Assembly: GCF_020529025.1 (NCBI RefSeq)
Contig: NZ_JACNMM010000003.1
Location: forward strand, 248,001-312,000
Reading direction: 5' to 3'
Source of the DNA: Oceaniglobus trochenteri
GTDB lineage: Bacteria > Pseudomonadota > Alphaproteobacteria > Rhodobacterales > Rhodobacteraceae
DNA: 64,000 nt
Shown: one piece after another, positions 1 to 64,000 of the stretch
Layout of the letters: every line of letters begins with the position of its first letter
Position numbering within the stretch: position 1 is the first letter of the stretch
Translations under genes and position numbers: made by a program
Notes under the pieces: model-generated
Told to the model about the DNA's origin: nothing
Seen by the model: only the letters and a program-made list of their open reading frames with translations
Database searches by the model: none

Positions 1-744
1 CAGTGGCCCCTTGTCGGCCGGCACTTCGCTGACTTCGCGAAAGAAAACGTAGGACGGGTTGTGGCGCAAAAGCTCGGCGCCCTCTTCGGGGTTGCGTTTC
101 ACCCAGTTGCGGATCACCTGTGCCGAAACCTGGTGGGGTTCATAAACGCCCTGACGCACCAGCTCCTGCCCGATCGAGCGATAATTGTGGCCGTTCTTTC
201 CGCCATATCCAACCCGCAGATACGACCCGTCAGGCAGTTTCACCCGCCCCGACCCCTGCACCTGAAGGAAATAGACATCCACCGGATCGTCGATCCATGC
301 GATCTCAAGCCCGCGATCATCGAGAAGGGCCTGTTCCTCGATATCGCGGCGGGAAAACCAGGTGCTGCCCGACGATGCCTCTTCGGGCAGACGATAGAGC
401 GGGTACTGGTACGGCCCGCCCCTTGTGCGCGATCCCCTGAGTTCGGGTTCGAAATAGCCGGTGAACAGCATGTCCTGCCCGTCCTCGATCAGGACGGGGC
501 GGAAGAACAGTTCAAAGAAGGTTTTCGCGTTGGTCTGATGGCGCGCCACGGCGCAGACCCCGCGCCAGTCGGGGTCGGGCATGTCGCCGCAGGTGTCCAG
601 GAAGACCGAAAGGGCGGCTTCGTGATCGTCCTCGGCCCAGCCGTTCAGATCGTCGAACGATAGAATGGTATGCGTCACCTCGGACGCGGCGGGGGTTGTC
701 ATCGCCATGGCCCCCGCAACACATGCTGCAAGCAGCGCACGCAT
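1..744 (-). CDS. mltA: MltA, membrane-bound lytic murein transglycosylase A (3' end outside window)
   Basis: The first 248 residues of a MltA-family lytic transglycosylase, which cleaves the MurNAc-GlcNAc bond of peptidoglycan with 1,6-anhydro ring formation. Translating the minus strand from the ATG at 744 gives an N-terminal signal sequence (residues 1-21, rich in Ala and Met), the family motif GYFEPELRGSR at about 96-106 and the VYFLQVQGSGR segment at about 157-167. The C-terminal 3D domain with the catalytic Asp lies beyond the window edge. I see no lipobox in the signal peptide, so it may be soluble in the periplasm. The start overlaps the stop of the upstream Tim44-like gene (ATGA arrangement), so the two are probably cotranscribed. 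Confidence 0.93.
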   Translation of the reverse strand, partial: MRALLAACVAGAMAMTTPAASEVTHTILSFDDLNGWAEDDHEAALSVFLDTCGDMPDPDWRGVCAVARHQTNAKTFFELFFRPVLIEDGQDMLFTGYFEPELRGSRTRGGPYQYPLYRLPEEASSGSTWFSRRDIEEQALLDDRGLEIAWIDDPVDVYFLQVQGSGRVKLPDGSYLRVGYGGKNGHNYRSIGQELVRQGVYEPHQVSAQVIRNWVKRNPEEGAELLRHNPSYVFFREVSEVPADKGPL

Positions 745-1406
745 CATTCCCCGGTGGCGACAAGCTGCCAGTTGGGGTCATTCGCGCCCATGGTGCGCCC
801 GAAGGTCCAGACATCGCGCTGGCGCTTGATCTCGCTGGCGCTGCCTTCGATGATGTCGCCGCCCTTGTCGCGGACGACATAGGTAAGTTCGCCGGTAAAG
901 CGCACCGTCAGTTCGCCGAACTTGGCGTCGCGGTCGAACTCGGCCTCGGAAAGGGCAATGTCGCGCAACCCGATGAAATTCGCCTCGACCGTCAGGCCCT
1001 GTTCGCGCCGCTGGGCGATCACGTCGTCGAAGGCTTCGGCCACTTCCGGGCTCAGGAAGCTGCGGACCTCGGAGATGTCGCCATTCTCGAAGGCCATGAG
1101 GATCATCTCGTAGGCGCCGCGCGCGCCATGCAGGAATTCGCCCACGTTGAAGCCCGGCTCGGCCAGCTTCATCGCCGCGAGGGCCTTGGCGCTCGGGCTG
1201 CCATCCTCGACGTGGTCGGTGATGTCACGATCGGGCCCGCCTTCGATCACCTCGAATTCGGGGCGGTTTTTCTTGCCGGCCGGGGTGGGCCCGGTGACCG
1301 GCGGTTTTTCAAATCCATCCCGCGTGCCCAGCACGTTGCGAAGCCGCAGGATCAGGAACACTGCGATTGCGGCCAAAACCAGAAGCTGGATCACGGCAGA
1401 ACTCAT
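744..1406 (-). CDS. Tim44-like domain protein (TimA family)
   Basis: A 220-residue protein with one N-terminal membrane segment (about residues 5-22, VIQLLVLAAIAVFLILRL) followed by a charged linker and a Tim44-like domain (about 75-215). In mitochondria Tim44 tethers Hsp70 to the import channel; bacterial homologues in Alphaproteobacteria are membrane-anchored and their role is less clear. The domain is seen by sequence resemblance, the function is inferred. It overlaps mltA by one base and stands divergent to fxsA-secB. The neighbouring SecB, and the SecA start at the far end of the window, make a protein-export or membrane-quality role plausible but unproven. Confidence 0.85.
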   Translation of the reverse strand: MSSAVIQLLVLAAIAVFLILRLRNVLGTRDGFEKPPVTGPTPAGKKNRPEFEVIEGGPDRDITDHVEDGSPSAKALAAMKLAEPGFNVGEFLHGARGAYEMILMAFENGDISEVRSFLSPEVAEAFDDVIAQRREQGLTVEANFIGLRDIALSEAEFDRDAKFGELTVRFTGELTYVVRDKGGDIIEGSASEIKRQRDVWTFGRTMGANDPNWQLVATGE

Positions 1407-1522
1407 CTAAACCTCTTTCGGGTGCCATCTGTCGGTGACAGGGTTGGTAACGGGCGTCATTGCTCCCTATGTAGGGGCGGGGCGTGGCCAAGTCCACTGT
1501 TGCCCCTGATCTGGAGGTTGTC

Positions 1523-2026
1523 ATGTGGCTCTTTGCCCTGTTTCTTGCGGTGCCCATCGTGGAAATCGCGCTGTTCATTCAGGTTGGCGGATGGATCGGG
1601 CTTTGGCCGACCCTTGGAATCGTCATCCTGACCGCCGTTCTGGGCACCTGGCTGGTGCGCACCCAGGGGGCGTTGGCCATGTCACAGCTGCGCGGATCCT
1701 TCAATGAACTGCGCGATCCGACCGAACCTCTGGCCCATGGTGCCATGATCCTGCTGGCGGGCGCGCTTTTGCTGACGCCCGGCTTCTTCACCGATGCCAC
1801 CGGTTTTGCCCTGCTGATCCCGCCGGTGCGCCAGGCGGTGTTCCGGTTCCTGCGGGCGCGGATCAAGGTGCAGACCTTCGAATACGGGCAGGCCCGTGGC
1901 CCCGGCGCGCGGCCCGGCCCGGCAGGGCGGGGCGACGTGATCGATGGCGATTATGTCGAGGTCGATCCGCCCAAGAAGCCCACACACGACACATCGAATT
2001 CGCCTTCGGGCTGGACCCGGCATTGA
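1523..2026 (+). CDS. fxsA: FxsA family membrane protein
   Basis: A 167-residue FxsA-type inner-membrane protein. Three hydrophobic segments lie in the first 100 residues, with the family signature LLLTPGFFTDATGFALLIPP in the third, followed by a basic, proline/glycine-rich cytoplasmic tail. FxsA in E. coli relieves phage T7 exclusion by F plasmid PifA when overproduced; its normal role is unknown. I chose the ATG at 1523 because GGAGG lies 5 bases upstream; an upstream GTG would add 13 non-conserved residues. It precedes secB by 45 bases on the same strand. Confidence 0.9.
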   Translation: MWLFALFLAVPIVEIALFIQVGGWIGLWPTLGIVILTAVLGTWLVRTQGALAMSQLRGSFNELRDPTEPLAHGAMILLAGALLLTPGFFTDATGFALLIPPVRQAVFRFLRARIKVQTFEYGQARGPGARPGPAGRGDVIDGDYVEVDPPKKPTHDTSNSPSGWTRH

Positions 2027-2071
2027 GCGCCCTGCTAGACATCCACGAAAGAAATGATTGAGGAGCCACAG

Positions 2072-2587
2072 ATGGCTGAATCCGACACGACTCCCGCCGC
2101 CAATTCGGAAACCCCCAAGGCGCCCACGCCGCCGCAACTGCGCATCCTGGGCCAGTTCATCCGCGACATGTCGTTCGAGAACATCGTCGCGCGCAACGGG
2201 ACCGGCGGCAACGTGACTCCGGACGTTCAGGTGCAGGTGGCGCTGGATGCCAAGAAGCGTGCCGAGGGCCAGTTCGAGGTCGTGGGCAAGTTCAACATCA
2301 CCTCGAAGGACAAGGAATCGGGTTCCACCCTGTTCCTGCTTGAGCTGGAATACGGCGGCATCTTCGCTGTGGAAAACGTGCCCGACGAACAGCTGCACCC
2401 CTTCTTGCTGATCGAATGCCCCCGGATGCTGTTTCCCTTCATCCGCCGCATCGTCAGCGACATCACCCATGACGGCGGTTTTGCCCCGCTGAACCTGGAC
2501 ACGATCGATTTCGTCGGTCTGTACCGCCAGAGCCTTCAGCAGCGCGCGGCCGCCGCCAAGGCCGAAAGCGAAGGGAAGCCGAACTAG
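2072..2587 (+). CDS. secB: SecB protein-export chaperone
   Basis: A 171-residue SecB, the tetrameric cytosolic chaperone that keeps preproteins unfolded and hands them to SecA. The core ([13 protein letters not shown] near the N terminus, and the [20 protein letters not shown] stretch near residues 125-145) is characteristic. AGGAG at 2061-2065 supports the ATG at 2072 rather than an upstream in-frame codon. The stop codon overlaps the stop of the convergent dnaQ by 4 bases (the CTAG is shared), and there is no separate terminator between them. Confidence 0.96.
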
Positions 2588-3276
2588 GCTTTCCTGCGCC
2601 ACAGCGCGCCGTCGCCCATGCCGTCGACAAAGGCATCGTGGGCGGCGGATTCCGCTTCGGTTATCCGGGGCGGCAAGGCTTTGGCGCGCGGGCGGGGACG
2701 CCATGCGCCCAGTGTTTCGGAACCCGAGGATTCGCTGTTGGTCGGTGCCAGCACCAGATCGGGTTGCCGCCCCCCGATCAGCTCAAGATAGACCTCGGCC
2801 AGGATTTCCGAGTCGAGCAGGGCGCCGTGCAGGGTGCGCGACGAGTTGTCGATCCCAAAGCGGCGGCACAGCGCATCCAGTGACGCGGGCGATCCGGGAA
2901 ACCGCTTTTTCGCAATGGCCAGCGTATCGATTGCCTGTTCCCAGGGCAGCTTGGGCAGGCCCATCCAGCCCAGTTCGGCATTCAGGAACTTGATGTCGAA
3001 GGCGGCATTGTGGATCACCAGCTTGGCATCACCGACGAAATCCAGGAATTTCTGCCCGATGGCCGCGAACTTGGGCTTGTCGCGCAGGAAATCGTCGCCC
3101 AGCCCGTGCACCTCGAACGCCTCCTGCGGCATGAACCGTTCGGGGTTGATGTATTCGTGAAAGGTTCGGCCCGTCGGCATGTGGTTCAAAAGCTCGACCG
3201 CGCCGATTTCGACGATCCGGTCGCCTGTTTCGGGGTCAAAGCCTGTGGTTTCCGTGTCCAGAACGATTTCACGCAT
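2584..3276 (-). CDS. dnaQ: DNA polymerase III epsilon subunit (3'-5' proofreading exonuclease)
   Basis: A 230-residue DEDDh exonuclease that proofreads for the replicative polymerase. The Exo I motif DTETTG supplies D7 and E9, Exo II includes HNAAFD with D94, and Exo III has H150 and D155 in HGALLDSE. A proline/arginine-rich C-terminal tail after residue 180 fits the segment that binds the alpha subunit. It is the last gene of the minus-strand series maf-aroE-coaE-dnaQ and overlaps coaE by 8 bases, implying translational coupling. The gene lies about 2 kb from the probable origin. Confidence 0.95.
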
Positions 3277-3868
3277 CGCCGTATTCCTTTCTCAGCCGCG
3301 CAACCAGCATGTCCACATCGTGGCGCGCGCTTTCCATGGTGGTGGTGTCGATCACCACATCGGCCCGTTCGCGTTTCTGGGCATCGGGCAGCTGCTTGGC
3401 AAGGATGCTTTGGAACATCTGTTCGCTCATCCCCGGGCGGGCCATGACGCGGCGGCGCTGTTCCTCGGGGGTTGTCGAGACCACCGCGACCAGATCGAAC
3501 CTTTCTTCGGCGCCGGTTTCGAACAACAGCGGAATGTCGAGAAGGATGAACCGCGCGGATTGTGCCGCGATGAATTCGGCCCGGTCGGCGGCGACAAGTG
3601 GGTGGACCACCGCCTCGATCCTGCCAAAGGCTGCCGGATCGTCCCTGATCCATTGTTTCAGGGCGGCGCGGTCGATCTCTCCGTCCTTCAATGCAGCGGG
3701 GCAGAGGGCGGCAAGCGGCGCAACGGCCGCGCCCCCTTCGGCGTAAAGACGATGCACCGCTGCATCGGCATCCCAGACGGGCAGGCCATGGGCGGCGAAC
3801 ATGGCCGCGGTCGTCGATTTGCCCATTCCGATCGAACCGGTCAGCCCGATCAGCACCGGCGCGCTCAT
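3269..3868 (-). CDS. coaE: Dephospho-CoA kinase
   Basis: A 199-residue kinase that phosphorylates dephospho-CoA at the ribose 3'-OH, the final step of coenzyme A synthesis. The N-terminal P-loop [12 protein letters not shown] (residues 8-19) and the following DAD segment are typical of CoaE, as is the total length. It overlaps aroE upstream by 4 bases and dnaQ downstream by 8 bases. Confidence 0.95.
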
Positions 3869-4701
3869 TGGCCCAGCACCACCTCGCGCGTGCGCTCGTC
3901 CACCTCGGGGCGCAGACCGAACCAGCGTTCGAAGGCGGGCGCGGCCTGATAGATCAGCATGCCCAGACCATCCACCGTGGTTGCACCGAAGGCGCGGGCG
4001 CGTTGCAGGAAGGTGGTGTCAAGCGGGGTATAGACCAGGTCGGTGACCACGGCATCGGGCGACAGGCCATCCAGCGGCACGCGGAAATCGGGCTTGCCCA
4101 CCATGCCCAGCGAACTGGCATTCACCACGGTGGCGGCATCATCCAGCGTATTGCCGGCCTTGACCCAGTCATAGACCACGATTTTCGCCCCGAATTCGGC
4201 CCGCAGCGATTCCGAACGTGCCCGGGTGCGGTTCGTCAGGCGGATTTCCGGCACCCCGGCGTCGATCAGCGAGGTGATGACCGCCCGCGCCGCGCCACCC
4301 GCGCCGAAGATTGCGGCCGGCCCTGTCCGCGGATCCCAGTCGGGGGCGGATTCGCGCAGGTTCTGGATGAAGCCATAGCCATCGGTGTTGTCGGCGTGGA
4401 TCTTGCCATCGGCACGAAAGATCAGGGTATTGGCCGCCCCGATGAGCGCCGCGCGGTCTGTCACCAGGTCGGCCAGGTCAAGCACCGCTTCCTTGTGGGG
4501 GATGGTGACATTGCAGCCGACAAAGCCCATCTTCGGCATCATCCGAATGACCTCGGGGAGGTCGGCCTGCGCCACGTCCATCGGAATGTAATAGCCCTTG
4601 ATGCCCATGGTGCGCAGCCAATGCTGGTGCAACGCGGGGGAACGGCTGTGCGAGATCGGCGATCCGATGACGCCGGCGAGGGGAATTTTCACATCGCTCA
4701 T
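3865..4701 (-). CDS. aroE: Shikimate dehydrogenase
   Basis: A 278-residue NADP-dependent enzyme that reduces 3-dehydroshikimate to shikimate in aromatic amino acid synthesis. The shikimate-binding SHSRSP stretch is at residues 17-22, the catalytic Lys is K70 in TIPHK, NTDG contains the catalytic Asp near residue 107, and GAGGAARAV near residue 133 is the nucleotide-binding turn. It overlaps maf upstream and coaE downstream by 4 bases each. Confidence 0.95.
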   Translation of the reverse strand: MSDVKIPLAGVIGSPISHSRSPALHQHWLRTMGIKGYYIPMDVAQADLPEVIRMMPKMGFVGCNVTIPHKEAVLDLADLVTDRAALIGAANTLIFRADGKIHADNTDGYGFIQNLRESAPDWDPRTGPAAIFGAGGAARAVITSLIDAGVPEIRLTNRTRARSESLRAEFGAKIVVYDWVKAGNTLDDAATVVNASSLGMVGKPDFRVPLDGLSPDAVVTDLVYTPLDTTFLQRARAFGATTVDGLGMLIYQAAPAFERWFGLRPEVDERTREVVLGQ

Positions 4702-5297
4702 GATGACAGAATGCCTCTCAGGGTTAGGTAGGACAAGAGATCAAGCAACGGCAGGCCCAGGACCGTAAAGTAATCGCCCTGGACCCGACTGAACAACCGG
4801 GCGCCTTCTTCCTCAAGCTTGTATCCGCCGACCGAGTGGCGGATGCTTTCCCAGTTGCGTGAGACATAATCATCGATGAACCCGTCGGACAGGGGGCGCA
4901 TCTGCATCTGCACCACGCCCACATGGCGCCAGACCGGCTTGCCCTCGTCATATATGACCGCCGCCGACAAAAGGCGATGCCCCTGGCCCGCCAGGGCGCG
5001 CAGCTGGGCGGCGACCTCTTGGGCGTCGGCGGGTTTGGACAGGATCGTTCCCTTGAAATCAAGAACCTGGTCACAGCCGATCACCATGGCCTCGGGGCGT
5101 TTCTCGGACACCTTGCGCGCCTTGAACTGGGCAAGTGCATCGGCCACGTCACGCGGCGTCGCCTCTTCCGCAAGAAGCGAGGCGCGGATGGCGTCTTCAT
5201 CGACACGGGCGGGCAGGGTCTCGAACGTCAGTCCGGCGTTCTGCAACAACTGCCGGCGGATGGACGAGGAGGAGGCAAGGATCAGCGGGCGGGTCAT
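4698..5297 (-). CDS. maf: Maf family nucleoside triphosphate pyrophosphatase
   Basis: A 199-residue Maf/HAM1-superfamily pyrophosphatase that hydrolyses non-canonical or modified nucleotides such as m7GTP or dTTP/UTP. The N-terminal LASSSSIRRQLL motif and the GCDQVL segment with its catalytic Asp are seen; which substrate subgroup it belongs to cannot be settled by eye. It is the first gene of the minus-strand operon maf-aroE-coaE-dnaQ and directly borders the origin-like gap, so its promoter must lie inside that gap. No clear ribosome-binding site precedes the ATG. Confidence 0.93.
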   Translation of the reverse strand: MTRPLILASSSSIRRQLLQNAGLTFETLPARVDEDAIRASLLAEEATPRDVADALAQFKARKVSEKRPEAMVIGCDQVLDFKGTILSKPADAQEVAAQLRALAGQGHRLLSAAVIYDEGKPVWRHVGVVQMQMRPLSDGFIDDYVSRNWESIRHSVGGYKLEEEGARLFSRVQGDYFTVLGLPLLDLLSYLTLRGILSS

Positions 5298-5504
5298 GGG
5301 ATAAATCCGGGGATAAATCGAGGTAGAGTTGCGGGACGACTCGGATGATTCAGGGCGGCAGCGGGGTTTCGCGCGATACCGCCTGTCTTGTCACCTTTCC
5401 TCGTCGATATGTCCACCGTGCAGCGTTTGAACCGCGCCCCTGTGAACAACCTTCTTCTCCCTGTTTCCCCTGTGCTTCGCCCACAAGAATATCCACAGGT
5501 CTGA

Positions 5505-5545
5505 ATTGTCAAGTATTTGATTTTGCTTTAATAAATATGATCTAG
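5505..5545. other. AT-rich block, candidate DNA-unwinding element
   Basis: About 40 bases made almost wholly of A and T (including TTTTGCTTTAATAAATATGA at 5521-5540), sitting between the candidate DnaA boxes at 5489 and 5595. This is the lowest-GC stretch I noticed in the window. Its role in origin melting is an inference from position and composition. Confidence 0.55.
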
Positions 5546-5674
5546 GCCGATTCGTCCACAGCCAGTGGAGATTCAGGGCCCGCCGGAAACCATCTGTGGA
5601 TCATCCTTTGGATATGGCATTAATCCCCGTTATCCACCGGACCTACAAACAACATCATCTTTTCTTCTCTTTTA

Positions 5675-5680
5675 TATAAT
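5675..5680 (+). promoter_or_regulatory. Candidate -10 element of the hemJ promoter
   Basis: A perfect TATAAT at 5675-5680, 35 bases upstream of the hemJ ATG. No good -35 hexamer lies 16-18 bases upstream, so the promoter may be weak or activator-dependent. It also lies in the AT-rich right part of the origin gap. Confidence 0.4.
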
Positions 5681-5715
5681 GAGAAGAGTTCACCGGCCCG
5701 GAACAGGTGAACCCC

Positions 5716-6168
5716 ATGCAAGACCTCCTCAGCGCAGCTTATCCCTGGATCAAATCCCTGCATGTCATCGCGGTGATCTCGTGGATGGCGGGAATCTTCT
5801 ATCTGCCCCGGCTTTTCGTGCATCACATCGAAAAGGTGGCGCCCAACAGCGAGACCGACCAGTTGTTCCAGATGATGGAGCGCAAACTGCTTCGTGTCAT
5901 CATGACCCCTGCCATGATCGCCACATGGCTGTTCGGGCTGATGCTGGTTGCGATCCCCGGCGTGATCGACTGGTCGGCCATCTGGCCCTGGACCAAGGCG
6001 CTGGCGGTTGTCGGCATGACCTGGTTTCACATGTGGTGCGCGGCACAACTCAAGACCTTCGTTGCGGGCAAGGTGAACCACCCTGGAAGCTATTTTCGCA
6101 AGATGAACGAGGTTCCGACGCTTTTGATGTTCGTCATCGTCTTTTCCGTGATCGCCCGGCCGTTCTGA
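5716..6168 (+). CDS. hemJ: HemJ, protoporphyrinogen IX oxidase (membrane)
   Basis: A 150-residue integral membrane protein of the HemJ (UPF0093) family, which oxidises protoporphyrinogen IX to protoporphyrin IX in many Gram-negative bacteria lacking HemY and HemG. Four hydrophobic segments are visible, with the conserved His and Arg in the first (SLHVIAVISWMAGIFYLPR) and a conserved TWFHMW segment in the third. I used the ATG at 5716; an in-frame GTG at 5707 would add three residues. It is the first gene to the right of the origin. Three more tetrapyrrole genes (hemW, hemA, hemH) lie within the window. Confidence 0.92.
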   Translation: MQDLLSAAYPWIKSLHVIAVISWMAGIFYLPRLFVHHIEKVAPNSETDQLFQMMERKLLRVIMTPAMIATWLFGLMLVAIPGVIDWSAIWPWTKALAVVGMTWFHMWCAAQLKTFVAGKVNHPGSYFRKMNEVPTLLMFVIVFSVIARPF

Positions 6169-6287
6169 GCATCGTTGACTTTGCGCGCACCAGAGGGTAG
6201 GTGGCTGCTGTCGATCGTCCGATCGATCATTTTCCCTTTACCGTTCGATAGCGCGTGCCATTCGGTGTGTGACAAGGATTTACGACG

Positions 6288-7559
6288 ATGAGCCAAGACC
6301 GACTGAACCTTGCCGATCTGAAAGTGCAAAGCCCCAAGGATCTTCTGGCGCTGGCCGAAGAGCTTGAGATCGAAAACGCATCGACCATGCGCAAGGGCGA
6401 GATGATGTTCTCGATCCTGAAAGAGCGGGCGGACGATGAATGGGTCATCGGTGGCGATGGCGTGCTTGAGGTCTTGCAGGACGGGTTCGGTTTCCTCCGC
6501 TCGCCCGAGGCGAACTATCTGCCCGGCCCGGATGATATCTATGTCTCTCCTGACATGATCCGTCAGTATGCCCTGCGGACCGGCGACACGGTGGAAGGCG
6601 TCATTCGCGGCCCGGACGAGAACGAGCGTTACTTTGCCCTTACCGATGTTGAATCCATCAACTTCGAAGAGCCGGAAAAGGCACGCCACAAGGTCGCCTT
6701 CGACAACCTGACGCCGCTGTACCCGGATGAGCGGATGACGATGGAACTGGACGATCCGACGGTCAAGGACCGGTCGGCCCGGATCATCGACCTGGTGGCG
6801 CCCATCGGCAAGGGCCAGCGGTCGTTGATCGTGGCGCCGCCACGGACCGGTAAGACGGTTCTTCTTCAGAACATCGCCAACTCGATCGAAAAGAACCACC
6901 CCGAGATCTACCTGATCGTCTTGCTGATCGACGAACGGCCCGAAGAAGTGACCGACATGCAGCGTTCGGTGAAGGGCGAGGTGGTTTCGTCAACCTTCGA
7001 TGAACCCGCCACCCGTCACGTCGCGGTTTCGGAAATGGTGATCGAAAAGGCCAAGCGCTTGGTGGAACACAAGCGCGACGTGGTGATCCTGCTTGATTCG
7101 ATCACCCGACTGGGCCGCGCCTTCAATACCGTGGTGCCGTCGTCCGGCAAGGTTCTGACAGGCGGCGTCGATGCGAACGCCCTGCAGCGGCCCAAGCGGT
7201 TCTTCGGCGCGGCACGCAACATCGAAGAAGGTGGTTCGCTGACCATCATCGCCACGGCGCTGATCGACACGGGCAGCCGAATGGACGAGGTGATCTTTGA
7301 AGAATTCAAGGGCACCGGCAACAGCGAGATCGTCCTGGACCGCAAGGTGGCGGACAAGCGGGTTTATCCCGCCATGGACATCCTGAAATCCGGCACCCGG
7401 AAAGAGGAACTTCTGGTCGACAAGGGCGATCTTCAGAAGACCTATGTCCTTCGCCGCATCCTTAACCCGATGGGCACGACTGACGCCATCGAGTTCTTGA
7501 TCTCGAAGCTGAAACAGACCAAATCGAATTCTGACTTCTTCGATTCCATGAATACCTGA
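6288..7559 (+). CDS. rho: Transcription termination factor Rho
   Basis: A 423-residue Rho, the hexameric RNA-dependent helicase that ends transcription at Rho-dependent sites. The N-terminal helical and cold-shock RNA-binding domains fill roughly residues 1-125; the ATPase follows with Walker A (PPRTGKT near residue 180) and Walker [15 protein letters not shown] near 265. Length matches the family. The 119-base gap after hemJ contains the inverted repeat CGATCG-TC-CGATCG (6212-6225), of unknown use. Confidence 0.97.
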
Positions 7560-7587
7560 CGCGCGACCCTGAAACCGGATCAAAGCT

Positions 7588-8877
7588 ATGGACACGATTT
7601 TTGCCCCCGCCACCGCGCGGGGCAAGGCGGGCGTGACAGTGATCCGGATTTCGGGTCCCGATGCCTTTTCCGCCAGTGAACGCCTTGTCGGGCGCTTGCC
7701 CCCCAGCCATCGCGCCGCGCTGAGAACGGTCCGCGCGCTCGATGGCGATTTCCTGGACGAAGCGCTGGTCATCGCCTTTGACGAGGGGCGGAGTTTTACG
7801 GGCGAGGAGACGGTGGAACTGCAACTGCACGGCAGCATCGCGATCACGAACGCGGTTCTCGCTGAGCTGGCCGATGTTCCTGGCGTCCGGTTGGCCGAGC
7901 CCGGCGAATTTACCCGACGCGCGCTTGAGAACAACCGCCTGGATCTGACGCAGGTCGAAGGCCTGGCCGATCTGATCGAAGCGGAAACCGAAGCCCAGCG
8001 AAAACAGGCGCAACGCGTTCTGTCTGGTGCCGTAGGCAAGCAGGCGGCAATCTGGCGGGCCGATCTGGTGCGGGCCGCTGCACTTCTAGAAGCGACAATT
8101 GATTTCGCGGATGAGGAAGTGCCCGTCGACGTTTCGCCGGAAGTTCGCGATCTGGTTGACCGAACCTTGAACAGTCTTCGGCAACAGGCGAGGGGGTATC
8201 ACTCCGCTGAGAGGCTTAGGGACAGCTTTGAGGTGGCAATTGTTGGCCCGCCGAACATCGGAAAATCGACGCTACTGAACGCGCTTGCGGGGCGCGAGGC
8301 GGCCATCACTTCGGAGGTTGCCGGAACGACCAGAGATGTGATCGAAGTGCGTATGGATTTAGCCGGAATACCTGTCACGGTGCTTGATACGGCGGGCCTG
8401 CACGAATCGACGGACGTTGTCGAAAAGATCGGGATCCATCGCGCGCGCGAGCGGGCGGCCGATGCGGATGTTCGCGTTATACTTATTGCGAAACCGGGTG
8501 ATGTTCCGGGCATCGAACCCGACGAAGACGACTTGGTATTGGTCGGAAAATGCGATACCGCTGGCGCCAAGTTGAAAGGTATCTCGGGCCATACGGGGGC
8601 AGGGGTCGATCACCTGATAGATGCGTTGATCGATATTCTGTCTCGCCGCGTTTCATCCATCGGCGTAATCACGCGCGAACGTCATCGTGTCGCGGTTCAG
8701 CAGGGAATTGCGGCTTTGGAAGCGGCGAGAATCGATATAGACGAGGGCGAGGAACGGGCCGAGTTTGCAGCGGAGAATCTGCGTTACGTCGTCCGCGCAC
8801 TGGATAGCCTGGTCGGACGGATCGGCGTTGAGGATATCCTGGACGAAGTCTTCTCGAGCTTTTGCCTTGGCAAGTAA
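7588..8877 (+). CDS. mnmE: tRNA modification GTPase MnmE
   Basis: A 429-residue MnmE (TrmE), which with MnmG installs the cmnm5 group on U34 of certain tRNAs. An N-terminal tetrahydrofolate-binding domain (about 1-118) is followed by a helical domain carrying the inserted GTPase, with G1 loop GPPNIGKST near residue 218 and DTAG near 268. The protein ends in FCLGK, the C-terminal CxGK motif containing the functional Cys. mnmG follows after a gap of a few bases, so the two partner subunits are made from one transcript. Confidence 0.96.
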   Translation: MDTIFAPATARGKAGVTVIRISGPDAFSASERLVGRLPPSHRAALRTVRALDGDFLDEALVIAFDEGRSFTGEETVELQLHGSIAITNAVLAELADVPGVRLAEPGEFTRRALENNRLDLTQVEGLADLIEAETEAQRKQAQRVLSGAVGKQAAIWRADLVRAAALLEATIDFADEEVPVDVSPEVRDLVDRTLNSLRQQARGYHSAERLRDSFEVAIVGPPNIGKSTLLNALAGREAAITSEVAGTTRDVIEVRMDLAGIPVTVLDTAGLHESTDVVEKIGIHRARERAADADVRVILIAKPGDVPGIEPDEDDLVLVGKCDTAGAKLKGISGHTGAGVDHLIDALIDILSRRVSSIGVITRERHRVAVQQGIAALEAARIDIDEGEERAEFAAENLRYVVRALDSLVGRIGVEDILDEVFSSFCLGK

Positions 8878-8881
8878 GGAG

Positions 8882-8897
8882 TGTTTCACGTGGAACA
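8882..8897. promoter_or_regulatory. parS centromere site 1 (over the mnmG start)
   Basis: TGTTTCACGTGGAACA is a 16-base near-palindrome that differs from the perfect ParB target TGTTTCACGTGAAACA by one base. It lies between the mnmG Shine-Dalgarno sequence (AAGGAG, 8876-8881) and the first codons of mnmG, and contains the likely GTG start at 8890. ParB encoded at 12200-13099 should bind and nucleate here. Confidence 0.88.
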
Positions 8898-10758
8898 ATG
8901 TGAATTCGACGTCATCGTGATCGGCGGCGGCCACGCAGGTTCGGAAGCTGCAGCGGCCAGCGCGCAAATGGGCGCGCGAACTGCTTTGGTCACCATGGAT
9001 CGCTCTACAATCGGGGTCATGTCTTGCAACCCTGCCATCGGTGGATTGGGGAAAGGCCATCTTGTGCGCGAGATCGACGCGCTTGATGGCATCATGGGAC
9101 GCGCCGCTGATGTCGCGGGAATTCAGTTCCGCCTCCTGAACCGCCGAAAGGGGCCTGCCGTTCAAGGGCCGCGTGCTCAGGCAGACCGCGACTTATACCG
9201 TGTTGCGATCCAGAATCTTCTGGCCGCCAACCCGAATCTGAGCGTGGTTGAAGGTGAAGTTGTTGATTTGATCATGACAGGAAATACCGTTGGCGGCGTT
9301 GTTCTTGCTGACGGGACCTGTCTTCGAGGCCGGGCCGTGGTGGTCACGACGGGTACTTTCCTGCGTGGCGTCATCCACATCGGAGACCGGAAAATCGAAG
9401 GCGGGCGGATGGGAAGCAAGGCTTCCACGCGGCTGGCAGTCAGATTTGACGCGCTTGGCGCACCGCTTGGACGTCTGAAGACCGGCACTCCCCCGCGGCT
9501 GGAAAGCTCCACCATCGATTGGGAAAGACTTGATCGCCAAGAGGGGGATGACGAACCGACGCTGTTCTCATTCCTGTCCAAAAGTGTTTCGGCGCGTCAG
9601 ATTGCTTGCGGGATCACGCATACGAACGAGAAGACCCACGATATCATTCGCGCCAACCTCGAGCGTTCAGCGATGTACGGCGGGCATATCGATGGCGTCG
9701 GACCGCGCTATTGCCCTTCGATTGAAGACAAGGTTGTTCGGTTCGCGGAAAAGAACTCACATCAGATTTTTCTGGAGCCGGAAGGGCTGAGCCGTTCGAC
9801 GGTTTATCCGAATGGTATCTCAACATCATTGCCAGAAGATGTGCAGATTTCTTATGTCCAGTCCATCTCCGGCCTTGAGCGCGCCCAGATCACGACGCCG
9901 GGCTACGCCATCGAGTATGACTATGTCGATCCACGGGCTCTGGACCGCTCCTTGGCGTTCCAAGGTGTTGAGGGGCTTTTCCTGGCGGGTCAGATCAATG
10001 GAACGACGGGTTACGAAGAGGCCGGCGCGCAGGGCTTGGTCGCGGGGTTGAATGCCGCGCGTCGCTCGAAGTCCTGTGATCCTGTGATCTTCCAAAGGTC
10101 CGAGAGCTATATCGGCGTGATGATTGATGATCTTGTCCTGCGCGGTGTGACCGAACCATATCGGATGTTCACGTCCCGCGCAGAGTTCCGGTTGTCGTTG
10201 CGAGCCGACAATGCGGATCAACGATTGACGCCGCTGGGGGTATCAATCGGTGTAGTCGGTGAGAAACGGCGGGCCGTGTTTGAACGCAAGATGGAGCAAC
10301 TGTCAGGGGCAAGGGCAACCTTGAGCAACATGCACTGGACCCCAAGGGAGATTGCGGAGGTTGGGATCAAGATCTCAAATGATGGCGCGCGCCGTAATGG
10401 CCTTCAGCTGCTCAGCTTCAAGGACGTATTTTTCGATCATCTCATCGACTTGGATAGCGAATTGGCCACGACGCCAAGAGAGGTCCAGCAGCAGTTGAAG
10501 CGGGATGCGACCTATATGAATTACCTGGATCGGCAACAGCGCGATGTCGATGCTCTTGCGCGAGATGAAGCGATTACCATCCCGAAGGATCTGGATTTTG
10601 ATTCTCTTGGTGGCCTATCGTATGAACTCTGTTCGAAATTGAAAAGGTTGAAGCCGGACTCGATGGCGCAGGCGGCGCGGATTGATGGGATGACGCCTGC
10701 GGCGCTGGTGATCATTCTTTCAGCGGTTCGGGCGCATCAACGGGGTGTGGCTGTCTGA
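8890..10758 (+). CDS. mnmG: tRNA uridine-5-carboxymethylaminomethyl modification enzyme MnmG
   Basis: A FAD-binding protein of about 622 residues (GidA), partner of MnmE in tRNA U34 modification. The dinucleotide-binding [10 protein letters not shown] lies near the N terminus, the two conserved MnmG regions including [12 protein letters not shown] near residue 175 are present, and the C-terminal helical MnmE-binding domain is full length. Start choice: AAGGAG at 8876-8881 is 8 bases from the GTG at 8890, whereas the in-frame GTG at 8881 overlaps that Shine-Dalgarno sequence, so 8890 is preferred (MEQCEFDV...). parS site 1 covers this start. The gene in other Alphaproteobacteria is likewise close to oriC. 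Confidence 0.95.
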
Positions 10759-10759
10759 T

Positions 10760-11389
10760 ATGAGATCGGAGTTTGAAGACCTTGTCCGCGTTGCTCCGGA
10801 TGTTTCACGTGAAACATTTGAGAAGATGGCAATCTACGCTGACCTACTGAAAAAATGGAACCCGAAGATCAATCTCGTATCGGGCCCAACATTGGATGAG
10901 ATTTGGCATCGCCATATTCTGGATTCCGCTCAGATCTATCGCCATCTGCCCCACGATACCGCCTCATTGGTCGACTTCGGTTCGGGCGGAGGGTTTCCGG
11001 GGATGGTTCTTGCGATCCTGGCTGGACGATCGAAGCCGGATATCAAGATTACACTGGTGGACAGCGATCAACGCAAGTGCGCTTTTCTCCGAAATGTGGC
11101 GCGCGAGACGGCCACTTCGGTTGAAGTAGCCGCGGCCCGGATTGCCGATCTGCCCGCCTTCAATGCGTCGGTGGTGACAGCCCGAGCTTTGGCACCGCTG
11201 ACCTCGTTGATTGGTTTCGCCGATCATCACCTGGCGGAAGGCGGGATCGCCTTTTTCCTCAAGGGACAGCAGGCGGAGAATGAGTTGGCCGAAGCCAGGG
11301 TGCGATGGTTTTTTGATGTCGAGGCCCTGCCCAGTGTTACTGACAGTGGTGGATCCATTTTGAAGGTCGAGAATATCAATGCACGCTGA
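10760..11389 (+). CDS. rsmG: 16S rRNA (guanine-N7)-methyltransferase RsmG
   Basis: A 209-residue RsmG (GidB) that methylates G527 of 16S rRNA; loss can give low-level streptomycin resistance. The SAM-binding motif VDFGSGGGFPGM near residues 72-83 is typical, as is the N-terminal LLKKWNPKINLVS segment. I chose the ATG at 10760, one base after the mnmG stop. parS site 2 lies inside the coding sequence and encodes VSRET. The 3' end overlaps parA by 11 bases. Confidence 0.95.
   Translation: MRSEFEDLVRVAPDVSRETFEKMAIYADLLKKWNPKINLVSGPTLDEIWHRHILDSAQIYRHLPHDTASLVDFGSGGGFPGMVLAILAGRSKPDIKITLVDSDQRKCAFLRNVARETATSVEVAAARIADLPAFNASVVTARALAPLTSLIGFADHHLAEGGIAFFLKGQQAENELAEARVRWFFDVEALPSVTDSGGSILKVENINAR
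10801..10816. promoter_or_regulatory. parS centromere site 2 (perfect palindrome, inside rsmG)
   Basis: TGTTTCACGTGAAACA is an exact match to the canonical 16-base parS palindrome. It is embedded in the rsmG reading frame about 40 bases after the start codon and about 1.4 kb upstream of parB. Confidence 0.96.
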
Positions 11390-12185
11390 TCCAACACGCG
11401 CACCGAGTGCGCGCATCATTGCGGTTGTGAACCAGAAGGGTGGGGTGGGTAAGACGACAACCGCCATCAATCTCGGCGCTGCATTGGCCGAAGATGGTTT
11501 CAATGTCTTGATCGTCGATCTCGATCCCCAAGGAAATGCATCGACAGGGTTGGGAATTGCGCCGGAGAGCAGGCAGCTCAGCAGTTATGATCTTCTCCTT
11601 GATGAGGCGGAACTTGCCGATGTCATTTACCCGTCGCAACTGGAAGGCCTCTGGATTACACCAGCGACGGCCGATCTCAGTTCGGCCGATATCGAGATGG
11701 TGGCAAACGAGAAGCGGAGTTTCCTGCTTTATGACGCCCTGCGCCAACCGGCGATTGATCGTTATGCCTTTGACTACGTCCTGATCGACTGCCCGCCATC
11801 ACTCAGCCTCCTGACAGTCAACGCTATGGTGGCCGCGCATTCCGTTCTTGTTCCGCTGCAAAGTGAGTTCTTTGCTTTGGAAGGTCTGTCGCAATTGATG
11901 CTGACGATCCGGGAGGTTCGCCAGGTTGCAAACCCCGATCTGCGTATCGAAGGGGTGGTGTTGACGATGTACGATGGCCGGAACCGGCTGGCGCAACAGG
12001 TAGAAAGTGACTCGCGTGAAACCCTGGGTGACCTGGTGTTCAAGACAGTCATTCCGAGGAACGTGAGGGTCAGTGAGGCCCCTTCCTATGCGCAATCGGT
12101 CCTCACTTATGATAGCGGATCGAAGGGCAGCCTTGCCTATCGGGCGTTGGCCGAAGAACTGGTTCGCAGGCACCATGAAAGTTGA
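11379..12185 (+). CDS. parA: Chromosome partitioning ATPase ParA
   Basis: A 268-residue ParA/Soj-type Walker ATPase that forms DNA-bound gradients used to move ParB-parS complexes. The deviant Walker A motif KGGVGKTT is near residues 21-28, the Walker B region YVLIDCPPS near residue 135, and the conserved VVLTMYDGRNRLAQQV stretch is in the second half. It overlaps rsmG by 11 bases and is followed after 14 bases by parB. Confidence 0.96.
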   Translation: MHADPTRAPSARIIAVVNQKGGVGKTTTAINLGAALAEDGFNVLIVDLDPQGNASTGLGIAPESRQLSSYDLLLDEAELADVIYPSQLEGLWITPATADLSSADIEMVANEKRSFLLYDALRQPAIDRYAFDYVLIDCPPSLSLLTVNAMVAAHSVLVPLQSEFFALEGLSQLMLTIREVRQVANPDLRIEGVVLTMYDGRNRLAQQVESDSRETLGDLVFKTVIPRNVRVSEAPSYAQSVLTYDSGSKGSLAYRALAEELVRRHHES

Positions 12186-12199
12186 ACGGAGAGAGACCT

Positions 12200-13099
12200 A
12201 TGTCGGATAAGAAGAATGAACGCCGGGGGCTGGGCCGTGGTCTGTCGGCCCTGATGGCGGATGTGGGTGTCGCGGATGAGCGTCAGAACGCCAACCGTCC
12301 AACGCGTCGTGCCGATCAACTTATTCCGGTCGAACGGATTGTACCCAACCCCGATCAGCCGCGTCGAACCTTTGCACCTGAGCTCTTGGATGAACTCGCT
12401 GCCTCGATCAAGGAGAAGGGGGTCATCCAGCCGCTGATCCTGCGTCAGAATCCCAGGAATCCTGAGCAGTACGAGATTGTCGCGGGTGAACGCCGGTGGC
12501 GCGCCGCGCAGATGGCCAAGGTTCATGCACTGCCGGCCATCATCCGAGAACTCGACGATACCGAGGTCTTGGAACTCGCGATCATTGAAAACATTCAGCG
12601 CAGCGATCTGAACCCCGTGGAAGAAGCGGCTGGCTTTCGCCAGCTGATGGACAAGTTCGGCCATACGCAGGAGAAGCTGGCCGAGGCGTTGGGGAAAAGC
12701 CGTAGCCATATTGCCAACCTGTTGCGTTTGCTAAACCTACCAGAGGATGTGCTGGCATTGCTGCGTGACGGCAAGATTTCCATGGGGCATGCGCGGGCCT
12801 TGATTACCGCTGACGATCCGTCGGCGCTCGCGAAGATCGTCGTTGCCAAGGGGCTTTCGGTGCGTCAGACGGAAGCCTTGGTCAAGGCACCGAAGGGCGG
12901 CGACGTTCCACGTGAAACAAAACCGAAGCGTGAAAAAGATGCTGATACCCGTGCACTGGAGCAGGATCTGGCCGCTGCCGTTGGCATGTCGGTGAGCATC
13001 GACCATGACACGGGAATGGAATCGGGCAGGGTTTCCATTCGTTATGCGACGCTTGAAGAGTTGGACGAGCTTTGCCGGATGCTGTCGTCTGGTCGCTAA
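12200..13099 (+). CDS. parB: Chromosome partitioning protein ParB
   Basis: A 299-residue ParB/Spo0J family CTPase and parS-binding clamp. The N terminus has the ParA-stimulating basic peptide RRGLGRGLSALM, then the ParB/Srx domain (about 35-125) with the CTP-binding GERRWRAA motif, a central helix-turn-helix domain (LAEALGKSRSHIANLLRLL), a linker, and a C-terminal dimerisation domain. GGAGAG at 12188-12193 favours the ATG at 12200 over an upstream TTG. parS site 3 lies in the linker-coding part. The stop overlaps that of the convergent hemW by 3-4 bases. Confidence 0.96.
   Translation: MSDKKNERRGLGRGLSALMADVGVADERQNANRPTRRADQLIPVERIVPNPDQPRRTFAPELLDELAASIKEKGVIQPLILRQNPRNPEQYEIVAGERRWRAAQMAKVHALPAIIRELDDTEVLELAIIENIQRSDLNPVEEAAGFRQLMDKFGHTQEKLAEALGKSRSHIANLLRLLNLPEDVLALLRDGKISMGHARALITADDPSALAKIVVAKGLSVRQTEALVKAPKGGDVPRETKPKREKDADTRALEQDLAAAVGMSVSIDHDTGMESGRVSIRYATLEELDELCRMLSSGR
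12904..12919. promoter_or_regulatory. parS centromere site 3 (inside parB)
   Basis: CGTTCCACGTGAAACA matches the parS palindrome core GTTYCACGTGRAAC with one asymmetric half-site and a C in place of the outer T. It lies in the parB linker region and encodes VPRET. It could contribute to autoregulation as well as loading, which is an inference. Confidence 0.82.
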
Positions 13100-14256
13100 C
13101 GGGCCAGCAACTCCCGAAGGATTGCATTCAGCAGCGGACGGCCTGAATTGGTTGTTCGCAGCCGGCCGTCTTCGAAGCTGATCAATTCCTGTTCTGCCAA
13201 TTGGCGGATGGTCGAGGCACAAAGGGGTGTGCCGCCAATCTCTTCATAGCGGGGGAGGGAGATCCCCTCGGCCAGGCGCATGCCCATCATCAGCATTTCG
13301 GTTGCCTGGTCCAGATTCGTCAGGATCTCCTGGCGATCAGCAACCAGCTCCGGGTTTTCGACGGCCGCCAGCCATTTGCCGGGCTGCATGATCGCATCGG
13401 TGGCGATCTTCTGGCCATCGATCGTCAGACGCCCGTGGGCGCCCGGGCCCACGCCGACGTAATCGCCATAGCGCCAATAGATCAGGTTGTGACGCGATTC
13501 CGATCCTGGCTTGGCGTGGTTTGATGTTTCATATCCGTTCAGCCCGTGGGCGTCGCAAATCTCTTGCGTGGCGAAGTACATGTCGGCGGCGCGGTCTTCA
13601 TCGGGCAATCCGCGCAGCAGGCCGCGCGCCATGCGATCACCAAAGGCGGTCCCGTCCTCGATGGTCAACTGGTAAAGGGACAGGTGATCGACAGCCATTC
13701 CGATCGCCTCGGTCAATTCGCTGCGCCAGTTCTCCAGCGTCTGGTTCTGACGGGAATAGATCAGATCAAAGCTGACCCTGTCGAAATTCTGGCGGGCGAT
13801 GCCGAAAGCGGCCTTGGCATCCTTCACGCTGTGGAGCCGGCCAAGGGCGCGGAGGTCGGTGTCATTCAGGGCCTGAATGCCCATGGATACACGGTTCACG
13901 CCCGCTTCGCGAAACGCCTTGAAGCGTCCAGCCTCGACAGAGGTTGGATTGGCCTCAAGGCTGATCTCCATGTCGTTGGCGCAGGGCCAGGCCGCACGGG
14001 CAGCCTCGATCACGGCATGGGTGGTGTCGGGGTCCATGAGGCTGGGCGTGCCGCCACCAAAAAAGATGGTTTGCAAGACGCGATCAGGGACAAGTCGGGC
14101 GTAACGCTGAACCTCGGCCACCAAGGCGTCACGCCAGCGGCTGTGATCGACATGGGCCGTGACATGGCTGTTGAAGTCGCAATAGGGGCACTTCGATTGG
14201 CAGAAGGGCCAATGGACGTACAGGCCAAAGCCGCCTTCGATCATCATCTCAGGCAA
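13096..14256 (-). CDS. hemW: HemW, radical SAM heme chaperone (HemN-like)
   Basis: A 386-residue radical SAM protein with the cluster motif CxxxCxxC (CQSKCPYC, residues 19-26). It carries the HemW-specific HNxxYW motif (SRHNLIYWRYG) that marks heme chaperones rather than true coproporphyrinogen dehydrogenase HemN, and lacks the longer HemN N terminus. Family members bind heme and deliver it to respiratory proteins. It overlaps rdgB upstream by 8 bases when started at 14256; a second in-frame ATG at 14247 would remove most of the overlap. Operon rph-rdgB-hemW. Confidence 0.92.
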   Translation of the reverse strand: MPEMMIEGGFGLYVHWPFCQSKCPYCDFNSHVTAHVDHSRWRDALVAEVQRYARLVPDRVLQTIFFGGGTPSLMDPDTTHAVIEAARAAWPCANDMEISLEANPTSVEAGRFKAFREAGVNRVSMGIQALNDTDLRALGRLHSVKDAKAAFGIARQNFDRVSFDLIYSRQNQTLENWRSELTEAIGMAVDHLSLYQLTIEDGTAFGDRMARGLLRGLPDEDRAADMYFATQEICDAHGLNGYETSNHAKPGSESRHNLIYWRYGDYVGVGPGAHGRLTIDGQKIATDAIMQPGKWLAAVENPELVADRQEILTNLDQATEMLMMGMRLAEGISLPRYEEIGGTPLCASTIRQLAEQELISFEDGRLRTTNSGRPLLNAILRELLAR

Positions 14257-14860
14257 AACACCCTTTGATCAGCTTGGCGAAGGCATCGGCGCGATGGCTG
14301 ATGCGGTTCTTTTCGGCCTGATCCATTTCCCCAAATGTTATACTATAACCTTCCGGCTGGAAGATCGGGTCATATCCGTGGCCCTGTTGGCCCCGCATGG
14401 GCCAGACCACCTGGCCGGGCATGACACCTGCAAACACCTCGTCATGGCCATCGGGCCAGGCCATGACCAGCGTGCAGCAGAAGCGCGCGCGACGGGGGTG
14501 AGGGGCATTCTTCGCCTCAAGCATCTGTTGCGTCTTCGTCATCGCCATGACGAAATCACGCCCCTCCGGCGTCTCGGCCCAATCGGCGGTATAGACGCCG
14601 GGGGCATTGTCGAGCGCGTCGATCTCGATCCCGGAATCGTCGGAAAGGGTGACAAGCCCGGTTGCCTTGGCACCGGCGTGGGCCTTGATGCGCGCATTCT
14701 CGACGAAGGTCGTGCCATTTTCGACCGGTTCAGGCAGCCCGAGGGCGCCGGCAGAGACCGTTGCAACTCCATAGGGCGCGAGAAGGGATGTGATCTCATC
14801 CAGCTTGCCGGCGTTATGGGTCGCAACCAGAAGCCGATCGCCCTCGAACCGGCGGGTCAT
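14249..14860 (-). CDS. rdgB: dITP/XTP pyrophosphatase (RdgB/HAM1)
   Basis: A 203-residue HAM1-family enzyme that removes ITP, dITP and XTP from the nucleotide pool. The N-terminal [12 protein letters not shown] substrate-binding motif and the [11 protein letters not shown] segment with its metal-binding Asp residues are characteristic. It overlaps rph by 4 bases upstream and hemW by 8 bases downstream. Confidence 0.95.
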
Positions 14861-15567
14861 GCCACGGCGGCCTTCTGTGCGGCGACCAGATCCTTCATGC
14901 CCTTGTCGGCAAGATCCAGCAGTTCGTCCATTTCCCCGCGCGAGAAGGTCGCGCCTTCCGCCGACATCTGCACTTCGATCAGCCGGCCCGAACCGGTAAG
15001 CACGAAGTTGCCGTCGACGCCCGCTTCGCTGTCTTCGGGATAGTCGAGATCAAGAACCGGCTGACCGGCGTAAAGGCCGCAGGATACGGCGGCAACGTGA
15101 TCGACCATCGGGTCGGTGACGATATCGCCGGCCTTCATCAGCTTGTTCACCGCCAGCCGCAGGGCCACCCAGCCACCGGTGATCGAGGCACAGCGCGTGC
15201 CGCCATCGGCCTGGATCACATCGCAGTCGATGGAAATCTGGCGTTCGCCCAGGGCAACCCGGTCAACCCCGGCGCGCAGGGCGCGGCCGATCAGGCGCTG
15301 GATTTCCTGCGTGCGGCCAGATTGGCCATTCTTCGCCTCGCGGCGCATCCGGGTGTGGGTGGCGCGGGGCAACATGCCGTATTCGGCGGTGACCCAGCCA
15401 AGACCGGTGTTTTTCAGAAACGGCGGAACACGTTCTTCCAACGAGGCGGTACACAGGACATGGGTATCGCCACATTTGATGAGGCAGGAGCCTTCGGCGT
15501 GTTTCGTGATCCCGACTTCGATTGAAATCGGGCGCATTTCGTCTAACTTACGGCCAGAGGGGCGCAT
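14857..15567 (-). CDS. rph: Ribonuclease PH
   Basis: A 236-residue phosphorolytic exoribonuclease that trims tRNA 3' ends. It begins [17 protein letters not shown] and has the conserved [18 protein letters not shown] stretch and the [19 protein letters not shown] region. The ATG at 15567 is preceded by AAGGAA at good spacing; a longer frame upstream lacks family similarity. It is divergent to hrcA, the order seen in many Alphaproteobacteria. Confidence 0.95.
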
Positions 15568-15686
15568 GGGAATTCCTTTGCAGATTTGCCCGTGGTGATA
15601 CCCACGGCATCGGCCCCGGCGCAACCCCGATTGACGTTCGGAGGTCGGCACGGTTTCGTGTTGCGACAATCCAGAGGCAGAGGCAG

Positions 15687-16751
15687 ATGAAAGAAGGCTC
15701 GAAAGTTCTGGCCCAGATGAACGACCGGTCCCGCGAGGTGTTTCGCCGGGTGGTCGAGGGATATCTCGATACCGGCGATCCGGTCGGCTCGCGCACCTTG
15801 ACCCGGACGATGAACGAAAAGGTCAGCGCGGCCACGATCCGCAACGTGATGCAGGATCTGGAATACCTGGGCTTGTTGGACAGCCCCCATGTATCGGCCG
15901 GGCGCATCCCGACCCAGCAGGGCCTGCGCATGTTCGTGGATGGCCTGCTTGAGGTCGGCAACCTGACCGACACCGACCGCGAAAGCATCGATGCCACCCT
16001 GGGGCGCAGCGAATCCGACGTGGGGTCATTGCTTGATCGCGTGGGAAGCGCGCTGTCCGGCGCGACGCGGGGGGCAAGCGTGGTTCTGGCGCCCAAGCAC
16101 GAGGCGCCGATCAAGCACCTGGAGTTCGTCAGCCTTTCGGCCGACCGGGCGCTGGTGGTCATCGTCTTTGCCGACGGCCATGTCGAGAACCGCATCTTCC
16201 AGCCCCCCGCCGGGCAGACGCCCAGTTCCATGCGCGAAGCGGCAAACTTCCTGAACGCCCTGGCCGAGGGCAAGACCCTGAGCGAGCTGCGCAAGGCGAC
16301 CGAGCGCGAAATCGTCGCCCGGCGCCGCGAACTTGACACGCTGGCGGCCGACCTGGTGGAAAGCGGGCTGGCCATCTGGGAAAACGAAGGCGAGCGTTAC
16401 GAGCGGCTTATCGTGCGCGGGCGCGCCAACCTTCTGGCCGGAACGACCGAGGCGGAAGACCTTGAGCGCATCCGATCCCTGTTCGACGATCTTGAACGCA
16501 AGCGCGACATCGCCGAATTCCTCGAACTGACCGAGGACGGCGAGGGGGTGCGCATATTTATTGGCTCGGAGAACAAGCTTTTCTCACTTTCGGGTTCCTC
16601 TTTGGTGGTTTCCCCATATATGAACGCTGACCGTAAGATCATTGGCGCCGTTGGCGTGATCGGGCCGACCCGGCTGAATTATGGGCGGATCGTTCCGATC
16701 GTGGATTACACGGCGCAGATGGTGGGCAGGCTGCTCACCGACCGAGGCTAG
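15687..16751 (+). CDS. hrcA: Heat-inducible transcription repressor HrcA
   Basis: A 354-residue HrcA repressor, which binds CIRCE inverted repeats at groESL and related heat-shock operons and is activated by GroEL. It has the N-terminal winged-helix ([20 protein letters not shown]) with the adjoining [18 protein letters not shown] motif and the C-terminal GAF-like domain. I chose the ATG at 15687 because family similarity begins there. No CIRCE element was found upstream of hrcA or grpE in this window. grpE follows after 12 bases. Confidence 0.95.
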
Positions 16752-16763
16752 TTGGGTGAAAGA

Positions 16764-17366
16764 ATGACGAAACAGCAAGACGATATAGACAGCCAGATCG
16801 AAGAGCTGTTGGCCCAGGAAGGGTATGGCGAGGCAGGCGAGGCAATCGCGCCCGAGGCCGGCGAAGGTGAAACCGTCACCGACTCGGCCGATCTGCGCGA
16901 TGAGCTTGAGGCCCTGCGCGCCGAACGCGACCAGTTCCGCGACCGGTTCATGCGGGCCCTTGCCGATGCCGAGAACGCGCGCAAGCGGTCCGAGCGCGAC
17001 CGCAAGGAGGCCGAGAACTACGGCGGTTCGAAACTCTCGCGCGACATGCTTCCGGTGTATGACAACCTCAAGCGGGCGCTTGAAGTCGTCACCGACGAAC
17101 AGCGCGCCGCGAACCCCGCGCTTCTGGAGGGGATCGAATTGACGATGCGCGAACTGATCTCGGTTTTCGCCAAGCACGGGATCGAGGCGATCGCGCCCGA
17201 GGTGGGCGACCGGTTCGACCCGAAGATCCACCAGGCCATGTTCGAAGCCCCCGTGCCCAACACCAGGGCCGGCGACATCATCCAGGTGATGAACACCGGC
17301 TTCATGCTGCATGACCGCCTGCTGCGCGCCGCCCAGGTGGGGGTCAGTTCGACTCCGAAGTCGTAA
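16764..17366 (+). CDS. grpE: GrpE, nucleotide exchange factor for DnaK
   Basis: A 200-residue GrpE that exchanges ADP on DnaK. An acidic N terminus and long coiled coil (about 45-105, rich in Glu/Arg/Ala) are followed by the beta-wing domain with the signature FDPKIHQAMFEAP and a GDIIQVMNTGFMLHDRLLR C-terminal stretch. The ATG at 16764 follows a weak GGGTGAAAGA site. The last 23 bases overlap the 3' end of the convergent mutS in antisense orientation. Confidence 0.95.
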   Translation: MTKQQDDIDSQIEELLAQEGYGEAGEAIAPEAGEGETVTDSADLRDELEALRAERDQFRDRFMRALADAENARKRSERDRKEAENYGGSKLSRDMLPVYDNLKRALEVVTDEQRAANPALLEGIELTMRELISVFAKHGIEAIAPEVGDRFDPKIHQAMFEAPVPNTRAGDIIQVMNTGFMLHDRLLRAAQVGVSSTPKS

Positions 17367-20007
17367 GGGCCTTCAGCTCGTAAATCAGGTTCAGGGCATC
17401 CTTGGGCGAAAGCTCATCGGGGTGCACCTGTTCCAGCCTTTCGCTCAGCCGCGATGGTTTCACCGCGGCTGGGGCTGGCGTGGCGGTGGCCATGGCCGAA
17501 AACAGCGGCAGGTCGTCGATCAGGGCCGCCTGCCGTCCGCCGCCCTCACGCTCTCCTTTTTCCAGCGCTTCCAGAACCACCTTGGCGCGGGCCACCACCG
17601 CTTCGGGCAGGCCGGCAAGGCGCGCCACCTGCACACCATAGCTGCGGTCGGCAGACCCCTTGCGCACCTCGTGCAGGAAGACGACATCGCCCTGCCACTC
17701 CTTCACGGCCACTGTCGCGTTCTGGGCGCCGTCCAGACGGTCGGCCAGCTGTGTCATTTCGTGGTAATGGGTGGCGAACAGGGCGCGGCAGCGGTTCTTG
17801 TCGTGCAGATGTTCCATCGTGGCCCAGGCAATCGACAACCCGTCGTATGTGGCCGTGCCGCGCCCGATCTCGTCCAGGATCACCAGCGCGCGGTCATCGG
17901 CCTGGTTCAGGATCGCGGCGGTTTCAACCATTTCCACCATGAAGGTCGACCGCCCGCGCGCCAGGTCATCGGCGGCACCAACCCGGCTGAACAGTTGCGA
18001 CACGATGCCAATATGCGCGCTTTGCGCCGGTACGAAACTGCCCATCTGGGCCAGGAGCGCGATCAGGGCATTCTGGCGCAGGAAGGTGGATTTACCCGCC
18101 ATGTTCGGCCCGGTCAGAAGCCAGATCGCCGACGCGCTGTCGGGCTGGGCCAGGGCGCAATCATTGGCCACGAAACCGCCCGCCCCCTGGCGGCGCAGGG
18201 CCAGTTCCACCACCGGATGGCGCCCCTGCACGATGTCGAAGCTGCGGCTGTCGTCGATGCGGGGGCGGGTCCAGTCTTCGCCGCGCGCCAGATCGGCCAG
18301 CGCTGCCATCACGTCAAGTTCCGAAAGCGCGGCCGCCGTCAGCCCGATCTGCGCCGCCGCATCAAGTATGGCACCTTTCAGGCTGTCGAACAGCCGCTTC
18401 TCGATCTCAAGCGCGCGACTTCCCGCATTCAGGATCTTCGTTTCCATCTCGTTCAGGGGAACGGTGGTGAAGCGGACGGCATTGGCCGTGGTCTGGCGAT
18501 GGATGAAGGTATCGGACAGCGGCGGCGACAGCATCTTTTCGGCATGGGTGGCCGTGGTTTCGATGAAATAGCCCAGCACGTTGTTGTGCTTGATCTTCAG
18601 CGAGGCGATGCTGGTCTGCTGTGCATACTCTGCCTGCAACCCCGCGATGACGCTGCGCCCCTCGTCGCGCAGGGTGCGGGCCTCGTCCAGTTCGGTGTCG
18701 AACCCCTTGGCGATGAACCCGCCATCGCGGGTCAACAGGGGCGGTTCGGCGATCAAGGCACGATCCAGCAGCGCGATCAGGTCGTCATGGCCGGTCAGAT
18801 CGGCAATGGCCGATGTCATCAGCGGCGGGAGGGTGTCCGAAGGCATCGCGGCGATATCGCGTGCCCGCTCCAACCCGGCGCGCATGGCTGTCAGATCGCG
18901 CGGCCCGCCCCGATCCAGCGCCAGCCGCGAAAGGGCGCGGTCCATGTCGGGCACCCGGCGCAGCGCAGACCTGAGCGTTTCGCAGAAGCCCGCATCCTCC
19001 ACCAGGAACCCCACGGCATCATGGCGCTGCTTGATGGTGTCGAGGTTGCGTGACGGGCTGGACAGGCGACGTTCAAGCAACCGCCCGCCACCGGGCGTCA
19101 GCGTGCGGTCGATGGCCGCCAGAAGCGATCCGTCGCGCCCGCCGGACAGGGCATGGGTCAGCTCCAGGTTGCGCCGGGTCGAACCGTCGATCTGCACCAC
19201 CTGTTCGGCGGTTTCGCGCAGCGGCGGGCGCAGCAGGGGGAGTTTTCCCTTCTGGGTGATTTCAAGATAATCGACGATGGCGGCCATGGCCGAAACCTCG
19301 GCCCGCGAAAACATCGCGAAGGATTCAAGCGAGGCGACGCCGAACAGATCGCACAGCCGCTTTTCTCCGCCGGTGGAATCAAAGCTGCTGCGCGACAGGG
19401 GCGTCAGGGCGGCGCCGGTATCGCCCACCAGTTCGGCAAGGTCGCCCTCGCGGTTGTCGGTGACAAGAACCTCGCGCGGGGCAAGGCGCGACAGTTCGGG
19501 CCCCAGCCGGACAAGAGGGCAGGGCGAGACGCGGAATTCACCGGTGGATATGTCCACCCAGGCCAGCGCACCTTCGCCGCGCACGTCGGCATGGGCCGCC
19601 AGAAAGTTGTGGCGCCGCGCCTCAAGCAGGGAATCCTCGGTCAGGGTGCCGGGGGTAACCAGCCGGACGACACCGCGTTTGACAACCGATTTGCTGCCGC
19701 GCTTCTTGGCCTCGGCAGGGTTTTCCTGTTGTTCGCAGACGGCCACGCGAAACCCCTTGCGGATCAGCGTCAGAAGATAGCCTTCCGCGGAATGCACCGG
19801 CACGCCGCACATGGGAATGTCTTCGCCCTGATGCTTGCCCCGCTTGGTCAGGGCAATATCCAGCGCCTGCGCCGCCGCGACGGCATCATCGAAGAACATC
19901 TCGTAGAAGTCGCCCATGCGGTAAAACAAGAGCGCCTCGGGATATTCGGATTTTATCTCAAGAAACTGCGCCATCATCGGTGTGACGGCTGTGTTCGTGC
20001 TGCTCAT
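17344..20007 (-). CDS. mutS: DNA mismatch repair protein MutS
   Basis: An 887-residue MutS that recognises mismatches. The mismatch-contacting Phe-x-Glu is in FYRMGDFYEMF near residue 40, the ATPase has Walker A TGPNMAGKST near 655 and Walker B LDEIGRGTATYDG near 730. Full family length. I chose the ATG at 20007; an in-frame GTG at 20034 would add nine residues but begins inside a GC-rich hairpin (20011-20032). The 3' end overlaps grpE by 23 bases. Confidence 0.95.
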   Translation of the reverse strand: MSSTNTAVTPMMAQFLEIKSEYPEALLFYRMGDFYEMFFDDAVAAAQALDIALTKRGKHQGEDIPMCGVPVHSAEGYLLTLIRKGFRVAVCEQQENPAEAKKRGSKSVVKRGVVRLVTPGTLTEDSLLEARRHNFLAAHADVRGEGALAWVDISTGEFRVSPCPLVRLGPELSRLAPREVLVTDNREGDLAELVGDTGAALTPLSRSSFDSTGGEKRLCDLFGVASLESFAMFSRAEVSAMAAIVDYLEITQKGKLPLLRPPLRETAEQVVQIDGSTRRNLELTHALSGGRDGSLLAAIDRTLTPGGGRLLERRLSSPSRNLDTIKQRHDAVGFLVEDAGFCETLRSALRRVPDMDRALSRLALDRGGPRDLTAMRAGLERARDIAAMPSDTLPPLMTSAIADLTGHDDLIALLDRALIAEPPLLTRDGGFIAKGFDTELDEARTLRDEGRSVIAGLQAEYAQQTSIASLKIKHNNVLGYFIETTATHAEKMLSPPLSDTFIHRQTTANAVRFTTVPLNEMETKILNAGSRALEIEKRLFDSLKGAILDAAAQIGLTAAALSELDVMAALADLARGEDWTRPRIDDSRSFDIVQGRHPVVELALRRQGAGGFVANDCALAQPDSASAIWLLTGPNMAGKSTFLRQNALIALLAQMGSFVPAQSAHIGIVSQLFSRVGAADDLARGRSTFMVEMVETAAILNQADDRALVILDEIGRGTATYDGLSIAWATMEHLHDKNRCRALFATHYHEMTQLADRLDGAQNATVAVKEWQGDVVFLHEVRKGSADRSYGVQVARLAGLPEAVVARAKVVLEALEKGEREGGGRQAALIDDLPLFSAMATATPAPAAVKPSRLSERLEQVHPDELSPKDALNLIYELKALTTSESN

Positions 20008-20010
20008 GAC

Positions 20011-20032
20011 GCCCCCGGGATCGACCGGGGGC
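20011..20032. promoter_or_regulatory. Perfect 8-bp hairpin in the mutS leader
   Basis: GCCCCCGG (20011-20018) and CCGGGGGC (20025-20032) form a perfect stem around a 6-base loop, ending four bases upstream of the mutS ATG on the transcript. It occupies the place where a Shine-Dalgarno sequence would normally be. It may limit mutS translation; there is no U-run, so it is not a standard terminator. Confidence 0.55.
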
Positions 20033-20073
20033 ACCTTACAAATCGCACCGGCAAGACGAAAGCCGAAAACCCG

Positions 20074-20736
20074 TTACGACGCGAAAGGCGCCTTGTCGCC
20101 CCACAGCTCTTTCACCCGCTGATCGCGGCCACAGGCATCGCGGTATTTCTTGTAGGCGTCCTTCTTTTCCTCGAACCCGAAGCGGGTCAGGATCGTGTCG
20201 TCGCTCTTGTAGTAATCCTGGTGATAATCCTCGGCCGGATAGAAGGCGGCCTCGTCCAGGATCGGGGTGACGATCTTCTGGCCCAGGGCCTTCTGCGCCT
20301 TGGCCAGCTCGGCCTCGGCGGTTTTGCGTTCTTCGCCATTCTCGACGAAGATCGCGGTACGATAGCTTTCGCCCCGGTCGCAGAATTGCCCGCCGGCATC
20401 CGTCGCATCGACCGAGCGCAGGAAAAGGTCGATGATCTGCGCGAACTTGATCTGGTCGGCGTCATAGGTGATCTTCACCGCCTCGTAATGGCCGGTGCCG
20501 CCGCGCGTCACCTGCTTGTAGGTCGGGTTTTCCACGGTGCCGCCGGTAAAGCCCGACACAGCCGAGGTGACACCCTTCACCTTTTCGAAATCCGCTTCGA
20601 CACACCAGAAACAGCCACCGGCCAGCACCACGGTTTCGGTCTGGGCGGCCTGTGCACGGTCGGCCTGTCCGGCAATGCCCGTCATCAAGGCAACGCCAAG
20701 AATGGCGGGCTTCATCGCTTTTGTCATTTTCAGCAT
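20074..20736 (-). CDS. msrA: Peptide-methionine (S)-S-oxide reductase MsrA, exported form
   Basis: A 220-residue MsrA that reduces Met-S-sulfoxide. The catalytic Cys is in GGCFWCVEADF, about residue 51; GFTGG, YHQDYY and the YDADQI segment are also typical. A hydrophobic leader (residues 10-32, ending AQA) precedes the domain, so this copy is probably periplasmic. The ATG at 20736 has AAAGGGAGAG upstream. No msrB is adjacent. Confidence 0.92.
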   Translation of the reverse strand: MLKMTKAMKPAILGVALMTGIAGQADRAQAAQTETVVLAGGCFWCVEADFEKVKGVTSAVSGFTGGTVENPTYKQVTRGGTGHYEAVKITYDADQIKFAQIIDLFLRSVDATDAGGQFCDRGESYRTAIFVENGEERKTAEAELAKAQKALGQKIVTPILDEAAFYPAEDYHQDYYKSDDTILTRFGFEEKKDAYKKYRDACGRDQRVKELWGDKAPFAS

Positions 20737-20849
20737 CGGAACTCTCCCTTTCTTCATAATACTGTGGCGGGGAGATTGACCTTCAATGCCGGTTCGGGCG
20801 ATCTCACGCAGCAGTGACTGTTGTTTCACCATGCCGGAAAGGGAAAATC

Positions 20850-21602
20850 ATGCGCATTGCCATGTGGTCGGGGCCACGCAACCTGTCGACCGCGATGATG
20901 TATGCCTTCGGGGCGCGGCCCGATTGCGCCGTGGTCGATGAACCCTTCTATGCCGCCTATCTGACGCGGACCGGAATCGACCATCCGCTGCGCGATGAGA
21001 TCCTTGCCTCGCAACCCTCTGACCCGGCCAGTGTGGCTGCGGCGCTGACCGGTGCGGTGCCGCAGGGGCGCGCCCATTTCTATCAAAAGCACATGGTCCA
21101 CCACATGCGTGATGGTTTCATGCCCGACTGGCCCCGGGATACCCGGCATGTCTTCCTGATCCGCCATCCGGCCCGTGTGGTCGCCAGCTATGCGGTGAAA
21201 CGCGAGGCGCCCACCGATGCCGACCTGGGCTTTACCGATCAATGGCGGGTCTACCAGGAGCTTGCGGCGGCCGGTGCACGCCCGCTGGTGATCGACAGTG
21301 TCGACATTCGCGCCAACCCCCGCGGCGCGCTGGAGGCCCTTTGCGGCGCTCTGGGCCTGCCCTTTGACGACAGGATGCTGTCGTGGCCCGCAGGCGGGCA
21401 CGCGGATGATGGCGTCTGGGCGCGGCACTGGTATGGCGCGGCGCATCGTTCGACCGGCTTTGCCGGCGACGAAGGCGACCTGCCCGTTTTGCCACCCGAA
21501 TATGCCAAACTGGCCGAAACCGGGCTTGAGCCTTACCGCGCGCTGGCATCCCTGCCGGAAAGAATCGTCGTTCCTGAAACTTTCCGGGCACCGCCTTCGT
21601 GA
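20850..21602 (+). CDS. Sulfotransferase-like P-loop protein
   Basis: A 250-residue protein of the sulfotransferase fold. The N-terminal MWSGPRNLSTAMMYAF segment resembles the 5'-phosphosulfate-binding loop, and HVFLIRHPARVVASY near residue 110 resembles the 3'-phosphate-binding motif of PAPS enzymes. The acceptor is unknown; related proteins are common in Roseobacters and are often left as hypothetical sulfotransferases. The ATG at 20850 is preceded by GAAAGGG. A bulged hairpin follows the stop at 21604-21634. Confidence 0.7.
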   Translation: MRIAMWSGPRNLSTAMMYAFGARPDCAVVDEPFYAAYLTRTGIDHPLRDEILASQPSDPASVAAALTGAVPQGRAHFYQKHMVHHMRDGFMPDWPRDTRHVFLIRHPARVVASYAVKREAPTDADLGFTDQWRVYQELAAAGARPLVIDSVDIRANPRGALEALCGALGLPFDDRMLSWPAGGHADDGVWARHWYGAAHRSTGFAGDEGDLPVLPPEYAKLAETGLEPYRALASLPERIVVPETFRAPPS

Positions 21603-21603
21603 C

Positions 21604-21634
21604 TGGGGCAATCGCGGAATGATCCGCGGCCCCA
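21604..21634 (+). terminator. Bulged hairpin between the sulfotransferase-like and DUF7282-like genes
   Basis: TGGGGC/GCCCCA (21604-21609 with 21629-21634) encloses CGCGGA/TCCGCG (21613-21618 with 21623-21628), with a 3-base bulge and an ATGA loop. No strong U-run follows, and the ribosome-binding site of the next gene begins 6 bases later, so it may be a weak terminator or an RNA-stability or translation element. Confidence 0.35.
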
Positions 21635-21649
21635 ATTTCGGAGGATACG

Positions 21650-22066
21650 ATGAAAATTCTTGCTTGTTCCGCCCTTGCCCTGACCACCATGGCAGGCGCT
21701 GCCTTTGCCGATGCCCATGCCATGGCACCCAAGGTGATGGCCGCAGATCAGGACGTGTCGAACGGCGTCGTCAGTGCCGATTCGGTCATGGCGGGCGAAA
21801 ACGGCTGGCTGGTGGTGCACCGCACCGATGCCGAGATGAAGCCGGGCCCCGTTGTCGGTTATGCGCCGCTGCGCAAGGGTGAAAACACCGATGTCGCCGC
21901 CATCCTTCAGGAAGATGTCGCCTCGGGCGACATGCTGATGCTGATGGTGCATTCCGAAGAGGGCGGCATGAAGACCGGCGTCTTCGAATATACGCTGGGC
22001 GCCAAGGAAGACGGCCCGATCAAGCCGGACGGAAAGCTGGTGATGCAGGTCATCACGGCCAAGTAA
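21650..22066 (+). CDS. Small exported protein, DUF7282-like
   Basis: A 138-residue protein with a clear signal peptide (MKILACSALALTTMAGAAFA, cleaved before DAHA). The mature part has a pattern seen in DUF7282-type periplasmic proteins: a WLVVHRTD strand, VVGYAPLRKGEN, then acidic and hydrophobic repeats ending in LVMQVITAK. No catalytic motif is visible and function is unknown. GGAGGATACG precedes the ATG. A strong terminator follows at 22112-22143, so this is likely a short transcript. Confidence 0.65.
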   Translation: MKILACSALALTTMAGAAFADAHAMAPKVMAADQDVSNGVVSADSVMAGENGWLVVHRTDAEMKPGPVVGYAPLRKGENTDVAAILQEDVASGDMLMLMVHSEEGGMKTGVFEYTLGAKEDGPIKPDGKLVMQVITAK

Positions 22067-22111
22067 TCACGGCGCAGGATGCTGATGGAGGCTCCTTCAC
22101 TCCGTCGGCCG

Positions 22112-22150
22112 GGCCCGAACCACCACAGGAGGTGGTTCGGGCCTTTCTGT
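22112..22150 (+). terminator. Rho-independent terminator
   Basis: A 13-bp perfect stem (GGCCCGAACCACC at 22112-22124 with its complement at 22131-22143), loop ACAGGA, followed by TTTCTGTTT. It ends the transcript of the DUF7282-like gene. On the opposite strand it lies just past the argG stop, but lacks a U-run there. Confidence 0.85.
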
Positions 22151-22151
22151 T

Positions 22152-23369
22152 TCAGCCTGTCCGCTTGTTGCGGTTGGCCACCAGTTTCAGGCGCAGGGCG
22201 TTCAGGTGGATGAAGCCTGCGGCATCCTTCTGATCGTAGGCGCCGGCGTCATCCTCGAAGGTCACATGGGCCTCGGAGTAGAGGCTGTGATCGGACCAGC
22301 GGGCGACGGTGCGCACCGAACCCTTGTACAGCTTCAGCCGGACGGTGCCGGTCACATGTTCCTGGCTCTTGTCGATCAGGGCCTGCAGCATCTCGCGCTC
22401 GGGGCTGAACCAGAAGCCGTTGTAGATCAGCTCGGCATAGCGGGGCATGATGCTGTCTTTCAGGTGGCCCGCACCGGAATCCAGCGTGATCTGTTCGATA
22501 CCGCGATGCGCCTCAAGCAGCAGCGTACCGCCGGGCGTTTCATAGATGCCCCGTGATTTCATGCCGACAAAGCGGTTTTCCACCAGGTCCAGCCGGCCGA
22601 TGCCGTGCTTGCCGCCCAGTTCGTTCAGCTTGGTCAGGATCGTTGCCGGGCTCATCGCTTCGCCGTTGATCGCCACCGCATCCCCACGCTCGAAGGTGAT
22701 TTCCACCATTTCGGGGGTGTCGGGCGCATCTTCGGGGTGCACGGTGCGCTGATAGACGTAATCGGGCGCTTCCTGCGCCGGGTCTTCCAGAACCTTGCCC
22801 TCGGAGGAAGTGTGCAGAAGGTTCGCATCGACTGAAAACGGCGCTTCGCCGCGCTTGTCCTTGGCGATGGGAATCTGGTTCTTCTCGGCAAAATCGATCA
22901 GCTTGGTGCGGCTGGACAGGTCCCATTCGCGCCAGGGGGCGATCACCTTGATGTCGGGGTTCAGGGCATAGCAGGCCAGTTCGAAACGCACCTGATCGTT
23001 GCCCTTGCCGGTGGCGCCATGGGCCACGGCATCCGCACCCTCGGCGGCGGCGATTTCCACCAGCCGCTTGGAAATCAACGGCCGCGCGATCGAGGTGCCC
23101 AGCAGATACAGCCCTTCGTAAAGCGCATTGGCCCGGAACATCGGGAAGACGAAATCGCGCACGAACTCCTCGCGCAGGTCTTCGATGTGGATGCTGGAGG
23201 CGCCCATCATCTCGGCCTTGGCGCGGGCGGGTTCCAGTTCTTCACCCTGGCCCAGATCGGCGGTGAAGGTGACCACTTCACAGCCATATTCGGTTTGCAG
23301 CCATTTCAGGATGATCGAGGTGTCCAGACCCCCGGAATAGGCCAGGACAACTTTCTTGGGTACGGACAT
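22152..23369 (-). CDS. argG: Argininosuccinate synthase
   Basis: A 405-residue enzyme that joins citrulline and aspartate with ATP to form argininosuccinate in arginine synthesis. The ATP-pyrophosphatase loop [17 protein letters not shown] is at residues 9-25; the [12 protein letters not shown] region near 120 and the [14 protein letters not shown] segment near 275 are typical. Full length. A second arginine gene, argJ, is at the right end of the window but not linked to this one. Confidence 0.96.
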
Positions 23370-23542
23370 CGGGGTTCTCCATGGGACAACAGGTCAGCGG
23401 CGGCGATAGCCTGTTTGCGCCGCAAGGGCAAGTTGGCGCTTGGGGTAAGGAAGACCCCACCCCGGGGTATGGCGCACCCGACTGTGCCGCCTTGCCCCGG
23501 CGTGGTTTGATCGTGGCAGATTGAAACAGAGGAGATTTCGCC

Positions 23543-23776
23543 ATGAAGATCACCCTTGCCCTGAGCGCCGCCGCCCTTCTGGCCGCCCTGCCGGCCCTGG
23601 CCGATATCAGTGGCCCGCCCGCCACGGCGCTTGACAAAGCCTCGCCGAAGATCGGATCGGCCGTATCGCTCGACAAAAGCTCGACCAAGCTCAGCCCGCG
23701 CCCCGGCGGGTTGGACAAAAGTTCGCCGAAGATCGCGACCGGCGGCCCGGGCACGACCACCACGCCCCAGCGCTAA
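23543..23776 (+). CDS. Small exported protein with LDKxSxK repeats, unknown function
   Basis: A 77-residue protein with a signal peptide (MKITLALSAAALLAALPALA). The mature 57 residues contain three copies of a short repeat, LDKASPK, LDKSSTK and LDKSSPK, starting at residues 30, 43 and 57, and end in a Thr/Pro-rich tail. There is no recognised domain and the mature part is probably disordered. GAGGAG lies upstream at good spacing. It sits alone between argG (divergent) and ilvA (41 bases downstream, same strand). I do not recognise the family. Confidence 0.7.
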   Translation: MKITLALSAAALLAALPALADISGPPATALDKASPKIGSAVSLDKSSTKLSPRPGGLDKSSPKIATGGPGTTTTPQR

Positions 23777-23817
23777 GCCTTCTTGTTCCGGGCGAGGTTC
23801 TGCGCCACTTAGGGGGT

Positions 23818-25065
23818 ATGGATGATTTCGCCGATACCGCCCTTGCCACCACCGCCCGGATGCGCGCGCTGTTCGCGGCCACGCCGCTGCAACGCAACGA
23901 TTTCCTGTCCGAACGGTTCGATGCCGACATCTGGCTGAAGCGCGAGGATTTGTCGCCGGTCCGTTCCTACAAGATAAGGGGTGCCTTCAACGCCATGCGC
24001 AAGGTGCGGGCCGACAATCCCGAACAGGGGCTGTTCGTCTGTGCCAGTGCGGGCAACCATGCCCAGGGCGTTGCCTTTGTCTGTCGTCATTTCGATGTGC
24101 GCGGCGTGATCTTCATGCCGGTGACGACACCCCAGCAAAAGATCGACAAGACCCGCACCTTCGGGGGCGATAATGTGGAAATCCGCCTTATCGGCGATTA
24201 CTTCGACGACACGCTGGCCGCCGCCCAGGAATACTGCGTTCAGGCCGGGGGGCATTTCCTGTCGCCCTTCGACGATGCCCATGTGATCGAGGGCCAGTCC
24301 AGCGTCGCGGTCGAGATGCTGGCCGAACTGCCCGCACCGCCCGACATTGTGATCCTGCCGGTGGGGGGTGGGGGGCTTTCGGCCGGCGTGAAAAGCTATC
24401 TCGATGTCATGTCGCCCGACACCCGCCTGATCTATGTCGAACCCGAAGGCGGGGCCAGCCTGACTGCGGCCCTCGCCGCTGGTGAGCCTGTGTCGATTCC
24501 CGGCGTCGACAGTTTTGTCGATGGCGCCGCGGTGGCGCGGATCGGGCAGAAGACATTCGCGGTTCTGAAGAACGCTCCGCCGGAAGATGTGCTGCAAGCC
24601 CCGGAAGATCGGATCTGCATGACGATCCTTGAAATGCTGAACGTCGAGGGAATCGTCCTCGAACCCGCCGGTGCGCTGTCGATCAACGTGCTGGGCGATC
24701 TTGCCGAAAGCATCCGGGGCAAGCGGGTGGTCTGTGTCACCTCGGGCGGCAATTTCGATTTCGAACGCCTGCCCGAGGTGAAGGAACGTGCGCAGCGCTA
24801 TTCGGGGGTGAAGAAATATTTCATCCTGCGGATGCCGCAACGGCCCGGCGCGCTGCGCGATTTTCTCGAACTGCTTGGCCCCGAGGATGATATCGCACGC
24901 TTCGAGTATCTGAAGAAATCGGCGCGCAACTACGGTTCGGTCCTGATAGGGATCGAAACCAAGAGGTCCGCCAATTTCGCCAAGCTGACGGCGCGTCTGG
25001 AGGCCGCCGACTTCATCTATCGCGACATCACCAACGACACGACACTGGCGGAATTCCTGATCTGA
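23818..25065 (+). CDS. ilvA: Threonine ammonia-lyase (threonine dehydratase)
   Basis: A 415-residue PLP enzyme that deaminates threonine to 2-oxobutanoate, the first step to isoleucine. The PLP Lys is in SYKIRGAFNAM near residue 52, and the glycine-rich PLP phosphate loop VGGGGLSAG is near 182. A single short ACT-like domain (about 335-415) follows, in contrast to the two of E. coli IlvA, so feedback regulation may differ. The frame begins six bases after a GGGGG run. Confidence 0.93.
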   Translation: MDDFADTALATTARMRALFAATPLQRNDFLSERFDADIWLKREDLSPVRSYKIRGAFNAMRKVRADNPEQGLFVCASAGNHAQGVAFVCRHFDVRGVIFMPVTTPQQKIDKTRTFGGDNVEIRLIGDYFDDTLAAAQEYCVQAGGHFLSPFDDAHVIEGQSSVAVEMLAELPAPPDIVILPVGGGGLSAGVKSYLDVMSPDTRLIYVEPEGGASLTAALAAGEPVSIPGVDSFVDGAAVARIGQKTFAVLKNAPPEDVLQAPEDRICMTILEMLNVEGIVLEPAGALSINVLGDLAESIRGKRVVCVTSGGNFDFERLPEVKERAQRYSGVKKYFILRMPQRPGALRDFLELLGPEDDIARFEYLKKSARNYGSVLIGIETKRSANFAKLTARLEAADFIYRDITNDTTLAEFLI

Positions 25066-25081
25066 TCGCCGGGCGCGCGGA

Positions 25082-25417
25082 TCATTCGGGCGCCAGCCTT
25101 GCGTCAAGTTCGGCCAGAAAGGTGGCGCGAGAGAAGGCATAGCCCGATTTCGTCCGCGCGACGATTTCGGCCGTGGCGCGGCCTTCGCGCGCGGCGTTTT
25201 CGCCTTCCTGGCACATCCCGGCAAAGCCCTGGAACCCCAGGTTCATCGCGCTGCCCTTCAGGAAATGGAACGCGGCGCCAAGGCTGTCCTGCGAATCCTG
25301 CGCATCCAGACCTTCGATCACCTCGTCCACCTCTTCAAGGAACAGGCTGACGATTTCGCTGAAATCGGGATCGCCGATTTCATCGCGCAGTTGCGTCACA
25401 CGTTTCCAGGCGATCAT
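25082..25417 (-). CDS. Histidine phosphotransfer (Hpt) domain protein
   Basis: A 111-residue stand-alone Hpt protein. The conserved phosphorylated His is in AFHFLKGSAMNLGF, near residue 53, inside the expected helical bundle. Hpt proteins carry phosphate between hybrid kinase receivers and response regulators. The ATG at 25417 has AGGAA upstream. It is divergent to a receiver-PP2C protein, and no Hpt domain exists on the hybrid kinase at 53520-55256, so it could link the two; that is inference. Confidence 0.85.
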   Translation of the reverse strand: MIAWKRVTQLRDEIGDPDFSEIVSLFLEEVDEVIEGLDAQDSQDSLGAAFHFLKGSAMNLGFQGFAGMCQEGENAAREGRATAEIVARTKSGYAFSRATFLAELDARLAPE

Positions 25418-25543
25418 CGGATCATTTCCTGTTGCTTCATCCCGCCAGTCTTGCGCGGAAAGGTTAATGTTCGGTGATCGCCGCACCTGCGGTTCATCTG
25501 CGGGATTTCACCGATTCTTAATGCGGTGGCGGCAAAAGATCGT

Positions 25544-26863
25544 ATGGACTTCGACAACTCAATTTTCGACGATGATTCTGCAAGAACAGGCGCTTCCGTG
25601 CAGGGGCAGGCTGTTGGCGATGCCATCGAACGGGTGCTGGTCGTCGATGACAGCCGCCTGCAACGCAAGATCCTGACGACATCGCTTGAAAAATGGGGGT
25701 TCGAGGTTCATCAGGCCGAATCCGGCGAACAGGCCATCGAACTTTGCCGCAGCCTTGATATGGACCTGATCATCAGCGACTGGATGATGCCGGGCATGAC
25801 GGGGCTTGAATTCTGCTGCGAATTCAGGCGCCTGGTGCGTGACAGGTATGTCTATTTCATCCTTCTCACCTCGAAATCCGAAAAGAACGAGGTCGCCAAG
25901 GGCCTGCAAAGCGGGGCCGATGATTTCATCACCAAACCGGTGAGCGCCGAAGAACTGCGCGCCCGCATCGCGGCGGCGGCGCGAATCATGTCGAACGAAC
26001 GGGAATTGTCGGAAAAGAACCGCATGATCTCGGCCGCCTATGCCGAGATCAAGGCGCTTTATGCCGCGGTCGACAGGGATCTGAACGAGGCGCGCAAGTT
26101 GCAGCACTCGCTGCTGCGGGAACGCTCGGTCGATTTCGGCACGGCGCGGGCGTCGCTTGTCCTGCGGTCGTGCGGGCATGTTGGGGGCGATCTGGTGGGG
26201 CATTTCCGGATCGACGACAGCCGCGTCGGGCTGTTCTCGCTTGACGTGTCGGGGCATGGAATCGCCTCGGCCCTGCTGACGGCGCGTCTGGCCGGGTATC
26301 TTTCGGGCAGTTCGCCGGATCAGAACATGGCCCTGATCAACACCGGGCCGGGCACCTATGCGGCGCGTGACCTGGGTGAGGTGGCCGATCGGCTGAACCG
26401 CATGATGCTGGACGATGTGGACACCGAACATTACTTCACGATGCTGCTGGCCTATGTCGATCTGACGACGGGTGAGGTTGAGTTCATCCAGGCCGGGCAT
26501 CCCCACCCCATCGTGCAGCGCCGCGATGGCGCGATCTCGGTCCTGGGCGAGGGCGGGATGCCCATCGGCCTGCTGGCCGACCCGGAGTTCGGCCGGTGCC
26601 GGGTGAAACTGTCGAAAGGTGACCGCCTTTTGCTGGCCTCGGACGGGATAACCGAATGCGCCGACGAGGCGGGCAACCTTCTGGGCGACGACGGTCTTAT
26701 CGACATCATGCAGGCCAGCGCCCATATCGGGGGCGAATCCTTCTTTCAGGCGCTGCTGTGGGATCTGGCATCCTTCGCCACCAAGGAGGATATGGACGAC
26801 GATGTCTCTGGCGTATTGCTGGAGTTTCTGGGCGATGACGGGGCAGGGCACCCGCCTTCGTAA
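25544..26863 (+). CDS. Response regulator with PP2C/SpoIIE-type phosphatase output
   Basis: About 439 residues. An N-terminal receiver (about 28-150) shows VLVVDDSRLQRK, the phosphorylated Asp in LIISDWMMPGM, and the conserved Lys in FITKPVS. A short coiled linker precedes a RsbU/SpoIIE-like PP2C phosphatase domain (about 195-435) with the metal-binding GGDLVGHF and DVSGHGIASAL motifs and LLASDGITE. Such proteins dephosphorylate anti-sigma-factor antagonists in partner-switch systems. No STAS or anti-sigma kinase gene is adjacent. An in-frame GTG at 25526 would add six residues; neither start has a good ribosome-binding site. Confidence 0.88.
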   Translation: MDFDNSIFDDDSARTGASVQGQAVGDAIERVLVVDDSRLQRKILTTSLEKWGFEVHQAESGEQAIELCRSLDMDLIISDWMMPGMTGLEFCCEFRRLVRDRYVYFILLTSKSEKNEVAKGLQSGADDFITKPVSAEELRARIAAAARIMSNERELSEKNRMISAAYAEIKALYAAVDRDLNEARKLQHSLLRERSVDFGTARASLVLRSCGHVGGDLVGHFRIDDSRVGLFSLDVSGHGIASALLTARLAGYLSGSSPDQNMALINTGPGTYAARDLGEVADRLNRMMLDDVDTEHYFTMLLAYVDLTTGEVEFIQAGHPHPIVQRRDGAISVLGEGGMPIGLLADPEFGRCRVKLSKGDRLLLASDGITECADEAGNLLGDDGLIDIMQASAHIGGESFFQALLWDLASFATKEDMDDDVSGVLLEFLGDDGAGHPPS

Positions 26864-26996
26864 ACCCACCGGCGCAAAGCCGCCGTCGCCGCGATCTTGC
26901 GACAATCCTTGACGACATTCCCGAAACCACCTGTCATGAAGCATGCCGGGCCGATCACCGGCCCCGGTTCTTCGCCGTTCCCGCAGGAGTTTTCCA

Positions 26997-27863
26997 ATGT
27001 CGCTTGCCTGCCGCATCGAAACCGCACTTGCGGCGGCCATTCGCAAGCGACAGTCGGCCCTTGCGCCACCGCGTCTGGCCGCCGCCCTTGAATATGCGGT
27101 CCTTCCCGGGGGCGCGCGCATCCGTCCGACAATCTGCCTCAGCGTGGCCAGCGCCTGCACCGAGGATCAGCCGGCGCTGGGCGATGCTGCGGCGGTGGCG
27201 CTGGAACTGGTCCATTGCGCCAGCCTGGTGCATGACGATCTGCCCTGTTTCGACAATGCCGACATGCGCCGGGGCAAACCGTCGGTGCATCGCGCCTTTT
27301 CACAGCCGCTTGCCGTGCTGGCCGGTGACAGCCTGATCGTCATGGCCTTCGAGGGGCTGGCCGAAACCGGCTGCGCGCCCGAACGCGCCCTGCGGTTGCT
27401 GCGTATCCTGGGCCGCCACGTGGGAATGCCGGGCGGTATCTGCGCCGGCCAGGGCTGGGAAAGCGAAGACAGCATCGACCTGGCCGCCTATCACCGCGCC
27501 AAGACCGGGGCGCTGTTCACCGCGGCAACCCAGATGGGCGCCGTTTCGGCAGGCCAGGACCCCGAGCCATGGGAGGAACTGGGCGCGAGGATCGGCGAAG
27601 CCTTCCAGATCGCCGATGATCTTCGCGATGCCCTGACGGATGGCGGGGCGCTGGGCAAACCGGCGGGCCAGGATCACCTGCACGGCCGCCCGAACGCGGT
27701 TGCGCAACTGGGTGTCGATGGCGCCATGGGGCGGTTTCGCGATGTGCTGGGTGGTGCGATTGCCAGCATCCCCTCTTGCGCGGGTGAGGCGATGCTGGCC
27801 GACATGGTGCGCCGCTATGCCGAACGCCTTGCGCCCAGCGTACCGGCGCGACGGGGAAGCTGA
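26997..27863 (+). CDS. crtE: Geranylgeranyl diphosphate synthase, CrtE type
   Basis: A 288-residue prenyltransferase that chains C5 units to GGPP, the precursor of carotenoids and of the bacteriochlorophyll tail. The first Asp-rich motif is DDLPCFDNAD, the second is DDLRD, and GGARIRPT lies upstream. The GICAGQ-WESE and LAAYH-AKTGALF stretches and the late IASIPSC-GEA segment match what I recall of Rhodobacter CrtE better than IspA. GCAGGAG at 26983-26989 fixes the ATG at 26997. Not adjacent to xseB or dxs, which usually flank ispA, but ispA cannot be wholly excluded by eye. Confidence 0.82.
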   Translation: MSLACRIETALAAAIRKRQSALAPPRLAAALEYAVLPGGARIRPTICLSVASACTEDQPALGDAAAVALELVHCASLVHDDLPCFDNADMRRGKPSVHRAFSQPLAVLAGDSLIVMAFEGLAETGCAPERALRLLRILGRHVGMPGGICAGQGWESEDSIDLAAYHRAKTGALFTAATQMGAVSAGQDPEPWEELGARIGEAFQIADDLRDALTDGGALGKPAGQDHLHGRPNAVAQLGVDGAMGRFRDVLGGAIASIPSCAGEAMLADMVRRYAERLAPSVPARRGS

Positions 27864-27879
27864 GCGGCAGGCGTCGGCC

Positions 27880-28449
27880 TCAGCTTGGCCAGACCTTGAC
27901 CTGCGCGCCCACCTCGACCTGATTGTAAAGCTGGATGACGTGTTCGTTCTTCAACCGGATGCAGCCCGAGGATACGGCGGTGCCGATGGTCCAGGGCTGC
28001 GGCGTGCCGTGAATGCGGTACATCGTGTCTCGGTTGCCACGGTACAGGTACAGCGCGCGCGCACCCAGCGGGTTGTCGGGGCCGCCCGGAACGCCACCGG
28101 CAAACTTTGCATAGGTTTCGGGTTCGCGGCGGATCATGTTCTTGGTGGGCGTCCAGCTGGGCCATTCGGCCTTGCGCCCGACACGGGCCGTTCCGCGGAA
28201 ATTGCGCCCGGCATCGCCGACGGCGACGTGATATTCCGTGGCCACGCCCGGTGCCGTCACATGGTACAGAACGAAATAGCTTGGGAAGACGTGGATGCTG
28301 TTGACCGCCACATCATCGCGGATGCGCTTGACCACGGGGTCAAAGCTTTCGGGGGTGGTGTGGGGCGGGCCGACATGGGCCTGGGCGGCAAGGGGCGCGA
28401 GGCCGAGCGCCGAACCAGCGGTCTGGATGAAATGGCGACGTGTCAGCAT
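27880..28449 (-). CDS. L,D-transpeptidase (YkuD), Tat-exported
   Basis: A 189-residue YkuD-domain enzyme expected to make 3-3 peptidoglycan cross-links or attach proteins to peptidoglycan. The leader has a twin-arginine motif (TRRHFIQTAG). The catalytic region reads YRIHGTPQPWTIGTAVSSGC followed by IRL, with the canonical Ser-x-Gly-Cys-Ile-Arg. Close in sequence to the gene at 42114, including the shared GGPDNPLG stretch. It stands between crtE and idi, on the idi strand. Confidence 0.9.
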   Translation of the reverse strand: MLTRRHFIQTAGSALGLAPLAAQAHVGPPHTTPESFDPVVKRIRDDVAVNSIHVFPSYFVLYHVTAPGVATEYHVAVGDAGRNFRGTARVGRKAEWPSWTPTKNMIRREPETYAKFAGGVPGGPDNPLGARALYLYRGNRDTMYRIHGTPQPWTIGTAVSSGCIRLKNEHVIQLYNQVEVGAQVKVWPS

Positions 28450-28572
28450 GTTGGACTCCGGCAGCAGTCAAGAACTATCAAGAAGCGAGGTTGCATCTGC
28501 ACGACACGATGTAAACGCGCCACAGGGCGGATTTGTGCCACATGCGGCGAAAGCGCCACGTTCACAACTGCG

Positions 28573-29109
28573 TTAACGCGCTTTTGGCCGGGGTGAGAAG
28601 ATCGTGGCGCGGTGATCGGCCATGTAGATCCTCAGCCAGGGGGTGAAGCCTTCGGGTGCGGTTGCCAGTTCGCTTGTCAGGTCGGCAAGGTCGATCCAGC
28701 GCACCTGTGACACCTCGTCGGGATTGGGGGTCAGCGGCAGGTCGTGCGGGGCCGTCGCGACGAAAAGGTCCACGACCTCGTGTTCCGTCATGCCACCGCC
28801 GACATCGGCACGATATTCGATCCGGTCACGATGGTGCAGCGACAGGCCCGAGATGCCCAACTCCTCCTGCAACCGGCGGCTGGCGCAGTCGGCCGGGGCT
28901 TCGTTCCAGGCGGGATGGGTGCAGCAGGTATTGGCCCAAAGACCCGGCGTGTGGTATTTTCCCGCCGCCCGACGTTGCAGCAGAAGCCGCCCCTCGCCAT
29001 CCAGGACGAACACTGAAACGGCCATGTGGCGCAGGCCCCGCAGATGCACCTCAAGCTTTTCGACCGGGGTCAGGGTGCCGTCAATCCAGGCTGGAATCAT
29101 CGTGGGCAT
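28573..29109 (-). CDS. idi: Isopentenyl-diphosphate delta-isomerase, type 1
   Basis: A 178-residue Nudix-fold isomerase that interconverts IPP and DMAPP. The catalytic Cys is in NTCCTHPAW near residue 65, and RRLQEELGI holds the metal-binding Glu residues. The second active-site Glu lies in the TEHEVVDLF region. In Rhodobacter capsulatus idi lies in the photosynthesis gene cluster. Alphaproteobacteria that use the MEP pathway make both isomers and do not strictly need Idi, so its presence beside crtE suggests boosting of isoprenoid flux. Confidence 0.9.
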   Translation of the reverse strand: MPTMIPAWIDGTLTPVEKLEVHLRGLRHMAVSVFVLDGEGRLLLQRRAAGKYHTPGLWANTCCTHPAWNEAPADCASRRLQEELGISGLSLHHRDRIEYRADVGGGMTEHEVVDLFVATAPHDLPLTPNPDEVSQVRWIDLADLTSELATAPEGFTPWLRIYMADHRATIFSPRPKAR

Positions 29110-29502
29110 GGCATCTTTCCCTGACCGGGCGGGCCGGATCGCAAAGAGGTGGCGTTGGGTTGTCGCGCGGTGTCGTGACCAAAGGTCAGTGAAAGGTCAA
29201 GTGTTCCGCCGGGTCGGGCGTGGCCATGGGGCTGCGCCGGTGGCGCCGAAACCGCGATTGTCACGCAAAAGCGATAGGTTCCTTTTGCCGCCCGGGGGCA
29301 GAAAGCCTTGTTTTCCGTCGTGTTTCCACCATGATTGTCTCAGGCCCTGATGGCGGGGCGGTTGGTGACGGGGGTGTACGTTTCGCCGCATTGACCGCGA
29401 TTGCACTTTTGACGCATGTGTGTCCGGCGCCGTTTCCCCGGGCGATTTCGGTCTGTGGCAGGGGGCGGGCGGATGAAAACGAACCGAGACGCGAGGTTAC
29501 CC
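29110..29502. other. 393-base intergenic region between idi and hemA
   Basis: No gene is supported here. It separates divergent idi and hemA and must hold both promoters. Near the idi side are AAAGGTCA direct repeats (see 29176-29199). Nearer hemA the sequence is GC-rich with TTGACC at 29391-29396 but no matching -10. I looked for PpsR (TGT-N12-ACA) and FNR (TTGAT-N4-ATCAA) sites and found no convincing one. Confidence 0.6.
29176..29199. promoter_or_regulatory. Operator-like repeat upstream of idi
   Basis: Two identical AAAGGTCA octamers at 29181-29188 and 29192-29199, offset by exactly 11 bases (about one helical turn), with the first also forming an inverted repeat TGACC-AAA-GGTCA (29176-29188). 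It lies 67 bases upstream of the idi start. The binding protein is unknown. Confidence 0.4.
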
Positions 29503-30717
29503 ATGGATTTCGACACGCTGTTCAAGGGTCAGTTGGACGATCTGAGAGCCGAGGGAAACTACCGCGTCTTTGCGGAGATGGAACGTGCCTGCGGGCGTCA
29601 TCCCCATGCCGTCAACCGCGGGCCCGATGGCGCGCGGGAAGTGACCGTCTGGTGTTCCAACGATTACCTGGGCATGGGCCAGCACCCCGAAGTGGTTGAA
29701 TCGATGGTGAATGCCGCGCGCAGTTGCGGCACCGGCGCAGGCGGAACCCGCAACATCAGCGGCACGGCGACGCATCACGTCGCGCTTGAGGCCGAGCTGG
29801 CCGATCTGCACGGCAAGGAAGCGGCGCTTCTGTTCACCAGCGGTTATGTGTCGAACTGGGCCGCGCTGGGCACCCTGGGCAGCCGCATTCCCGGCGCGGT
29901 GATCCTGTCGGACGCCCTGAACCACGCCAGCATGATCGAAGGCATCCGCCATTCCCGCGCCGACAAGGTGATCTGGAAGCACAACGACCCCGAGGATCTG
30001 AACCGCAAGCTGGCGGCCATTCCCGCCGACCGGCCCAAGATCGTCGCCTTCGAATCGGTCTATTCCATGGACGGTGACATCGCGCCCATTGCCGAGATCC
30101 TTGACGTTTGCGAGGCGCATGGCGCGATGAGCTATATCGACGAGGTGCACGCCGTGGGCATGTACGGGCCCCGCGGTGGCGGTGTTTCCGAACAGCTGGG
30201 CCTGGCGCATCGGATCACCCTGATCGAAGGCACGCTGGGCAAGGCCTTTGGCTGTTTCGGTGGCTACATCACCGGCAGCGCGGCCCTGTGCGATTTCATC
30301 CGCAGCTTTTCGTCGGGCTTCATCTTCACCACGGCCCTGCCTCCGGCGGTGGCGGCGGCGGCGCAGACCTCGATCCGGCACCTGAAGACCTCGGATGTCG
30401 AACGCAAGCGCCAGCGCGAACAGGTGGCCAAGCTGCGCAAGCGGCTGGATCAGCTGGGCATTCCGCACCTGGACAACCCCAGCCACATCATTCCGGTGAT
30501 GATCGGCGATCCGGTGAAATGCCGGATGATCAGCGACATCCTGATGCGTGATTTCGGGATCTACGTGCAGCCGATCAACTATCCGACCGTTCCCAAGGGC
30601 ACCGAACGCCTGCGTTTCACGCCCGGCCCCCAGCACACCGATGCCGATATCGAACACCTCTGCGCCGCTCTGAATTCCCTCTGGAAGCAATGTGCCCTGT
30701 CGCGCCAGGTGGCGTGA
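29503..30717 (+). CDS. hemA: 5-Aminolevulinate synthase
   Basis: A 404-residue PLP enzyme condensing glycine and succinyl-CoA to 5-aminolevulinate, the alphaproteobacterial (C4/Shemin) entry to heme and bacteriochlorophyll. The PLP Lys is in [15 protein letters not shown] near residue 248; [10 protein letters not shown] near 50 and [13 protein letters not shown] near 80 are family marks. The ATG at 29503 gives the family length; the longer upstream frame is not conserved. cycA follows after 74 bases, a pairing also found at the end of Roseobacter photosynthesis clusters. Confidence 0.95.
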
Positions 30718-30791
30718 GGCAAGGTTCAATATTTGTTTACCCTCGGACAGGCGGTTTTGCAGTAGACAGAAACCCTGAACAGGAGATTGCG

Positions 30792-31226
30792 ATGAACGGA
30801 TTTTGGATTGGCTGCGTGGCAGCAGGCCTTCTGGCGACGCCTGTACTGGCCGAAAGCCACGTTTCGGGCGATGCCGCCGCGGGCGAGGACGCCTTCAGGC
30901 AATGCATCAGTTGCCATGTGGTGCAAAACGACGATGGCGAAACCCTGGCCGGGCGCAACGCCAAGACCGGGCCTAACCTTTACGGTGTCGCAGGCCGTCA
31001 GGCGGGCATGGCCGAGGGGTATCGTTTCGGCAAATCCATGAAGGAAGCGGGCGAAAAGGGGCTGGAGTGGACCGAGGAACACTTCGTCGCCTACGTGATG
31101 GACCCCACCGCATATCTGCGCGAGTTTCTGGATGACAGCAAGGCACGGGGCAAGATGGCGTTCAAGGTCCGCAAGGAAGAAGACGCCGTGAACATCTATG
31201 CCTACCTGGCATCCCTGGCCGAGTAG
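30792..31226 (+). CDS. cycA: Cytochrome c2
   Basis: A 144-residue periplasmic c-type cytochrome that carries electrons from the bc1 complex to the oxidase or to the photosynthetic reaction centre. It has a signal peptide ending VLA-ES, the heme motif CISCH at residues 37-41, the GRNAKTGPNLYGV segment, and the distal Met in GKMAFKV near residue 122. The layout and insertions match what I recall of Rhodobacter cytochrome c2. AGGAG at 30781-30785 supports the ATG at 30792. A terminator follows at 31249-31279. Confidence 0.9.
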   Translation: MNGFWIGCVAAGLLATPVLAESHVSGDAAAGEDAFRQCISCHVVQNDDGETLAGRNAKTGPNLYGVAGRQAGMAEGYRFGKSMKEAGEKGLEWTEEHFVAYVMDPTAYLREFLDDSKARGKMAFKVRKEEDAVNIYAYLASLAE

Positions 31227-31248
31227 GTCTTTTTAGGTGACGATTTCG

Positions 31249-31279
31249 GGGCTGTCGGTGCGAACCGGCAGCCCTTTTT
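31249..31279 (+). terminator. Rho-independent terminator after cycA
   Basis: GGGCTGTCGGT (31249-31259) pairs with ACCGGCAGCCC (31264-31274), one G-U pair, GCGA loop, then TTTTT. It ends at the stop codon of the convergent Nudix gene. Confidence 0.85.
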
Positions 31280-31719
31280 CATCGCCCGATCACCCGGGCG
31301 ACGAAAGCCGCGTCGCCGGGGTTGGCCAGGGCCTCGACCGCCAGCGGGCCGTCCAGCCAGACCGCCGCGTGCCCCGGTTCGGTGGGGGCGCCATGGGGGC
31401 GGACGGGACGGGCCAGGTAGATGTGGCAGACCTTCTCGGCCCAGATGTCGTATTCGGGCATGAAGGTGAACCGCCGGAACGCGCCCAGGCGCCGGGGCGC
31501 GGCGATGCGCCATCCCGTTTCCTCGAAAACCTCGCGATGCAGCGCCGCGATGGGCGATTCGCCGGGGTCGATGCCGCCGCCGGGCAGTTGGAATTCGGGT
31601 GTCGGGTCGGATTGCAGGGTCAGCAACAGCGCGCTGCCCTGTTGCAGGATGCCATAGACGCCGGGGCGATGGACGAAGCGGCGCCCCATTGCCGGCGCTT
31701 TGCCATACCGTCTGATCAT
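31279..31719 (-). CDS. Nudix hydrolase
   Basis: A 146-residue Nudix protein. The box reads GGGIDPGESPIAALHREVFEETGW split over residues about 47-70, with the REVFEE metal-binding core. Substrate cannot be told from sequence. It is convergent with cycA and divergent to hslO. Two further Nudix genes lie in the window (32784 and 61237). Confidence 0.85.
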   Translation of the reverse strand: MIRRYGKAPAMGRRFVHRPGVYGILQQGSALLLTLQSDPTPEFQLPGGGIDPGESPIAALHREVFEETGWRIAAPRRLGAFRRFTFMPEYDIWAEKVCHIYLARPVRPHGAPTEPGHAAVWLDGPLAVEALANPGDAAFVARVIGR

Positions 31720-31735
31720 GCCTGCCCCTCACCTG

Positions 31736-31763
31736 TTGGTCATCGCGTGTTTTTGACTATATA
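31736..31763 (+). promoter_or_regulatory. Candidate hslO promoter
   Basis: TTGGTC (31736-31741), 16-base spacer, TATATA (31758-31763), about 40 bases before the hslO start. The -10 also reads as the TATATAGA seen upstream of pip. Confidence 0.35.
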
Positions 31764-31801
31764 GACGCGATATGCCAACGCGAGACGCGTAAGGAAACCC
31801 C

Positions 31802-32800
31802 ATGACGCTTGGATCGAAAATCGCCTGGGACGACACTGTCCTGCCCTTTCAGCTTGACCGGTCCGATATTCGCGGACGGGTGGCACGCCTTGACGGCGTG
31901 TTGGACAACGTGTTGGAGCAGCACGATTATCCCCCCCAGATCGAGGCGCTGGTGGCCGAGATGGCGCTGCTGAACGCACTGATCGGCCAGACCATCAAGC
32001 TGCGCTGGAAACTGTCGTTGCAGGTGCGCGGCGACGGGCCTGCACGCCTGATCGCGACCGATTACTATGCCCCCGGCGCCGATGGCAGCCCGGCCCGCAT
32101 CCGGGCCTGGGCCAGTTTCGACGAAGACAGGCTGGAGTCGGGCAAGCCCGCCTATGACATGATCGGCAACGGCTATTTCGCCCTTCTGCTGGATCAGGGG
32201 CAGGGCAACATGCCCTACCAGGGGATCACGCCGATTGCCGGCGGGTCGCTGGCGGCCTGTGCACAGACCTATTTCGCCCAGTCCGAGCAGTTGCCCACCC
32301 GCTTTGCGCTGACCTTCGGGCGCAGCCAGGTGCCGGGCGAAAACGAAAGCTGGCGCGCGGGCGGCGTGATGCTGCAACATATGCCCAAGGCGTCGCCCTC
32401 GGTTGCCGGGGATGCCACGGGCGACGAAGGCCTGCTGAACGCCGAGGATATCCTTGACGGCGACGAGGGCGAAAACTGGCTGCGGGCCAATACCCTGCTG
32501 GATACCGTCGAGGATATCGAATTGATCGGCCCCTCGGTGCAGCCGACCGACCTTCTGGTGCGATTGTTCCACGAGGAACAACCCCGCGTCTTCGATCCGC
32601 AGCCCGTGACCTTTGGTTGTGGCTGCTCATCGGACAAGGTGCGCCAAAGCCTTTCGATCTATTCGGCCCGCGACATCGCCACGATGACGACCGAGGAAGG
32701 GATCGTCACCGCCGATTGCCAGTTCTGCGGCGCCCATTACGAGTTCGACCCCAAGACCCTGGGGTTCGAGGCCGAGGTGTCGGATGACGGCAACGCGTGA
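31802..32800 (+). CDS. hslO: Hsp33 redox-regulated holdase chaperone
   Basis: A 332-residue Hsp33, a chaperone switched on by oxidation of a zinc-bound Cys cluster. The C-terminal cluster is present as CGC in FGCGCSSD and CQFC, giving the CxC-x27-32-CxxC pattern. N-terminal IEALVAEMALLNALIG and GGSLAACAQTYF segments match the substrate-binding domain. AAGGA precedes the start. The 3' end overlaps the next Nudix gene by 17 bases, so hslO-nudL-cca form an operon. Confidence 0.94.
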   Translation: MTLGSKIAWDDTVLPFQLDRSDIRGRVARLDGVLDNVLEQHDYPPQIEALVAEMALLNALIGQTIKLRWKLSLQVRGDGPARLIATDYYAPGADGSPARIRAWASFDEDRLESGKPAYDMIGNGYFALLLDQGQGNMPYQGITPIAGGSLAACAQTYFAQSEQLPTRFALTFGRSQVPGENESWRAGGVMLQHMPKASPSVAGDATGDEGLLNAEDILDGDEGENWLRANTLLDTVEDIELIGPSVQPTDLLVRLFHEEQPRVFDPQPVTFGCGCSSDKVRQSLSIYSARDIATMTTEEGIVTADCQFCGAHYEFDPKTLGFEAEVSDDGNA

Positions 32801-33377
32801 CCGGCTTCTGGCAGCGCTGGAGCGTTCCGGCGCCGCGTCGTCCGATTTCGACCTGAACCCCGGCACCGTCCTGCCGCCCGGCCGCCGTTTGCGGGGGGCG
32901 GGGGTGATGGTGCCGGTGATCGACACGCCCGCCGGGCCGCAGGTTATTCTGACCAAGCGGTCCTCGGCGCTGAAACATCATCCCGGGCAGATCGCCTTTC
33001 CCGGCGGCAAGATCGACGATACCGATGCCGACGCCACGGCCGCCGCCCTGCGCGAGGCGCAGGAGGAGATCGGGCTGGACCGTGCCAATGTCGAACCGCT
33101 GGGGATCCTGCCGCCCCATGAGACCGTGACCGGCTTTACCGTGACACCGGTTCTGGCCATGGTGCGGGAAGAATTCACCGCCCGCGCCGAGCCCGGCGAG
33201 GTGGCCGAGGTGTTTCGCGTGCCCCTGTCCCATGTCACCGACCCGGCGCAGTTCACCGTGCAATCGCGTCACTGGCGCGGGGTGCAGCGGCATTACTATA
33301 CCGTGCCTTTCGGCCCCTATTACATCTGGGGCGCCACGGCGCGGATCCTGCGGTCGCTGGCCGCGCGGATGACATGA
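32784..33377 (+). CDS. CoA pyrophosphatase (Nudix, NudL/NUDT7-like)
   Basis: A 197-residue Nudix enzyme that splits coenzyme A and derivatives. It shows the CoA-Nudix motif (LTKRSSALKHHPGQIAFPGG, about residues 55-74) just before the Nudix box REAQEEIGL. It overlaps hslO by 17 bases and cca by 4 bases. Confidence 0.9.
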   Translation: MTATRDRLLAALERSGAASSDFDLNPGTVLPPGRRLRGAGVMVPVIDTPAGPQVILTKRSSALKHHPGQIAFPGGKIDDTDADATAAALREAQEEIGLDRANVEPLGILPPHETVTGFTVTPVLAMVREEFTARAEPGEVAEVFRVPLSHVTDPAQFTVQSRHWRGVQRHYYTVPFGPYYIWGATARILRSLAARMT

Positions 33378-34510
33378 CCGGGCTTTCGGGCCACTGGCTG
33401 CGTCATCCCGGCACGCAGAAGGTGCTGGGCCTGCTGGGGGATGCGGGCCATGGCGCCTACCTAGTGGGGGGCTGCGTGCGCAACGACCTGATGGGCCTGG
33501 CGGTGGGTGATATCGATATCGCCACCGATGCCCGCCCCGACCGGGTTGGCGACGTCGCCGAAAGCGCCGGTCTGCGCGTCGTGCCCACCGGGATCGACCA
33601 CGGCACCGTCACCATCATCGCCGATGGTTTGCCCCACGAGGTGACGACCTTTCGCGCCGATGTTGAAACCGACGGCCGGCACGCCGTCGTGCGCTTTTCC
33701 GGCGACATGGCCGAGGATGCCCGCCGGCGCGATTTCACCATGAACGCGCTTTACGCCGATGCGTCGGGGTCGGTCTTCGATCCGCTGGGCGGGCTGGCGG
33801 ACCTGCGGGCGCGGCGGGTGCGCTTCATCGACGATGCCAGCGCCCGGATTGCCGAGGATCACCTGCGCATCCTGCGGTTCTTCCGGTTCCATGCCTGGTA
33901 TGGCGATCCGGCCGCCGGTCTGGATGCCGAGGGGCTTGCCGCCTGCGCCGCTGGGGTGGATGGCCTGGCGCAGCTGTCACGCGAGAGGATCACGGCCGAG
34001 CTGTTGAAACTGCTCTCGGCGCTCGATCCGGCCCCGGCTATTGCCGCCATGGCGCAGGCGGGCATCCTGAACGCGGTGCTGCCCGGTGCCGACCCCCGCC
34101 TGTTGCCGGTGCTGGTGCACCTTGAATGCCTGCCGCCCGATCCGCTGCGCCGCCTTGCCGCACTTGGTGGCGACACCGCGCGCCTGCGCTTGTCGCGCAA
34201 AGAGGCCGAAATGCTGGTGCTGCTGCGCGACGGCATGGGCGGGACGGGGCGTCCCGCCGCACTGGCCTATCGCCACGGTGCCACACCGGCCCTGAACATC
34301 GCGCTTCTGCGGGCGGCACAGTTCGAAGTGCCCCTGCCCGAAGGCATCGAACACGAGATCGAAACAGGCGCCGCGGCACGCTTTCCCGTCTCGGCCCGTG
34401 ATCTGATGCCGGAGCTGACCGGTGCCGCATTGGGCCGGCGCCTGAAAGAGCTTGAAACGCGCTGGATCGGGTCGGGCTTCACCCTCACGCGCGAGGACTT
34501 GCTGGCCTGA
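33374..34510 (+). CDS. cca: CCA tRNA nucleotidyltransferase
   Basis: A 378-residue class II nucleotidyltransferase that adds or repairs the CCA end of tRNAs. The catalytic head has GGCVRNDLMG near residue 30 and the metal-binding DIDIATDA near 44, followed by RRDFTMNALYAD and EDHLRILRFFRFHAWY. Full length. It may instead be a related poly(A) polymerase, which shares these motifs. Downstream is the ABC exporter pair after 52 bases. Confidence 0.9.
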   Translation: MTGLSGHWLRHPGTQKVLGLLGDAGHGAYLVGGCVRNDLMGLAVGDIDIATDARPDRVGDVAESAGLRVVPTGIDHGTVTIIADGLPHEVTTFRADVETDGRHAVVRFSGDMAEDARRRDFTMNALYADASGSVFDPLGGLADLRARRVRFIDDASARIAEDHLRILRFFRFHAWYGDPAAGLDAEGLAACAAGVDGLAQLSRERITAELLKLLSALDPAPAIAAMAQAGILNAVLPGADPRLLPVLVHLECLPPDPLRRLAALGGDTARLRLSRKEAEMLVLLRDGMGGTGRPAALAYRHGATPALNIALLRAAQFEVPLPEGIEHEIETGAAARFPVSARDLMPELTGAALGRRLKELETRWIGSGFTLTREDLLA

Positions 34511-34562
34511 ATTGCCTTTGCCCCGGTGGCGGAATATATCCCCCCGAGGAAGGCAATATCCC

Positions 34563-36404
34563 ATGTTCCGCTTTTTTGAAAATATGGTCGATCCTTACAC
34601 CTCGTACGAGGAGCAGGACGCCCCCCCGACCCGGCTTTGGCCGTTCATTCGTGCCTATTCCATCCCGTTTCGGCGGGTTTTCGCGCTGGCCGCCGTCAGC
34701 TCGGTTGTCGTGGCCATCGTCGAGATCGGGCTGATCTGGTACATGGGCCGCGTCGTCGATGTGCTGTCGACCGATACGCCCTCGGCGGTCTGGGCGGCCT
34801 ATGGGTATGAGTTCATTGCCGTGGCGCTGTTCATCCTGCTGATCCGCCCCATCCTCCAGGCCTTCAACGTGGGCCTTCTGAACAACGCGATCCTGCCCAA
34901 CTATGGCACGCTTTATCGTTGGCGGGCCCATCGCCACGTTCTGCGCCAATCTGTCGGCTGGTTCGAGAACGATTTTGCCGGGCGCATTGCCAACCGCATC
35001 ATGCAGACGCCCCCCGCCGCGGGCGAGGTGGTGTTTCAGGCTTTTGATGCCATCACCTTTGCGCTGGCCTATATCGTCGGCGCGGCGATCCTGCTGTCGG
35101 GGTCAGATCCGCGGCTGGTGATTCCGCTGCTGCTGTGGCTGGTGCTGTACGGTTGGTTGATGAAATGGACCATCGCGCGGGTCGGACCGGCGTCGCAGGC
35201 CGCTTCGGATGCCCGCAGCGCGGTGACGGGCCGCGTGGTGGACAGCTATACCAACATCCATTCCGTCAAGCTGTTCGCGCAGGACGATACCGAGATCGGC
35301 TATGCCCGCAGCGCCATCGAAAAGGCCCGCGCCACCTTTGCGGCGGAAATGCGCATCTTCACCACGATGGACGTGGCCCTTGTCACGCTGAACGGTCTGC
35401 TGATCGTCGCCGTGGTGGGGTGGGCGATGTATCTTTGGGTGGGTGGCACGGCGACGGTCGGCGTGGTGGCGGCGGCGACGGCGCTGGCGCTGCGGTTGAA
35501 CGCGATGACCGGTTGGATCATGTGGGCGCTGACCTCGCTGTTCCGCAATCTCGGCATCATGGCCGAGGGGCTTCAGACCATCGCCCAGCCGATCACCCTG
35601 ACCGACAGCGCCGGGGCAAGGCCCCTGCGCCTGACCGAGGGCCGGATCGAGCTGCGAAACCTGACCCATCACTACGGGCGCGATGCCGGCGGGCTTGAGA
35701 ACATCTCGCTTATCGTTCAACCGGGCGAAAAGATCGGCATCGTCGGGCGCTCGGGGGCGGGGAAATCCACGCTGGTGAAGCTGCTTCTGCGGTTCTACGA
35801 CCCGGATGGCGGGCAGATCCTGATCGACGGGCAGGACGTGACCAGCGTGCAGCAGGACAGCCTGCGCGCGGCCATCGGAATGGTGCAGCAGGACAGTTCG
35901 CTTCTGCACCGCTCGGTGCGCGAGAACGTGCTTTACGGCAACCGCGACGCGACCGAAGACCAGATGCTGGCCGCCACCCGCCGGGCCGAGGCCCATGATT
36001 TCATCATCGACCTGCAAGACCCGGAGGGGCGGCAGGGCTATGACGCGCAGGTGGGCGAACGCGGCGTGAAACTGTCGGGCGGTCAGCGTCAGCGCGTGGC
36101 ACTGGCGCGGGTGATCCTGAAGGATGCGCCGATCCTGGTGCTGGACGAAGCCACCAGCGCACTGGATTCCGAGGTCGAGGCCGCGATCCAGGACACGCTT
36201 TACGGCATGATGGAGGGCAAGACGGTGATCGCCATTGCCCACCGTCTGTCCACCATCGCGGCAATGGACCGGATCGTCGTGATCGACGATGGCCGCATTG
36301 CCGAAGAGGGCGATCACGATACCTTGCTGGCGAAGGGCGGGCTTTATGCCCGGTTCTGGGCGCGTCAGTCGGGCGGGTTCATCGATACGGAGGCCGCCGA
36401 ATGA
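34563..36404 (+). CDS. ABC exporter half-transporter, first of a pair
   Basis: A 613-residue type IV ABC exporter subunit with six membrane helices (about 45-320) and a C-terminal ATPase. Walker A is GRSGAGKST near 400, the signature LSGGQRQRVALARV near 506, and Walker B ILVLDEATSALD near 528; the Q-loop and H-loop (AHRLST) are intact, so both ATP sites look functional. It overlaps the second half-transporter by 4 bases; the two probably form a heterodimer. Substrate unknown; the family includes multidrug and lipid exporters. Confidence 0.93.
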   Translation: MFRFFENMVDPYTSYEEQDAPPTRLWPFIRAYSIPFRRVFALAAVSSVVVAIVEIGLIWYMGRVVDVLSTDTPSAVWAAYGYEFIAVALFILLIRPILQAFNVGLLNNAILPNYGTLYRWRAHRHVLRQSVGWFENDFAGRIANRIMQTPPAAGEVVFQAFDAITFALAYIVGAAILLSGSDPRLVIPLLLWLVLYGWLMKWTIARVGPASQAASDARSAVTGRVVDSYTNIHSVKLFAQDDTEIGYARSAIEKARATFAAEMRIFTTMDVALVTLNGLLIVAVVGWAMYLWVGGTATVGVVAAATALALRLNAMTGWIMWALTSLFRNLGIMAEGLQTIAQPITLTDSAGARPLRLTEGRIELRNLTHHYGRDAGGLENISLIVQPGEKIGIVGRSGAGKSTLVKLLLRFYDPDGGQILIDGQDVTSVQQDSLRAAIGMVQQDSSLLHRSVRENVLYGNRDATEDQMLAATRRAEAHDFIIDLQDPEGRQGYDAQVGERGVKLSGGQRQRVALARVILKDAPILVLDEATSALDSEVEAAIQDTLYGMMEGKTVIAIAHRLSTIAAMDRIVVIDDGRIAEEGDHDTLLAKGGLYARFWARQSGGFIDTEAAE

Positions 36405-38248
36405 CCACAGCCACATCCCACCGCCTTGCCGGATTGATCGACGCCTTCCGCCCCGCCGACGGCGCACCGCCCCGCACCCTGGGGGCCTTCTTTCGCTGGA
36501 ACCTTGAAGGGTCGTGGAAGTGGCTGTGGATTGCCGGCCTCCTTTCGGCGCTGGCCGGCACGGCCGAGGTGATCACGGCGATCCTTCTGGGCGCGGTGAT
36601 CGACGCTGCGCTGGATACCGGCGCCGCCACCTTTTTCCAGGACAAGCTGTGGATGCTGGTGGGCGTCGCGGTCTTCTTCGTCGTGGTGCGCCCGGTGCTG
36701 TTCGGGCTTTCGGCGGCCAGCAATGCCATCATCGTCGGCCCGAACGTGAACCCCCTTGTCCTGACCCGGCTGCACCGCTGGACCCTGGGCCAGGCGGTGA
36801 CATTCTTCGACGACGATTTCGCCGGACGCATCGCGCAGAAACAGATGCAGACCAGCCGCGCCATCACCGACGTGGCGACCGAGGTGATCAACGTGGTCTT
36901 CTTCGCACTGGCCTCACTGATCGGGTCGGCGCTTTTGCTGACCACGATCAACGGCTGGGTTGCGCTGGCGCTGGCGATCTGGGTGGTGATCTATCTTTAC
37001 ATGATCCGCTGGTTCATGCCGCGCATCCGCACCCGCAGCATGGCGCGGGCGGCCAGCCGTGCGATGGTGACGGGGCAGGTGGTGGATACCATCACCAACA
37101 TCAAGACGGTGAAGCTTTTCGCCCATGCCGATCACGAGGACAAGGCCGCCATCGGCGCGATCCGCACCTTCCGTGACCGGGTGATCGCCTTTGGGGTTCT
37201 GGCCTCGACCTTCCGGTTTTCGCTGATGCTTCTGGCCGGTATCCTGCCGGTTCTGCTGGTGGGCGGAACGCTCTATCTCTGGGCGCAGGGCACGGCAACG
37301 CCGGGCAACATCGCCGCCGCCGGGGCCATCGCGATCCGCATTGCGCAGATGACAGGCTGGGTCAGTTTCACGCTGATGGCGATCTATGCCAACGTGGGCG
37401 AGGTCGAGGACGGGATGAACACCCTGACCCCGCCCCACACCCTGACCGACGCGCCCGGCGCCCACGACCTGGAGGCCGACGGCGACATCCGTTTCCAGGA
37501 TGTGACCTTCGCCTATGGCCGCGAAAAGGGTGGCATCCGCGATGTCGACCTGACAATCGCACGGGGCGAGAAGCTGGGCATCGTCGGGGCCTCGGGGGCC
37601 GGCAAATCCACCCTCGTGGCGCTGCTTCTGCGGCTTTACGATGCCGAAGAGGGGCGGGTGACGATCAACGGTCAGGACCTGCGCGAGGTGACACAGGAAA
37701 GCCTGCGCCGCAGCATCGGCATGGTCACGCAGGAAACGGCGATGTTCAACCGGTCGGCCCGCGACAACATCATTTACGGGCGGCCCGGCGCCAGCGACGC
37801 CGAGATGATCGAAGCCGCCAAGCGGGCCGAAGCGCATGAGTTCATCCTTGATCTTGTCGATTTCAAGGGGCGCACCGGCTATGACGCGCACCTTGGCGAA
37901 CGGGGGGTGAAGCTTTCGGGGGGGCAGCGCCAACGCATCGCCCTGGCCCGGGCCATCCTGAAGGACGCACCGATCCTGGTGCTGGACGAAGCCACCAGCG
38001 CCCTAGATTCCGAGGTCGAGGCCGACATCCAGCGGGCGCTGGACAACGTGATGGAGGGCAAGACGGTGCTGGCCATCGCCCACCGCCTGTCGACCATCGC
38101 GCGGATGGACAGGATCGTCGTGCTCGAGGATGGCCGGATCGTCGAAACCGGCACCCATGACGATCTGCTGGAACGCGACGGCATCTATGCCCGCTACTGG
38201 AACCGGCAGTCGGGGGGCTTCATCGACGTGCGCGACGCGGCCGAGTGA
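36401..38248 (+). CDS. ABC exporter half-transporter, second of a pair
   Basis: A 615-residue partner with the same layout: six membrane segments in residues about 40-330 and an ATPase with Walker A GASGAGKST near 396, LSGGQRQRIALARA near 504 and ILVLDEATSALD near 526. The two genes are clearly paralogous across their length, so the pair arose by duplication. The stop overlaps the start of the next small P-loop gene. Confidence 0.93.
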   Translation: MTTATSHRLAGLIDAFRPADGAPPRTLGAFFRWNLEGSWKWLWIAGLLSALAGTAEVITAILLGAVIDAALDTGAATFFQDKLWMLVGVAVFFVVVRPVLFGLSAASNAIIVGPNVNPLVLTRLHRWTLGQAVTFFDDDFAGRIAQKQMQTSRAITDVATEVINVVFFALASLIGSALLLTTINGWVALALAIWVVIYLYMIRWFMPRIRTRSMARAASRAMVTGQVVDTITNIKTVKLFAHADHEDKAAIGAIRTFRDRVIAFGVLASTFRFSLMLLAGILPVLLVGGTLYLWAQGTATPGNIAAAGAIAIRIAQMTGWVSFTLMAIYANVGEVEDGMNTLTPPHTLTDAPGAHDLEADGDIRFQDVTFAYGREKGGIRDVDLTIARGEKLGIVGASGAGKSTLVALLLRLYDAEEGRVTINGQDLREVTQESLRRSIGMVTQETAMFNRSARDNIIYGRPGASDAEMIEAAKRAEAHEFILDLVDFKGRTGYDAHLGERGVKLSGGQRQRIALARAILKDAPILVLDEATSALDSEVEADIQRALDNVMEGKTVLAIAHRLSTIARMDRIVVLEDGRIVETGTHDDLLERDGIYARYWNRQSGGFIDVRDAAE

Positions 38249-38772
38249 TGCGCCGGGTCATGATCGTCGGTGGCCCCGGGTCGGGCAAAAGCACCTTGGC
38301 GCGTGATCTTGGCGATGTGACCGGCCTGCCGGTGTGCCATATGGACCTTATCCATTGGAAACCCGGCTGGATCGAACGGCCCACGGCCGAAAAGCTGCCC
38401 CTGATCGGCGCCTGGGAATCGCGCGATGCCTGGATCATCGAAGGCGGGCTGTCCCGCACCTACGAGAATCGCGCCGCACGGGCCGATACCATCATCTTTC
38501 TCGACCTTCCCCTGATGTTGCGGCTCTGGCGGGTGGTGCGGCGTCGGATGCTCTATCGTGGCGGGCAGACGCGGCCCGACCTGCCAAGGGACTGCCCCGA
38601 GCGGTTGGACGGTGCATTCCTGCGCTGGATCGTGAGTTCCAGTCGCAGGACCCGCCGACGCAACCTCGATCTGCGCGATGGTGCGGCGCATGCGACCTAT
38701 ATCCACCTTCGCTCGGGCGCCGCGATCACGCGGTGGCTGGCGGGGATTGCGGCAGCGCCGTCTGCAGGATAA
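38248..38772 (+). CDS. P-loop nucleotide kinase-like protein (adenylate kinase/FlaR-like)
   Basis: A 174-residue protein with an N-terminal Walker A (VGGPGSGKST, residues 7-16), a HMDLIHWKPGW segment that matches small FlaR/topology-modulation type P-loop proteins, and FLDLPLMLRLWRVVRRR as the probable lid/arginine region. The substrate is not known. It starts in the stop codon of the exporter gene and is followed by the RNA methyltransferase after 9 bases. Confidence 0.75.
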   Translation: MRRVMIVGGPGSGKSTLARDLGDVTGLPVCHMDLIHWKPGWIERPTAEKLPLIGAWESRDAWIIEGGLSRTYENRAARADTIIFLDLPLMLRLWRVVRRRMLYRGGQTRPDLPRDCPERLDGAFLRWIVSSSRRTRRRNLDLRDGAAHATYIHLRSGAAITRWLAGIAAAPSAG

Positions 38773-38781
38773 CGGGGCGCC

Positions 38782-40011
38782 ATGGAACACATCATCGAAC
38801 GACTGGGCCACCATGGCGACGGCATCGCGCCGGGGCCGGTGTTTGCCCCCCGCACCCTGCCCGGAGAGCGGATCGAGGGCGAAGCCGAGAACGGACGCAT
38901 CGACGCACCCCGCATCCTTGCGCCGTCGCCCGACCGGGTCACGCCGCCCTGCCGCCACTACCGCGCCTGCGGTGGATGTGCCTTGCAACATGCCTCGGAC
39001 GGGTTTGTCGCCGATTGGAAGGTGGGGGTGGTGCGCCATGCCCTGTCCGCCCAGGGGATCGAGACCGAGGTGGGCGGCCCCGACACATCGCCCGCCAATT
39101 CGCGCCGCCGTGCCACGCTGTCGGGGCGGCGCACCAAGAAGGGCGCGCTGATCGGTTTTCATGGCCGCGCCTCGGGGGTGATCAGCGAAATCGACGGCTG
39201 CACCCTGCTGCATCCCGCCATCCTGGCCGGGATGCCCGCCTTTCAGGCGCTGGTGGTGGCGGGCGGATCGCGCAAGGGGGAAATGGCGATCACCGTCACC
39301 CATTCGACGGCGGGGCTGGATGTGACCGTGCGGGGTGGAAAACCCCTGGATGGCCCCTTGCGGATTCAGCTTTCGGGGCTGGCCGGACAGCACGATCTGG
39401 CGCGCCTGGTCTGGGAGGATGACGTGATCGTCGAAATCCGCCCCCCGGTTCAGGTCTTCGGCCCGGCCAGCGTCATCCCGCCCGCCGGTGCCTTTCTTCA
39501 GGCCACCGTCGAGGGCGAGGCGGCGCTGACCCGTGCGGTTCTGCGCGCCGTGGGCGATGCGAAACGCGTGGCCGACCTTTTTGCCGGCTGCGGCACCTTT
39601 GCCCTTCCCCTGGCCCGCAAGGCCGAGGTGCATGCCGTGGAAAGCGTGGCCGAGATGTTGGCGGCGATGGATCGGGGCTGGCGCCATGCCAAGGGGCTGA
39701 AACAGCTGTCCCATGCCACGCGCGATCTGTTCCGCCGTCCGCTTCTGCCCGATGAGCTGGCGAAATTCGATGCCGTGGTGATCGACCCGCCCCGCGCGGG
39801 TGCCGAGGCGCAGACGGCCGAAATTGCCCGCGCCGAAGTGCCCGTTGTCGCGGCGGTGTCGTGCAATCCGGTCACCTTTGCCCGCGACGCGAAAATCCTG
39901 ACCGATGCGGGTTACAGGCTGGACTGGGTGCAGGTTGTGGATCAATTCCGCTGGTCGCCCCATGTGGAGGTTGCGGCGCGGTTTTCCCGTGGCCATATCC
40001 CCGGAAGCTGA
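38782..40011 (+). CDS. 23S rRNA (uracil-5)-methyltransferase-like, RlmD/TrmA family
   Basis: A 409-residue m5U methyltransferase. An Fe-S cluster region (PPCRHYRACGGCALQH, about residues 56-71), a SAM-binding motif VADLFAGCGTFALPLA near 268, and the catalytic VSCNP near 360 are visible. The domain order fits RlmD/RlmC, which methylate U1939 or U747 of 23S rRNA; the exact target cannot be read here. The N-terminal TRAM domain is short. Confidence 0.88.
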   Translation: MEHIIERLGHHGDGIAPGPVFAPRTLPGERIEGEAENGRIDAPRILAPSPDRVTPPCRHYRACGGCALQHASDGFVADWKVGVVRHALSAQGIETEVGGPDTSPANSRRRATLSGRRTKKGALIGFHGRASGVISEIDGCTLLHPAILAGMPAFQALVVAGGSRKGEMAITVTHSTAGLDVTVRGGKPLDGPLRIQLSGLAGQHDLARLVWEDDVIVEIRPPVQVFGPASVIPPAGAFLQATVEGEAALTRAVLRAVGDAKRVADLFAGCGTFALPLARKAEVHAVESVAEMLAAMDRGWRHAKGLKQLSHATRDLFRRPLLPDELAKFDAVVIDPPRAGAEAQTAEIARAEVPVVAAVSCNPVTFARDAKILTDAGYRLDWVQVVDQFRWSPHVEVAARFSRGHIPGS

Positions 40012-40025
40012 ATCAAGAGGACTTC

Positions 40026-40811
40026 ATGGCATTTCGCGCACGTCTGGCCGCCTTCCTGGAACGTCGGGCCGTCACGAACGGCATTCTGGCGGTGATCCTG
40101 TTCAACGCCGTTCTTCTGGGGCTGGAAACCTCGGACAGGGTGATGGGCGCCACGGGGCCGTTGATTCCGGTGCTGGATTCGCTTTGCCTGGTGATCTTCG
40201 TGGTCGAGCTTGCGGCCAAGATGATTGCGCAGGGCGGCCGGTTCTGGCGGCGTGGCTGGAACCTGTTCGATTTCACCATCGTCGCGCTGTCGCTGGCGCC
40301 AGGGGCGCAGACGCTTTCGGTGCTGCGGGCCCTGCGCATCCTGCGGCTGTTCCGGGTGATCTCGGTCGCGCCCAGCCTCCGGCGGGTGGTCGAGGGCCTT
40401 GTTTCCGCGTTGCCGGGCATGGCCTCGGTCTTCCTGTTGATGTCGCTTCTGTTCTACATCGGCGCCGTAATGGCGACCAAGCTGTTCGGCCAGAGCTTTC
40501 CCGACTGGTTCGGCGATATCGGGTTGTCGGGCTATACGCTGTTTCAGGTCATGACGCTGGAATCCTGGTCCATGGGCATCGTGCGCCCGGTGATGGAGGT
40601 TTATCCCTATGCCTGGATGTTCTTCGTTCCCTTCATCCTGATCACGACTTTCGCGGTGGTGAACCTTCTGGTGGGCCTGATCGTGAACTCGATGCAGGAT
40701 GCCCACCACTCCGAGGACAACGCCCGCACCGACACCTACCGCGACGAGGTTCTGGCACGCCTTGTGGTGATCGAGCAGATGCTGGAACGCGACAGGGACG
40801 CGAAACCGTGA
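40026..40811 (+). CDS. Voltage-gated sodium channel, NaChBac family
   Basis: A 261-residue six-helix channel subunit. The S4 voltage sensor has repeated Arg at every third position (LRALRILRLFRVISVAPSLRR), and the pore has the sodium selectivity filter TLESWSM, identical to NavAb-type channels, followed by MGIVRPVMEVYPYAWMFF. A C-terminal coiled tail follows S6. It would tetramerise. In marine bacteria these channels are tied to motility and pH or salt responses. The in-frame ORF extends upstream, but the ATG at 40026 is where similarity begins. Confidence 0.93.
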   Translation: MAFRARLAAFLERRAVTNGILAVILFNAVLLGLETSDRVMGATGPLIPVLDSLCLVIFVVELAAKMIAQGGRFWRRGWNLFDFTIVALSLAPGAQTLSVLRALRILRLFRVISVAPSLRRVVEGLVSALPGMASVFLLMSLLFYIGAVMATKLFGQSFPDWFGDIGLSGYTLFQVMTLESWSMGIVRPVMEVYPYAWMFFVPFILITTFAVVNLLVGLIVNSMQDAHHSEDNARTDTYRDEVLARLVVIEQMLERDRDAKP

Positions 40812-40892
40812 TCGCGCCCGCGTGAATACCGGTTCCGACATGGGGTCGTTTTCTGTATAGGTTGGGAAAAAATACAGAGGCAGTGATCGACC

Positions 40893-41402
40893 ATGCGAAT
40901 CTTCAGATTCTTCATTCTCGTGCTTGGGCTGGCCGCGCTTTCGGCCTGTGGCAGCAGTTCGAAATTCCGCACCTACAACGGCCCCGAGGTGACGCAGATC
41001 GTGGTGTTCAAGGGCGAGCGCACAATGCATCTGATGCACCACAGAAAGCGTTTGAAAAGCTACAAGTTCGACCTTGGCTTCGCGCCCGTGGGCCACAAGC
41101 AGTTCGAAGGCGACGGCAAGACGCCCGAAGGTGTCTATTTCATCGACCGCCGCAATCCCGAAAGCCGGTTCCACCTGTCCATCGGCCTGTCCTATCCCAA
41201 CGAACGCGACCGCGCCTTCGCCGAGGCCATGGGCCAGAAGCCGGGGGGCGACATCTTCATCCATGGCCGCGGGCCGTTCTATAACCTGAAGAAGAACCGC
41301 AAGCCTGACTGGACATGGGGCTGCATCTCGGTGTCGGACCGCGAGATGGAGGAAATCTATTCGATGGTGGCGACGGGAACGCAGATCGTGGTCATGCCCT
41401 GA
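40893..41402 (+). CDS. L,D-transpeptidase (YkuD) lipoprotein, YafK-like
   Basis: A 169-residue lipoprotein with the lipobox LSAC (Cys 20) and a YkuD domain. The catalytic segment is HGRG...DWTWGCISVSDREMEE, with Cys and the preceding Gly conserved and Ser after the Ile where canonical enzymes have Arg, as is usual in YafK-type proteins. It may bind or hydrolyse Braun-type links as DpaA does. It opens a small group of cell-envelope genes (40893-42710). Confidence 0.88.
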   Translation: MRIFRFFILVLGLAALSACGSSSKFRTYNGPEVTQIVVFKGERTMHLMHHRKRLKSYKFDLGFAPVGHKQFEGDGKTPEGVYFIDRRNPESRFHLSIGLSYPNERDRAFAEAMGQKPGGDIFIHGRGPFYNLKKNRKPDWTWGCISVSDREMEEIYSMVATGTQIVVMP

Positions 41403-41423
41403 CCACGATGGGCCGGCACCTTG

Positions 41424-41936
41424 TCAGGTGCCGGTGATCAGCGTCCACCAGATCTTGCCGTTGGGTTCCTGGAACCAGGCAAAGCCAAGCTGACGGGCCT
41501 TCGGGTCGGTCAGCACGTTGCGTGTCGAGGGTTCGTTCGACCAGGCGGCCAGGGTCTCAAGCTCGGTCTCGAAGGTTTCGCTGATGTTTTCGCCCAGAAG
41601 CTTGCCGGTGTAACCGACGCGGCGCACCCGGTCGATAGGCGAAGACCCGTCCGAACCGAAGTGCCAGGGGCGGTTCTGCACCGACATGTCGCGCGAATGG
41701 GTGGCGGCGGCGGCGTTCAGCTCGGCGTTCAGTTGCAGGGGAACCGCGCCTGCGGCCTGGCGCAGGGCATTCACCGAATCCAGCATCCGGAACTGGATCG
41801 CGGCCGTGTCGGCATCATTGATGCGATACAGCTTCGACAGGGGCTTGCCGTCGCTGCCCAGACGGGGCGGAGCAACCGGCGTACAGGCGGCCACCACAAG
41901 GGCGAAGGGAAGCATGAGGGCAAAGCGACGATTCAT
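41424..41936 (-). CDS. CAP/SCP domain lipoprotein
   Basis: A 170-residue protein with a signal peptide ending in the lipobox VAAC, followed by a CAP (SCP/PR1) domain: LNAELNAAAATHSRDMSVQ, GENI, and the tail FAWFQEPNGKIWWTL. Bacterial CAP proteins are extracytoplasmic with largely unknown function. I chose the ATG at 41936 because Arg residues and the hydrophobic stretch follow directly. It lies between two YkuD genes. Confidence 0.85.
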   Translation of the reverse strand: MNRRFALMLPFALVVAACTPVAPPRLGSDGKPLSKLYRINDADTAAIQFRMLDSVNALRQAAGAVPLQLNAELNAAAATHSRDMSVQNRPWHFGSDGSSPIDRVRRVGYTGKLLGENISETFETELETLAAWSNEPSTRNVLTDPKARQLGFAWFQEPNGKIWWTLITGT

Positions 41937-42113
41937 CAACGGGATCACCTGGGTTTAAATTCTGCCACCCGGACTTATAGGCAATCGTCCGCCGGTTCAA
42001 ACCCCGTGGTGCCGGCCGGGTGGCGTGATCGCGCCGGTTTGAATTGCGGAAAGGCGGGAACAGCGTTAAAAAACGGCAGATTCACCGAGAATTTGGGACA
42101 GCAGGGGCAAACC

Positions 42114-42710
42114 ATGTCGCAGGGTCACGAAAATATGTTCAACCGCCGCCGGTTCCTTAGCACCGCGGCCGCCGCAACGGGCGTACTGGCAACGCCGGCG
42201 CTGGCACTGGACAACAGCACCGAATACCTTCCCCCGGCGACGACGAATCGTCGCAATGCCTCCAGCTTCCGGTCGCTGGATTGGCAGCCCTATTTCAACA
42301 ATCTGACCAACGGGGCGATATTGGTCGATATCACGTCACGCGCCCTGCATTTCTGGACCGAGGACGAATCGGTCTACAAGCTGTACCCGACTTCGGTGCC
42401 TCTGACCGACGATCTGACACGACTGGGCCGTACCGAAGTGGTGCGCAAGGTCGAAGGGCCGGAGTGGCGCCCGACGCCGTCGATGAAGGAACGCAACCCC
42501 GAATGGCCCGATTTCGTGCCCGCCGGGCCGGATAACCCCTTGGGAACACACGCTTTGTATCTCAGCTGGACCTATTATCGCATCCACGGAACCCACGATA
42601 CCCGCAAGATTGGCCGTCGATCATCCAATGGATGCATCGGTCTTTACAATGAACATATCGCCGAACTCTTCGGTATGGCCAAGCACGGTACACAAGTGTT
42701 GCTTATTTGA
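42114..42710 (+). CDS. L,D-transpeptidase (YkuD), Tat-exported, atypical GCIG motif
   Basis: A 198-residue YkuD protein with a Tat leader (NRRRFLSTAAAATG). The catalytic region reads RIHGTHDTRKIGRRSSNGC then IGLYN, so the Arg of the usual GCIR motif is replaced by Gly. Cys and the His of HGT are kept, so catalysis is possible. Paralogous to the gene at 27880. A frame running from 41421 is open but its first 231 codons show no similarity, and CAGGGGC favours the ATG at 42114. Confidence 0.85.
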   Translation: MSQGHENMFNRRRFLSTAAAATGVLATPALALDNSTEYLPPATTNRRNASSFRSLDWQPYFNNLTNGAILVDITSRALHFWTEDESVYKLYPTSVPLTDDLTRLGRTEVVRKVEGPEWRPTPSMKERNPEWPDFVPAGPDNPLGTHALYLSWTYYRIHGTHDTRKIGRRSSNGCIGLYNEHIAELFGMAKHGTQVLLI

Positions 42711-42860
42711 CGAAACTCTGGCGAAACAGCCCCTTAGAACGATAACTCACATTTGCATCACTCCTCCTTTACTGCTTAAAGAATAGTACGAGGTACAGTC
42801 TTGGGTGCCTGCTGCCGTCCTCAATAACCCTCGGCACCAGGCGATACTGGAGGATTTAAA

Positions 42861-43043
42861 ATGAAGAAACTCGCACTCGCCGCCGCTCTGTCGGTTGCTG
42901 CCACCGGCGCAATGGCCGGCGGTCTGGCCCCCGTGGTCATGGAACCCGCAGTCATCGTCGAAGAAACCACTTCTTCGTCGGGCGGCATCGTTGTTCCGCT
43001 GCTGCTGCTGGCCGTGATCGTGGCCGTGGCCGTTTCCGACTAA
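42861..43043 (+). CDS. Small exported/membrane protein, unknown function
   Basis: A 60-residue protein with a signal-like leader (MKKLALAAALSVAATGAMAG) and a C-terminal hydrophobic segment (IVVPLLLLAVIVAVAVSD), separated by a short acidic region. It may stay as a bitopic membrane protein. TGGAGG lies upstream and a strong terminator follows at 43071-43101, giving a monocistronic transcript of roughly 250-300 bases. I do not recognise the family, though similar small proteins are common in Roseobacters. Confidence 0.8.
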   Translation: MKKLALAAALSVAATGAMAGGLAPVVMEPAVIVEETTSSSGGIVVPLLLLAVIVAVAVSD

Positions 43044-43070
43044 TTCGTCGAAACGACTATCGAATCAAAA

Positions 43071-43101
43071 ACGGCCGGAGAGATCCGGCCGTTTTTATTT
43101 T
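43071..43101 (+). terminator. Rho-independent terminator
   Basis: ACGGCCGGA (43071-43079), loop GAGA, TCCGGCCGT (43084-43092), then TTTTATTTT. Ends the transcript of the 60-residue protein gene; on the minus strand it follows the hemH stop only by chance, as hemH reads toward it. Confidence 0.9.
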
Positions 43102-43116
43102 GTCCGGTGGCTGGTG

Positions 43117-44208
43117 TCAGGCGATCCAGCCCTTTAAGTTCTCCTCGATGACCGCCGACAGTGCCGCGATATGCGCATCGTCATCGTTTAGGCAGGGAAT
43201 GTAGGTGAAGCTTTCGCCACCCGCGTGTTCGAAACTCTCGCGGATCTCGCCGTTGATCTCTTCCAGGGTTTCGATGCAATCGGCCGAAAAGGCGGGTGAA
43301 ATCACCGCGATCCTTTTCGTGCCCGCCTTGGCCAGGCGCGCCACCTCATCGACGGTATAGGGTTTCAGCCATTCCTCGGGGCCGAACAGCGACTGGAAGG
43401 TCGAGTTGATGCGGCTTTCGTCCCAGCCCAGCCTTTCGCGCAAGAGGCGCGTCGTCTTCTGGCACTGGCAATGATAGGGGTCGCCCTCGGTCAGGTAACG
43501 CTGGGGCATTCCGTGGTAGGAGGCGACCAGAAGATCGGGTTTCACCTCCATCGCGCCATAGGCCCGCTCCACCGATTGGGCCAGGGCCTCGATATAGGCG
43601 GGATGGTCGAAATAGGCCGCGGCGGTGCGCACGGCGGGTTGCCATTTCTCGGCCATCAGCGCGCGAAAGAACTGATCGTTCGCGGTGGCCGTGGTGGCCC
43701 CGGCGTATTGCGGATAAAGCGGGAAGAACAGGATCTTCTGACACCCTGCCGCGACCATGGCCCGCACCTTGGACTTGGTGGAAGGATTGCCATAACGCAT
43801 GCAGTAATCCACCATCACGTCGTCGCCATAGCGGGCCTTCATCGCCTCGGTGATCTTCGCGGTCTGCGCCTTGGTGATGGTGGCCAGGGGGCTTTCGCCC
43901 TTGTCGTGATTCCAGATCGACTTGTAATTCGCGCCCGAGGTGAAGGGCCGTTTGCTGAGGATCACCAGTTGCAGCAGCGGCTGCCATTTCCACGGCGCAT
44001 AGTCGATCACCCGGCGGTCGGACAGGAATTCGTTCAGATATCGGCGCATCGACCAGTAATCATAGTTGTCTGGCGTGCCGAGGTTGGCCAGCAATACCCC
44101 GACACGGCCGGGCGGAACCCGGGGGTGATCCTTGGGGGCATGGGCCGGGCACACGGCATCCGGCGCGGTGAGCATGGGTGTGCCGTCGGTCAGTTTGGCA
44201 TCCGACAT
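43117..44208 (-). CDS. hemH: Ferrochelatase
   Basis: A 363-residue enzyme that inserts Fe2+ into protoporphyrin IX to make heme b. The N-terminal VGVLLANLGTPDNYDYWSMRRYLNEF, the active-site His in LLVASYHGMPQRYL, and the conserved YHCQCQKTTRLL segment are family marks. The ATG at 44208 gives the family length with a short extra N terminus; a longer open frame upstream is not conserved. No Cys cluster for a [2Fe-2S] centre is visible at the C terminus. Confidence 0.95.
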   Translation of the reverse strand: MSDAKLTDGTPMLTAPDAVCPAHAPKDHPRVPPGRVGVLLANLGTPDNYDYWSMRRYLNEFLSDRRVIDYAPWKWQPLLQLVILSKRPFTSGANYKSIWNHDKGESPLATITKAQTAKITEAMKARYGDDVMVDYCMRYGNPSTKSKVRAMVAAGCQKILFFPLYPQYAGATTATANDQFFRALMAEKWQPAVRTAAAYFDHPAYIEALAQSVERAYGAMEVKPDLLVASYHGMPQRYLTEGDPYHCQCQKTTRLLRERLGWDESRINSTFQSLFGPEEWLKPYTVDEVARLAKAGTKRIAVISPAFSADCIETLEEINGEIRESFEHAGGESFTYIPCLNDDDAHIAALSAVIEENLKGWIA

Positions 44209-44269
44209 AGGTATATCCCGATCCGTGAAAGAAACGTTTCCGGGGGAGATAACGGGTTTTACCCCCGGG

Positions 44270-45112
44270 TCAATCGCGCCCCGGTGTCGCAGGGTCGGGA
44301 ACCGGGCGTTCGGGCACGCCAAGGGCATCAGCCAGGCGCGCCTTGGCAGACCCGGGGCGCATGGGCTTCTGTTGCGATTCGTCGGGCGCCCAGCCGGTGA
44401 GGAACACCAGTTCGAAGGTGGCGCGCACCCTGTCGGCATCGGCGGCGAAATGCGCGTGATAAATCTCGGCGGCGCGCGCAAACAGGGCGCGGGGGGCGAA
44501 GCGGCGGTCGCGGGCGGCCAGGGCGTTGGTTTCCCCCATGGCGCGAAGATCGCGCATCAGGTGCAGCGCCGATCTGTAGGTGACCGTCAGGGGCGCCGTA
44601 TCGGCCACGGGCAGGGCGAAACCGGACCGTTGCAGAAGGCCACCGAGGTCGCGCAATTCGCCCATCGGGGCAACCCGGGGCGACAGCCCGCCGCGCAGGG
44701 CGGTTTCGGCCTCGGCCAGGGCGGCGCGCAGTTCGCTCAGGGTCTGGCCGCCGGGAAAGACGGCCAGGAAAAGCCCGTCGGGCCTTAGCGCACGCCGTGC
44801 CTGCACCAGTTGGCCCACCGGATCGTCGGCCCATTGCAGCGCCATGGCATGGATCACCAGGTCATGCTGTCCGGGCGCAAGACGCAGGGTTTCGTCGGGT
44901 TCAACCAAAAGGGCACCCGGAACGGCGCCTGCCCAGAGTTCGGGATGGGCGGTTACAATGGCTGGCGCGGTAAACGCCCTGTTAACCTCTTCCAGTCTTT
45001 CCTGAACCTGGTCCAATGCCTCGTCATGCAGGAACCGCGCATCCTCAAGCCGGGCGCGAGCGCGATGAAGGGCAAGGGCAGGGCGGTCGGTCAGGGGCGG
45101 TGGTACGGACAT
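44270..45112 (-). CDS. Class I SAM methyltransferase, BioC/NDUFAF5-like
   Basis: A 280-residue protein whose middle holds weak methyltransferase features: LAPGQHDLVIHAMALQWADD and the FLAVFPGG-TLSELR stretch typical of BioC and of mitochondrial NDUFAF5. Glycine-rich motif I is not conserved in plain form, as in NDUFAF5 relatives. NDUFAF5 modifies a complex I subunit; whether this homologue does so is unknown. The ATG at 45112 is 20 bases from the divergent comF start. Confidence 0.75.
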   Translation of the reverse strand: MSVPPPLTDRPALALHRARARLEDARFLHDEALDQVQERLEEVNRAFTAPAIVTAHPELWAGAVPGALLVEPDETLRLAPGQHDLVIHAMALQWADDPVGQLVQARRALRPDGLFLAVFPGGQTLSELRAALAEAETALRGGLSPRVAPMGELRDLGGLLQRSGFALPVADTAPLTVTYRSALHLMRDLRAMGETNALAARDRRFAPRALFARAAEIYHAHFAADADRVRATFELVFLTGWAPDESQQKPMRPGSAKARLADALGVPERPVPDPATPGRD

Positions 45113-45132
45113 GGAAGTGAAGTAGGCGCAGG

Positions 45133-45858
45133 ATGAGGGTTTTGCAAAGCGCATTGTCGCTGATTTATCCGCATCAGTGTGTGCTGTGCGACACACTGGT
45201 CGAACTGGGCAGCGGGCTGTGCGGGCCCTGCTGGCGCGATACGCCCTTCGTGGCGGGGCTGGCCTGCGACATCTGCGGCGCCCCGCTGATGGGTGAGGAT
45301 GACGGCCACACCGTCCATTGCGACGATTGCATGGCCTTGCCGCGCCCCTGGATACGGGGGCGCACCGCCATGGTGTATCGCGACAAGGGGCGGCGCATGG
45401 TGCTGGCGCTGAAACACGGCGACCGGCAAGATATCGTGCGCCCGGCGGCGCGCTGGATGCACCGCGCGGCGGGCGATATCGTGACGCCGGGTTCGCTGAT
45501 CGTGCCGGTGCCCATCCATTGGCTGCGGATGCTCAAACGCCGGTTCAATCAATCCGCCCTGCTGGCCACGGCCCTGGCGCGCGAGGCGCGGGTGCAGGTT
45601 TCGCCCCGGGCCCTGATCCGGTGCCGCAACACCGACCGACAGGATGGCAAGACTCCCGATGAACGCTTTGCCAATGTCCAGGCGGCAATCCGACCGCACC
45701 CGAAATATGGCGCGCTTCTGGAAGGGCGCGACGTGGTTCTGGTGGACGACGTGATGACCACCGGCGCCACCCTGGCCGCCTGCGCCGAGGCTTGCCAGGC
45801 GGCCGGTGCGGCCCGTGTCGATACCGTGACACTGGCGCGCGTGGTCAAAGATACCTAG
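45133..45858 (+). CDS. ComF family protein (phosphoribosyltransferase-like)
   Basis: A 241-residue ComF-type protein. The N-terminal part has four Cys in CVLC...CGPC and CDIC, likely a zinc-binding region, and the C-terminal half is a phosphoribosyltransferase fold with the PRPP-binding motif VVLVDDVMTTGATL. In naturally competent bacteria ComF helps in DNA uptake, but homologues are widespread in non-competent species. grxC follows after 32 bases. Confidence 0.88.
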   Translation: MRVLQSALSLIYPHQCVLCDTLVELGSGLCGPCWRDTPFVAGLACDICGAPLMGEDDGHTVHCDDCMALPRPWIRGRTAMVYRDKGRRMVLALKHGDRQDIVRPAARWMHRAAGDIVTPGSLIVPVPIHWLRMLKRRFNQSALLATALAREARVQVSPRALIRCRNTDRQDGKTPDERFANVQAAIRPHPKYGALLEGRDVVLVDDVMTTGATLAACAEACQAAGAARVDTVTLARVVKDT

Positions 45859-45890
45859 ATACCCCTACGAACCAGATGCAGGAGGGTCGG

Positions 45891-46148
45891 ATGGCCAATG
45901 TCGAAATCTACACCTCGCCCCTGTGCGGATTCTGCCATGCGGCCAAGCGGCTGCTGACGCAGAAGGGCGTGGGATTTGTCGAAACCGACGTGTCGCGGGA
46001 TGCGGCGCAGAAACAGGCGATGATGCAGCGCGCCAATGGCCGCCACACGGTGCCGCAGATCTTCATCGGCGGCAAACATGTGGGCGGCTGCGACGATCTT
46101 TTCGCGCTTGAGCGGGCGGGCAAGCTTGACCCGATGCTGGCCGCCTGA
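45891..46148 (+). CDS. grxC: Glutaredoxin 3 (GrxC)
   Basis: An 85-residue glutaredoxin with active site CGFC (residues 11-14) instead of the usual CPYC, the cis-Pro in TVPQIFIGG and the GG-D motif. It reduces disulfides using glutathione. GGAGGG precedes the ATG. Members with CGFC or CGYC often bind an Fe-S cluster, so cluster binding is possible here, but is not shown. It precedes convergent ubiG by 6 bases. Confidence 0.88.
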   Translation: MANVEIYTSPLCGFCHAAKRLLTQKGVGFVETDVSRDAAQKQAMMQRANGRHTVPQIFIGGKHVGGCDDLFALERAGKLDPMLAA

Positions 46149-46154
46149 CGCCGT

Positions 46155-46907
46155 TCAGGCGGGTTTCAGGCTGGTGGTGACGTAGTTGCAGCTCAGATCC
46201 CGGTCCGACAGGCTCCATGACCAGCCCAGCGGGTTGAACACGAACCCGGTCTTGTCGACCGGGTTCAGCCCGGCCCGGCGCAACAGGTCGAACAATTCGT
46301 CGGGCGTGATGAACTTGCTCCACTCGTGGGTGCCCTTGGGCAGCCAGCGCATGACCCATTCGGCCCCGACAATCGCCATGGCAAAGCTTTTCGGGTTTCG
46401 GTTCAGGGTGGAACACACCATCAGCCCCCCAGGCTTCAGCAGGGTTTGGCAGGCCGTCAGATACGACAGCGGGTCGGCCACATGTTCGACCACCTCCATG
46501 TTCAATATAGCGTCGAACCTTTCGCCCGCCTGCGCCAGGTCTTCGGCGGTGGTGTGGCGATAATCGATCGTCAGGCCCGATTGCGCCGCGTGAACCTGGG
46601 CCACCGGGATATTGCCCGCCGCCGCATCGGCGCCCACCACCTCGGCCCCGAGCCGCGCCATGGGTTCGGAAAGCAGGCCGCCACCGCACCCGATGTCGAG
46701 GATTCGCAGGCCGGCGAAGGGCAGGGCGCCTTTCAGGTCGCGGTCGAACTCGGATGCGATCTGCGCCGTGATGTAATCCAGGCGGCAGGGGTTGAGCATG
46801 TGCAGCGGCTTGAACTTGCCGTTCGGGTCCCACCATTCGGCGGCCATTGCCTCGAACTTGGCGACTTCCGCTGCGTCAACGGTGCTTTGTTGCGCGGGGT
46901 GCTGCAT
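46155..46907 (-). CDS. ubiG: Ubiquinone biosynthesis O-methyltransferase UbiG
   Basis: A 250-residue SAM methyltransferase that does both O-methylations of ubiquinone synthesis. EAEFW-type N terminus ([24 protein letters not shown]) and the motif [16 protein letters not shown] near residue 67 are typical. I chose the ATG at 46907 because the longer frame has no similar sequence. It is divergent to pip with 67 bases between the starts. Confidence 0.95.
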
Positions 46908-46960
46908 TGATATGATACCCTTTTTAAGACAACTGCCCGTGGCGGGGCGGACTTCCACGT

Positions 46961-46966
46961 TATATA
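46961..46966 (+). promoter_or_regulatory. Candidate -10 element of pip
   Basis: TATATA at 46961-46966, only 8 bases before the pip ATG at 46975. No Shine-Dalgarno sequence precedes the ATG, so the pip message may be leaderless. No good -35 was found. Confidence 0.35.
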
Positions 46967-46974
46967 GAGCTTGA

Positions 46975-47952
46975 ATGGACAAGGTTTCAGGTCAAAAGAG
47001 CGCAGCCAGCTATCTTTATCGCCCCATCGACCCTTTCGATCAGCGCATGCTGGACGTGGGCGACGGGCATCGGGTCTATGTCGAACAATGCGGCAGGCGT
47101 GATGGCATTCCGGTTGTCGTGCTGCATGGCGGCCCCGGCGGCGGCTGTTCACCGTCGATGCGGCGGTACTTCGACCCCTCGGTTTATCGGATCATCCTGT
47201 TCGATCAGCGCGGCTGTGGCCGCTCGCGCCCCCATGCCAGTGTCGAGGCGAACACGACATGGCACCTGGTGGCCGATATCGAACGCATCCGCACGGCGCT
47301 TGGCATTGATCGCTGGATCGTCTTCGGCGGCAGCTGGGGGGCGACGCTGGCCCTGATCTATGGCGAGGCGCACCCTGACCGGGTGGCGCATCTTGTCCTG
47401 CGCGGCGTCTTCCTGATGACCCAGGCCGAACTGCGGTGGTTCTACGGTGGCGGCGCGGGGCAGTTCTGGCCCGATGTCTGGGCCCGCTTCACCGACCCGA
47501 TCCCCGAAGACGAACGCCACGATCTGATCGCCGCCTATCACCGGCGCCTGTTTTCCGGCGACATGATGGTGGAAACCCGCCACGCCCGCGCCTGGGCCGG
47601 ATGGGAAAACACCCTTGCCAGCATCGACAACGACGGCCCCGGCGGCGAAAGCCCGGCGGAATACGCCCGCGCCTTTGCCCGGCTTGAAAACCACTATTTC
47701 ACCAACGCGGGCTTCCTGGATCGCGATGGCCAGATCCTTCAGGACATCGGCCGCATCCGCGATGTGCCGGGCACCATCGTGCAGGGCCGCTATGACATGA
47801 TCTGCCCGCCCGCCTCGGCCTGGGGTCTGCACAAGGCCTGGCCCGCGTCGCGCCTGGTGATGGTGCCGCGGGCCGGCCATGCCCTGTCGGAACCGGGGAT
47901 AAGCCGCGCCCTGGTCAAGACGATGGACGATCTGGCGCGCGATCTGCGGTAG
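46975..47952 (+). CDS. pip: Prolyl iminopeptidase
   Basis: A 325-residue alpha/beta hydrolase that removes N-terminal proline from peptides. The oxyanion-hole HGGPGGG is near residue 46, the nucleophile Ser is in [10 protein letters not shown] near 115, and the catalytic Asp and His lie in GRYDMICPP and RAGHALSE. The following gene starts a peptide-type ABC importer after 79 bases, so uptake and cleavage of proline-containing peptides may be linked; that is inference. Confidence 0.93.
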
Positions 47953-48031
47953 ACCGGTTGCAGAATTGGGGGGTTACACGAAGCGCATCTTTTCATTAAC
48001 CTGCCAGTCAACAAAAACCGGAGAATGGCCC

Positions 48032-49024
48032 TTGGGCGCCCTGTCACGTATTGTTCTGCATCGGCTTTTTCTTGGCCTCCTGACGCTTTTCGTCGTGTCG
48101 ATCGTGATCTTTACAGCGGTCAACATGCTTCCTGGCGATTTCGCCCAGGCGATCCTGGGCCAGGGCGCCACGCCCGAGGCCGTTACCGCAATCCGGCGCG
48201 ACCTGGGGTTGGATCAGCCACCGGTCACGCGGTATTTCCAATGGCTTGCCGATGTGCTGCATGGCGATCTGGGTACCAGTTTCGCCCAAGCCAATTTCGT
48301 CAGCTTCACCGGCAGCGATGCCGAGAAGGCCTCGGTCCTGGCGCAGATCGGGCCACGCTTTGCCAATACCATGTTCCTGGCGGGGGTGACGGCGGCGATC
48401 GCGGTGCCGGTTTCCCTGACCCTTGGCATCCTGGCGGCGCTCTACCGGAATTCGGCCTTCGACAAGGTGGCCAATGTCTTCACGCTCAGCTCGATCTCAA
48501 GCCCCGAGTTCTTCCTGGCCTATATCCTGATCCTGTTCCTGGCCGTACTGAACCCGCTGCTGCCGTCGCTGTCGAACATCTATGACGGCATGGGCCTGGG
48601 CGAGAGGTTGGAAAAGACGCTTCTGCCCGCGCTGACGCTGACGCTGGTGGTGACGGCCCACATGATGCGGATGACCCGCGCGGCGATCATCAACCTGCTG
48701 GCCAGCCCCTATATCGAAATGGCGCGGCTCAAGGGCATGTCGCCCATGCGGGTGATCGTGCGCCACGCCCTGCCCAATGCCCTGGCCCCGATCATCAACG
48801 TCATCGCCCTGAACCTGGCTTACCTGATCACCGGTGTCGTCGTGGTCGAGGTGGTCTTTGTCTATCCCGGCATCGGGCAGCTGTTCGTCGATTCGGTGAA
48901 GATCCGGGATATTCCGGTGGTGCAGGCCTGTTGCCTGATCTTTGCGGGGGCATACATCCTGCTGAACCTGCTGGCCGACATCCTGTCGATCCTGTCCAAC
49001 CCGCGGCTGAGGCATCCGAAATGA
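48032..49024 (+). CDS. Peptide-type ABC importer permease 1 (DppB/OppB-like)
   Basis: A 330-residue membrane permease with six hydrophobic segments and the EAA loop (EMARLKGMSPMRVIVRHALPNAL) for ATPase docking. The first TM is LFLGLLTLFVVSIVIFTAV. I chose the TTG at 48032 because GGAG lies 8 bases upstream; a longer frame from 47966 would add 22 unlike residues. The last base pairs overlap the second permease by 4 bases. Confidence 0.9.
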   Translation: MGALSRIVLHRLFLGLLTLFVVSIVIFTAVNMLPGDFAQAILGQGATPEAVTAIRRDLGLDQPPVTRYFQWLADVLHGDLGTSFAQANFVSFTGSDAEKASVLAQIGPRFANTMFLAGVTAAIAVPVSLTLGILAALYRNSAFDKVANVFTLSSISSPEFFLAYILILFLAVLNPLLPSLSNIYDGMGLGERLEKTLLPALTLTLVVTAHMMRMTRAAIINLLASPYIEMARLKGMSPMRVIVRHALPNALAPIINVIALNLAYLITGVVVVEVVFVYPGIGQLFVDSVKIRDIPVVQACCLIFAGAYILLNLLADILSILSNPRLRHPK

Positions 49025-50190
49025 ATGTTGTTGTGGGTCTTGTCGCCTGTGTCGGTTTTCTGGTTCTGGCCGCCTGGGTCTTCCGGTTTGCAGGGCGCCT
49101 TTCAGGGCGGACCTATTTTCGCGACATGGAGCTGACAACGGCCTTTGGCTGGATGTTGTCGGTCTTCGTCGCGTTCTGGGGTGTTTACCTCTACATTTTC
49201 GTGGAAAGCGCGGTGTTCTTCCGCTGGGCCGTTCAGGGCTTCGTGGTTTTCGCCATCGCGGCCTGGCTGTTTCGCCTGCTGGGGCGAAACCTGGGGCCGG
49301 GCGGCACGCGGCGCCTGTTTCGCCAGATGCCGCTGACCGCCAGTTTCGGCATCCTGATCATCCTGCTTTATGCCATCCTGGCCATCTTTGCCGGTGTCCT
49401 CGCGCCCCACGGCCAGGAAGAGATTTTCGCCAAGGTCAACGTCCTGCCCGGCGGCGATCCGGCCATTGGTGGCGATCCCGCACATCCCCTGGGCACCGAC
49501 CAGATCGGGCGCGATTTGCTAAGCCGGCTTATCTATGGCGCGCAGAACACCGTGGGCATCGCCTTTGCCACCACGCTGATCGCGTTCCTTCTGGGCGGCA
49601 CACTTGGGTTTCTGGCGGCGACACTGGGCGGATGGCTGGATCAGTTGCTCAGCCGGATGGTGGATGTTCTCATGGCCATCCCGTCGCTGATCTTTGCGCT
49701 TCTGCTGATGACCATCGCCAGCGCCTGGGCCGGATCGCAGCCGCATCTTCTGACGATCTACATGATCCTGATCATCGCGGTCATCGATTCCACCCGTGTT
49801 TTCCGGCTGGCCCGGGCGGTGGGCGGCAATATCGTCGTCATGGATTACATCGAGGCGGCCAAGCTGCGCGGTGAGGGGATGGGATACCTGATCTTCAAGG
49901 AAATCCTGCCCAATGCCACGGCGCCCTTGCTGGCCGAGTTCGGCTTGCGGTTCTGTTTCGTGTTCCTGACCATCGCGTCGCTGTCGTTCCTGGGGGTGGG
50001 CATCCAGCCGCCGCTGGCCGACTGGGGCACCATGGTGCGCGACCTGTCGCAGTTCATCAACTTCGCCGCCTTCTCTCCGCTGACGGCCGCGCTGCCGCTG
50101 ATGGCGGCGGGGGCGATCGCCCTGTTGACCGTGGCGGTGAATTTCGTGGTCGACTGGATGCTGCACCGTTCATCGGGCCTGAAGGAGTGA
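49021..50190 (+). CDS. Peptide-type ABC importer permease 2 (DppC/OppC-like), N-terminally extended
   Basis: A 389-residue permease. The C-terminal 260 residues hold the family core, including HPLGTDQIGRDLLSR near residue 155 and the EAA loop. An N-terminal extension of about 100 residues with three further hydrophobic segments precedes the usual start, which makes it longer than the about 300 residues typical for DppC. It overlaps permease 1 by 4 bases and precedes the ATPase gene by a few bases. Confidence 0.9.
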   Translation: MNVVVGLVACVGFLVLAAWVFRFAGRLSGRTYFRDMELTTAFGWMLSVFVAFWGVYLYIFVESAVFFRWAVQGFVVFAIAAWLFRLLGRNLGPGGTRRLFRQMPLTASFGILIILLYAILAIFAGVLAPHGQEEIFAKVNVLPGGDPAIGGDPAHPLGTDQIGRDLLSRLIYGAQNTVGIAFATTLIAFLLGGTLGFLAATLGGWLDQLLSRMVDVLMAIPSLIFALLLMTIASAWAGSQPHLLTIYMILIIAVIDSTRVFRLARAVGGNIVVMDYIEAAKLRGEGMGYLIFKEILPNATAPLLAEFGLRFCFVFLTIASLSFLGVGIQPPLADWGTMVRDLSQFINFAAFSPLTAALPLMAAGAIALLTVAVNFVVDWMLHRSSGLKE

Positions 50191-50195
50191 GCGAT

Positions 50196-51845
50196 ATGAA
50201 CGCGAAGCAGCTTCTGAAGATCCGCGGGCTGAAGATCGAAGGTCGCAGCGACGAGACATGGACGCAGATCGTCAACGGGATCGATCTTGATCTGAACCGG
50301 GGCGAGGTTCTGGGCCTGATCGGCGAATCCGGCGCCGGCAAATCCACGGTCGGGCTGGCCGCCATGGGGTTCGCCCGTGACGGATGCCGCATTTCGGGCG
50401 GTTCGGTGGAATTCGACGGTGTCGATCTGGTGCAGGCCCCGGCAGCGACCAAGCGCGCCCTTCTGGGCAAGCGTATCGCCTATGTCGCGCAGTCGGCCGC
50501 GGCCAGCTTCAACCCCGCGCATCGGATCATCGACCAGCACACCGAGGGCCCGGTCCAGCACGGCGTGATGGACAAGGCCGAAAGCGAACGCGACGGCATG
50601 GAGCTTTATGCCCGCCTGCGCCTGCCCAATCCCGACGAGATCGGTTTTCGTTATCCCCACCAGGTAAGCGGCGGGCAGTTGCAGCGCGCGATGACGGCCA
50701 TGGCCATGTCATGCCGGCCCGATCTCATCATCTTCGACGAACCCACGACCGCGCTGGATGTCACCACCCAGATCGAGGTGCTGGCCAGCATTCGCGACAT
50801 CGTCGAACAATTCGACACCGCCGCGATCTATATCACCCATGACCTGGCGGTGGTGGCGCAGATGGCCGACCGGATCAAGGTTCTGCTGAAGGGCGACGAG
50901 GTGGAAGAGGCCGACACCCGCACCATGCTGTCGGCCCCCACCGAGGATTACACCAAATCGCTTTGGGCCGTGCGCAGTTTCGAACGCCCAATGAAACCCT
51001 CGATCCCGGAAGGCGCGACACCCGTGGTCAGCCTGCGCAACATCACCGCCGCCTATGGCACCACCGATGTTCTGCACGATGTCAGCTTCGACATGCACGC
51101 CGGGCGCACCGTGGCCGTGGTGGGCGAAAGCGGCAGCGGCAAGTCCACGGCAGCACGCTGCATCACCGGGCTGTTGCCGCCCCGCGCGGGCGCCATCGCC
51201 TTTGACGGTGTCGATTTGCCGCCGGATTACCGCAAGCGCAGCAAGGAACAGCTGCGCCAGGTGCAGATGATCTATCAGATGGCCGATACCGCCCTGAACC
51301 CGCGTTCGACCATCGGGGACATCATCGGCCGGCCGGTGCAGTTTTACCTGGGGCTGCGCGGCGCGAAAAAGCGCGCCCGGGTCGAGGAACTGCTGAACCA
51401 GATCGAGCTTGAGCCGAAACAATATATCGACCGCCTGCCGTCCGAACTTTCGGGGGGCCAGAAACAGCGTATCGGCATCGCCCGCGCCCTTGCGGCCGAG
51501 CCCCGATTCATCATCTGCGACGAGGTGACAAGCGCGCTGGACCAGCTTGTCGCGGAAGGCATCCTGAAACTGCTGGCGCGGTTGCAGGACGAATTGGGCC
51601 TGACCTATATGTTCATCACCCACGATCTGGCCACGGTGCGCGCCATTGCCGACGAAGTGGTGGTGATGAAGGATGGCGCGGTGGTCGAACAGGGCGGCAA
51701 GGTGGAAATGTTCCGCCCGCCCCATCACCCCTATACCGACCTGCTGCTGTCCTCGGTCCCCGAGATGGACCCGGACTGGCTCGACGATCTGCTGAAGGAA
51801 CGCGGAGTTGATAACATCGGCGATGCAGCAGTCGGTAAGATGTAA
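50196..51845 (+). CDS. Fused double ATPase of a peptide-type ABC importer (DppD-DppF-like)
   Basis: A 549-residue protein with two complete ABC ATPase domains. The first has Walker A GESGAGKST near residue 45, signature VSGGQLQRA and Walker B LIIFDEPTTALD; the second has Walker A GESGSGKST near 315, signature LSGGQKQRIGIARA and FIICDEVTSALD, where the second Walker B ends in Cys-Asp. Fusions of this kind occur in Yej-type microcin C/peptide importers. GAAGGAG is 8 bases from the ATG at 50196. Confidence 0.92.
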   Translation: MNAKQLLKIRGLKIEGRSDETWTQIVNGIDLDLNRGEVLGLIGESGAGKSTVGLAAMGFARDGCRISGGSVEFDGVDLVQAPAATKRALLGKRIAYVAQSAAASFNPAHRIIDQHTEGPVQHGVMDKAESERDGMELYARLRLPNPDEIGFRYPHQVSGGQLQRAMTAMAMSCRPDLIIFDEPTTALDVTTQIEVLASIRDIVEQFDTAAIYITHDLAVVAQMADRIKVLLKGDEVEEADTRTMLSAPTEDYTKSLWAVRSFERPMKPSIPEGATPVVSLRNITAAYGTTDVLHDVSFDMHAGRTVAVVGESGSGKSTAARCITGLLPPRAGAIAFDGVDLPPDYRKRSKEQLRQVQMIYQMADTALNPRSTIGDIIGRPVQFYLGLRGAKKRARVEELLNQIELEPKQYIDRLPSELSGGQKQRIGIARALAAEPRFIICDEVTSALDQLVAEGILKLLARLQDELGLTYMFITHDLATVRAIADEVVVMKDGAVVEQGGKVEMFRPPHHPYTDLLLSSVPEMDPDWLDDLLKERGVDNIGDAAVGKM

Positions 51846-51917
51846 CCGAATCGCCCCGACAAGGGGCAGTAAACCTGTGGGACAACCCCGCAATCAAGAA
51901 ACGAACGGGAGAATGAC

Positions 51918-53462
51918 ATGACCAATATCTCAAGACGCGGCCTGCTGCGTTCGGGCGCCGCTGCCGGTGTTCTTGCGGCCACCGGCCTGCCGGTGATGGC
52001 GCAGGCCAAGAAGGGCGGACGGCTGCGGCTGGGCCTGGCGGGCGCGAATACCAGCGACAGCTGGGATGGCCGCACCCATTCCGACACCTTCATGATCATG
52101 GCCGCCTTCGGCTGCGTCTTCGATTGCCTGACCGAGATTTCGGCCAGCGGCGAACTGGTGGGCGAACTGGCGGAAAGCTGGGAATCGACCCCCGATGCCA
52201 AAACCTGGACGTTCAAGCTGCGCGAGGGCGTGACCTTCCACAACGGCAAGCCCTTCGGCGCCGATGATGTGATCGAATCGCTGAACATGCATGTGGCCGA
52301 AGGCTCGAAATCGGCGGCACAGCCGATTGTCGCGGCAATCAGCGAGATGAAGAAGCTGGGCGAACACGAAGTGCAGATGGTGCTGGAATCCGGCAACGCC
52401 GATTTCCCCTTCCTGATGTCGGATTATCACCTGCTGATGTATCCGGCCGGCCAGGTGGACGAAGCCATCGCCAAGGGCATCGGCACCGGCATGTACCGCG
52501 CCGAAACCCTGGACCCCGGTGTGCGGTTCCTGGGCAAGCGGGTCGACAGCCACTACAAGGACGGCAAGGCCGGCTGGTTCGACGAGGTCGAGATCATCGC
52601 GATCAACGATGCCTCGGCCCGGATGAACGCGCTGATGACCGGGCAGGTCGATGCCGTGAACCGCGTCGATTTCAAGACCGAGCCGCTGATGAAGGCCAAC
52701 CCGATGGTCAAGATCTTCGAGGTGACGGGCAACCAGCATTTCACCTTCCCGATGCTGACCAACCTCGACCCTTTCACCGATGTGAACGTGCGCCGGGCAC
52801 TGAAACATGCGGTCAATCGGCAGGAACTGGTGGACAAGATCCTTCAGGGCCACGGCGCCGTGGCCAACGACCACCACATCGGCCCGGCGAACCAGTATTA
52901 TGCCGCCGACCTTGAACAGAACGAATACGACCCTGACAAGGCCAGGTTCTATCTGAAAGAGGCCGGGATGGACGGGCTTTCGGTCGATCTGTCGGCTTCG
53001 AGCGCGGCCTTTGCCGGTGCGGTGGATGCGGCGCAGCTTTACCAGGCCTCGGCCAAGAACTGCGGCATCGACATCAACGTCGTGCAGGAACCGGCCGACG
53101 GCTATTGGTCGAACGTCTGGATCAAGAAGCCCTGGTGCGCCAGCTATTGGTCGGGCCGCGTGACCGAAGACTGGATGTTCTCGAGCGTGAACGAAGCGGG
53201 CGCACCCTGGAACGACAGCAAGTGGGTGAACGACAGGTTCCAGAAGCTGCTGATCGAGGCCCGTGCCACGCTGGATTCCGGCAAGCGGCGCGAGATGTAT
53301 CGCGAGATGCAGGAGCTGGATTCCAAGGAAGGCGGCACCGTCATTCCGATGTATGCCAACTTCGTCGATGCGGCCTCGGCCAAGCTGGCCAATTCGGGGA
53401 CCATCGGCAACGTGTTCCAGATGGACAGCTCGCGCCTGATCGAACGGTGGTGGTTCGCCTGA
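51918..53462 (+). CDS. Peptide-type ABC importer substrate-binding protein (SBP family 5), Tat-exported
   Basis: A 514-residue periplasmic binding protein of the DppA/OppA family. The leader has a twin-arginine motif (SRRGLLRSGAAAG) and ends AQA-KKGG. The core includes LAESWESTPDAKTWTFKLREG and HNGKPFGADDV typical of family 5. In this operon it comes last, after the permeases and ATPase. Substrate cannot be told from sequence; peptides are the usual class. A terminator follows. Confidence 0.9.
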   Translation: MTNISRRGLLRSGAAAGVLAATGLPVMAQAKKGGRLRLGLAGANTSDSWDGRTHSDTFMIMAAFGCVFDCLTEISASGELVGELAESWESTPDAKTWTFKLREGVTFHNGKPFGADDVIESLNMHVAEGSKSAAQPIVAAISEMKKLGEHEVQMVLESGNADFPFLMSDYHLLMYPAGQVDEAIAKGIGTGMYRAETLDPGVRFLGKRVDSHYKDGKAGWFDEVEIIAINDASARMNALMTGQVDAVNRVDFKTEPLMKANPMVKIFEVTGNQHFTFPMLTNLDPFTDVNVRRALKHAVNRQELVDKILQGHGAVANDHHIGPANQYYAADLEQNEYDPDKARFYLKEAGMDGLSVDLSASSAAFAGAVDAAQLYQASAKNCGIDINVVQEPADGYWSNVWIKKPWCASYWSGRVTEDWMFSSVNEAGAPWNDSKWVNDRFQKLLIEARATLDSGKRREMYREMQELDSKEGGTVIPMYANFVDAASAKLANSGTIGNVFQMDSSRLIERWWFA

Positions 53463-53487
53463 TCGCCCCGGTCTTGTTGTGATGAAG

Positions 53488-53513
53488 CGCCCCGCCATTG
53501 GCGGGGCGTTTTT
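53488..53513 (+). terminator. Rho-independent terminator after the importer operon
   Basis: CGCCCCGCC (53488-53496) and GGCGGGGCG (53500-53508) form a 9-bp stem with an ATT loop, followed by TTTTT. It ends the pip-to-SBP transcript or the SBP gene alone. Confidence 0.9.
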
Positions 53514-53519
53514 CGTTTC

Positions 53520-55256
53520 TCACTCGGCCGCCAACCCGCTGACCCCGCGCCGGGCCAGGACACGTTCGATCTCGCGAAACATGGTCATGCGGCACAGGGG
53601 CTTGGCCAGGTAGCCGTCCAGCCCGGCGTTCAGGTAGTGGGCGCGATCTTCGGGCGCGGCATCGGCGGTCAGCGCGATGACCGGCAGTTGCGCCGATTGA
53701 TCGGGCAATTTCCTTATGCGCGCCAATGTCGTCAGCCCGTCCATGCCGGGCATCTGCATGTCCAGCAGGATCATGTCGAAGCGCCGTGTGACCAGCAGGG
53801 CAAGGGCGGAGGCGCCGCCATCGGCCTCGGTCACGGTCATCCGGGCCTTTTCCATGAAGGCGCGGGCGATCATGCGGTTGGCGCGGTTGTCGTCCACCAA
53901 CAAAACCCGCTGCGCGGCAAGGCAACGGTCGGCCGGGGCGTTGGGCTGAAGGATCGGTGCCGCCCCGGCCTGGCGTTCGGGTTCACGCAGCGGCATGTCA
54001 AAGCGGAAGACCGATCCCTTGCCGGGGATTGAGCTGACGGTCAGATCACCCTCCATCATCCGCGCAAGGTTGCGCGAGATGACAAGCCCCAGCCCCGTTC
54101 CCGAGGCCGCCCTTTCGCTGTCGGGATCGACCTGGACAAAGGATTCGAACAGGCGGGCGCAATCCTCCTCTCTCATCCCGGCGCCGGTGTCCTGCACCGT
54201 GAACCAGAACTGCGGGCGGACCCGCGGCGGGGCGATGCCCATGGTCAGCCGCACCTCGCCCGATTCGGTAAATTTCACGGCGTTGGAAATGAGGTTCGAC
54301 ATGATCTGGCGCAGGCGAAGGGCATCCGCCAGGATCAGCGGCGGCAGCCCCGGTTCGATATCCAGGGCAAGCCGCACCCCCTTGCGCCTTGCCTGGTCGG
54401 CAAAAAGCCGCACGACGGTATGGCCCAGTTGCACCGGATCGGTCGGGGTTGGGCGAATGTCCATCTTGCCGGCTTCGATCTTGGCGTGGTCCAGCACGTC
54501 ATCGACCAGGGCGCGCAGGGTGATGGCGGAACTGAGCAGGATGTCGGCCCGGTCGCGCCGGGCATCGGTATCGGCCGCGTCAACCTCAAGCTGGGCAATC
54601 CCGAGGATGCCGTTCAGGGGCGTCCTGATCTCATGGCTCATCGCGGTGACGAACCTGCTTTTCGCGCGATTGGCCGCCTCGGCACGGTCCTTTGCCGCGA
54701 ACATGGACTGGCGCATGCGGTGCATTTCCAGGATGGCCTGAAAGGCATAGAGCCCGAGCAGCGCCGTCATCCCGATTCCGACCCCGCGCAAGAGGAAATC
54801 AGGCTCGCGCCGCAGTTCGGCGACCGCGATCCAGAGGCCGGTGGCGATCATCGGGCTGACCACGGCCAGGGTGAAGGGCAGGTGGTAGGAGCGCACGACA
54901 ATCACGTGCAGGACGGCGCCGAAGAACACCGTGAAGGCGTAGATGTGAGAGGTGATGCTGCCGTGATGCCAGGCCAGCACGGGCATCATCATCGCGGCCA
55001 GGCTGCCCGCTAGGCAGGCCAGGAACTGAAGCGCGTAGACCGGCGCGGAATATCCTGACCGCTGGCGCCGGATCGCCAGGATACCGCCGCCTTCGATCAA
55101 GAGATAGGCAAGGAACATGGCGCTGATCGCCGCGCCGTCGGCAAAGAACAGCCCGGCAGCGAAAGAGGCCGAAACCGAAAGAATCCGCGAGGGAAGATCG
55201 CGGGCGGTCATTTCGTTCTGACGGGCCAGCGTGTCGAGGAAATGTCTGGATGGCAC
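53520..55256 (-). CDS. Hybrid sensor histidine kinase with receiver domain
   Basis: A 578-residue membrane kinase. Six hydrophobic segments cover residues about 22-185, then the H-box SHEIRTPLNGILG with the phosphorylated His near 208, an HATPase_c domain with NLISNAVKFT and GTGLGLVISR motifs, and a C-terminal receiver (about 450-570) with the Asp in MILLDMQMPGMDG. No Hpt domain is fused, so phosphate would need a separate Hpt protein such as the one at 25082. The stimulus is unknown. Confidence 0.92.
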   Translation of the reverse strand: MPSRHFLDTLARQNEMTARDLPSRILSVSASFAAGLFFADGAAISAMFLAYLLIEGGGILAIRRQRSGYSAPVYALQFLACLAGSLAAMMMPVLAWHHGSITSHIYAFTVFFGAVLHVIVVRSYHLPFTLAVVSPMIATGLWIAVAELRREPDFLLRGVGIGMTALLGLYAFQAILEMHRMRQSMFAAKDRAEAANRAKSRFVTAMSHEIRTPLNGILGIAQLEVDAADTDARRDRADILLSSAITLRALVDDVLDHAKIEAGKMDIRPTPTDPVQLGHTVVRLFADQARRKGVRLALDIEPGLPPLILADALRLRQIMSNLISNAVKFTESGEVRLTMGIAPPRVRPQFWFTVQDTGAGMREEDCARLFESFVQVDPDSERAASGTGLGLVISRNLARMMEGDLTVSSIPGKGSVFRFDMPLREPERQAGAAPILQPNAPADRCLAAQRVLLVDDNRANRMIARAFMEKARMTVTEADGGASALALLVTRRFDMILLDMQMPGMDGLTTLARIRKLPDQSAQLPVIALTADAAPEDRAHYLNAGLDGYLAKPLCRMTMFREIERVLARRGVSGLAAE

Positions 55257-55434
55257 CTTGGCCCTCGTGATTCGTCCTTTTTTCCACGATGCTCACAAAA
55301 ACCTTAACGGTTCGTCGCCACCGCCCCGGATCAGGGCCGGCAGAAACCCCTTGTGTTTCCCCCGGTTTGAACCTAACTAACGCCAATCAGCGGCGCGTCG
55401 GGGTCCAAACCCGAAGGTTCCACCGGAATTTTTC

Positions 55435-55457
55435 ACGGGCCGCGCGCCCGTTTTTTT
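55435..55457 (+). terminator. Terminator-like hairpin in the rimP leader
   Basis: ACGGGC (55435-55440), loop CGCGC, GCCCGT (55446-55451), then seven T's. It ends 32 bases upstream of the rimP ATG. No upstream gene on this strand needs a terminator (the nearest is divergent), so it may be an attenuator in the rimP-nusA-infB leader. Confidence 0.6.
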
Positions 55458-55488
55458 GTGCCCGATCCATGGGGGATACAGGTCAGCC

Positions 55489-56091
55489 ATGTCCGACATG
55501 ATTGCAAAAGCCACGATCGACCGCCGCCTAGCCGAGGTGATCACTCCGGTGATCGAAGACCTTGGTTTCGAACTGGTGCGCGTGCGCTACATGGGCGGCA
55601 AGACGCCCACGGTCCAGATCATGGCCGACAGGCCCGAGGGCGGAATCGAGGTTGACGATTGCGGCGTGATTTCCACCGCCGTTTCCGCGCACCTGGATGT
55701 CGAGGACCCGATCGAGGAAGCCTATACGCTTGAGGTTTCCAGCCCCGGCATCGACCGGCCGCTGACCCGGCTCAAGGATTTCGACGCCTGGGAAGGCTAT
55801 GAGGCCAAGATCGAGACGACCGAGATGATCGACGGCCGCCGCCGGTTCAAGGGCATCCTGGCCGGGGTCGAGGGCAGCGAGGTTCTGATCGAGATCGAGG
55901 AAGGCACCATCGGGCTTCAGTTCGACTGGCTGAGCGATGCCAAGCTGGTGCTGACCGAAGACCTGATCCGCGACGTTCTGCGCAGCCGCAAGGATGCCGG
56001 ACAGATAGACGAATCACAGTTCGACGCGGTGGAAACCGTGCTGGACGACGACGAAGATGACACGCCCCCGAAGGCACCAAGGGAGAACTGA
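55489..56091 (+). CDS. rimP: Ribosome maturation factor RimP
   Basis: A 200-residue RimP needed for 30S subunit maturation. The N-terminal alpha/beta domain and the [18 protein letters not shown] motif are typical. I chose the ATG at 55489. It begins the rimP-nusA-ylxR-infB operon, conserved across bacteria; the short acidic tail (DDDEDD) is common in Alphaproteobacteria. Confidence 0.94.
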
Positions 56092-56094
56092 GCG

Positions 56095-57708
56095 ATGGCG
56101 ATTACCTCTGCCAACCAGCTGGAACTGCTTCAGACCGCCGAGGCGGTGGCACGCGAAAAGATGATCGACCCGGGCCTTGTGGTCGAGGCGATGGAAGAAT
56201 CGCTCGCCCGGGCTGCCAAAAGCCGCTACGGCAGCGAAATGGACATCCGCGTGTCGATCGACCGCAAGACGGGCCGCGCCACCTTTACCCGCGTGCGCAC
56301 GGTGGTCGAGGATGAGCTGCTTGAGAACTACCAGGCCGAACTGACGGTCGAGCAGGCCAAGCAGTACATGGCCGACCCCAAGGTCGGGGACGAGCTGACC
56401 GACGAGGTGCCGCCCGTGGAAATGGGCCGGATCGCCGCGCAGAGCGCCAAGCAGGTAATCCTGCAGAAGGTGCGTGAGGCCGAGCGTGACCGTCAGTACG
56501 AAGAATTCAAGGATCGTGTGGGCACCATCATCAACGGTGTGGTCAAGCGCGAGGAATACGGCAACATCATCGTGGATATCGGCCGCGGCGAAGGTATCCT
56601 GCGGCGCAACGACAAGATCGGGCGCGAAAGCCATCGCACCAACGATCGCGTCCGCTGCTACATCAAGGATGTCCGCCGCGAGGCGCGTGGCCCGCAGATT
56701 TTCCTCAGCCGCACCGACCCGCAGTTCATGGCCGAGCTGTTCAAGATGGAAGTGCCGGAAATCTATGACGGAATCATCGAGATCAAGGCCGTCGCCCGCG
56801 ACCCGGGTTCGCGCGCCAAGATCGCCGTGATCTCCTATGACGGGTCGATCGACCCGGTCGGCGCCTGCGTCGGCATGCGGGGCAGCCGGGTGCAGGCTGT
56901 CGTGAACGAGCTTCAGGGCGAGAAGATCGACATCATCCCCTGGAACGAGGACATGCCGACCTTCCTGGTGAACGCGCTTCAGCCCGCCGAGGTAAGCAAG
57001 GTCGTGCTGGACGAAGAGGCCGAGCGGATCGAGGTCGTCGTGCCGGATGAGCAGCTTTCGCTGGCCATCGGGCGGCGTGGCCAGAACGTGCGCCTTGCCT
57101 CGCAGCTGACCGGGCTCGACATCGACATCATGACCGAGGAAGAGGAATCCAAGCGCCGTCAGGCCGAGTTCGAGCAACGCACCAAGCTGTTCATGGACAC
57201 GCTGGACCTTGATGAATTCTTCGCCCAGCTTCTGGTTTCGGAAGGGTTCACCAACCTGGAAGAAGTGGCCTATGTCGAAGCCGATGAACTTTTGGTCATC
57301 GACGGCGTTGACGACAGTACGGCGCAGGAACTTCAGGCGCGGGCCAAGGATTACCTCGACGAACAGAACCGCAAGGCCCTGGAAAACGCCAAGGCCCTGG
57401 GTGTCGAGCAGAGCCTTATTGATTTCGAGGGGCTGACCCCCCAGATGATTGAGGCACTGGCCAACGACGGCGTGAAGACGCTGGAAGATTTCGCCACCTG
57501 CGCCGACTGGGAACTTGCCGGCGGCTGGACGACGGTCGACGGCGAGCGGGTCAAGGATGACGGCGTGCTAGAGAAATTTGACGTTTCTCTGGAAGAGGCG
57601 CAGAATATGGTCATGACCGCCCGAATCCAGTTGGGTTGGGTCGATCCTGCCGAGCTTGAGCCCGAGGAAGACGAAACCGAGGAACCGGCCGAAGAGGCCG
57701 AGGCGTAA
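56095..57708 (+). CDS. nusA: Transcription termination/antitermination factor NusA
   Basis: A 537-residue NusA. N-terminal RNAP-binding domain (1-130), S1 domain, and two KH domains (including [18 protein letters not shown] and [15 protein letters not shown]) are clear, followed by two C-terminal acidic helix-hairpin-helix repeats around 360-500. It ends in a highly acidic tail. It modulates pausing and termination and couples to translation. Starts three bases after rimP. Confidence 0.96.
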
Positions 57709-57719
57709 GGACGCAGGGC

Positions 57720-58352
57720 ATGTCACGCGGCGGCCGCGAAAAGGATTATACCGACCCCGAGCGCAAGTGCATTGCGACGGGAGAGGTCCACCCCAAGCGC
57801 GGCCTGATCCGGTTTGTCGTGGGTCCGGACGATACGATCTATCCCGACCTGGCGGAAAAGCTGCCAGGTCGCGGCATCTGGGTTTCGGCCGAACGGTCGG
57901 CGCTTGAGACGGCCGTGAAGAAAAAGCTGTTTTCCCGTGGGGCGAAACGGCAGGTGAATGTGCCACCAACCCTGGTGGCAGATGTTGAAGCGGCGCTTTT
58001 GCGTCGTGTGACCGAACGATTGGCCATGGCACGCAAGGCGGGCCGGGCGATTGCCGGTTACGAGAAGGTGAAAGACTGGCTGCTGCAGGAAAAGGCAGCC
58101 ATCCTGATTCAGGCCTCTGACGGGTCGGAACGTGGAAAATCCAAGCTGCGGCCACCCGGCGGAAGGGGGTCGTTTTTCGAGATCCTGACCGCGCCAGAAT
58201 TGGGTTTGGCTTTCGGTCGGGAACATGTGATACATGCGGCGCTTGCGCCAGGGGGACTCACTGACAGCTTCAGAGAGGACGCCGTGCGGCTTTCAGGCGT
58301 TCGAGATGATGTCGGTGGAGACGCCACCGGAAAGGTAAAGAAGACCACATGA
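57720..58352 (+). CDS. YlxR-type RNA-binding protein (DUF448), with L7Ae-like C-terminal part
   Basis: A 210-residue protein; the first 85 residues are a YlxR domain ([20 protein letters not shown]), and the rest, from about 100, contains an L30e/L7Ae-like fold with [30 protein letters not shown]. YlxR proteins are nucleoid or RNase P associated in some bacteria. It lies between nusA and infB as usual, and overlaps infB by 4 bases. Confidence 0.88.
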
Positions 58353-60847
58353 GCGATAGTGACGGCAAGAAGACTCTCGGCCTGCGCGGCGGCCCGCGTT
58401 CCGGACAGGTAAAGCAAAGCTTTAGCCACGGCCGGACCAAGAGTGTCGTGGTCGAGACCAAACGCAAACGGGTCGTCGTACCCAAGCCCGCGGCCGGCAA
58501 GGCCGGCGGGGGCGGTGGCGCCACGGGCGGTGATCCGTCCAAGCGCCCGGCAGGTATTTCGGACGCCGAACTGGAACGCCGGATGAAGGCACTGGCCGCG
58601 GCCCGTGCGCGCGAGGCCGAAGAGGCCGCCGCCCGCGAAGCCGAGGAAAAGGCCCGCGCCGAAGAGCGTGAGCGCCGCCGTGCCGAGATCGAGGCCAAGG
58701 AAGCCGAGGAGCGCGAACGCGAAGAACGCGCCAAGGCCAAGGCCGAGGAAGACGCCAAGCGTCTGCGCGAGGAAGCTGCCGCCAAGGCAAAGGCCAATGC
58801 GCCTGCCGCCCCGGCCGCGACGCCCGCCGATCTTGAGGCGAAGGTTGCCGACACGGGCCGCAAGGGTGGCGGTGCCGCCCCCGCCCGCAAGGATGACCGT
58901 GACACCGATCGCAACGCCAAGCCGTCGAAGGGCCGCGACGATTCGCGCCGTTCGGGCAAGCTGACGCTGAACCAGGCGCTCACCGGTGGTGAGGGTGGCC
59001 GGCAGCGGTCGATGGCACAGATCAAGCGCAAGCAGGAACGCGCCCGCCAGAAGGCCATGGGCCAGCAGGTCGTGCGCGAGAAGATCGTGCGCAATGTGAA
59101 TCTGCCTGAGACGATCACCGTTCACGAACTGGCCGTTCGGATGGCCGAACGTGTGGCCGATGTCGTGAAATTCCTGATGAAAGAGGGCATCATGGCCACT
59201 CAGAATCAGGTGATCGACGCGGATACCGCCGAACTGATCATCGAGGATTTCGGCCACAAGGTCGTCCGCGTCTCTGATTCGGACGTGGAACAGGTGATTG
59301 ACCAGGTCGATGATGCGCCTGAGGATCTCCTGCCCCGTGCGCCGATCATCACGGTCATGGGCCACGTCGACCACGGCAAGACATCGCTGCTCGACTCGAT
59401 CCGCAAGGCCAAGGTTGTCGCGGGCGAGGCCGGTGGCATCACCCAGCATATCGGCGCCTATCAGGTGACGACGGACGACGGCACGCTGCTGACCTTCCTC
59501 GACACGCCCGGCCACGCCGCGTTTACGTCGATGCGGGCCCGTGGTGCGCAGGTGACGGATATCGTCATCCTGGTGGTTGCGGCGGACGATGCCGTGATGC
59601 CCCAGACTGTCGAGGCGATTGCCCACGCGAAGGCGGCCAACGTGCCGATGATCGTGGCGATCAACAAGGTGGACCGTCCGGCAGCCAACCCCACAAAGGT
59701 GCGCACCGACCTTCTGAACCACGAAGTCGTGGTCGAGGCCATGTCGGGCGACGTTCTGGATGTCGAGGTTTCGGCAATCACCGGCCTCGGGATCGACCAG
59801 CTGCTGGAAAGCATCGGGTTGCAGGCCGAACTGCTGGACCTGAAAGCCAACCCCAACCGCGCCGCCCAGGGCGCTGTCATCGAAGCGCAGCTTGACGTGG
59901 GCCGTGGCCCCGTTGCGACGGTTCTGGTGCAGAACGGCACACTGCGCAAAGGCGACATCTTCGTCGTCGGCGAACAGTGGGGCAAGGTGCGCGCGCTGGT
60001 CAACGACAAGGGCGAACGTGTGGACGAAGCCGGACCTTCGGTTCCGGTCGAGGTTTTGGGCCTGAACGGCACGCCCGAGGCGGGCGATGTTCTGAACGTG
60101 GTCGAGACCGAAGCCCAGGCGCGTGAAATCGCCGAGTATCGCGAAAACGCCGCCAAGGAGAAGCGCGCCGCCGTCGGCGCCGCGACGACCCTGGAGCAGA
60201 TGATGGCCAAGGCCAAGGCCGATGAGGATGTGGCCGAACTTCACATCCTGCTGAAGGCCGACGTGCAGGGCTCTGCCGAGGCGATCGTCCAGGCGATGGA
60301 AAAGATCGGCAACGACGAAGTGCGGGTGCGGGTTCTGCATTCTGGTGTCGGTGCGATCACCGAAACCGACGTGGGCTTGGCCGAAGCCTCGAACGCGCCG
60401 ATCATGGGCTTCAACGTTCGTGCCAATGCATCGGCCCGCAACACGGCCAACCAGAAGGGCGTCGAGATCCGGTATTATTCGGTGATCTACGATCTAGTGG
60501 ACGACGTGAAGGCGGCTGCCTCCGGCCTGCTGAGCGCCGAAGTTCGCGAAACCTTCATCGGCTATGCCGAGATCAAGGAAGTGTTCAAGGTGTCCAACGT
60601 CGGCAAGGTTGCCGGTTGCCTTGTGACCGAGGGTGTTGCACGGCGCAGCGCCGGTGTACGTCTGCTGCGCGACAACGTGGTGATCCACGAAGGCACGCTG
60701 AAGACGCTCAAGCGGCACAAGGACGAAGTGACCGAGGTTCAGTCGGGCCAGGAATGCGGCATGGCCTTCGAGAACTATGAAGACATTCGGCCCAAGGACG
60801 TGATCGAGATCTTCACCCGCGAAGAGGTGGAGCGGAACCTCACCTGA
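58349..60847 (+). CDS. infB: Translation initiation factor IF-2
   Basis: An 832-residue IF-2 that loads fMet-tRNA on the 30S subunit. The N-terminal part is a long Ala/Glu/Arg/Lys-rich coiled region (about 75-155), then the IF2_N domain, and the GTPase with G1 GHVDHGKTS near 340, [15 protein letters not shown] near 385 and NKVD near 440. C-terminal domains are complete. Length is typical. A terminator follows at 60873-60900. Confidence 0.96.
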
Positions 60848-60868
60848 TCGGGGTTTCGCCATTGGAAC

Positions 60869-60905
60869 AAAAAAAGGGCAGTCCCAACCGACTGCCCTTT
60901 TTTCC
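60869..60905. terminator. Rho-independent terminator after infB (bidirectional)
   Basis: AAAGGGCAGT (60873-60882), loop CCCAACCG, ACTGCCCTTT (60891-60900), then TTT; A-run on the left gives a U-run for the minus strand too. Serves infB and the small minus-strand gene at 60948. Confidence 0.92.
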
Positions 60906-60947
60906 ATTTCGTGAGTAACGTTTGTCTTTCGGTCTGTACTGTTCCCG

Positions 60948-61076
60948 TCAGTACTGAACCGGCTGACCTGCGTATTGGGTCGGGCCGACCTGAATCACCA
61001 CCCGGCCATCTTCAAGCGAGCGCACCAGCAATCCCTGAACCGACACGCAACTTCCGATCGTGATAGTTTTTACCAT
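60948..61076 (-). CDS. Small 42-residue protein, conserved-looking in Rhodobacteraceae
   Basis: MVKTITIGSCVSVQGLLVRS at the start, then LEDGRVVIQVGPTQYAGQPV. Start ATG at 61076 with CAGGGG about 9 bases upstream. It is soluble, rich in Val and Gly, with no membrane segment; the pattern (TIG-C-VQGLLV...G...VQVG...AGQPV) resembles a family I recall in Roseobacters with no known role. It lies alone between the infB terminator and mutT, convergent to infB. Confidence 0.65.
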   Translation of the reverse strand: MVKTITIGSCVSVQGLLVRSLEDGRVVIQVGPTQYAGQPVQY

Positions 61077-61236
61077 TGTGTTTTCCCCTGTTGGTCCCTT
61101 GATCTTAACTGCAAAAAGTTTGCTGACCACTCAAACTTCGGGCAGTTCGACAAGATTGTGGCAGAAATATTGAACAACCCGTAAACGCCCTATGGAAATG
61201 TCGCAAAGCGCGGCATTTGTGCCACAGTGAAGCGAT

Positions 61237-61635
61237 TCAAAGCCAATCGCGCAGGATCGGAATCAGGGGAATATCCGCTGGCGGCATCGGGTAATCGCGC
61301 AGTTTCTGCGGTCGAACCCATTTCAATTGCTGATTCTCGCGCGAAACGGGCGTTCCGCCCCACTTGCGGCAGGCGAAAAGGGGCATCAGAAGGTGAAAAT
61401 CGTCATAGCTGTGGCTGGCAAAGGTGAGGGGGGCCAGGCAACTGGCCCAGGTGTCGATCCCCAGCTCTTCCTGCAACTCGCGAATCAGTGCCGCCTCGGG
61501 GGTTTCGCCGGGCTCGATCTTGCCCCCGGGAAACTCCCAAAGCCCGGCCATGCTTTTGCCTTCGGGGCGCTGCGCCAGAAGAACACGCCCATCGACATCA
61601 ATCAGCGCAACGGCAGAAACAAGAAGCGTCTTCAC
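61237..61635 (-). CDS. mutT: 8-oxo-dGTP diphosphatase MutT
   Basis: A 132-residue Nudix protein that removes oxidised guanine nucleotides. The box GGKIEPGETPEAALIRELQEELGI (about residues 37-60, with the REL-EE metal core) and the AQRPEGKSMAGLWEFPGG leader are typical of MutT. Overlaps argJ upstream by 4 bases on the same strand. Completes the argJ-mutT pair commonly seen. Confidence 0.93.
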   Translation of the reverse strand: MKTLLVSAVALIDVDGRVLLAQRPEGKSMAGLWEFPGGKIEPGETPEAALIRELQEELGIDTWASCLAPLTFASHSYDDFHLLMPLFACRKWGGTPVSRENQQLKWVRPQKLRDYPMPPADIPLIPILRDWL

Positions 61636-62897
61636 GACCGATAGTCGGCGTTGATGGTGATGTACTGATGCGTCAGATCACAGGTCCAGACGATGGAGCG
61701 GCCCGCACCCAGCCCCAGATCAACGTTGATCGCCAGATCCTGCTGCTTCATGTAGTCCGCGCCGCTCTGTTCCGTATAGGCGGGCGAAACCCAGCCATTC
61801 TCGGCCACCAGGATATCGCCCAGTTGGATCGTCAGGCGGTCACGGTCGGCCTTCGCGCCCGACTTTCCGACGGCCATGACGATACGGCCCCAGTTCGGAT
61901 CCTCCCCGGCGATGGCGGTTTTCACCAGCGGCGAGTTTGCGATGGCCATGGCCACCTTGCGTGCATCGGCATCGGACTCGGCGCCTGCCACGTTGACGGT
62001 GACGAATTTCGTCGCGCCCTCGCCATCGCGGACCACCTGGTGGGCCAGGTCCAGCATCACCTTTTCAAGGGCGGCGCCAAAGGCCAGCGCTTCGGGCGAA
62101 CCGGCGTCGGTGATCGGCGCATTGCCGGCGGCGCCCGTGGCGGCCATCAGAAGGGTGTCGGATGTCGAGGTGTCGCTGTCGACGGTGATGGCGTTGAACG
62201 AGGTTTCATTCAATCGGCTGACCAACTGTTGCAGCACCGGCTGCGCGATGGCGGCATCGGTGAAGATATAGACCAGCATCGTCGCCATATCGGGCGCGAT
62301 CATGCCCGAGCCCTTGGCGATTCCGGCGATGTTGACGGCCACATCACCGATATCGGCGCTGGCCGCTGCCCCCTTCGGGAAGGTGTCGGTGGTCATGATT
62401 GCCTTCGCCGCGGCCTCGATGTCATCGCTTGAAAGACTGCCGCGCAATTCGGCCAGCTTGGCGGTGATCCGGTCATCGGGCAGGGGCTGACCGATGACGC
62501 CGGTGGACGAGGAAAAGACCCGGTCTTCGGGAATGCCCAGGGTTTCGGCGACGCCACGGGTGACGCGCGAAACCGATTCCATCCCGGCCTTGCCGGTGAA
62601 GGCATTGGAATTGCCCGAGTTCACGATGATCGCCGCGCCCTCGTTCGAGTCACGCCCGATCTTGGCCTGGCAGTCCAGCACCGGGGCCGAGCGTGTGGCC
62701 GAGCGGGTGAAAACCCCCGCCATGGCCGTTCCGGGCGCAAGGCGGGCCAGCATCACGTCGGTGCGGTTGCGGTATTTCACGCCCGCCGCCACCGAGGCGA
62801 ATTCCACGCCGCCGATCACCGGCAGGGCGGGGAATCCCCCGGCCGGAGCCAGGGGGGAAACAGGATTGGCGGCTTTGGTTTTCGTCTGGTCGGTCAT
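61632..62897 (-). CDS. argJ: Bifunctional ornithine acetyltransferase / N-acetylglutamate synthase
   Basis: A 421-residue ArgJ, which recycles the acetyl group in the arginine pathway. The self-cleavage site with nucleophilic Thr is in PDMATMLVYIFTDA, near residue 205, and TRSATRSAPVLDCQ and SGNSNAFTGKAG are family marks. The ATG at 62897 with GGGAGTGG upstream is preferred. Complete subfamily length. Downstream of the PPIase gene after 31 bases. Confidence 0.94.
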   Translation of the reverse strand: MTDQTKTKAANPVSPLAPAGGFPALPVIGGVEFASVAAGVKYRNRTDVMLARLAPGTAMAGVFTRSATRSAPVLDCQAKIGRDSNEGAAIIVNSGNSNAFTGKAGMESVSRVTRGVAETLGIPEDRVFSSSTGVIGQPLPDDRITAKLAELRGSLSSDDIEAAAKAIMTTDTFPKGAAASADIGDVAVNIAGIAKGSGMIAPDMATMLVYIFTDAAIAQPVLQQLVSRLNETSFNAITVDSDTSTSDTLLMAATGAAGNAPITDAGSPEALAFGAALEKVMLDLAHQVVRDGEGATKFVTVNVAGAESDADARKVAMAIANSPLVKTAIAGEDPNWGRIVMAVGKSGAKADRDRLTIQLGDILVAENGWVSPAYTEQSGADYMKQQDLAINVDLGLGAGRSIVWTCDLTHQYITINADYRS

Positions 62898-62928
62898 TCT
62901 GCCGCCACTCCCTTTGTCTTTGTATCGT

Positions 62929-63768
62929 TTATTTGCCCAGAAGTTCACCGTTGCGCAGCAGCGCGGGGTCGATCTCGCCGGTGTCGGGGCGGTTGATCTC
63001 GGCCGATTCGGTCACTTCGGCGATCATGTCCTGAACCGCTTTCTGCCGCACGCCGTCGGACAGTTCCTCGCGCACGTCGTCAAGCGAGGGGGCCTCTTTC
63101 TGGCGGGTGTCGGTCAGGATCAGGACGTGCCAGCCGAATTGCGTCTGCACCGGCTCGGAGATTTCGCCGACCTTCAGTTCCATCACAGCCTGTTCGAACT
63201 CGGGCACCATCATGCCCTGGCCGAACCACCCCAGCTCACCGCCGTTGGGGCCCGAGGGGCCGGTGGATTTTTCCTTGGCCAGTTCGGCAAAGTCGGCACC
63301 GCCGTTCAGCTCTTCGATCAGGGCCTTGGCCTCGTCCTCGGTCTCGACCAGGATGTGGCTGGCTTGGTATTCCATCTCGGGCTCGGCATTGCCGTAGGCT
63401 TCGTCATAGGCGGCCTGAAGGTCTTCGTCCGAAACCTCGGCGCGGGCCTTCTCGTCGATCACCTCACCGGCCAGAAGGGCGCGGCGTTCGTTTTCGAGGA
63501 TCAGCTGCGCGCGCTTGTCCAGCTCGCCCACCTGCTGGCCCAGGGCCGTCTGCTGGATCAGCTGTTCCAGGATGCCGTCAAACAGAACCTGGTCGGGAAG
63601 CTGCTTGTACTGGTCGGGCAGGCGTTGTTCGAGAACGATCATGTGACCCAGCGTAATGTCGGTGCCGTTCACCGTCGCGACGACCGTATCGGCGTCCTGG
63701 GCGAAACCGGGAGTGGCGAGGGCCAGCATCATTGCTCCGACGGCGGGGATTACGTTTCGTTTCGACAT
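62929..63768 (-). CDS. Parvulin-type peptidyl-prolyl isomerase, exported
   Basis: A 279-residue protein with a signal peptide (ends GFAQ), a SurA-N-like helical region (about 25-120), and a parvulin domain (about 135-235: ASHILVETEDEAKAL, GGELGWFGQGMMVPEFEQAV, PVQTQFGWHVLIL). It is probably a periplasmic folding factor like PpiD/PrsA. It is divergent to secA, and the three genes PPIase-argJ-mutT read away. Confidence 0.92.
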   Translation of the reverse strand: MSKRNVIPAVGAMMLALATPGFAQDADTVVATVNGTDITLGHMIVLEQRLPDQYKQLPDQVLFDGILEQLIQQTALGQQVGELDKRAQLILENERRALLAGEVIDEKARAEVSDEDLQAAYDEAYGNAEPEMEYQASHILVETEDEAKALIEELNGGADFAELAKEKSTGPSGPNGGELGWFGQGMMVPEFEQAVMELKVGEISEPVQTQFGWHVLILTDTRQKEAPSLDDVREELSDGVRQKAVQDMIAEVTESAEINRPDTGEIDPALLRNGELLGK

Positions 63769-63933
63769 TCAATTGTCCTTCCTGTCGGCCCTTGCGGGCC
63801 TTGACGTTGACACTATGTGGGCCGCCCCTTACATCGCTTCATGGCCATGAGGGGGCCCGTATTCTTGCCGTATCTATTGTGGCCTGCGGGCATGGGCAAG
63901 CAATCCCCTTTCAAGAAGCCGTCAGGAGAGAAC

Positions 63934-64000
63934 ATGCTGGGTATCGGAACTGTCGCGAAAAAGATCTTTGGCACGCCCAATGATCGCAAGGTCAAGTCGG
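63934..64000 (+). CDS. secA: SecA preprotein translocase ATPase (5' end only)
   Basis: The first 22 codons (MLGIGTVAKKIFGTPNDRKVKS) of SecA, whose N terminus is conserved as MLG-G--AKK-FGTPNDRKVK. AGGAGAG precedes the ATG. The rest lies outside the window. The divergent partner is a periplasmic isomerase, as in other Rhodobacterales. Confidence 0.88.
   Translation, partial: MLGIGTVAKKIFGTPNDRKVKS

Follow-up and report, generated by a model that had tools for sequence, protein, structure and literature searches.

The window analysed here is a stretch of 64 kb from the genome of Oceaniglobus trochenteri (C24:248001-312000, C24 being a contig of 607,552 bp), and positions given below are those of the window unless a contig is named. 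Its candidate chromosomal replication origin, oriC, is the whole intergenic region at 5298..5715, on neither strand in particular, which begins at position 253,298 of C24, runs up to an ATG at 5716, and is marked out by a turn in strand composition, the densest DnaA-box cluster of the contig and a gene order shared across the family. This gap lies between maf (4698..5297, minus strand, PF02545) and hemJ (5707..6168, plus strand, PF03653), and measures 409-418 bp according to whether GTG 5707 or ATG 5716 is chosen as the hemJ start. The Pfam assignments bear out the divergent flanks described in the original prediction, with maf, aroE, coaE and a dnaQ-type exonuclease to the left of the gap, and hemJ, rho, mnmE, mnmG, parA and parB to the right. 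The parA and parB genes (Pfam) occupy 11379..13099 on the plus strand. A scan with a 16-mer that we take to be the parS-type pattern returned exact plus-strand matches at 8882..8897 (TGTTTCACGTGGAACA) and 10801..10816 (TGTTTCACGTGAAACA, inside rsmG) and, inside parB, a plus-strand match with one mismatch at 12904..12919; the closeness of parAB and parS (3-7 kb from the gap) was correctly foreseen. The match at 8882..8897 overlaps the mnmG start (GTG 8881), so its bases also code, and a fourth parS-like 16-mer, TGTTCCACGAGGAACA, with one mismatch, is found at 32565-32580, 27 kb from the gap. There is, as had been noted, no hemE at the locus: its sole match in the genome is C24:548838-549854, 295 kb away. 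A second Maf-family gene is present on another contig of this genome (G000:C31:236186-236728).

Relatives were compared through a family set of 80 loci out of 545 relatives (HemJ matches). In 78 of the 80 loci maf and hemJ are divergent neighbours, 341-443 bp apart, and because so many relatives share the order, the suggestion that the layout is a local variant was dropped; it is the family norm. The gap alignment omits two loci, L079, whose sequence starts 93 bases short of hemJ, and L107, which has no maf match, and so comprises 79 gaps (this window and 78 relatives).

Seven DnaA-box-like sequences are found in the gap when up to two mismatches to TTATCCACA are allowed. Three have at most one mismatch, namely ATATCCACA at 5489..5497 (plus strand, one mismatch, poorly conserved at that alignment position), TGATCCACA at 5595..5603 (minus strand, one mismatch, presumably the Caulobacter G-box form), and a plus-strand box at 5630-5638. 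The other four have two mismatches: 5308-5316, which belongs to a weak maf-proximal pair (5298..5320, minus strand, family consensus TGGATAANCCTGTGGANAA) that has diverged here; TTGTTCACA at 5441..5449 (minus strand), where the family columns show TGTGGANAA; TCGTCCACA at 5552..5560 (plus strand); and ATATCCAAA at 5607..5615 (minus strand). The box cluster that had been claimed is therefore real, but its count of four boxes one base off consensus comes down to three. When C24 was scanned over its 607,552 bp in 409-bp windows with a step of 20, the gap was the sole window with three boxes within one mismatch (contig mean, 0.03), and at up to two mismatches it held 7, against 5 in the runner-up. 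Two other measures did not distinguish it: a scan for the G-box form TGATCCACA, allowing one mismatch, gave 1 match in the gap, where other places of C24 each have 3, and the 13 perfect TTATCCACA boxes of the genome all lie outside the gap. The gaps of two relatives also hold their box clusters, with 6 boxes within one mismatch in G008 (next, 2) and 12 within two (next, 8), and 5 in G018 (next, 3). The 79 family gaps together contain 229 boxes within one mismatch, at least one in every gap, compared with a shuffle mean of 9.2, and 41 perfect boxes in 32 gaps, compared with 0.2 in shuffles; the gap sequences are related by descent, so these comparisons show an excess and not independent events. 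As at a replication origin, the boxes are clustered beyond chance and have AT-rich DNA beside them, here in two stretches.

The gap also lies close to the cumulative GC-skew minimum of its contig. On C24, one of the 33 contigs and the one that was read, cumulative GC skew is V-shaped, with a minimum at 243,921, a flat course to about 256,000 and a rise thereafter; the gap is 9.4 kb away from this minimum and 7.4 kb from the keto minimum (245,910). The original prediction had staked itself on the place of the skew minimum, and the outcome on this contig was in its favour. In G008, a closed genome of the same family (3,558,757 bp), a contiguous reading of 400 kb placed the GC minimum at 3,475,899, 1.6 kb from the start of hemJ (3,477,020-3,477,460), and the keto minimum 15 kb away. 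Twenty samples taken round the G008 chromosome showed one switch of each sign, and the maf-side samples at 10 kb (-0.024) and 190 kb (about 0) were not positive as expected there. A switch near 190-370 kb, as the coarse samples might be read, was rejected, since the contiguous reading puts the minimum beside hemJ. The two minima of G018 are 18 kb (GC) and 76 kb (keto) away from hemJ.

Within the 79 aligned gaps, conservation is best at the hemJ end, which carries a box pair (consensus TAATCCACA..ATCCACAG), CCCTACA, CATCATC and a T-rich tract. In the window this conserved core, delimited by the gap alignment, is the tandem DnaA-box-like pair TTAATCCCC (5620-5628) and TTATCCACC (5630-5638), together 5620..5638 on the plus strand. 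Beside the pair stands the trio-like sequence CCTACAAACAACATCATC (5642..5659, plus strand, CCTAC...CATCATC), the most strongly conserved stretch of the gap, and then the T-rich tract (5658..5682, plus strand), proposed from the alignment and its AT content as the duplex unwinding element. Scanned by eye for trios, the order is box pair, one canonical trio, then CATCATC; the last is exact in 57 of the 79 gaps, and some relatives, e.g., L106 and G051, have CTACTAC at the same place.

The AT-rich block between boxes to which attention had first been drawn does exist, with 22 of 25 bases A/T from 5514, but is more plausibly an IHF region, and it is probably not the main site of unwinding. A consensus scan predicts an IHF-type site on the minus strand within the block (5510..5522), an exact match to WATCAANNNNTTR, which we take to be the IHF consensus. 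Matches with at most one mismatch number 92 in the 79 gaps (shuffle mean 48, maximum 56), 58 of which have one, and they are most frequent in the bins 180-209 bp before hemJ; this family-wide excess is a modest signal. Given the exact site in the block and the excess of such sites in the family, we infer that the block serves for bending and the T-rich tract for unwinding. It is less likely, although far from negligible, that this is oriC but that the duplex opens at the AT-rich block (about 5505-5545) and not at the T-rich tract. The block is slightly richer in A/T in this window than the second AT-rich stretch, which begins at 5657-5661 (20/25), and the most AT-rich 25-mer falls 150-230 bp before hemJ in 29 of the 79 gaps; it falls within 75 bp of hemJ in 49, however, and conservation of the block is low, with a mean column top of 0.53 (5508-5525) and 0.39 (5526-5590), compared with 0.68 and 0.76 for the core and 0.70 for the T-rich tract.

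Sites for other regulators were also sought. CtrA control in the style of Caulobacter was rejected: unlike the Caulobacter crescentus origin Cori, with five CtrA sites, the window's gap has no exact TTAA-N7-TTAA and a single match with one mismatch (5517), although the family shows a modest excess (6 of 79 gaps have an exact site, compared with 0.7 in shuffles; for sites with one mismatch the figures are 52 and 28.8). Four GANTC sites occur in the window's gap, at 5338, 5347, 5549 and 5570. Over the 79 family gaps GANTC is less frequent than in shuffled sequence (85 versus 135.5), and so is not enriched family-wide.

Gene order in more distant relatives places the gap in a wider context. In a class set of 95 out of 115 genomes (those left out had no HemJ match or were second copies or pieces of a family), 66 of the 95 with HemJ have both hemE, on the same strand, and DUF299/COG1806, on the opposite strand, within 8 kb upstream of hemJ. 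Boxes were examined in 18 of 20 fetched class loci, G039 and G050 being left out for want of DUF299. The gap between DUF299 and hemE holds one or more boxes within one mismatch in 16 of the 18, and none in two, and it is the site of the best box cluster of the locus in 12. DUF299/COG1806 was not found in the present genome by a search that was positive in controls including Caulobacter vibrioides. Among 14 loci of the same genus and family (HemJ match below 1e-35), maf directly adjoins hemJ in 11, with gaps of 372-420 bp, one (G013) is unresolved, and two keep older neighbours. In G009 (L263 10128-12994) the order is maf-DUF299, the gap, then hemE-hemJ, and in G006 (L135 258-1950) it is maf-DUF299, the gap, then hemJ, hemE having gone from the locus. 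G050, from another family (L211), has maf facing hemE, with no DUF299 found in the genome, so either neighbour can go without the other. Since G009 keeps both neighbours and G006 only DUF299, the comparison points to an origin that stayed where it was as DUF299 and hemE were lost. The position of the origin would then have outlived the loss of both of its usual class-wide neighbours.

The same loci bear on whether this is an origin at all. A divergent gap might be merely a promoter region under DnaA control, with the boxes and core acting as operator or leader and oriC lying elsewhere, and the CATCATC motif does lie upstream of the hemJ start, at a median distance of 54 bp. In G009, however, the box-pair core (TAATCCACGCTATCCACCGGCC) precedes hemE, with DUF299 opposite, so the core belongs with the origin and not with hemJ; the core as a hemJ promoter was rejected on this ground, and with the skew turn and box counts also singling out the maf-hemJ gap, a purely regulatory role is very improbable. 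Least likely of all is an oriC some kilobases off in another gap (e.g., near dnaA, between hemJ and rho, or at the par operon), for which the breadth of the skew minima would leave room (in C24, G008 and G018, respectively, the GC minima are 9.4, 1.6 and 18 kb off and those of keto skew 7, 15 and 76 kb), but dnaA is 112 kb from the gap, the 4 kb at dnaA, the 4 kb at hemE and the hemJ-rho gap are all without a box within one mismatch, and no other 409-bp window of C24 has three such boxes.

In the sequence, the origin is supported by the turn in strand composition, by the cluster of DnaA boxes and by a core conserved across the family. The maf-hemJ gap is accordingly to be regarded, on sequence grounds, as very probably the chromosomal oriC; skew, boxes and family synteny agree with the original prediction on this point, and the origin of the O. 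trochenteri genome is narrowed to about 400 bp. Initiation here could proceed as follows. DnaA-ATP would fill the boxes across the gap, and IHF would bend the DNA at 5510-5522, so that the boxes near maf are drawn over to the hemJ side. A DnaA filament could then start from the tandem boxes at 5620-5638, extend across CCTAC...CATCATC and melt the T-rich tract at 5658-5682, where the helicase would be loaded. Two forks would depart, one over maf-aroE-coaE-dnaQ and the other over hemJ-rho-mnmEG-parAB, and ParB on the parS sites would presumably segregate the copies.

An oriC at this place appears ordinary for the Rhodobacteraceae, and is well supported by the sequence. According to one report, oriC beside maf is conserved in the family per DoriC, and the Ketogulonicigenium vulgare Hbe602 oriC (DoriC/Ori-Finder), predicted from skew and DnaA boxes, is directly beside maf, as here (PMC4793288). 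No difference from the present gap was found in that account (PMC4793288), and the gap is one more member of the same group. A survey placed oriC in 101 strains, and not in eight, by means of Ori-Finder, skew and parAB (PMC6699656), and two further studies have origins placed by skew, Ori-Finder or parAB (PMC6315104; PMC8116508). The traits of a Rhodobacteraceae-type oriC taken from this literature (PMC4793288; PMC6699656), a position beside maf and parAB near, are both found here. The position was thus already in print for the family, and the addition is mainly a sharper map of the likely working parts; the conserved core could help to locate oriC in those draft genomes of the Rhodobacteraceae for which prediction gives an ambiguous answer.

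The hemJ end of the gap may be compared with the basal unwinding system (BUS) of Bacillus subtilis oriC, which, according to two accounts, likewise has tandem DnaA boxes, a short spacer and a stretch of trinucleotide repeats (PMC6669920; PMC8287927). In the present gap, T-rich DNA follows the trinucleotide stretch. Unlike B. subtilis with its repeated 3′-GAT-5′ trios, the gap has one CTA (3′-GAT-5′ on the other strand), and then CATCATC (PMC6669920; PMC8287927). We suggest, tentatively and as a possibility with the balance somewhat against it, that the Rhodobacteraceae unwinding module is a diverged BUS, in which tandem weak boxes of the type TTAATCC[A/C]CA are combined with CATCATC in place of canonical GAT trios, and that, once hemE had been lost, the melting site came to form the leader of hemJ. 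If so, transcription of hemJ, for haem synthesis, would cross the origin. No paper naming the hemJ-side core was found in the open-licence literature, which was mostly surveyed without full text.

In gene order the gap has a counterpart in Cori. Cori and the present gap share their place in the order maf-(DUF299)|gap|(hemE)-hemJ-rho, which is the order of the class genomes. The flanking genes themselves differ, since a search of this genome found no COG1806/DUF299 and hemE stands 295 kb off; the syntenic position is the same. By the published description, C. crescentus Cori sits between hemE and CC_0001/COG1806 and, like the present region, is a gap of some 400 bp that holds DnaA boxes as well as an IHF-type site (PMC1914354), the last predicted here from the exact consensus match at 5510-5522. 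Judged by gene order, the maf-hemJ gap corresponds in position to Cori, with DUF299/COG1806 and hemE gone from the locus in most of the Rhodobacteraceae.
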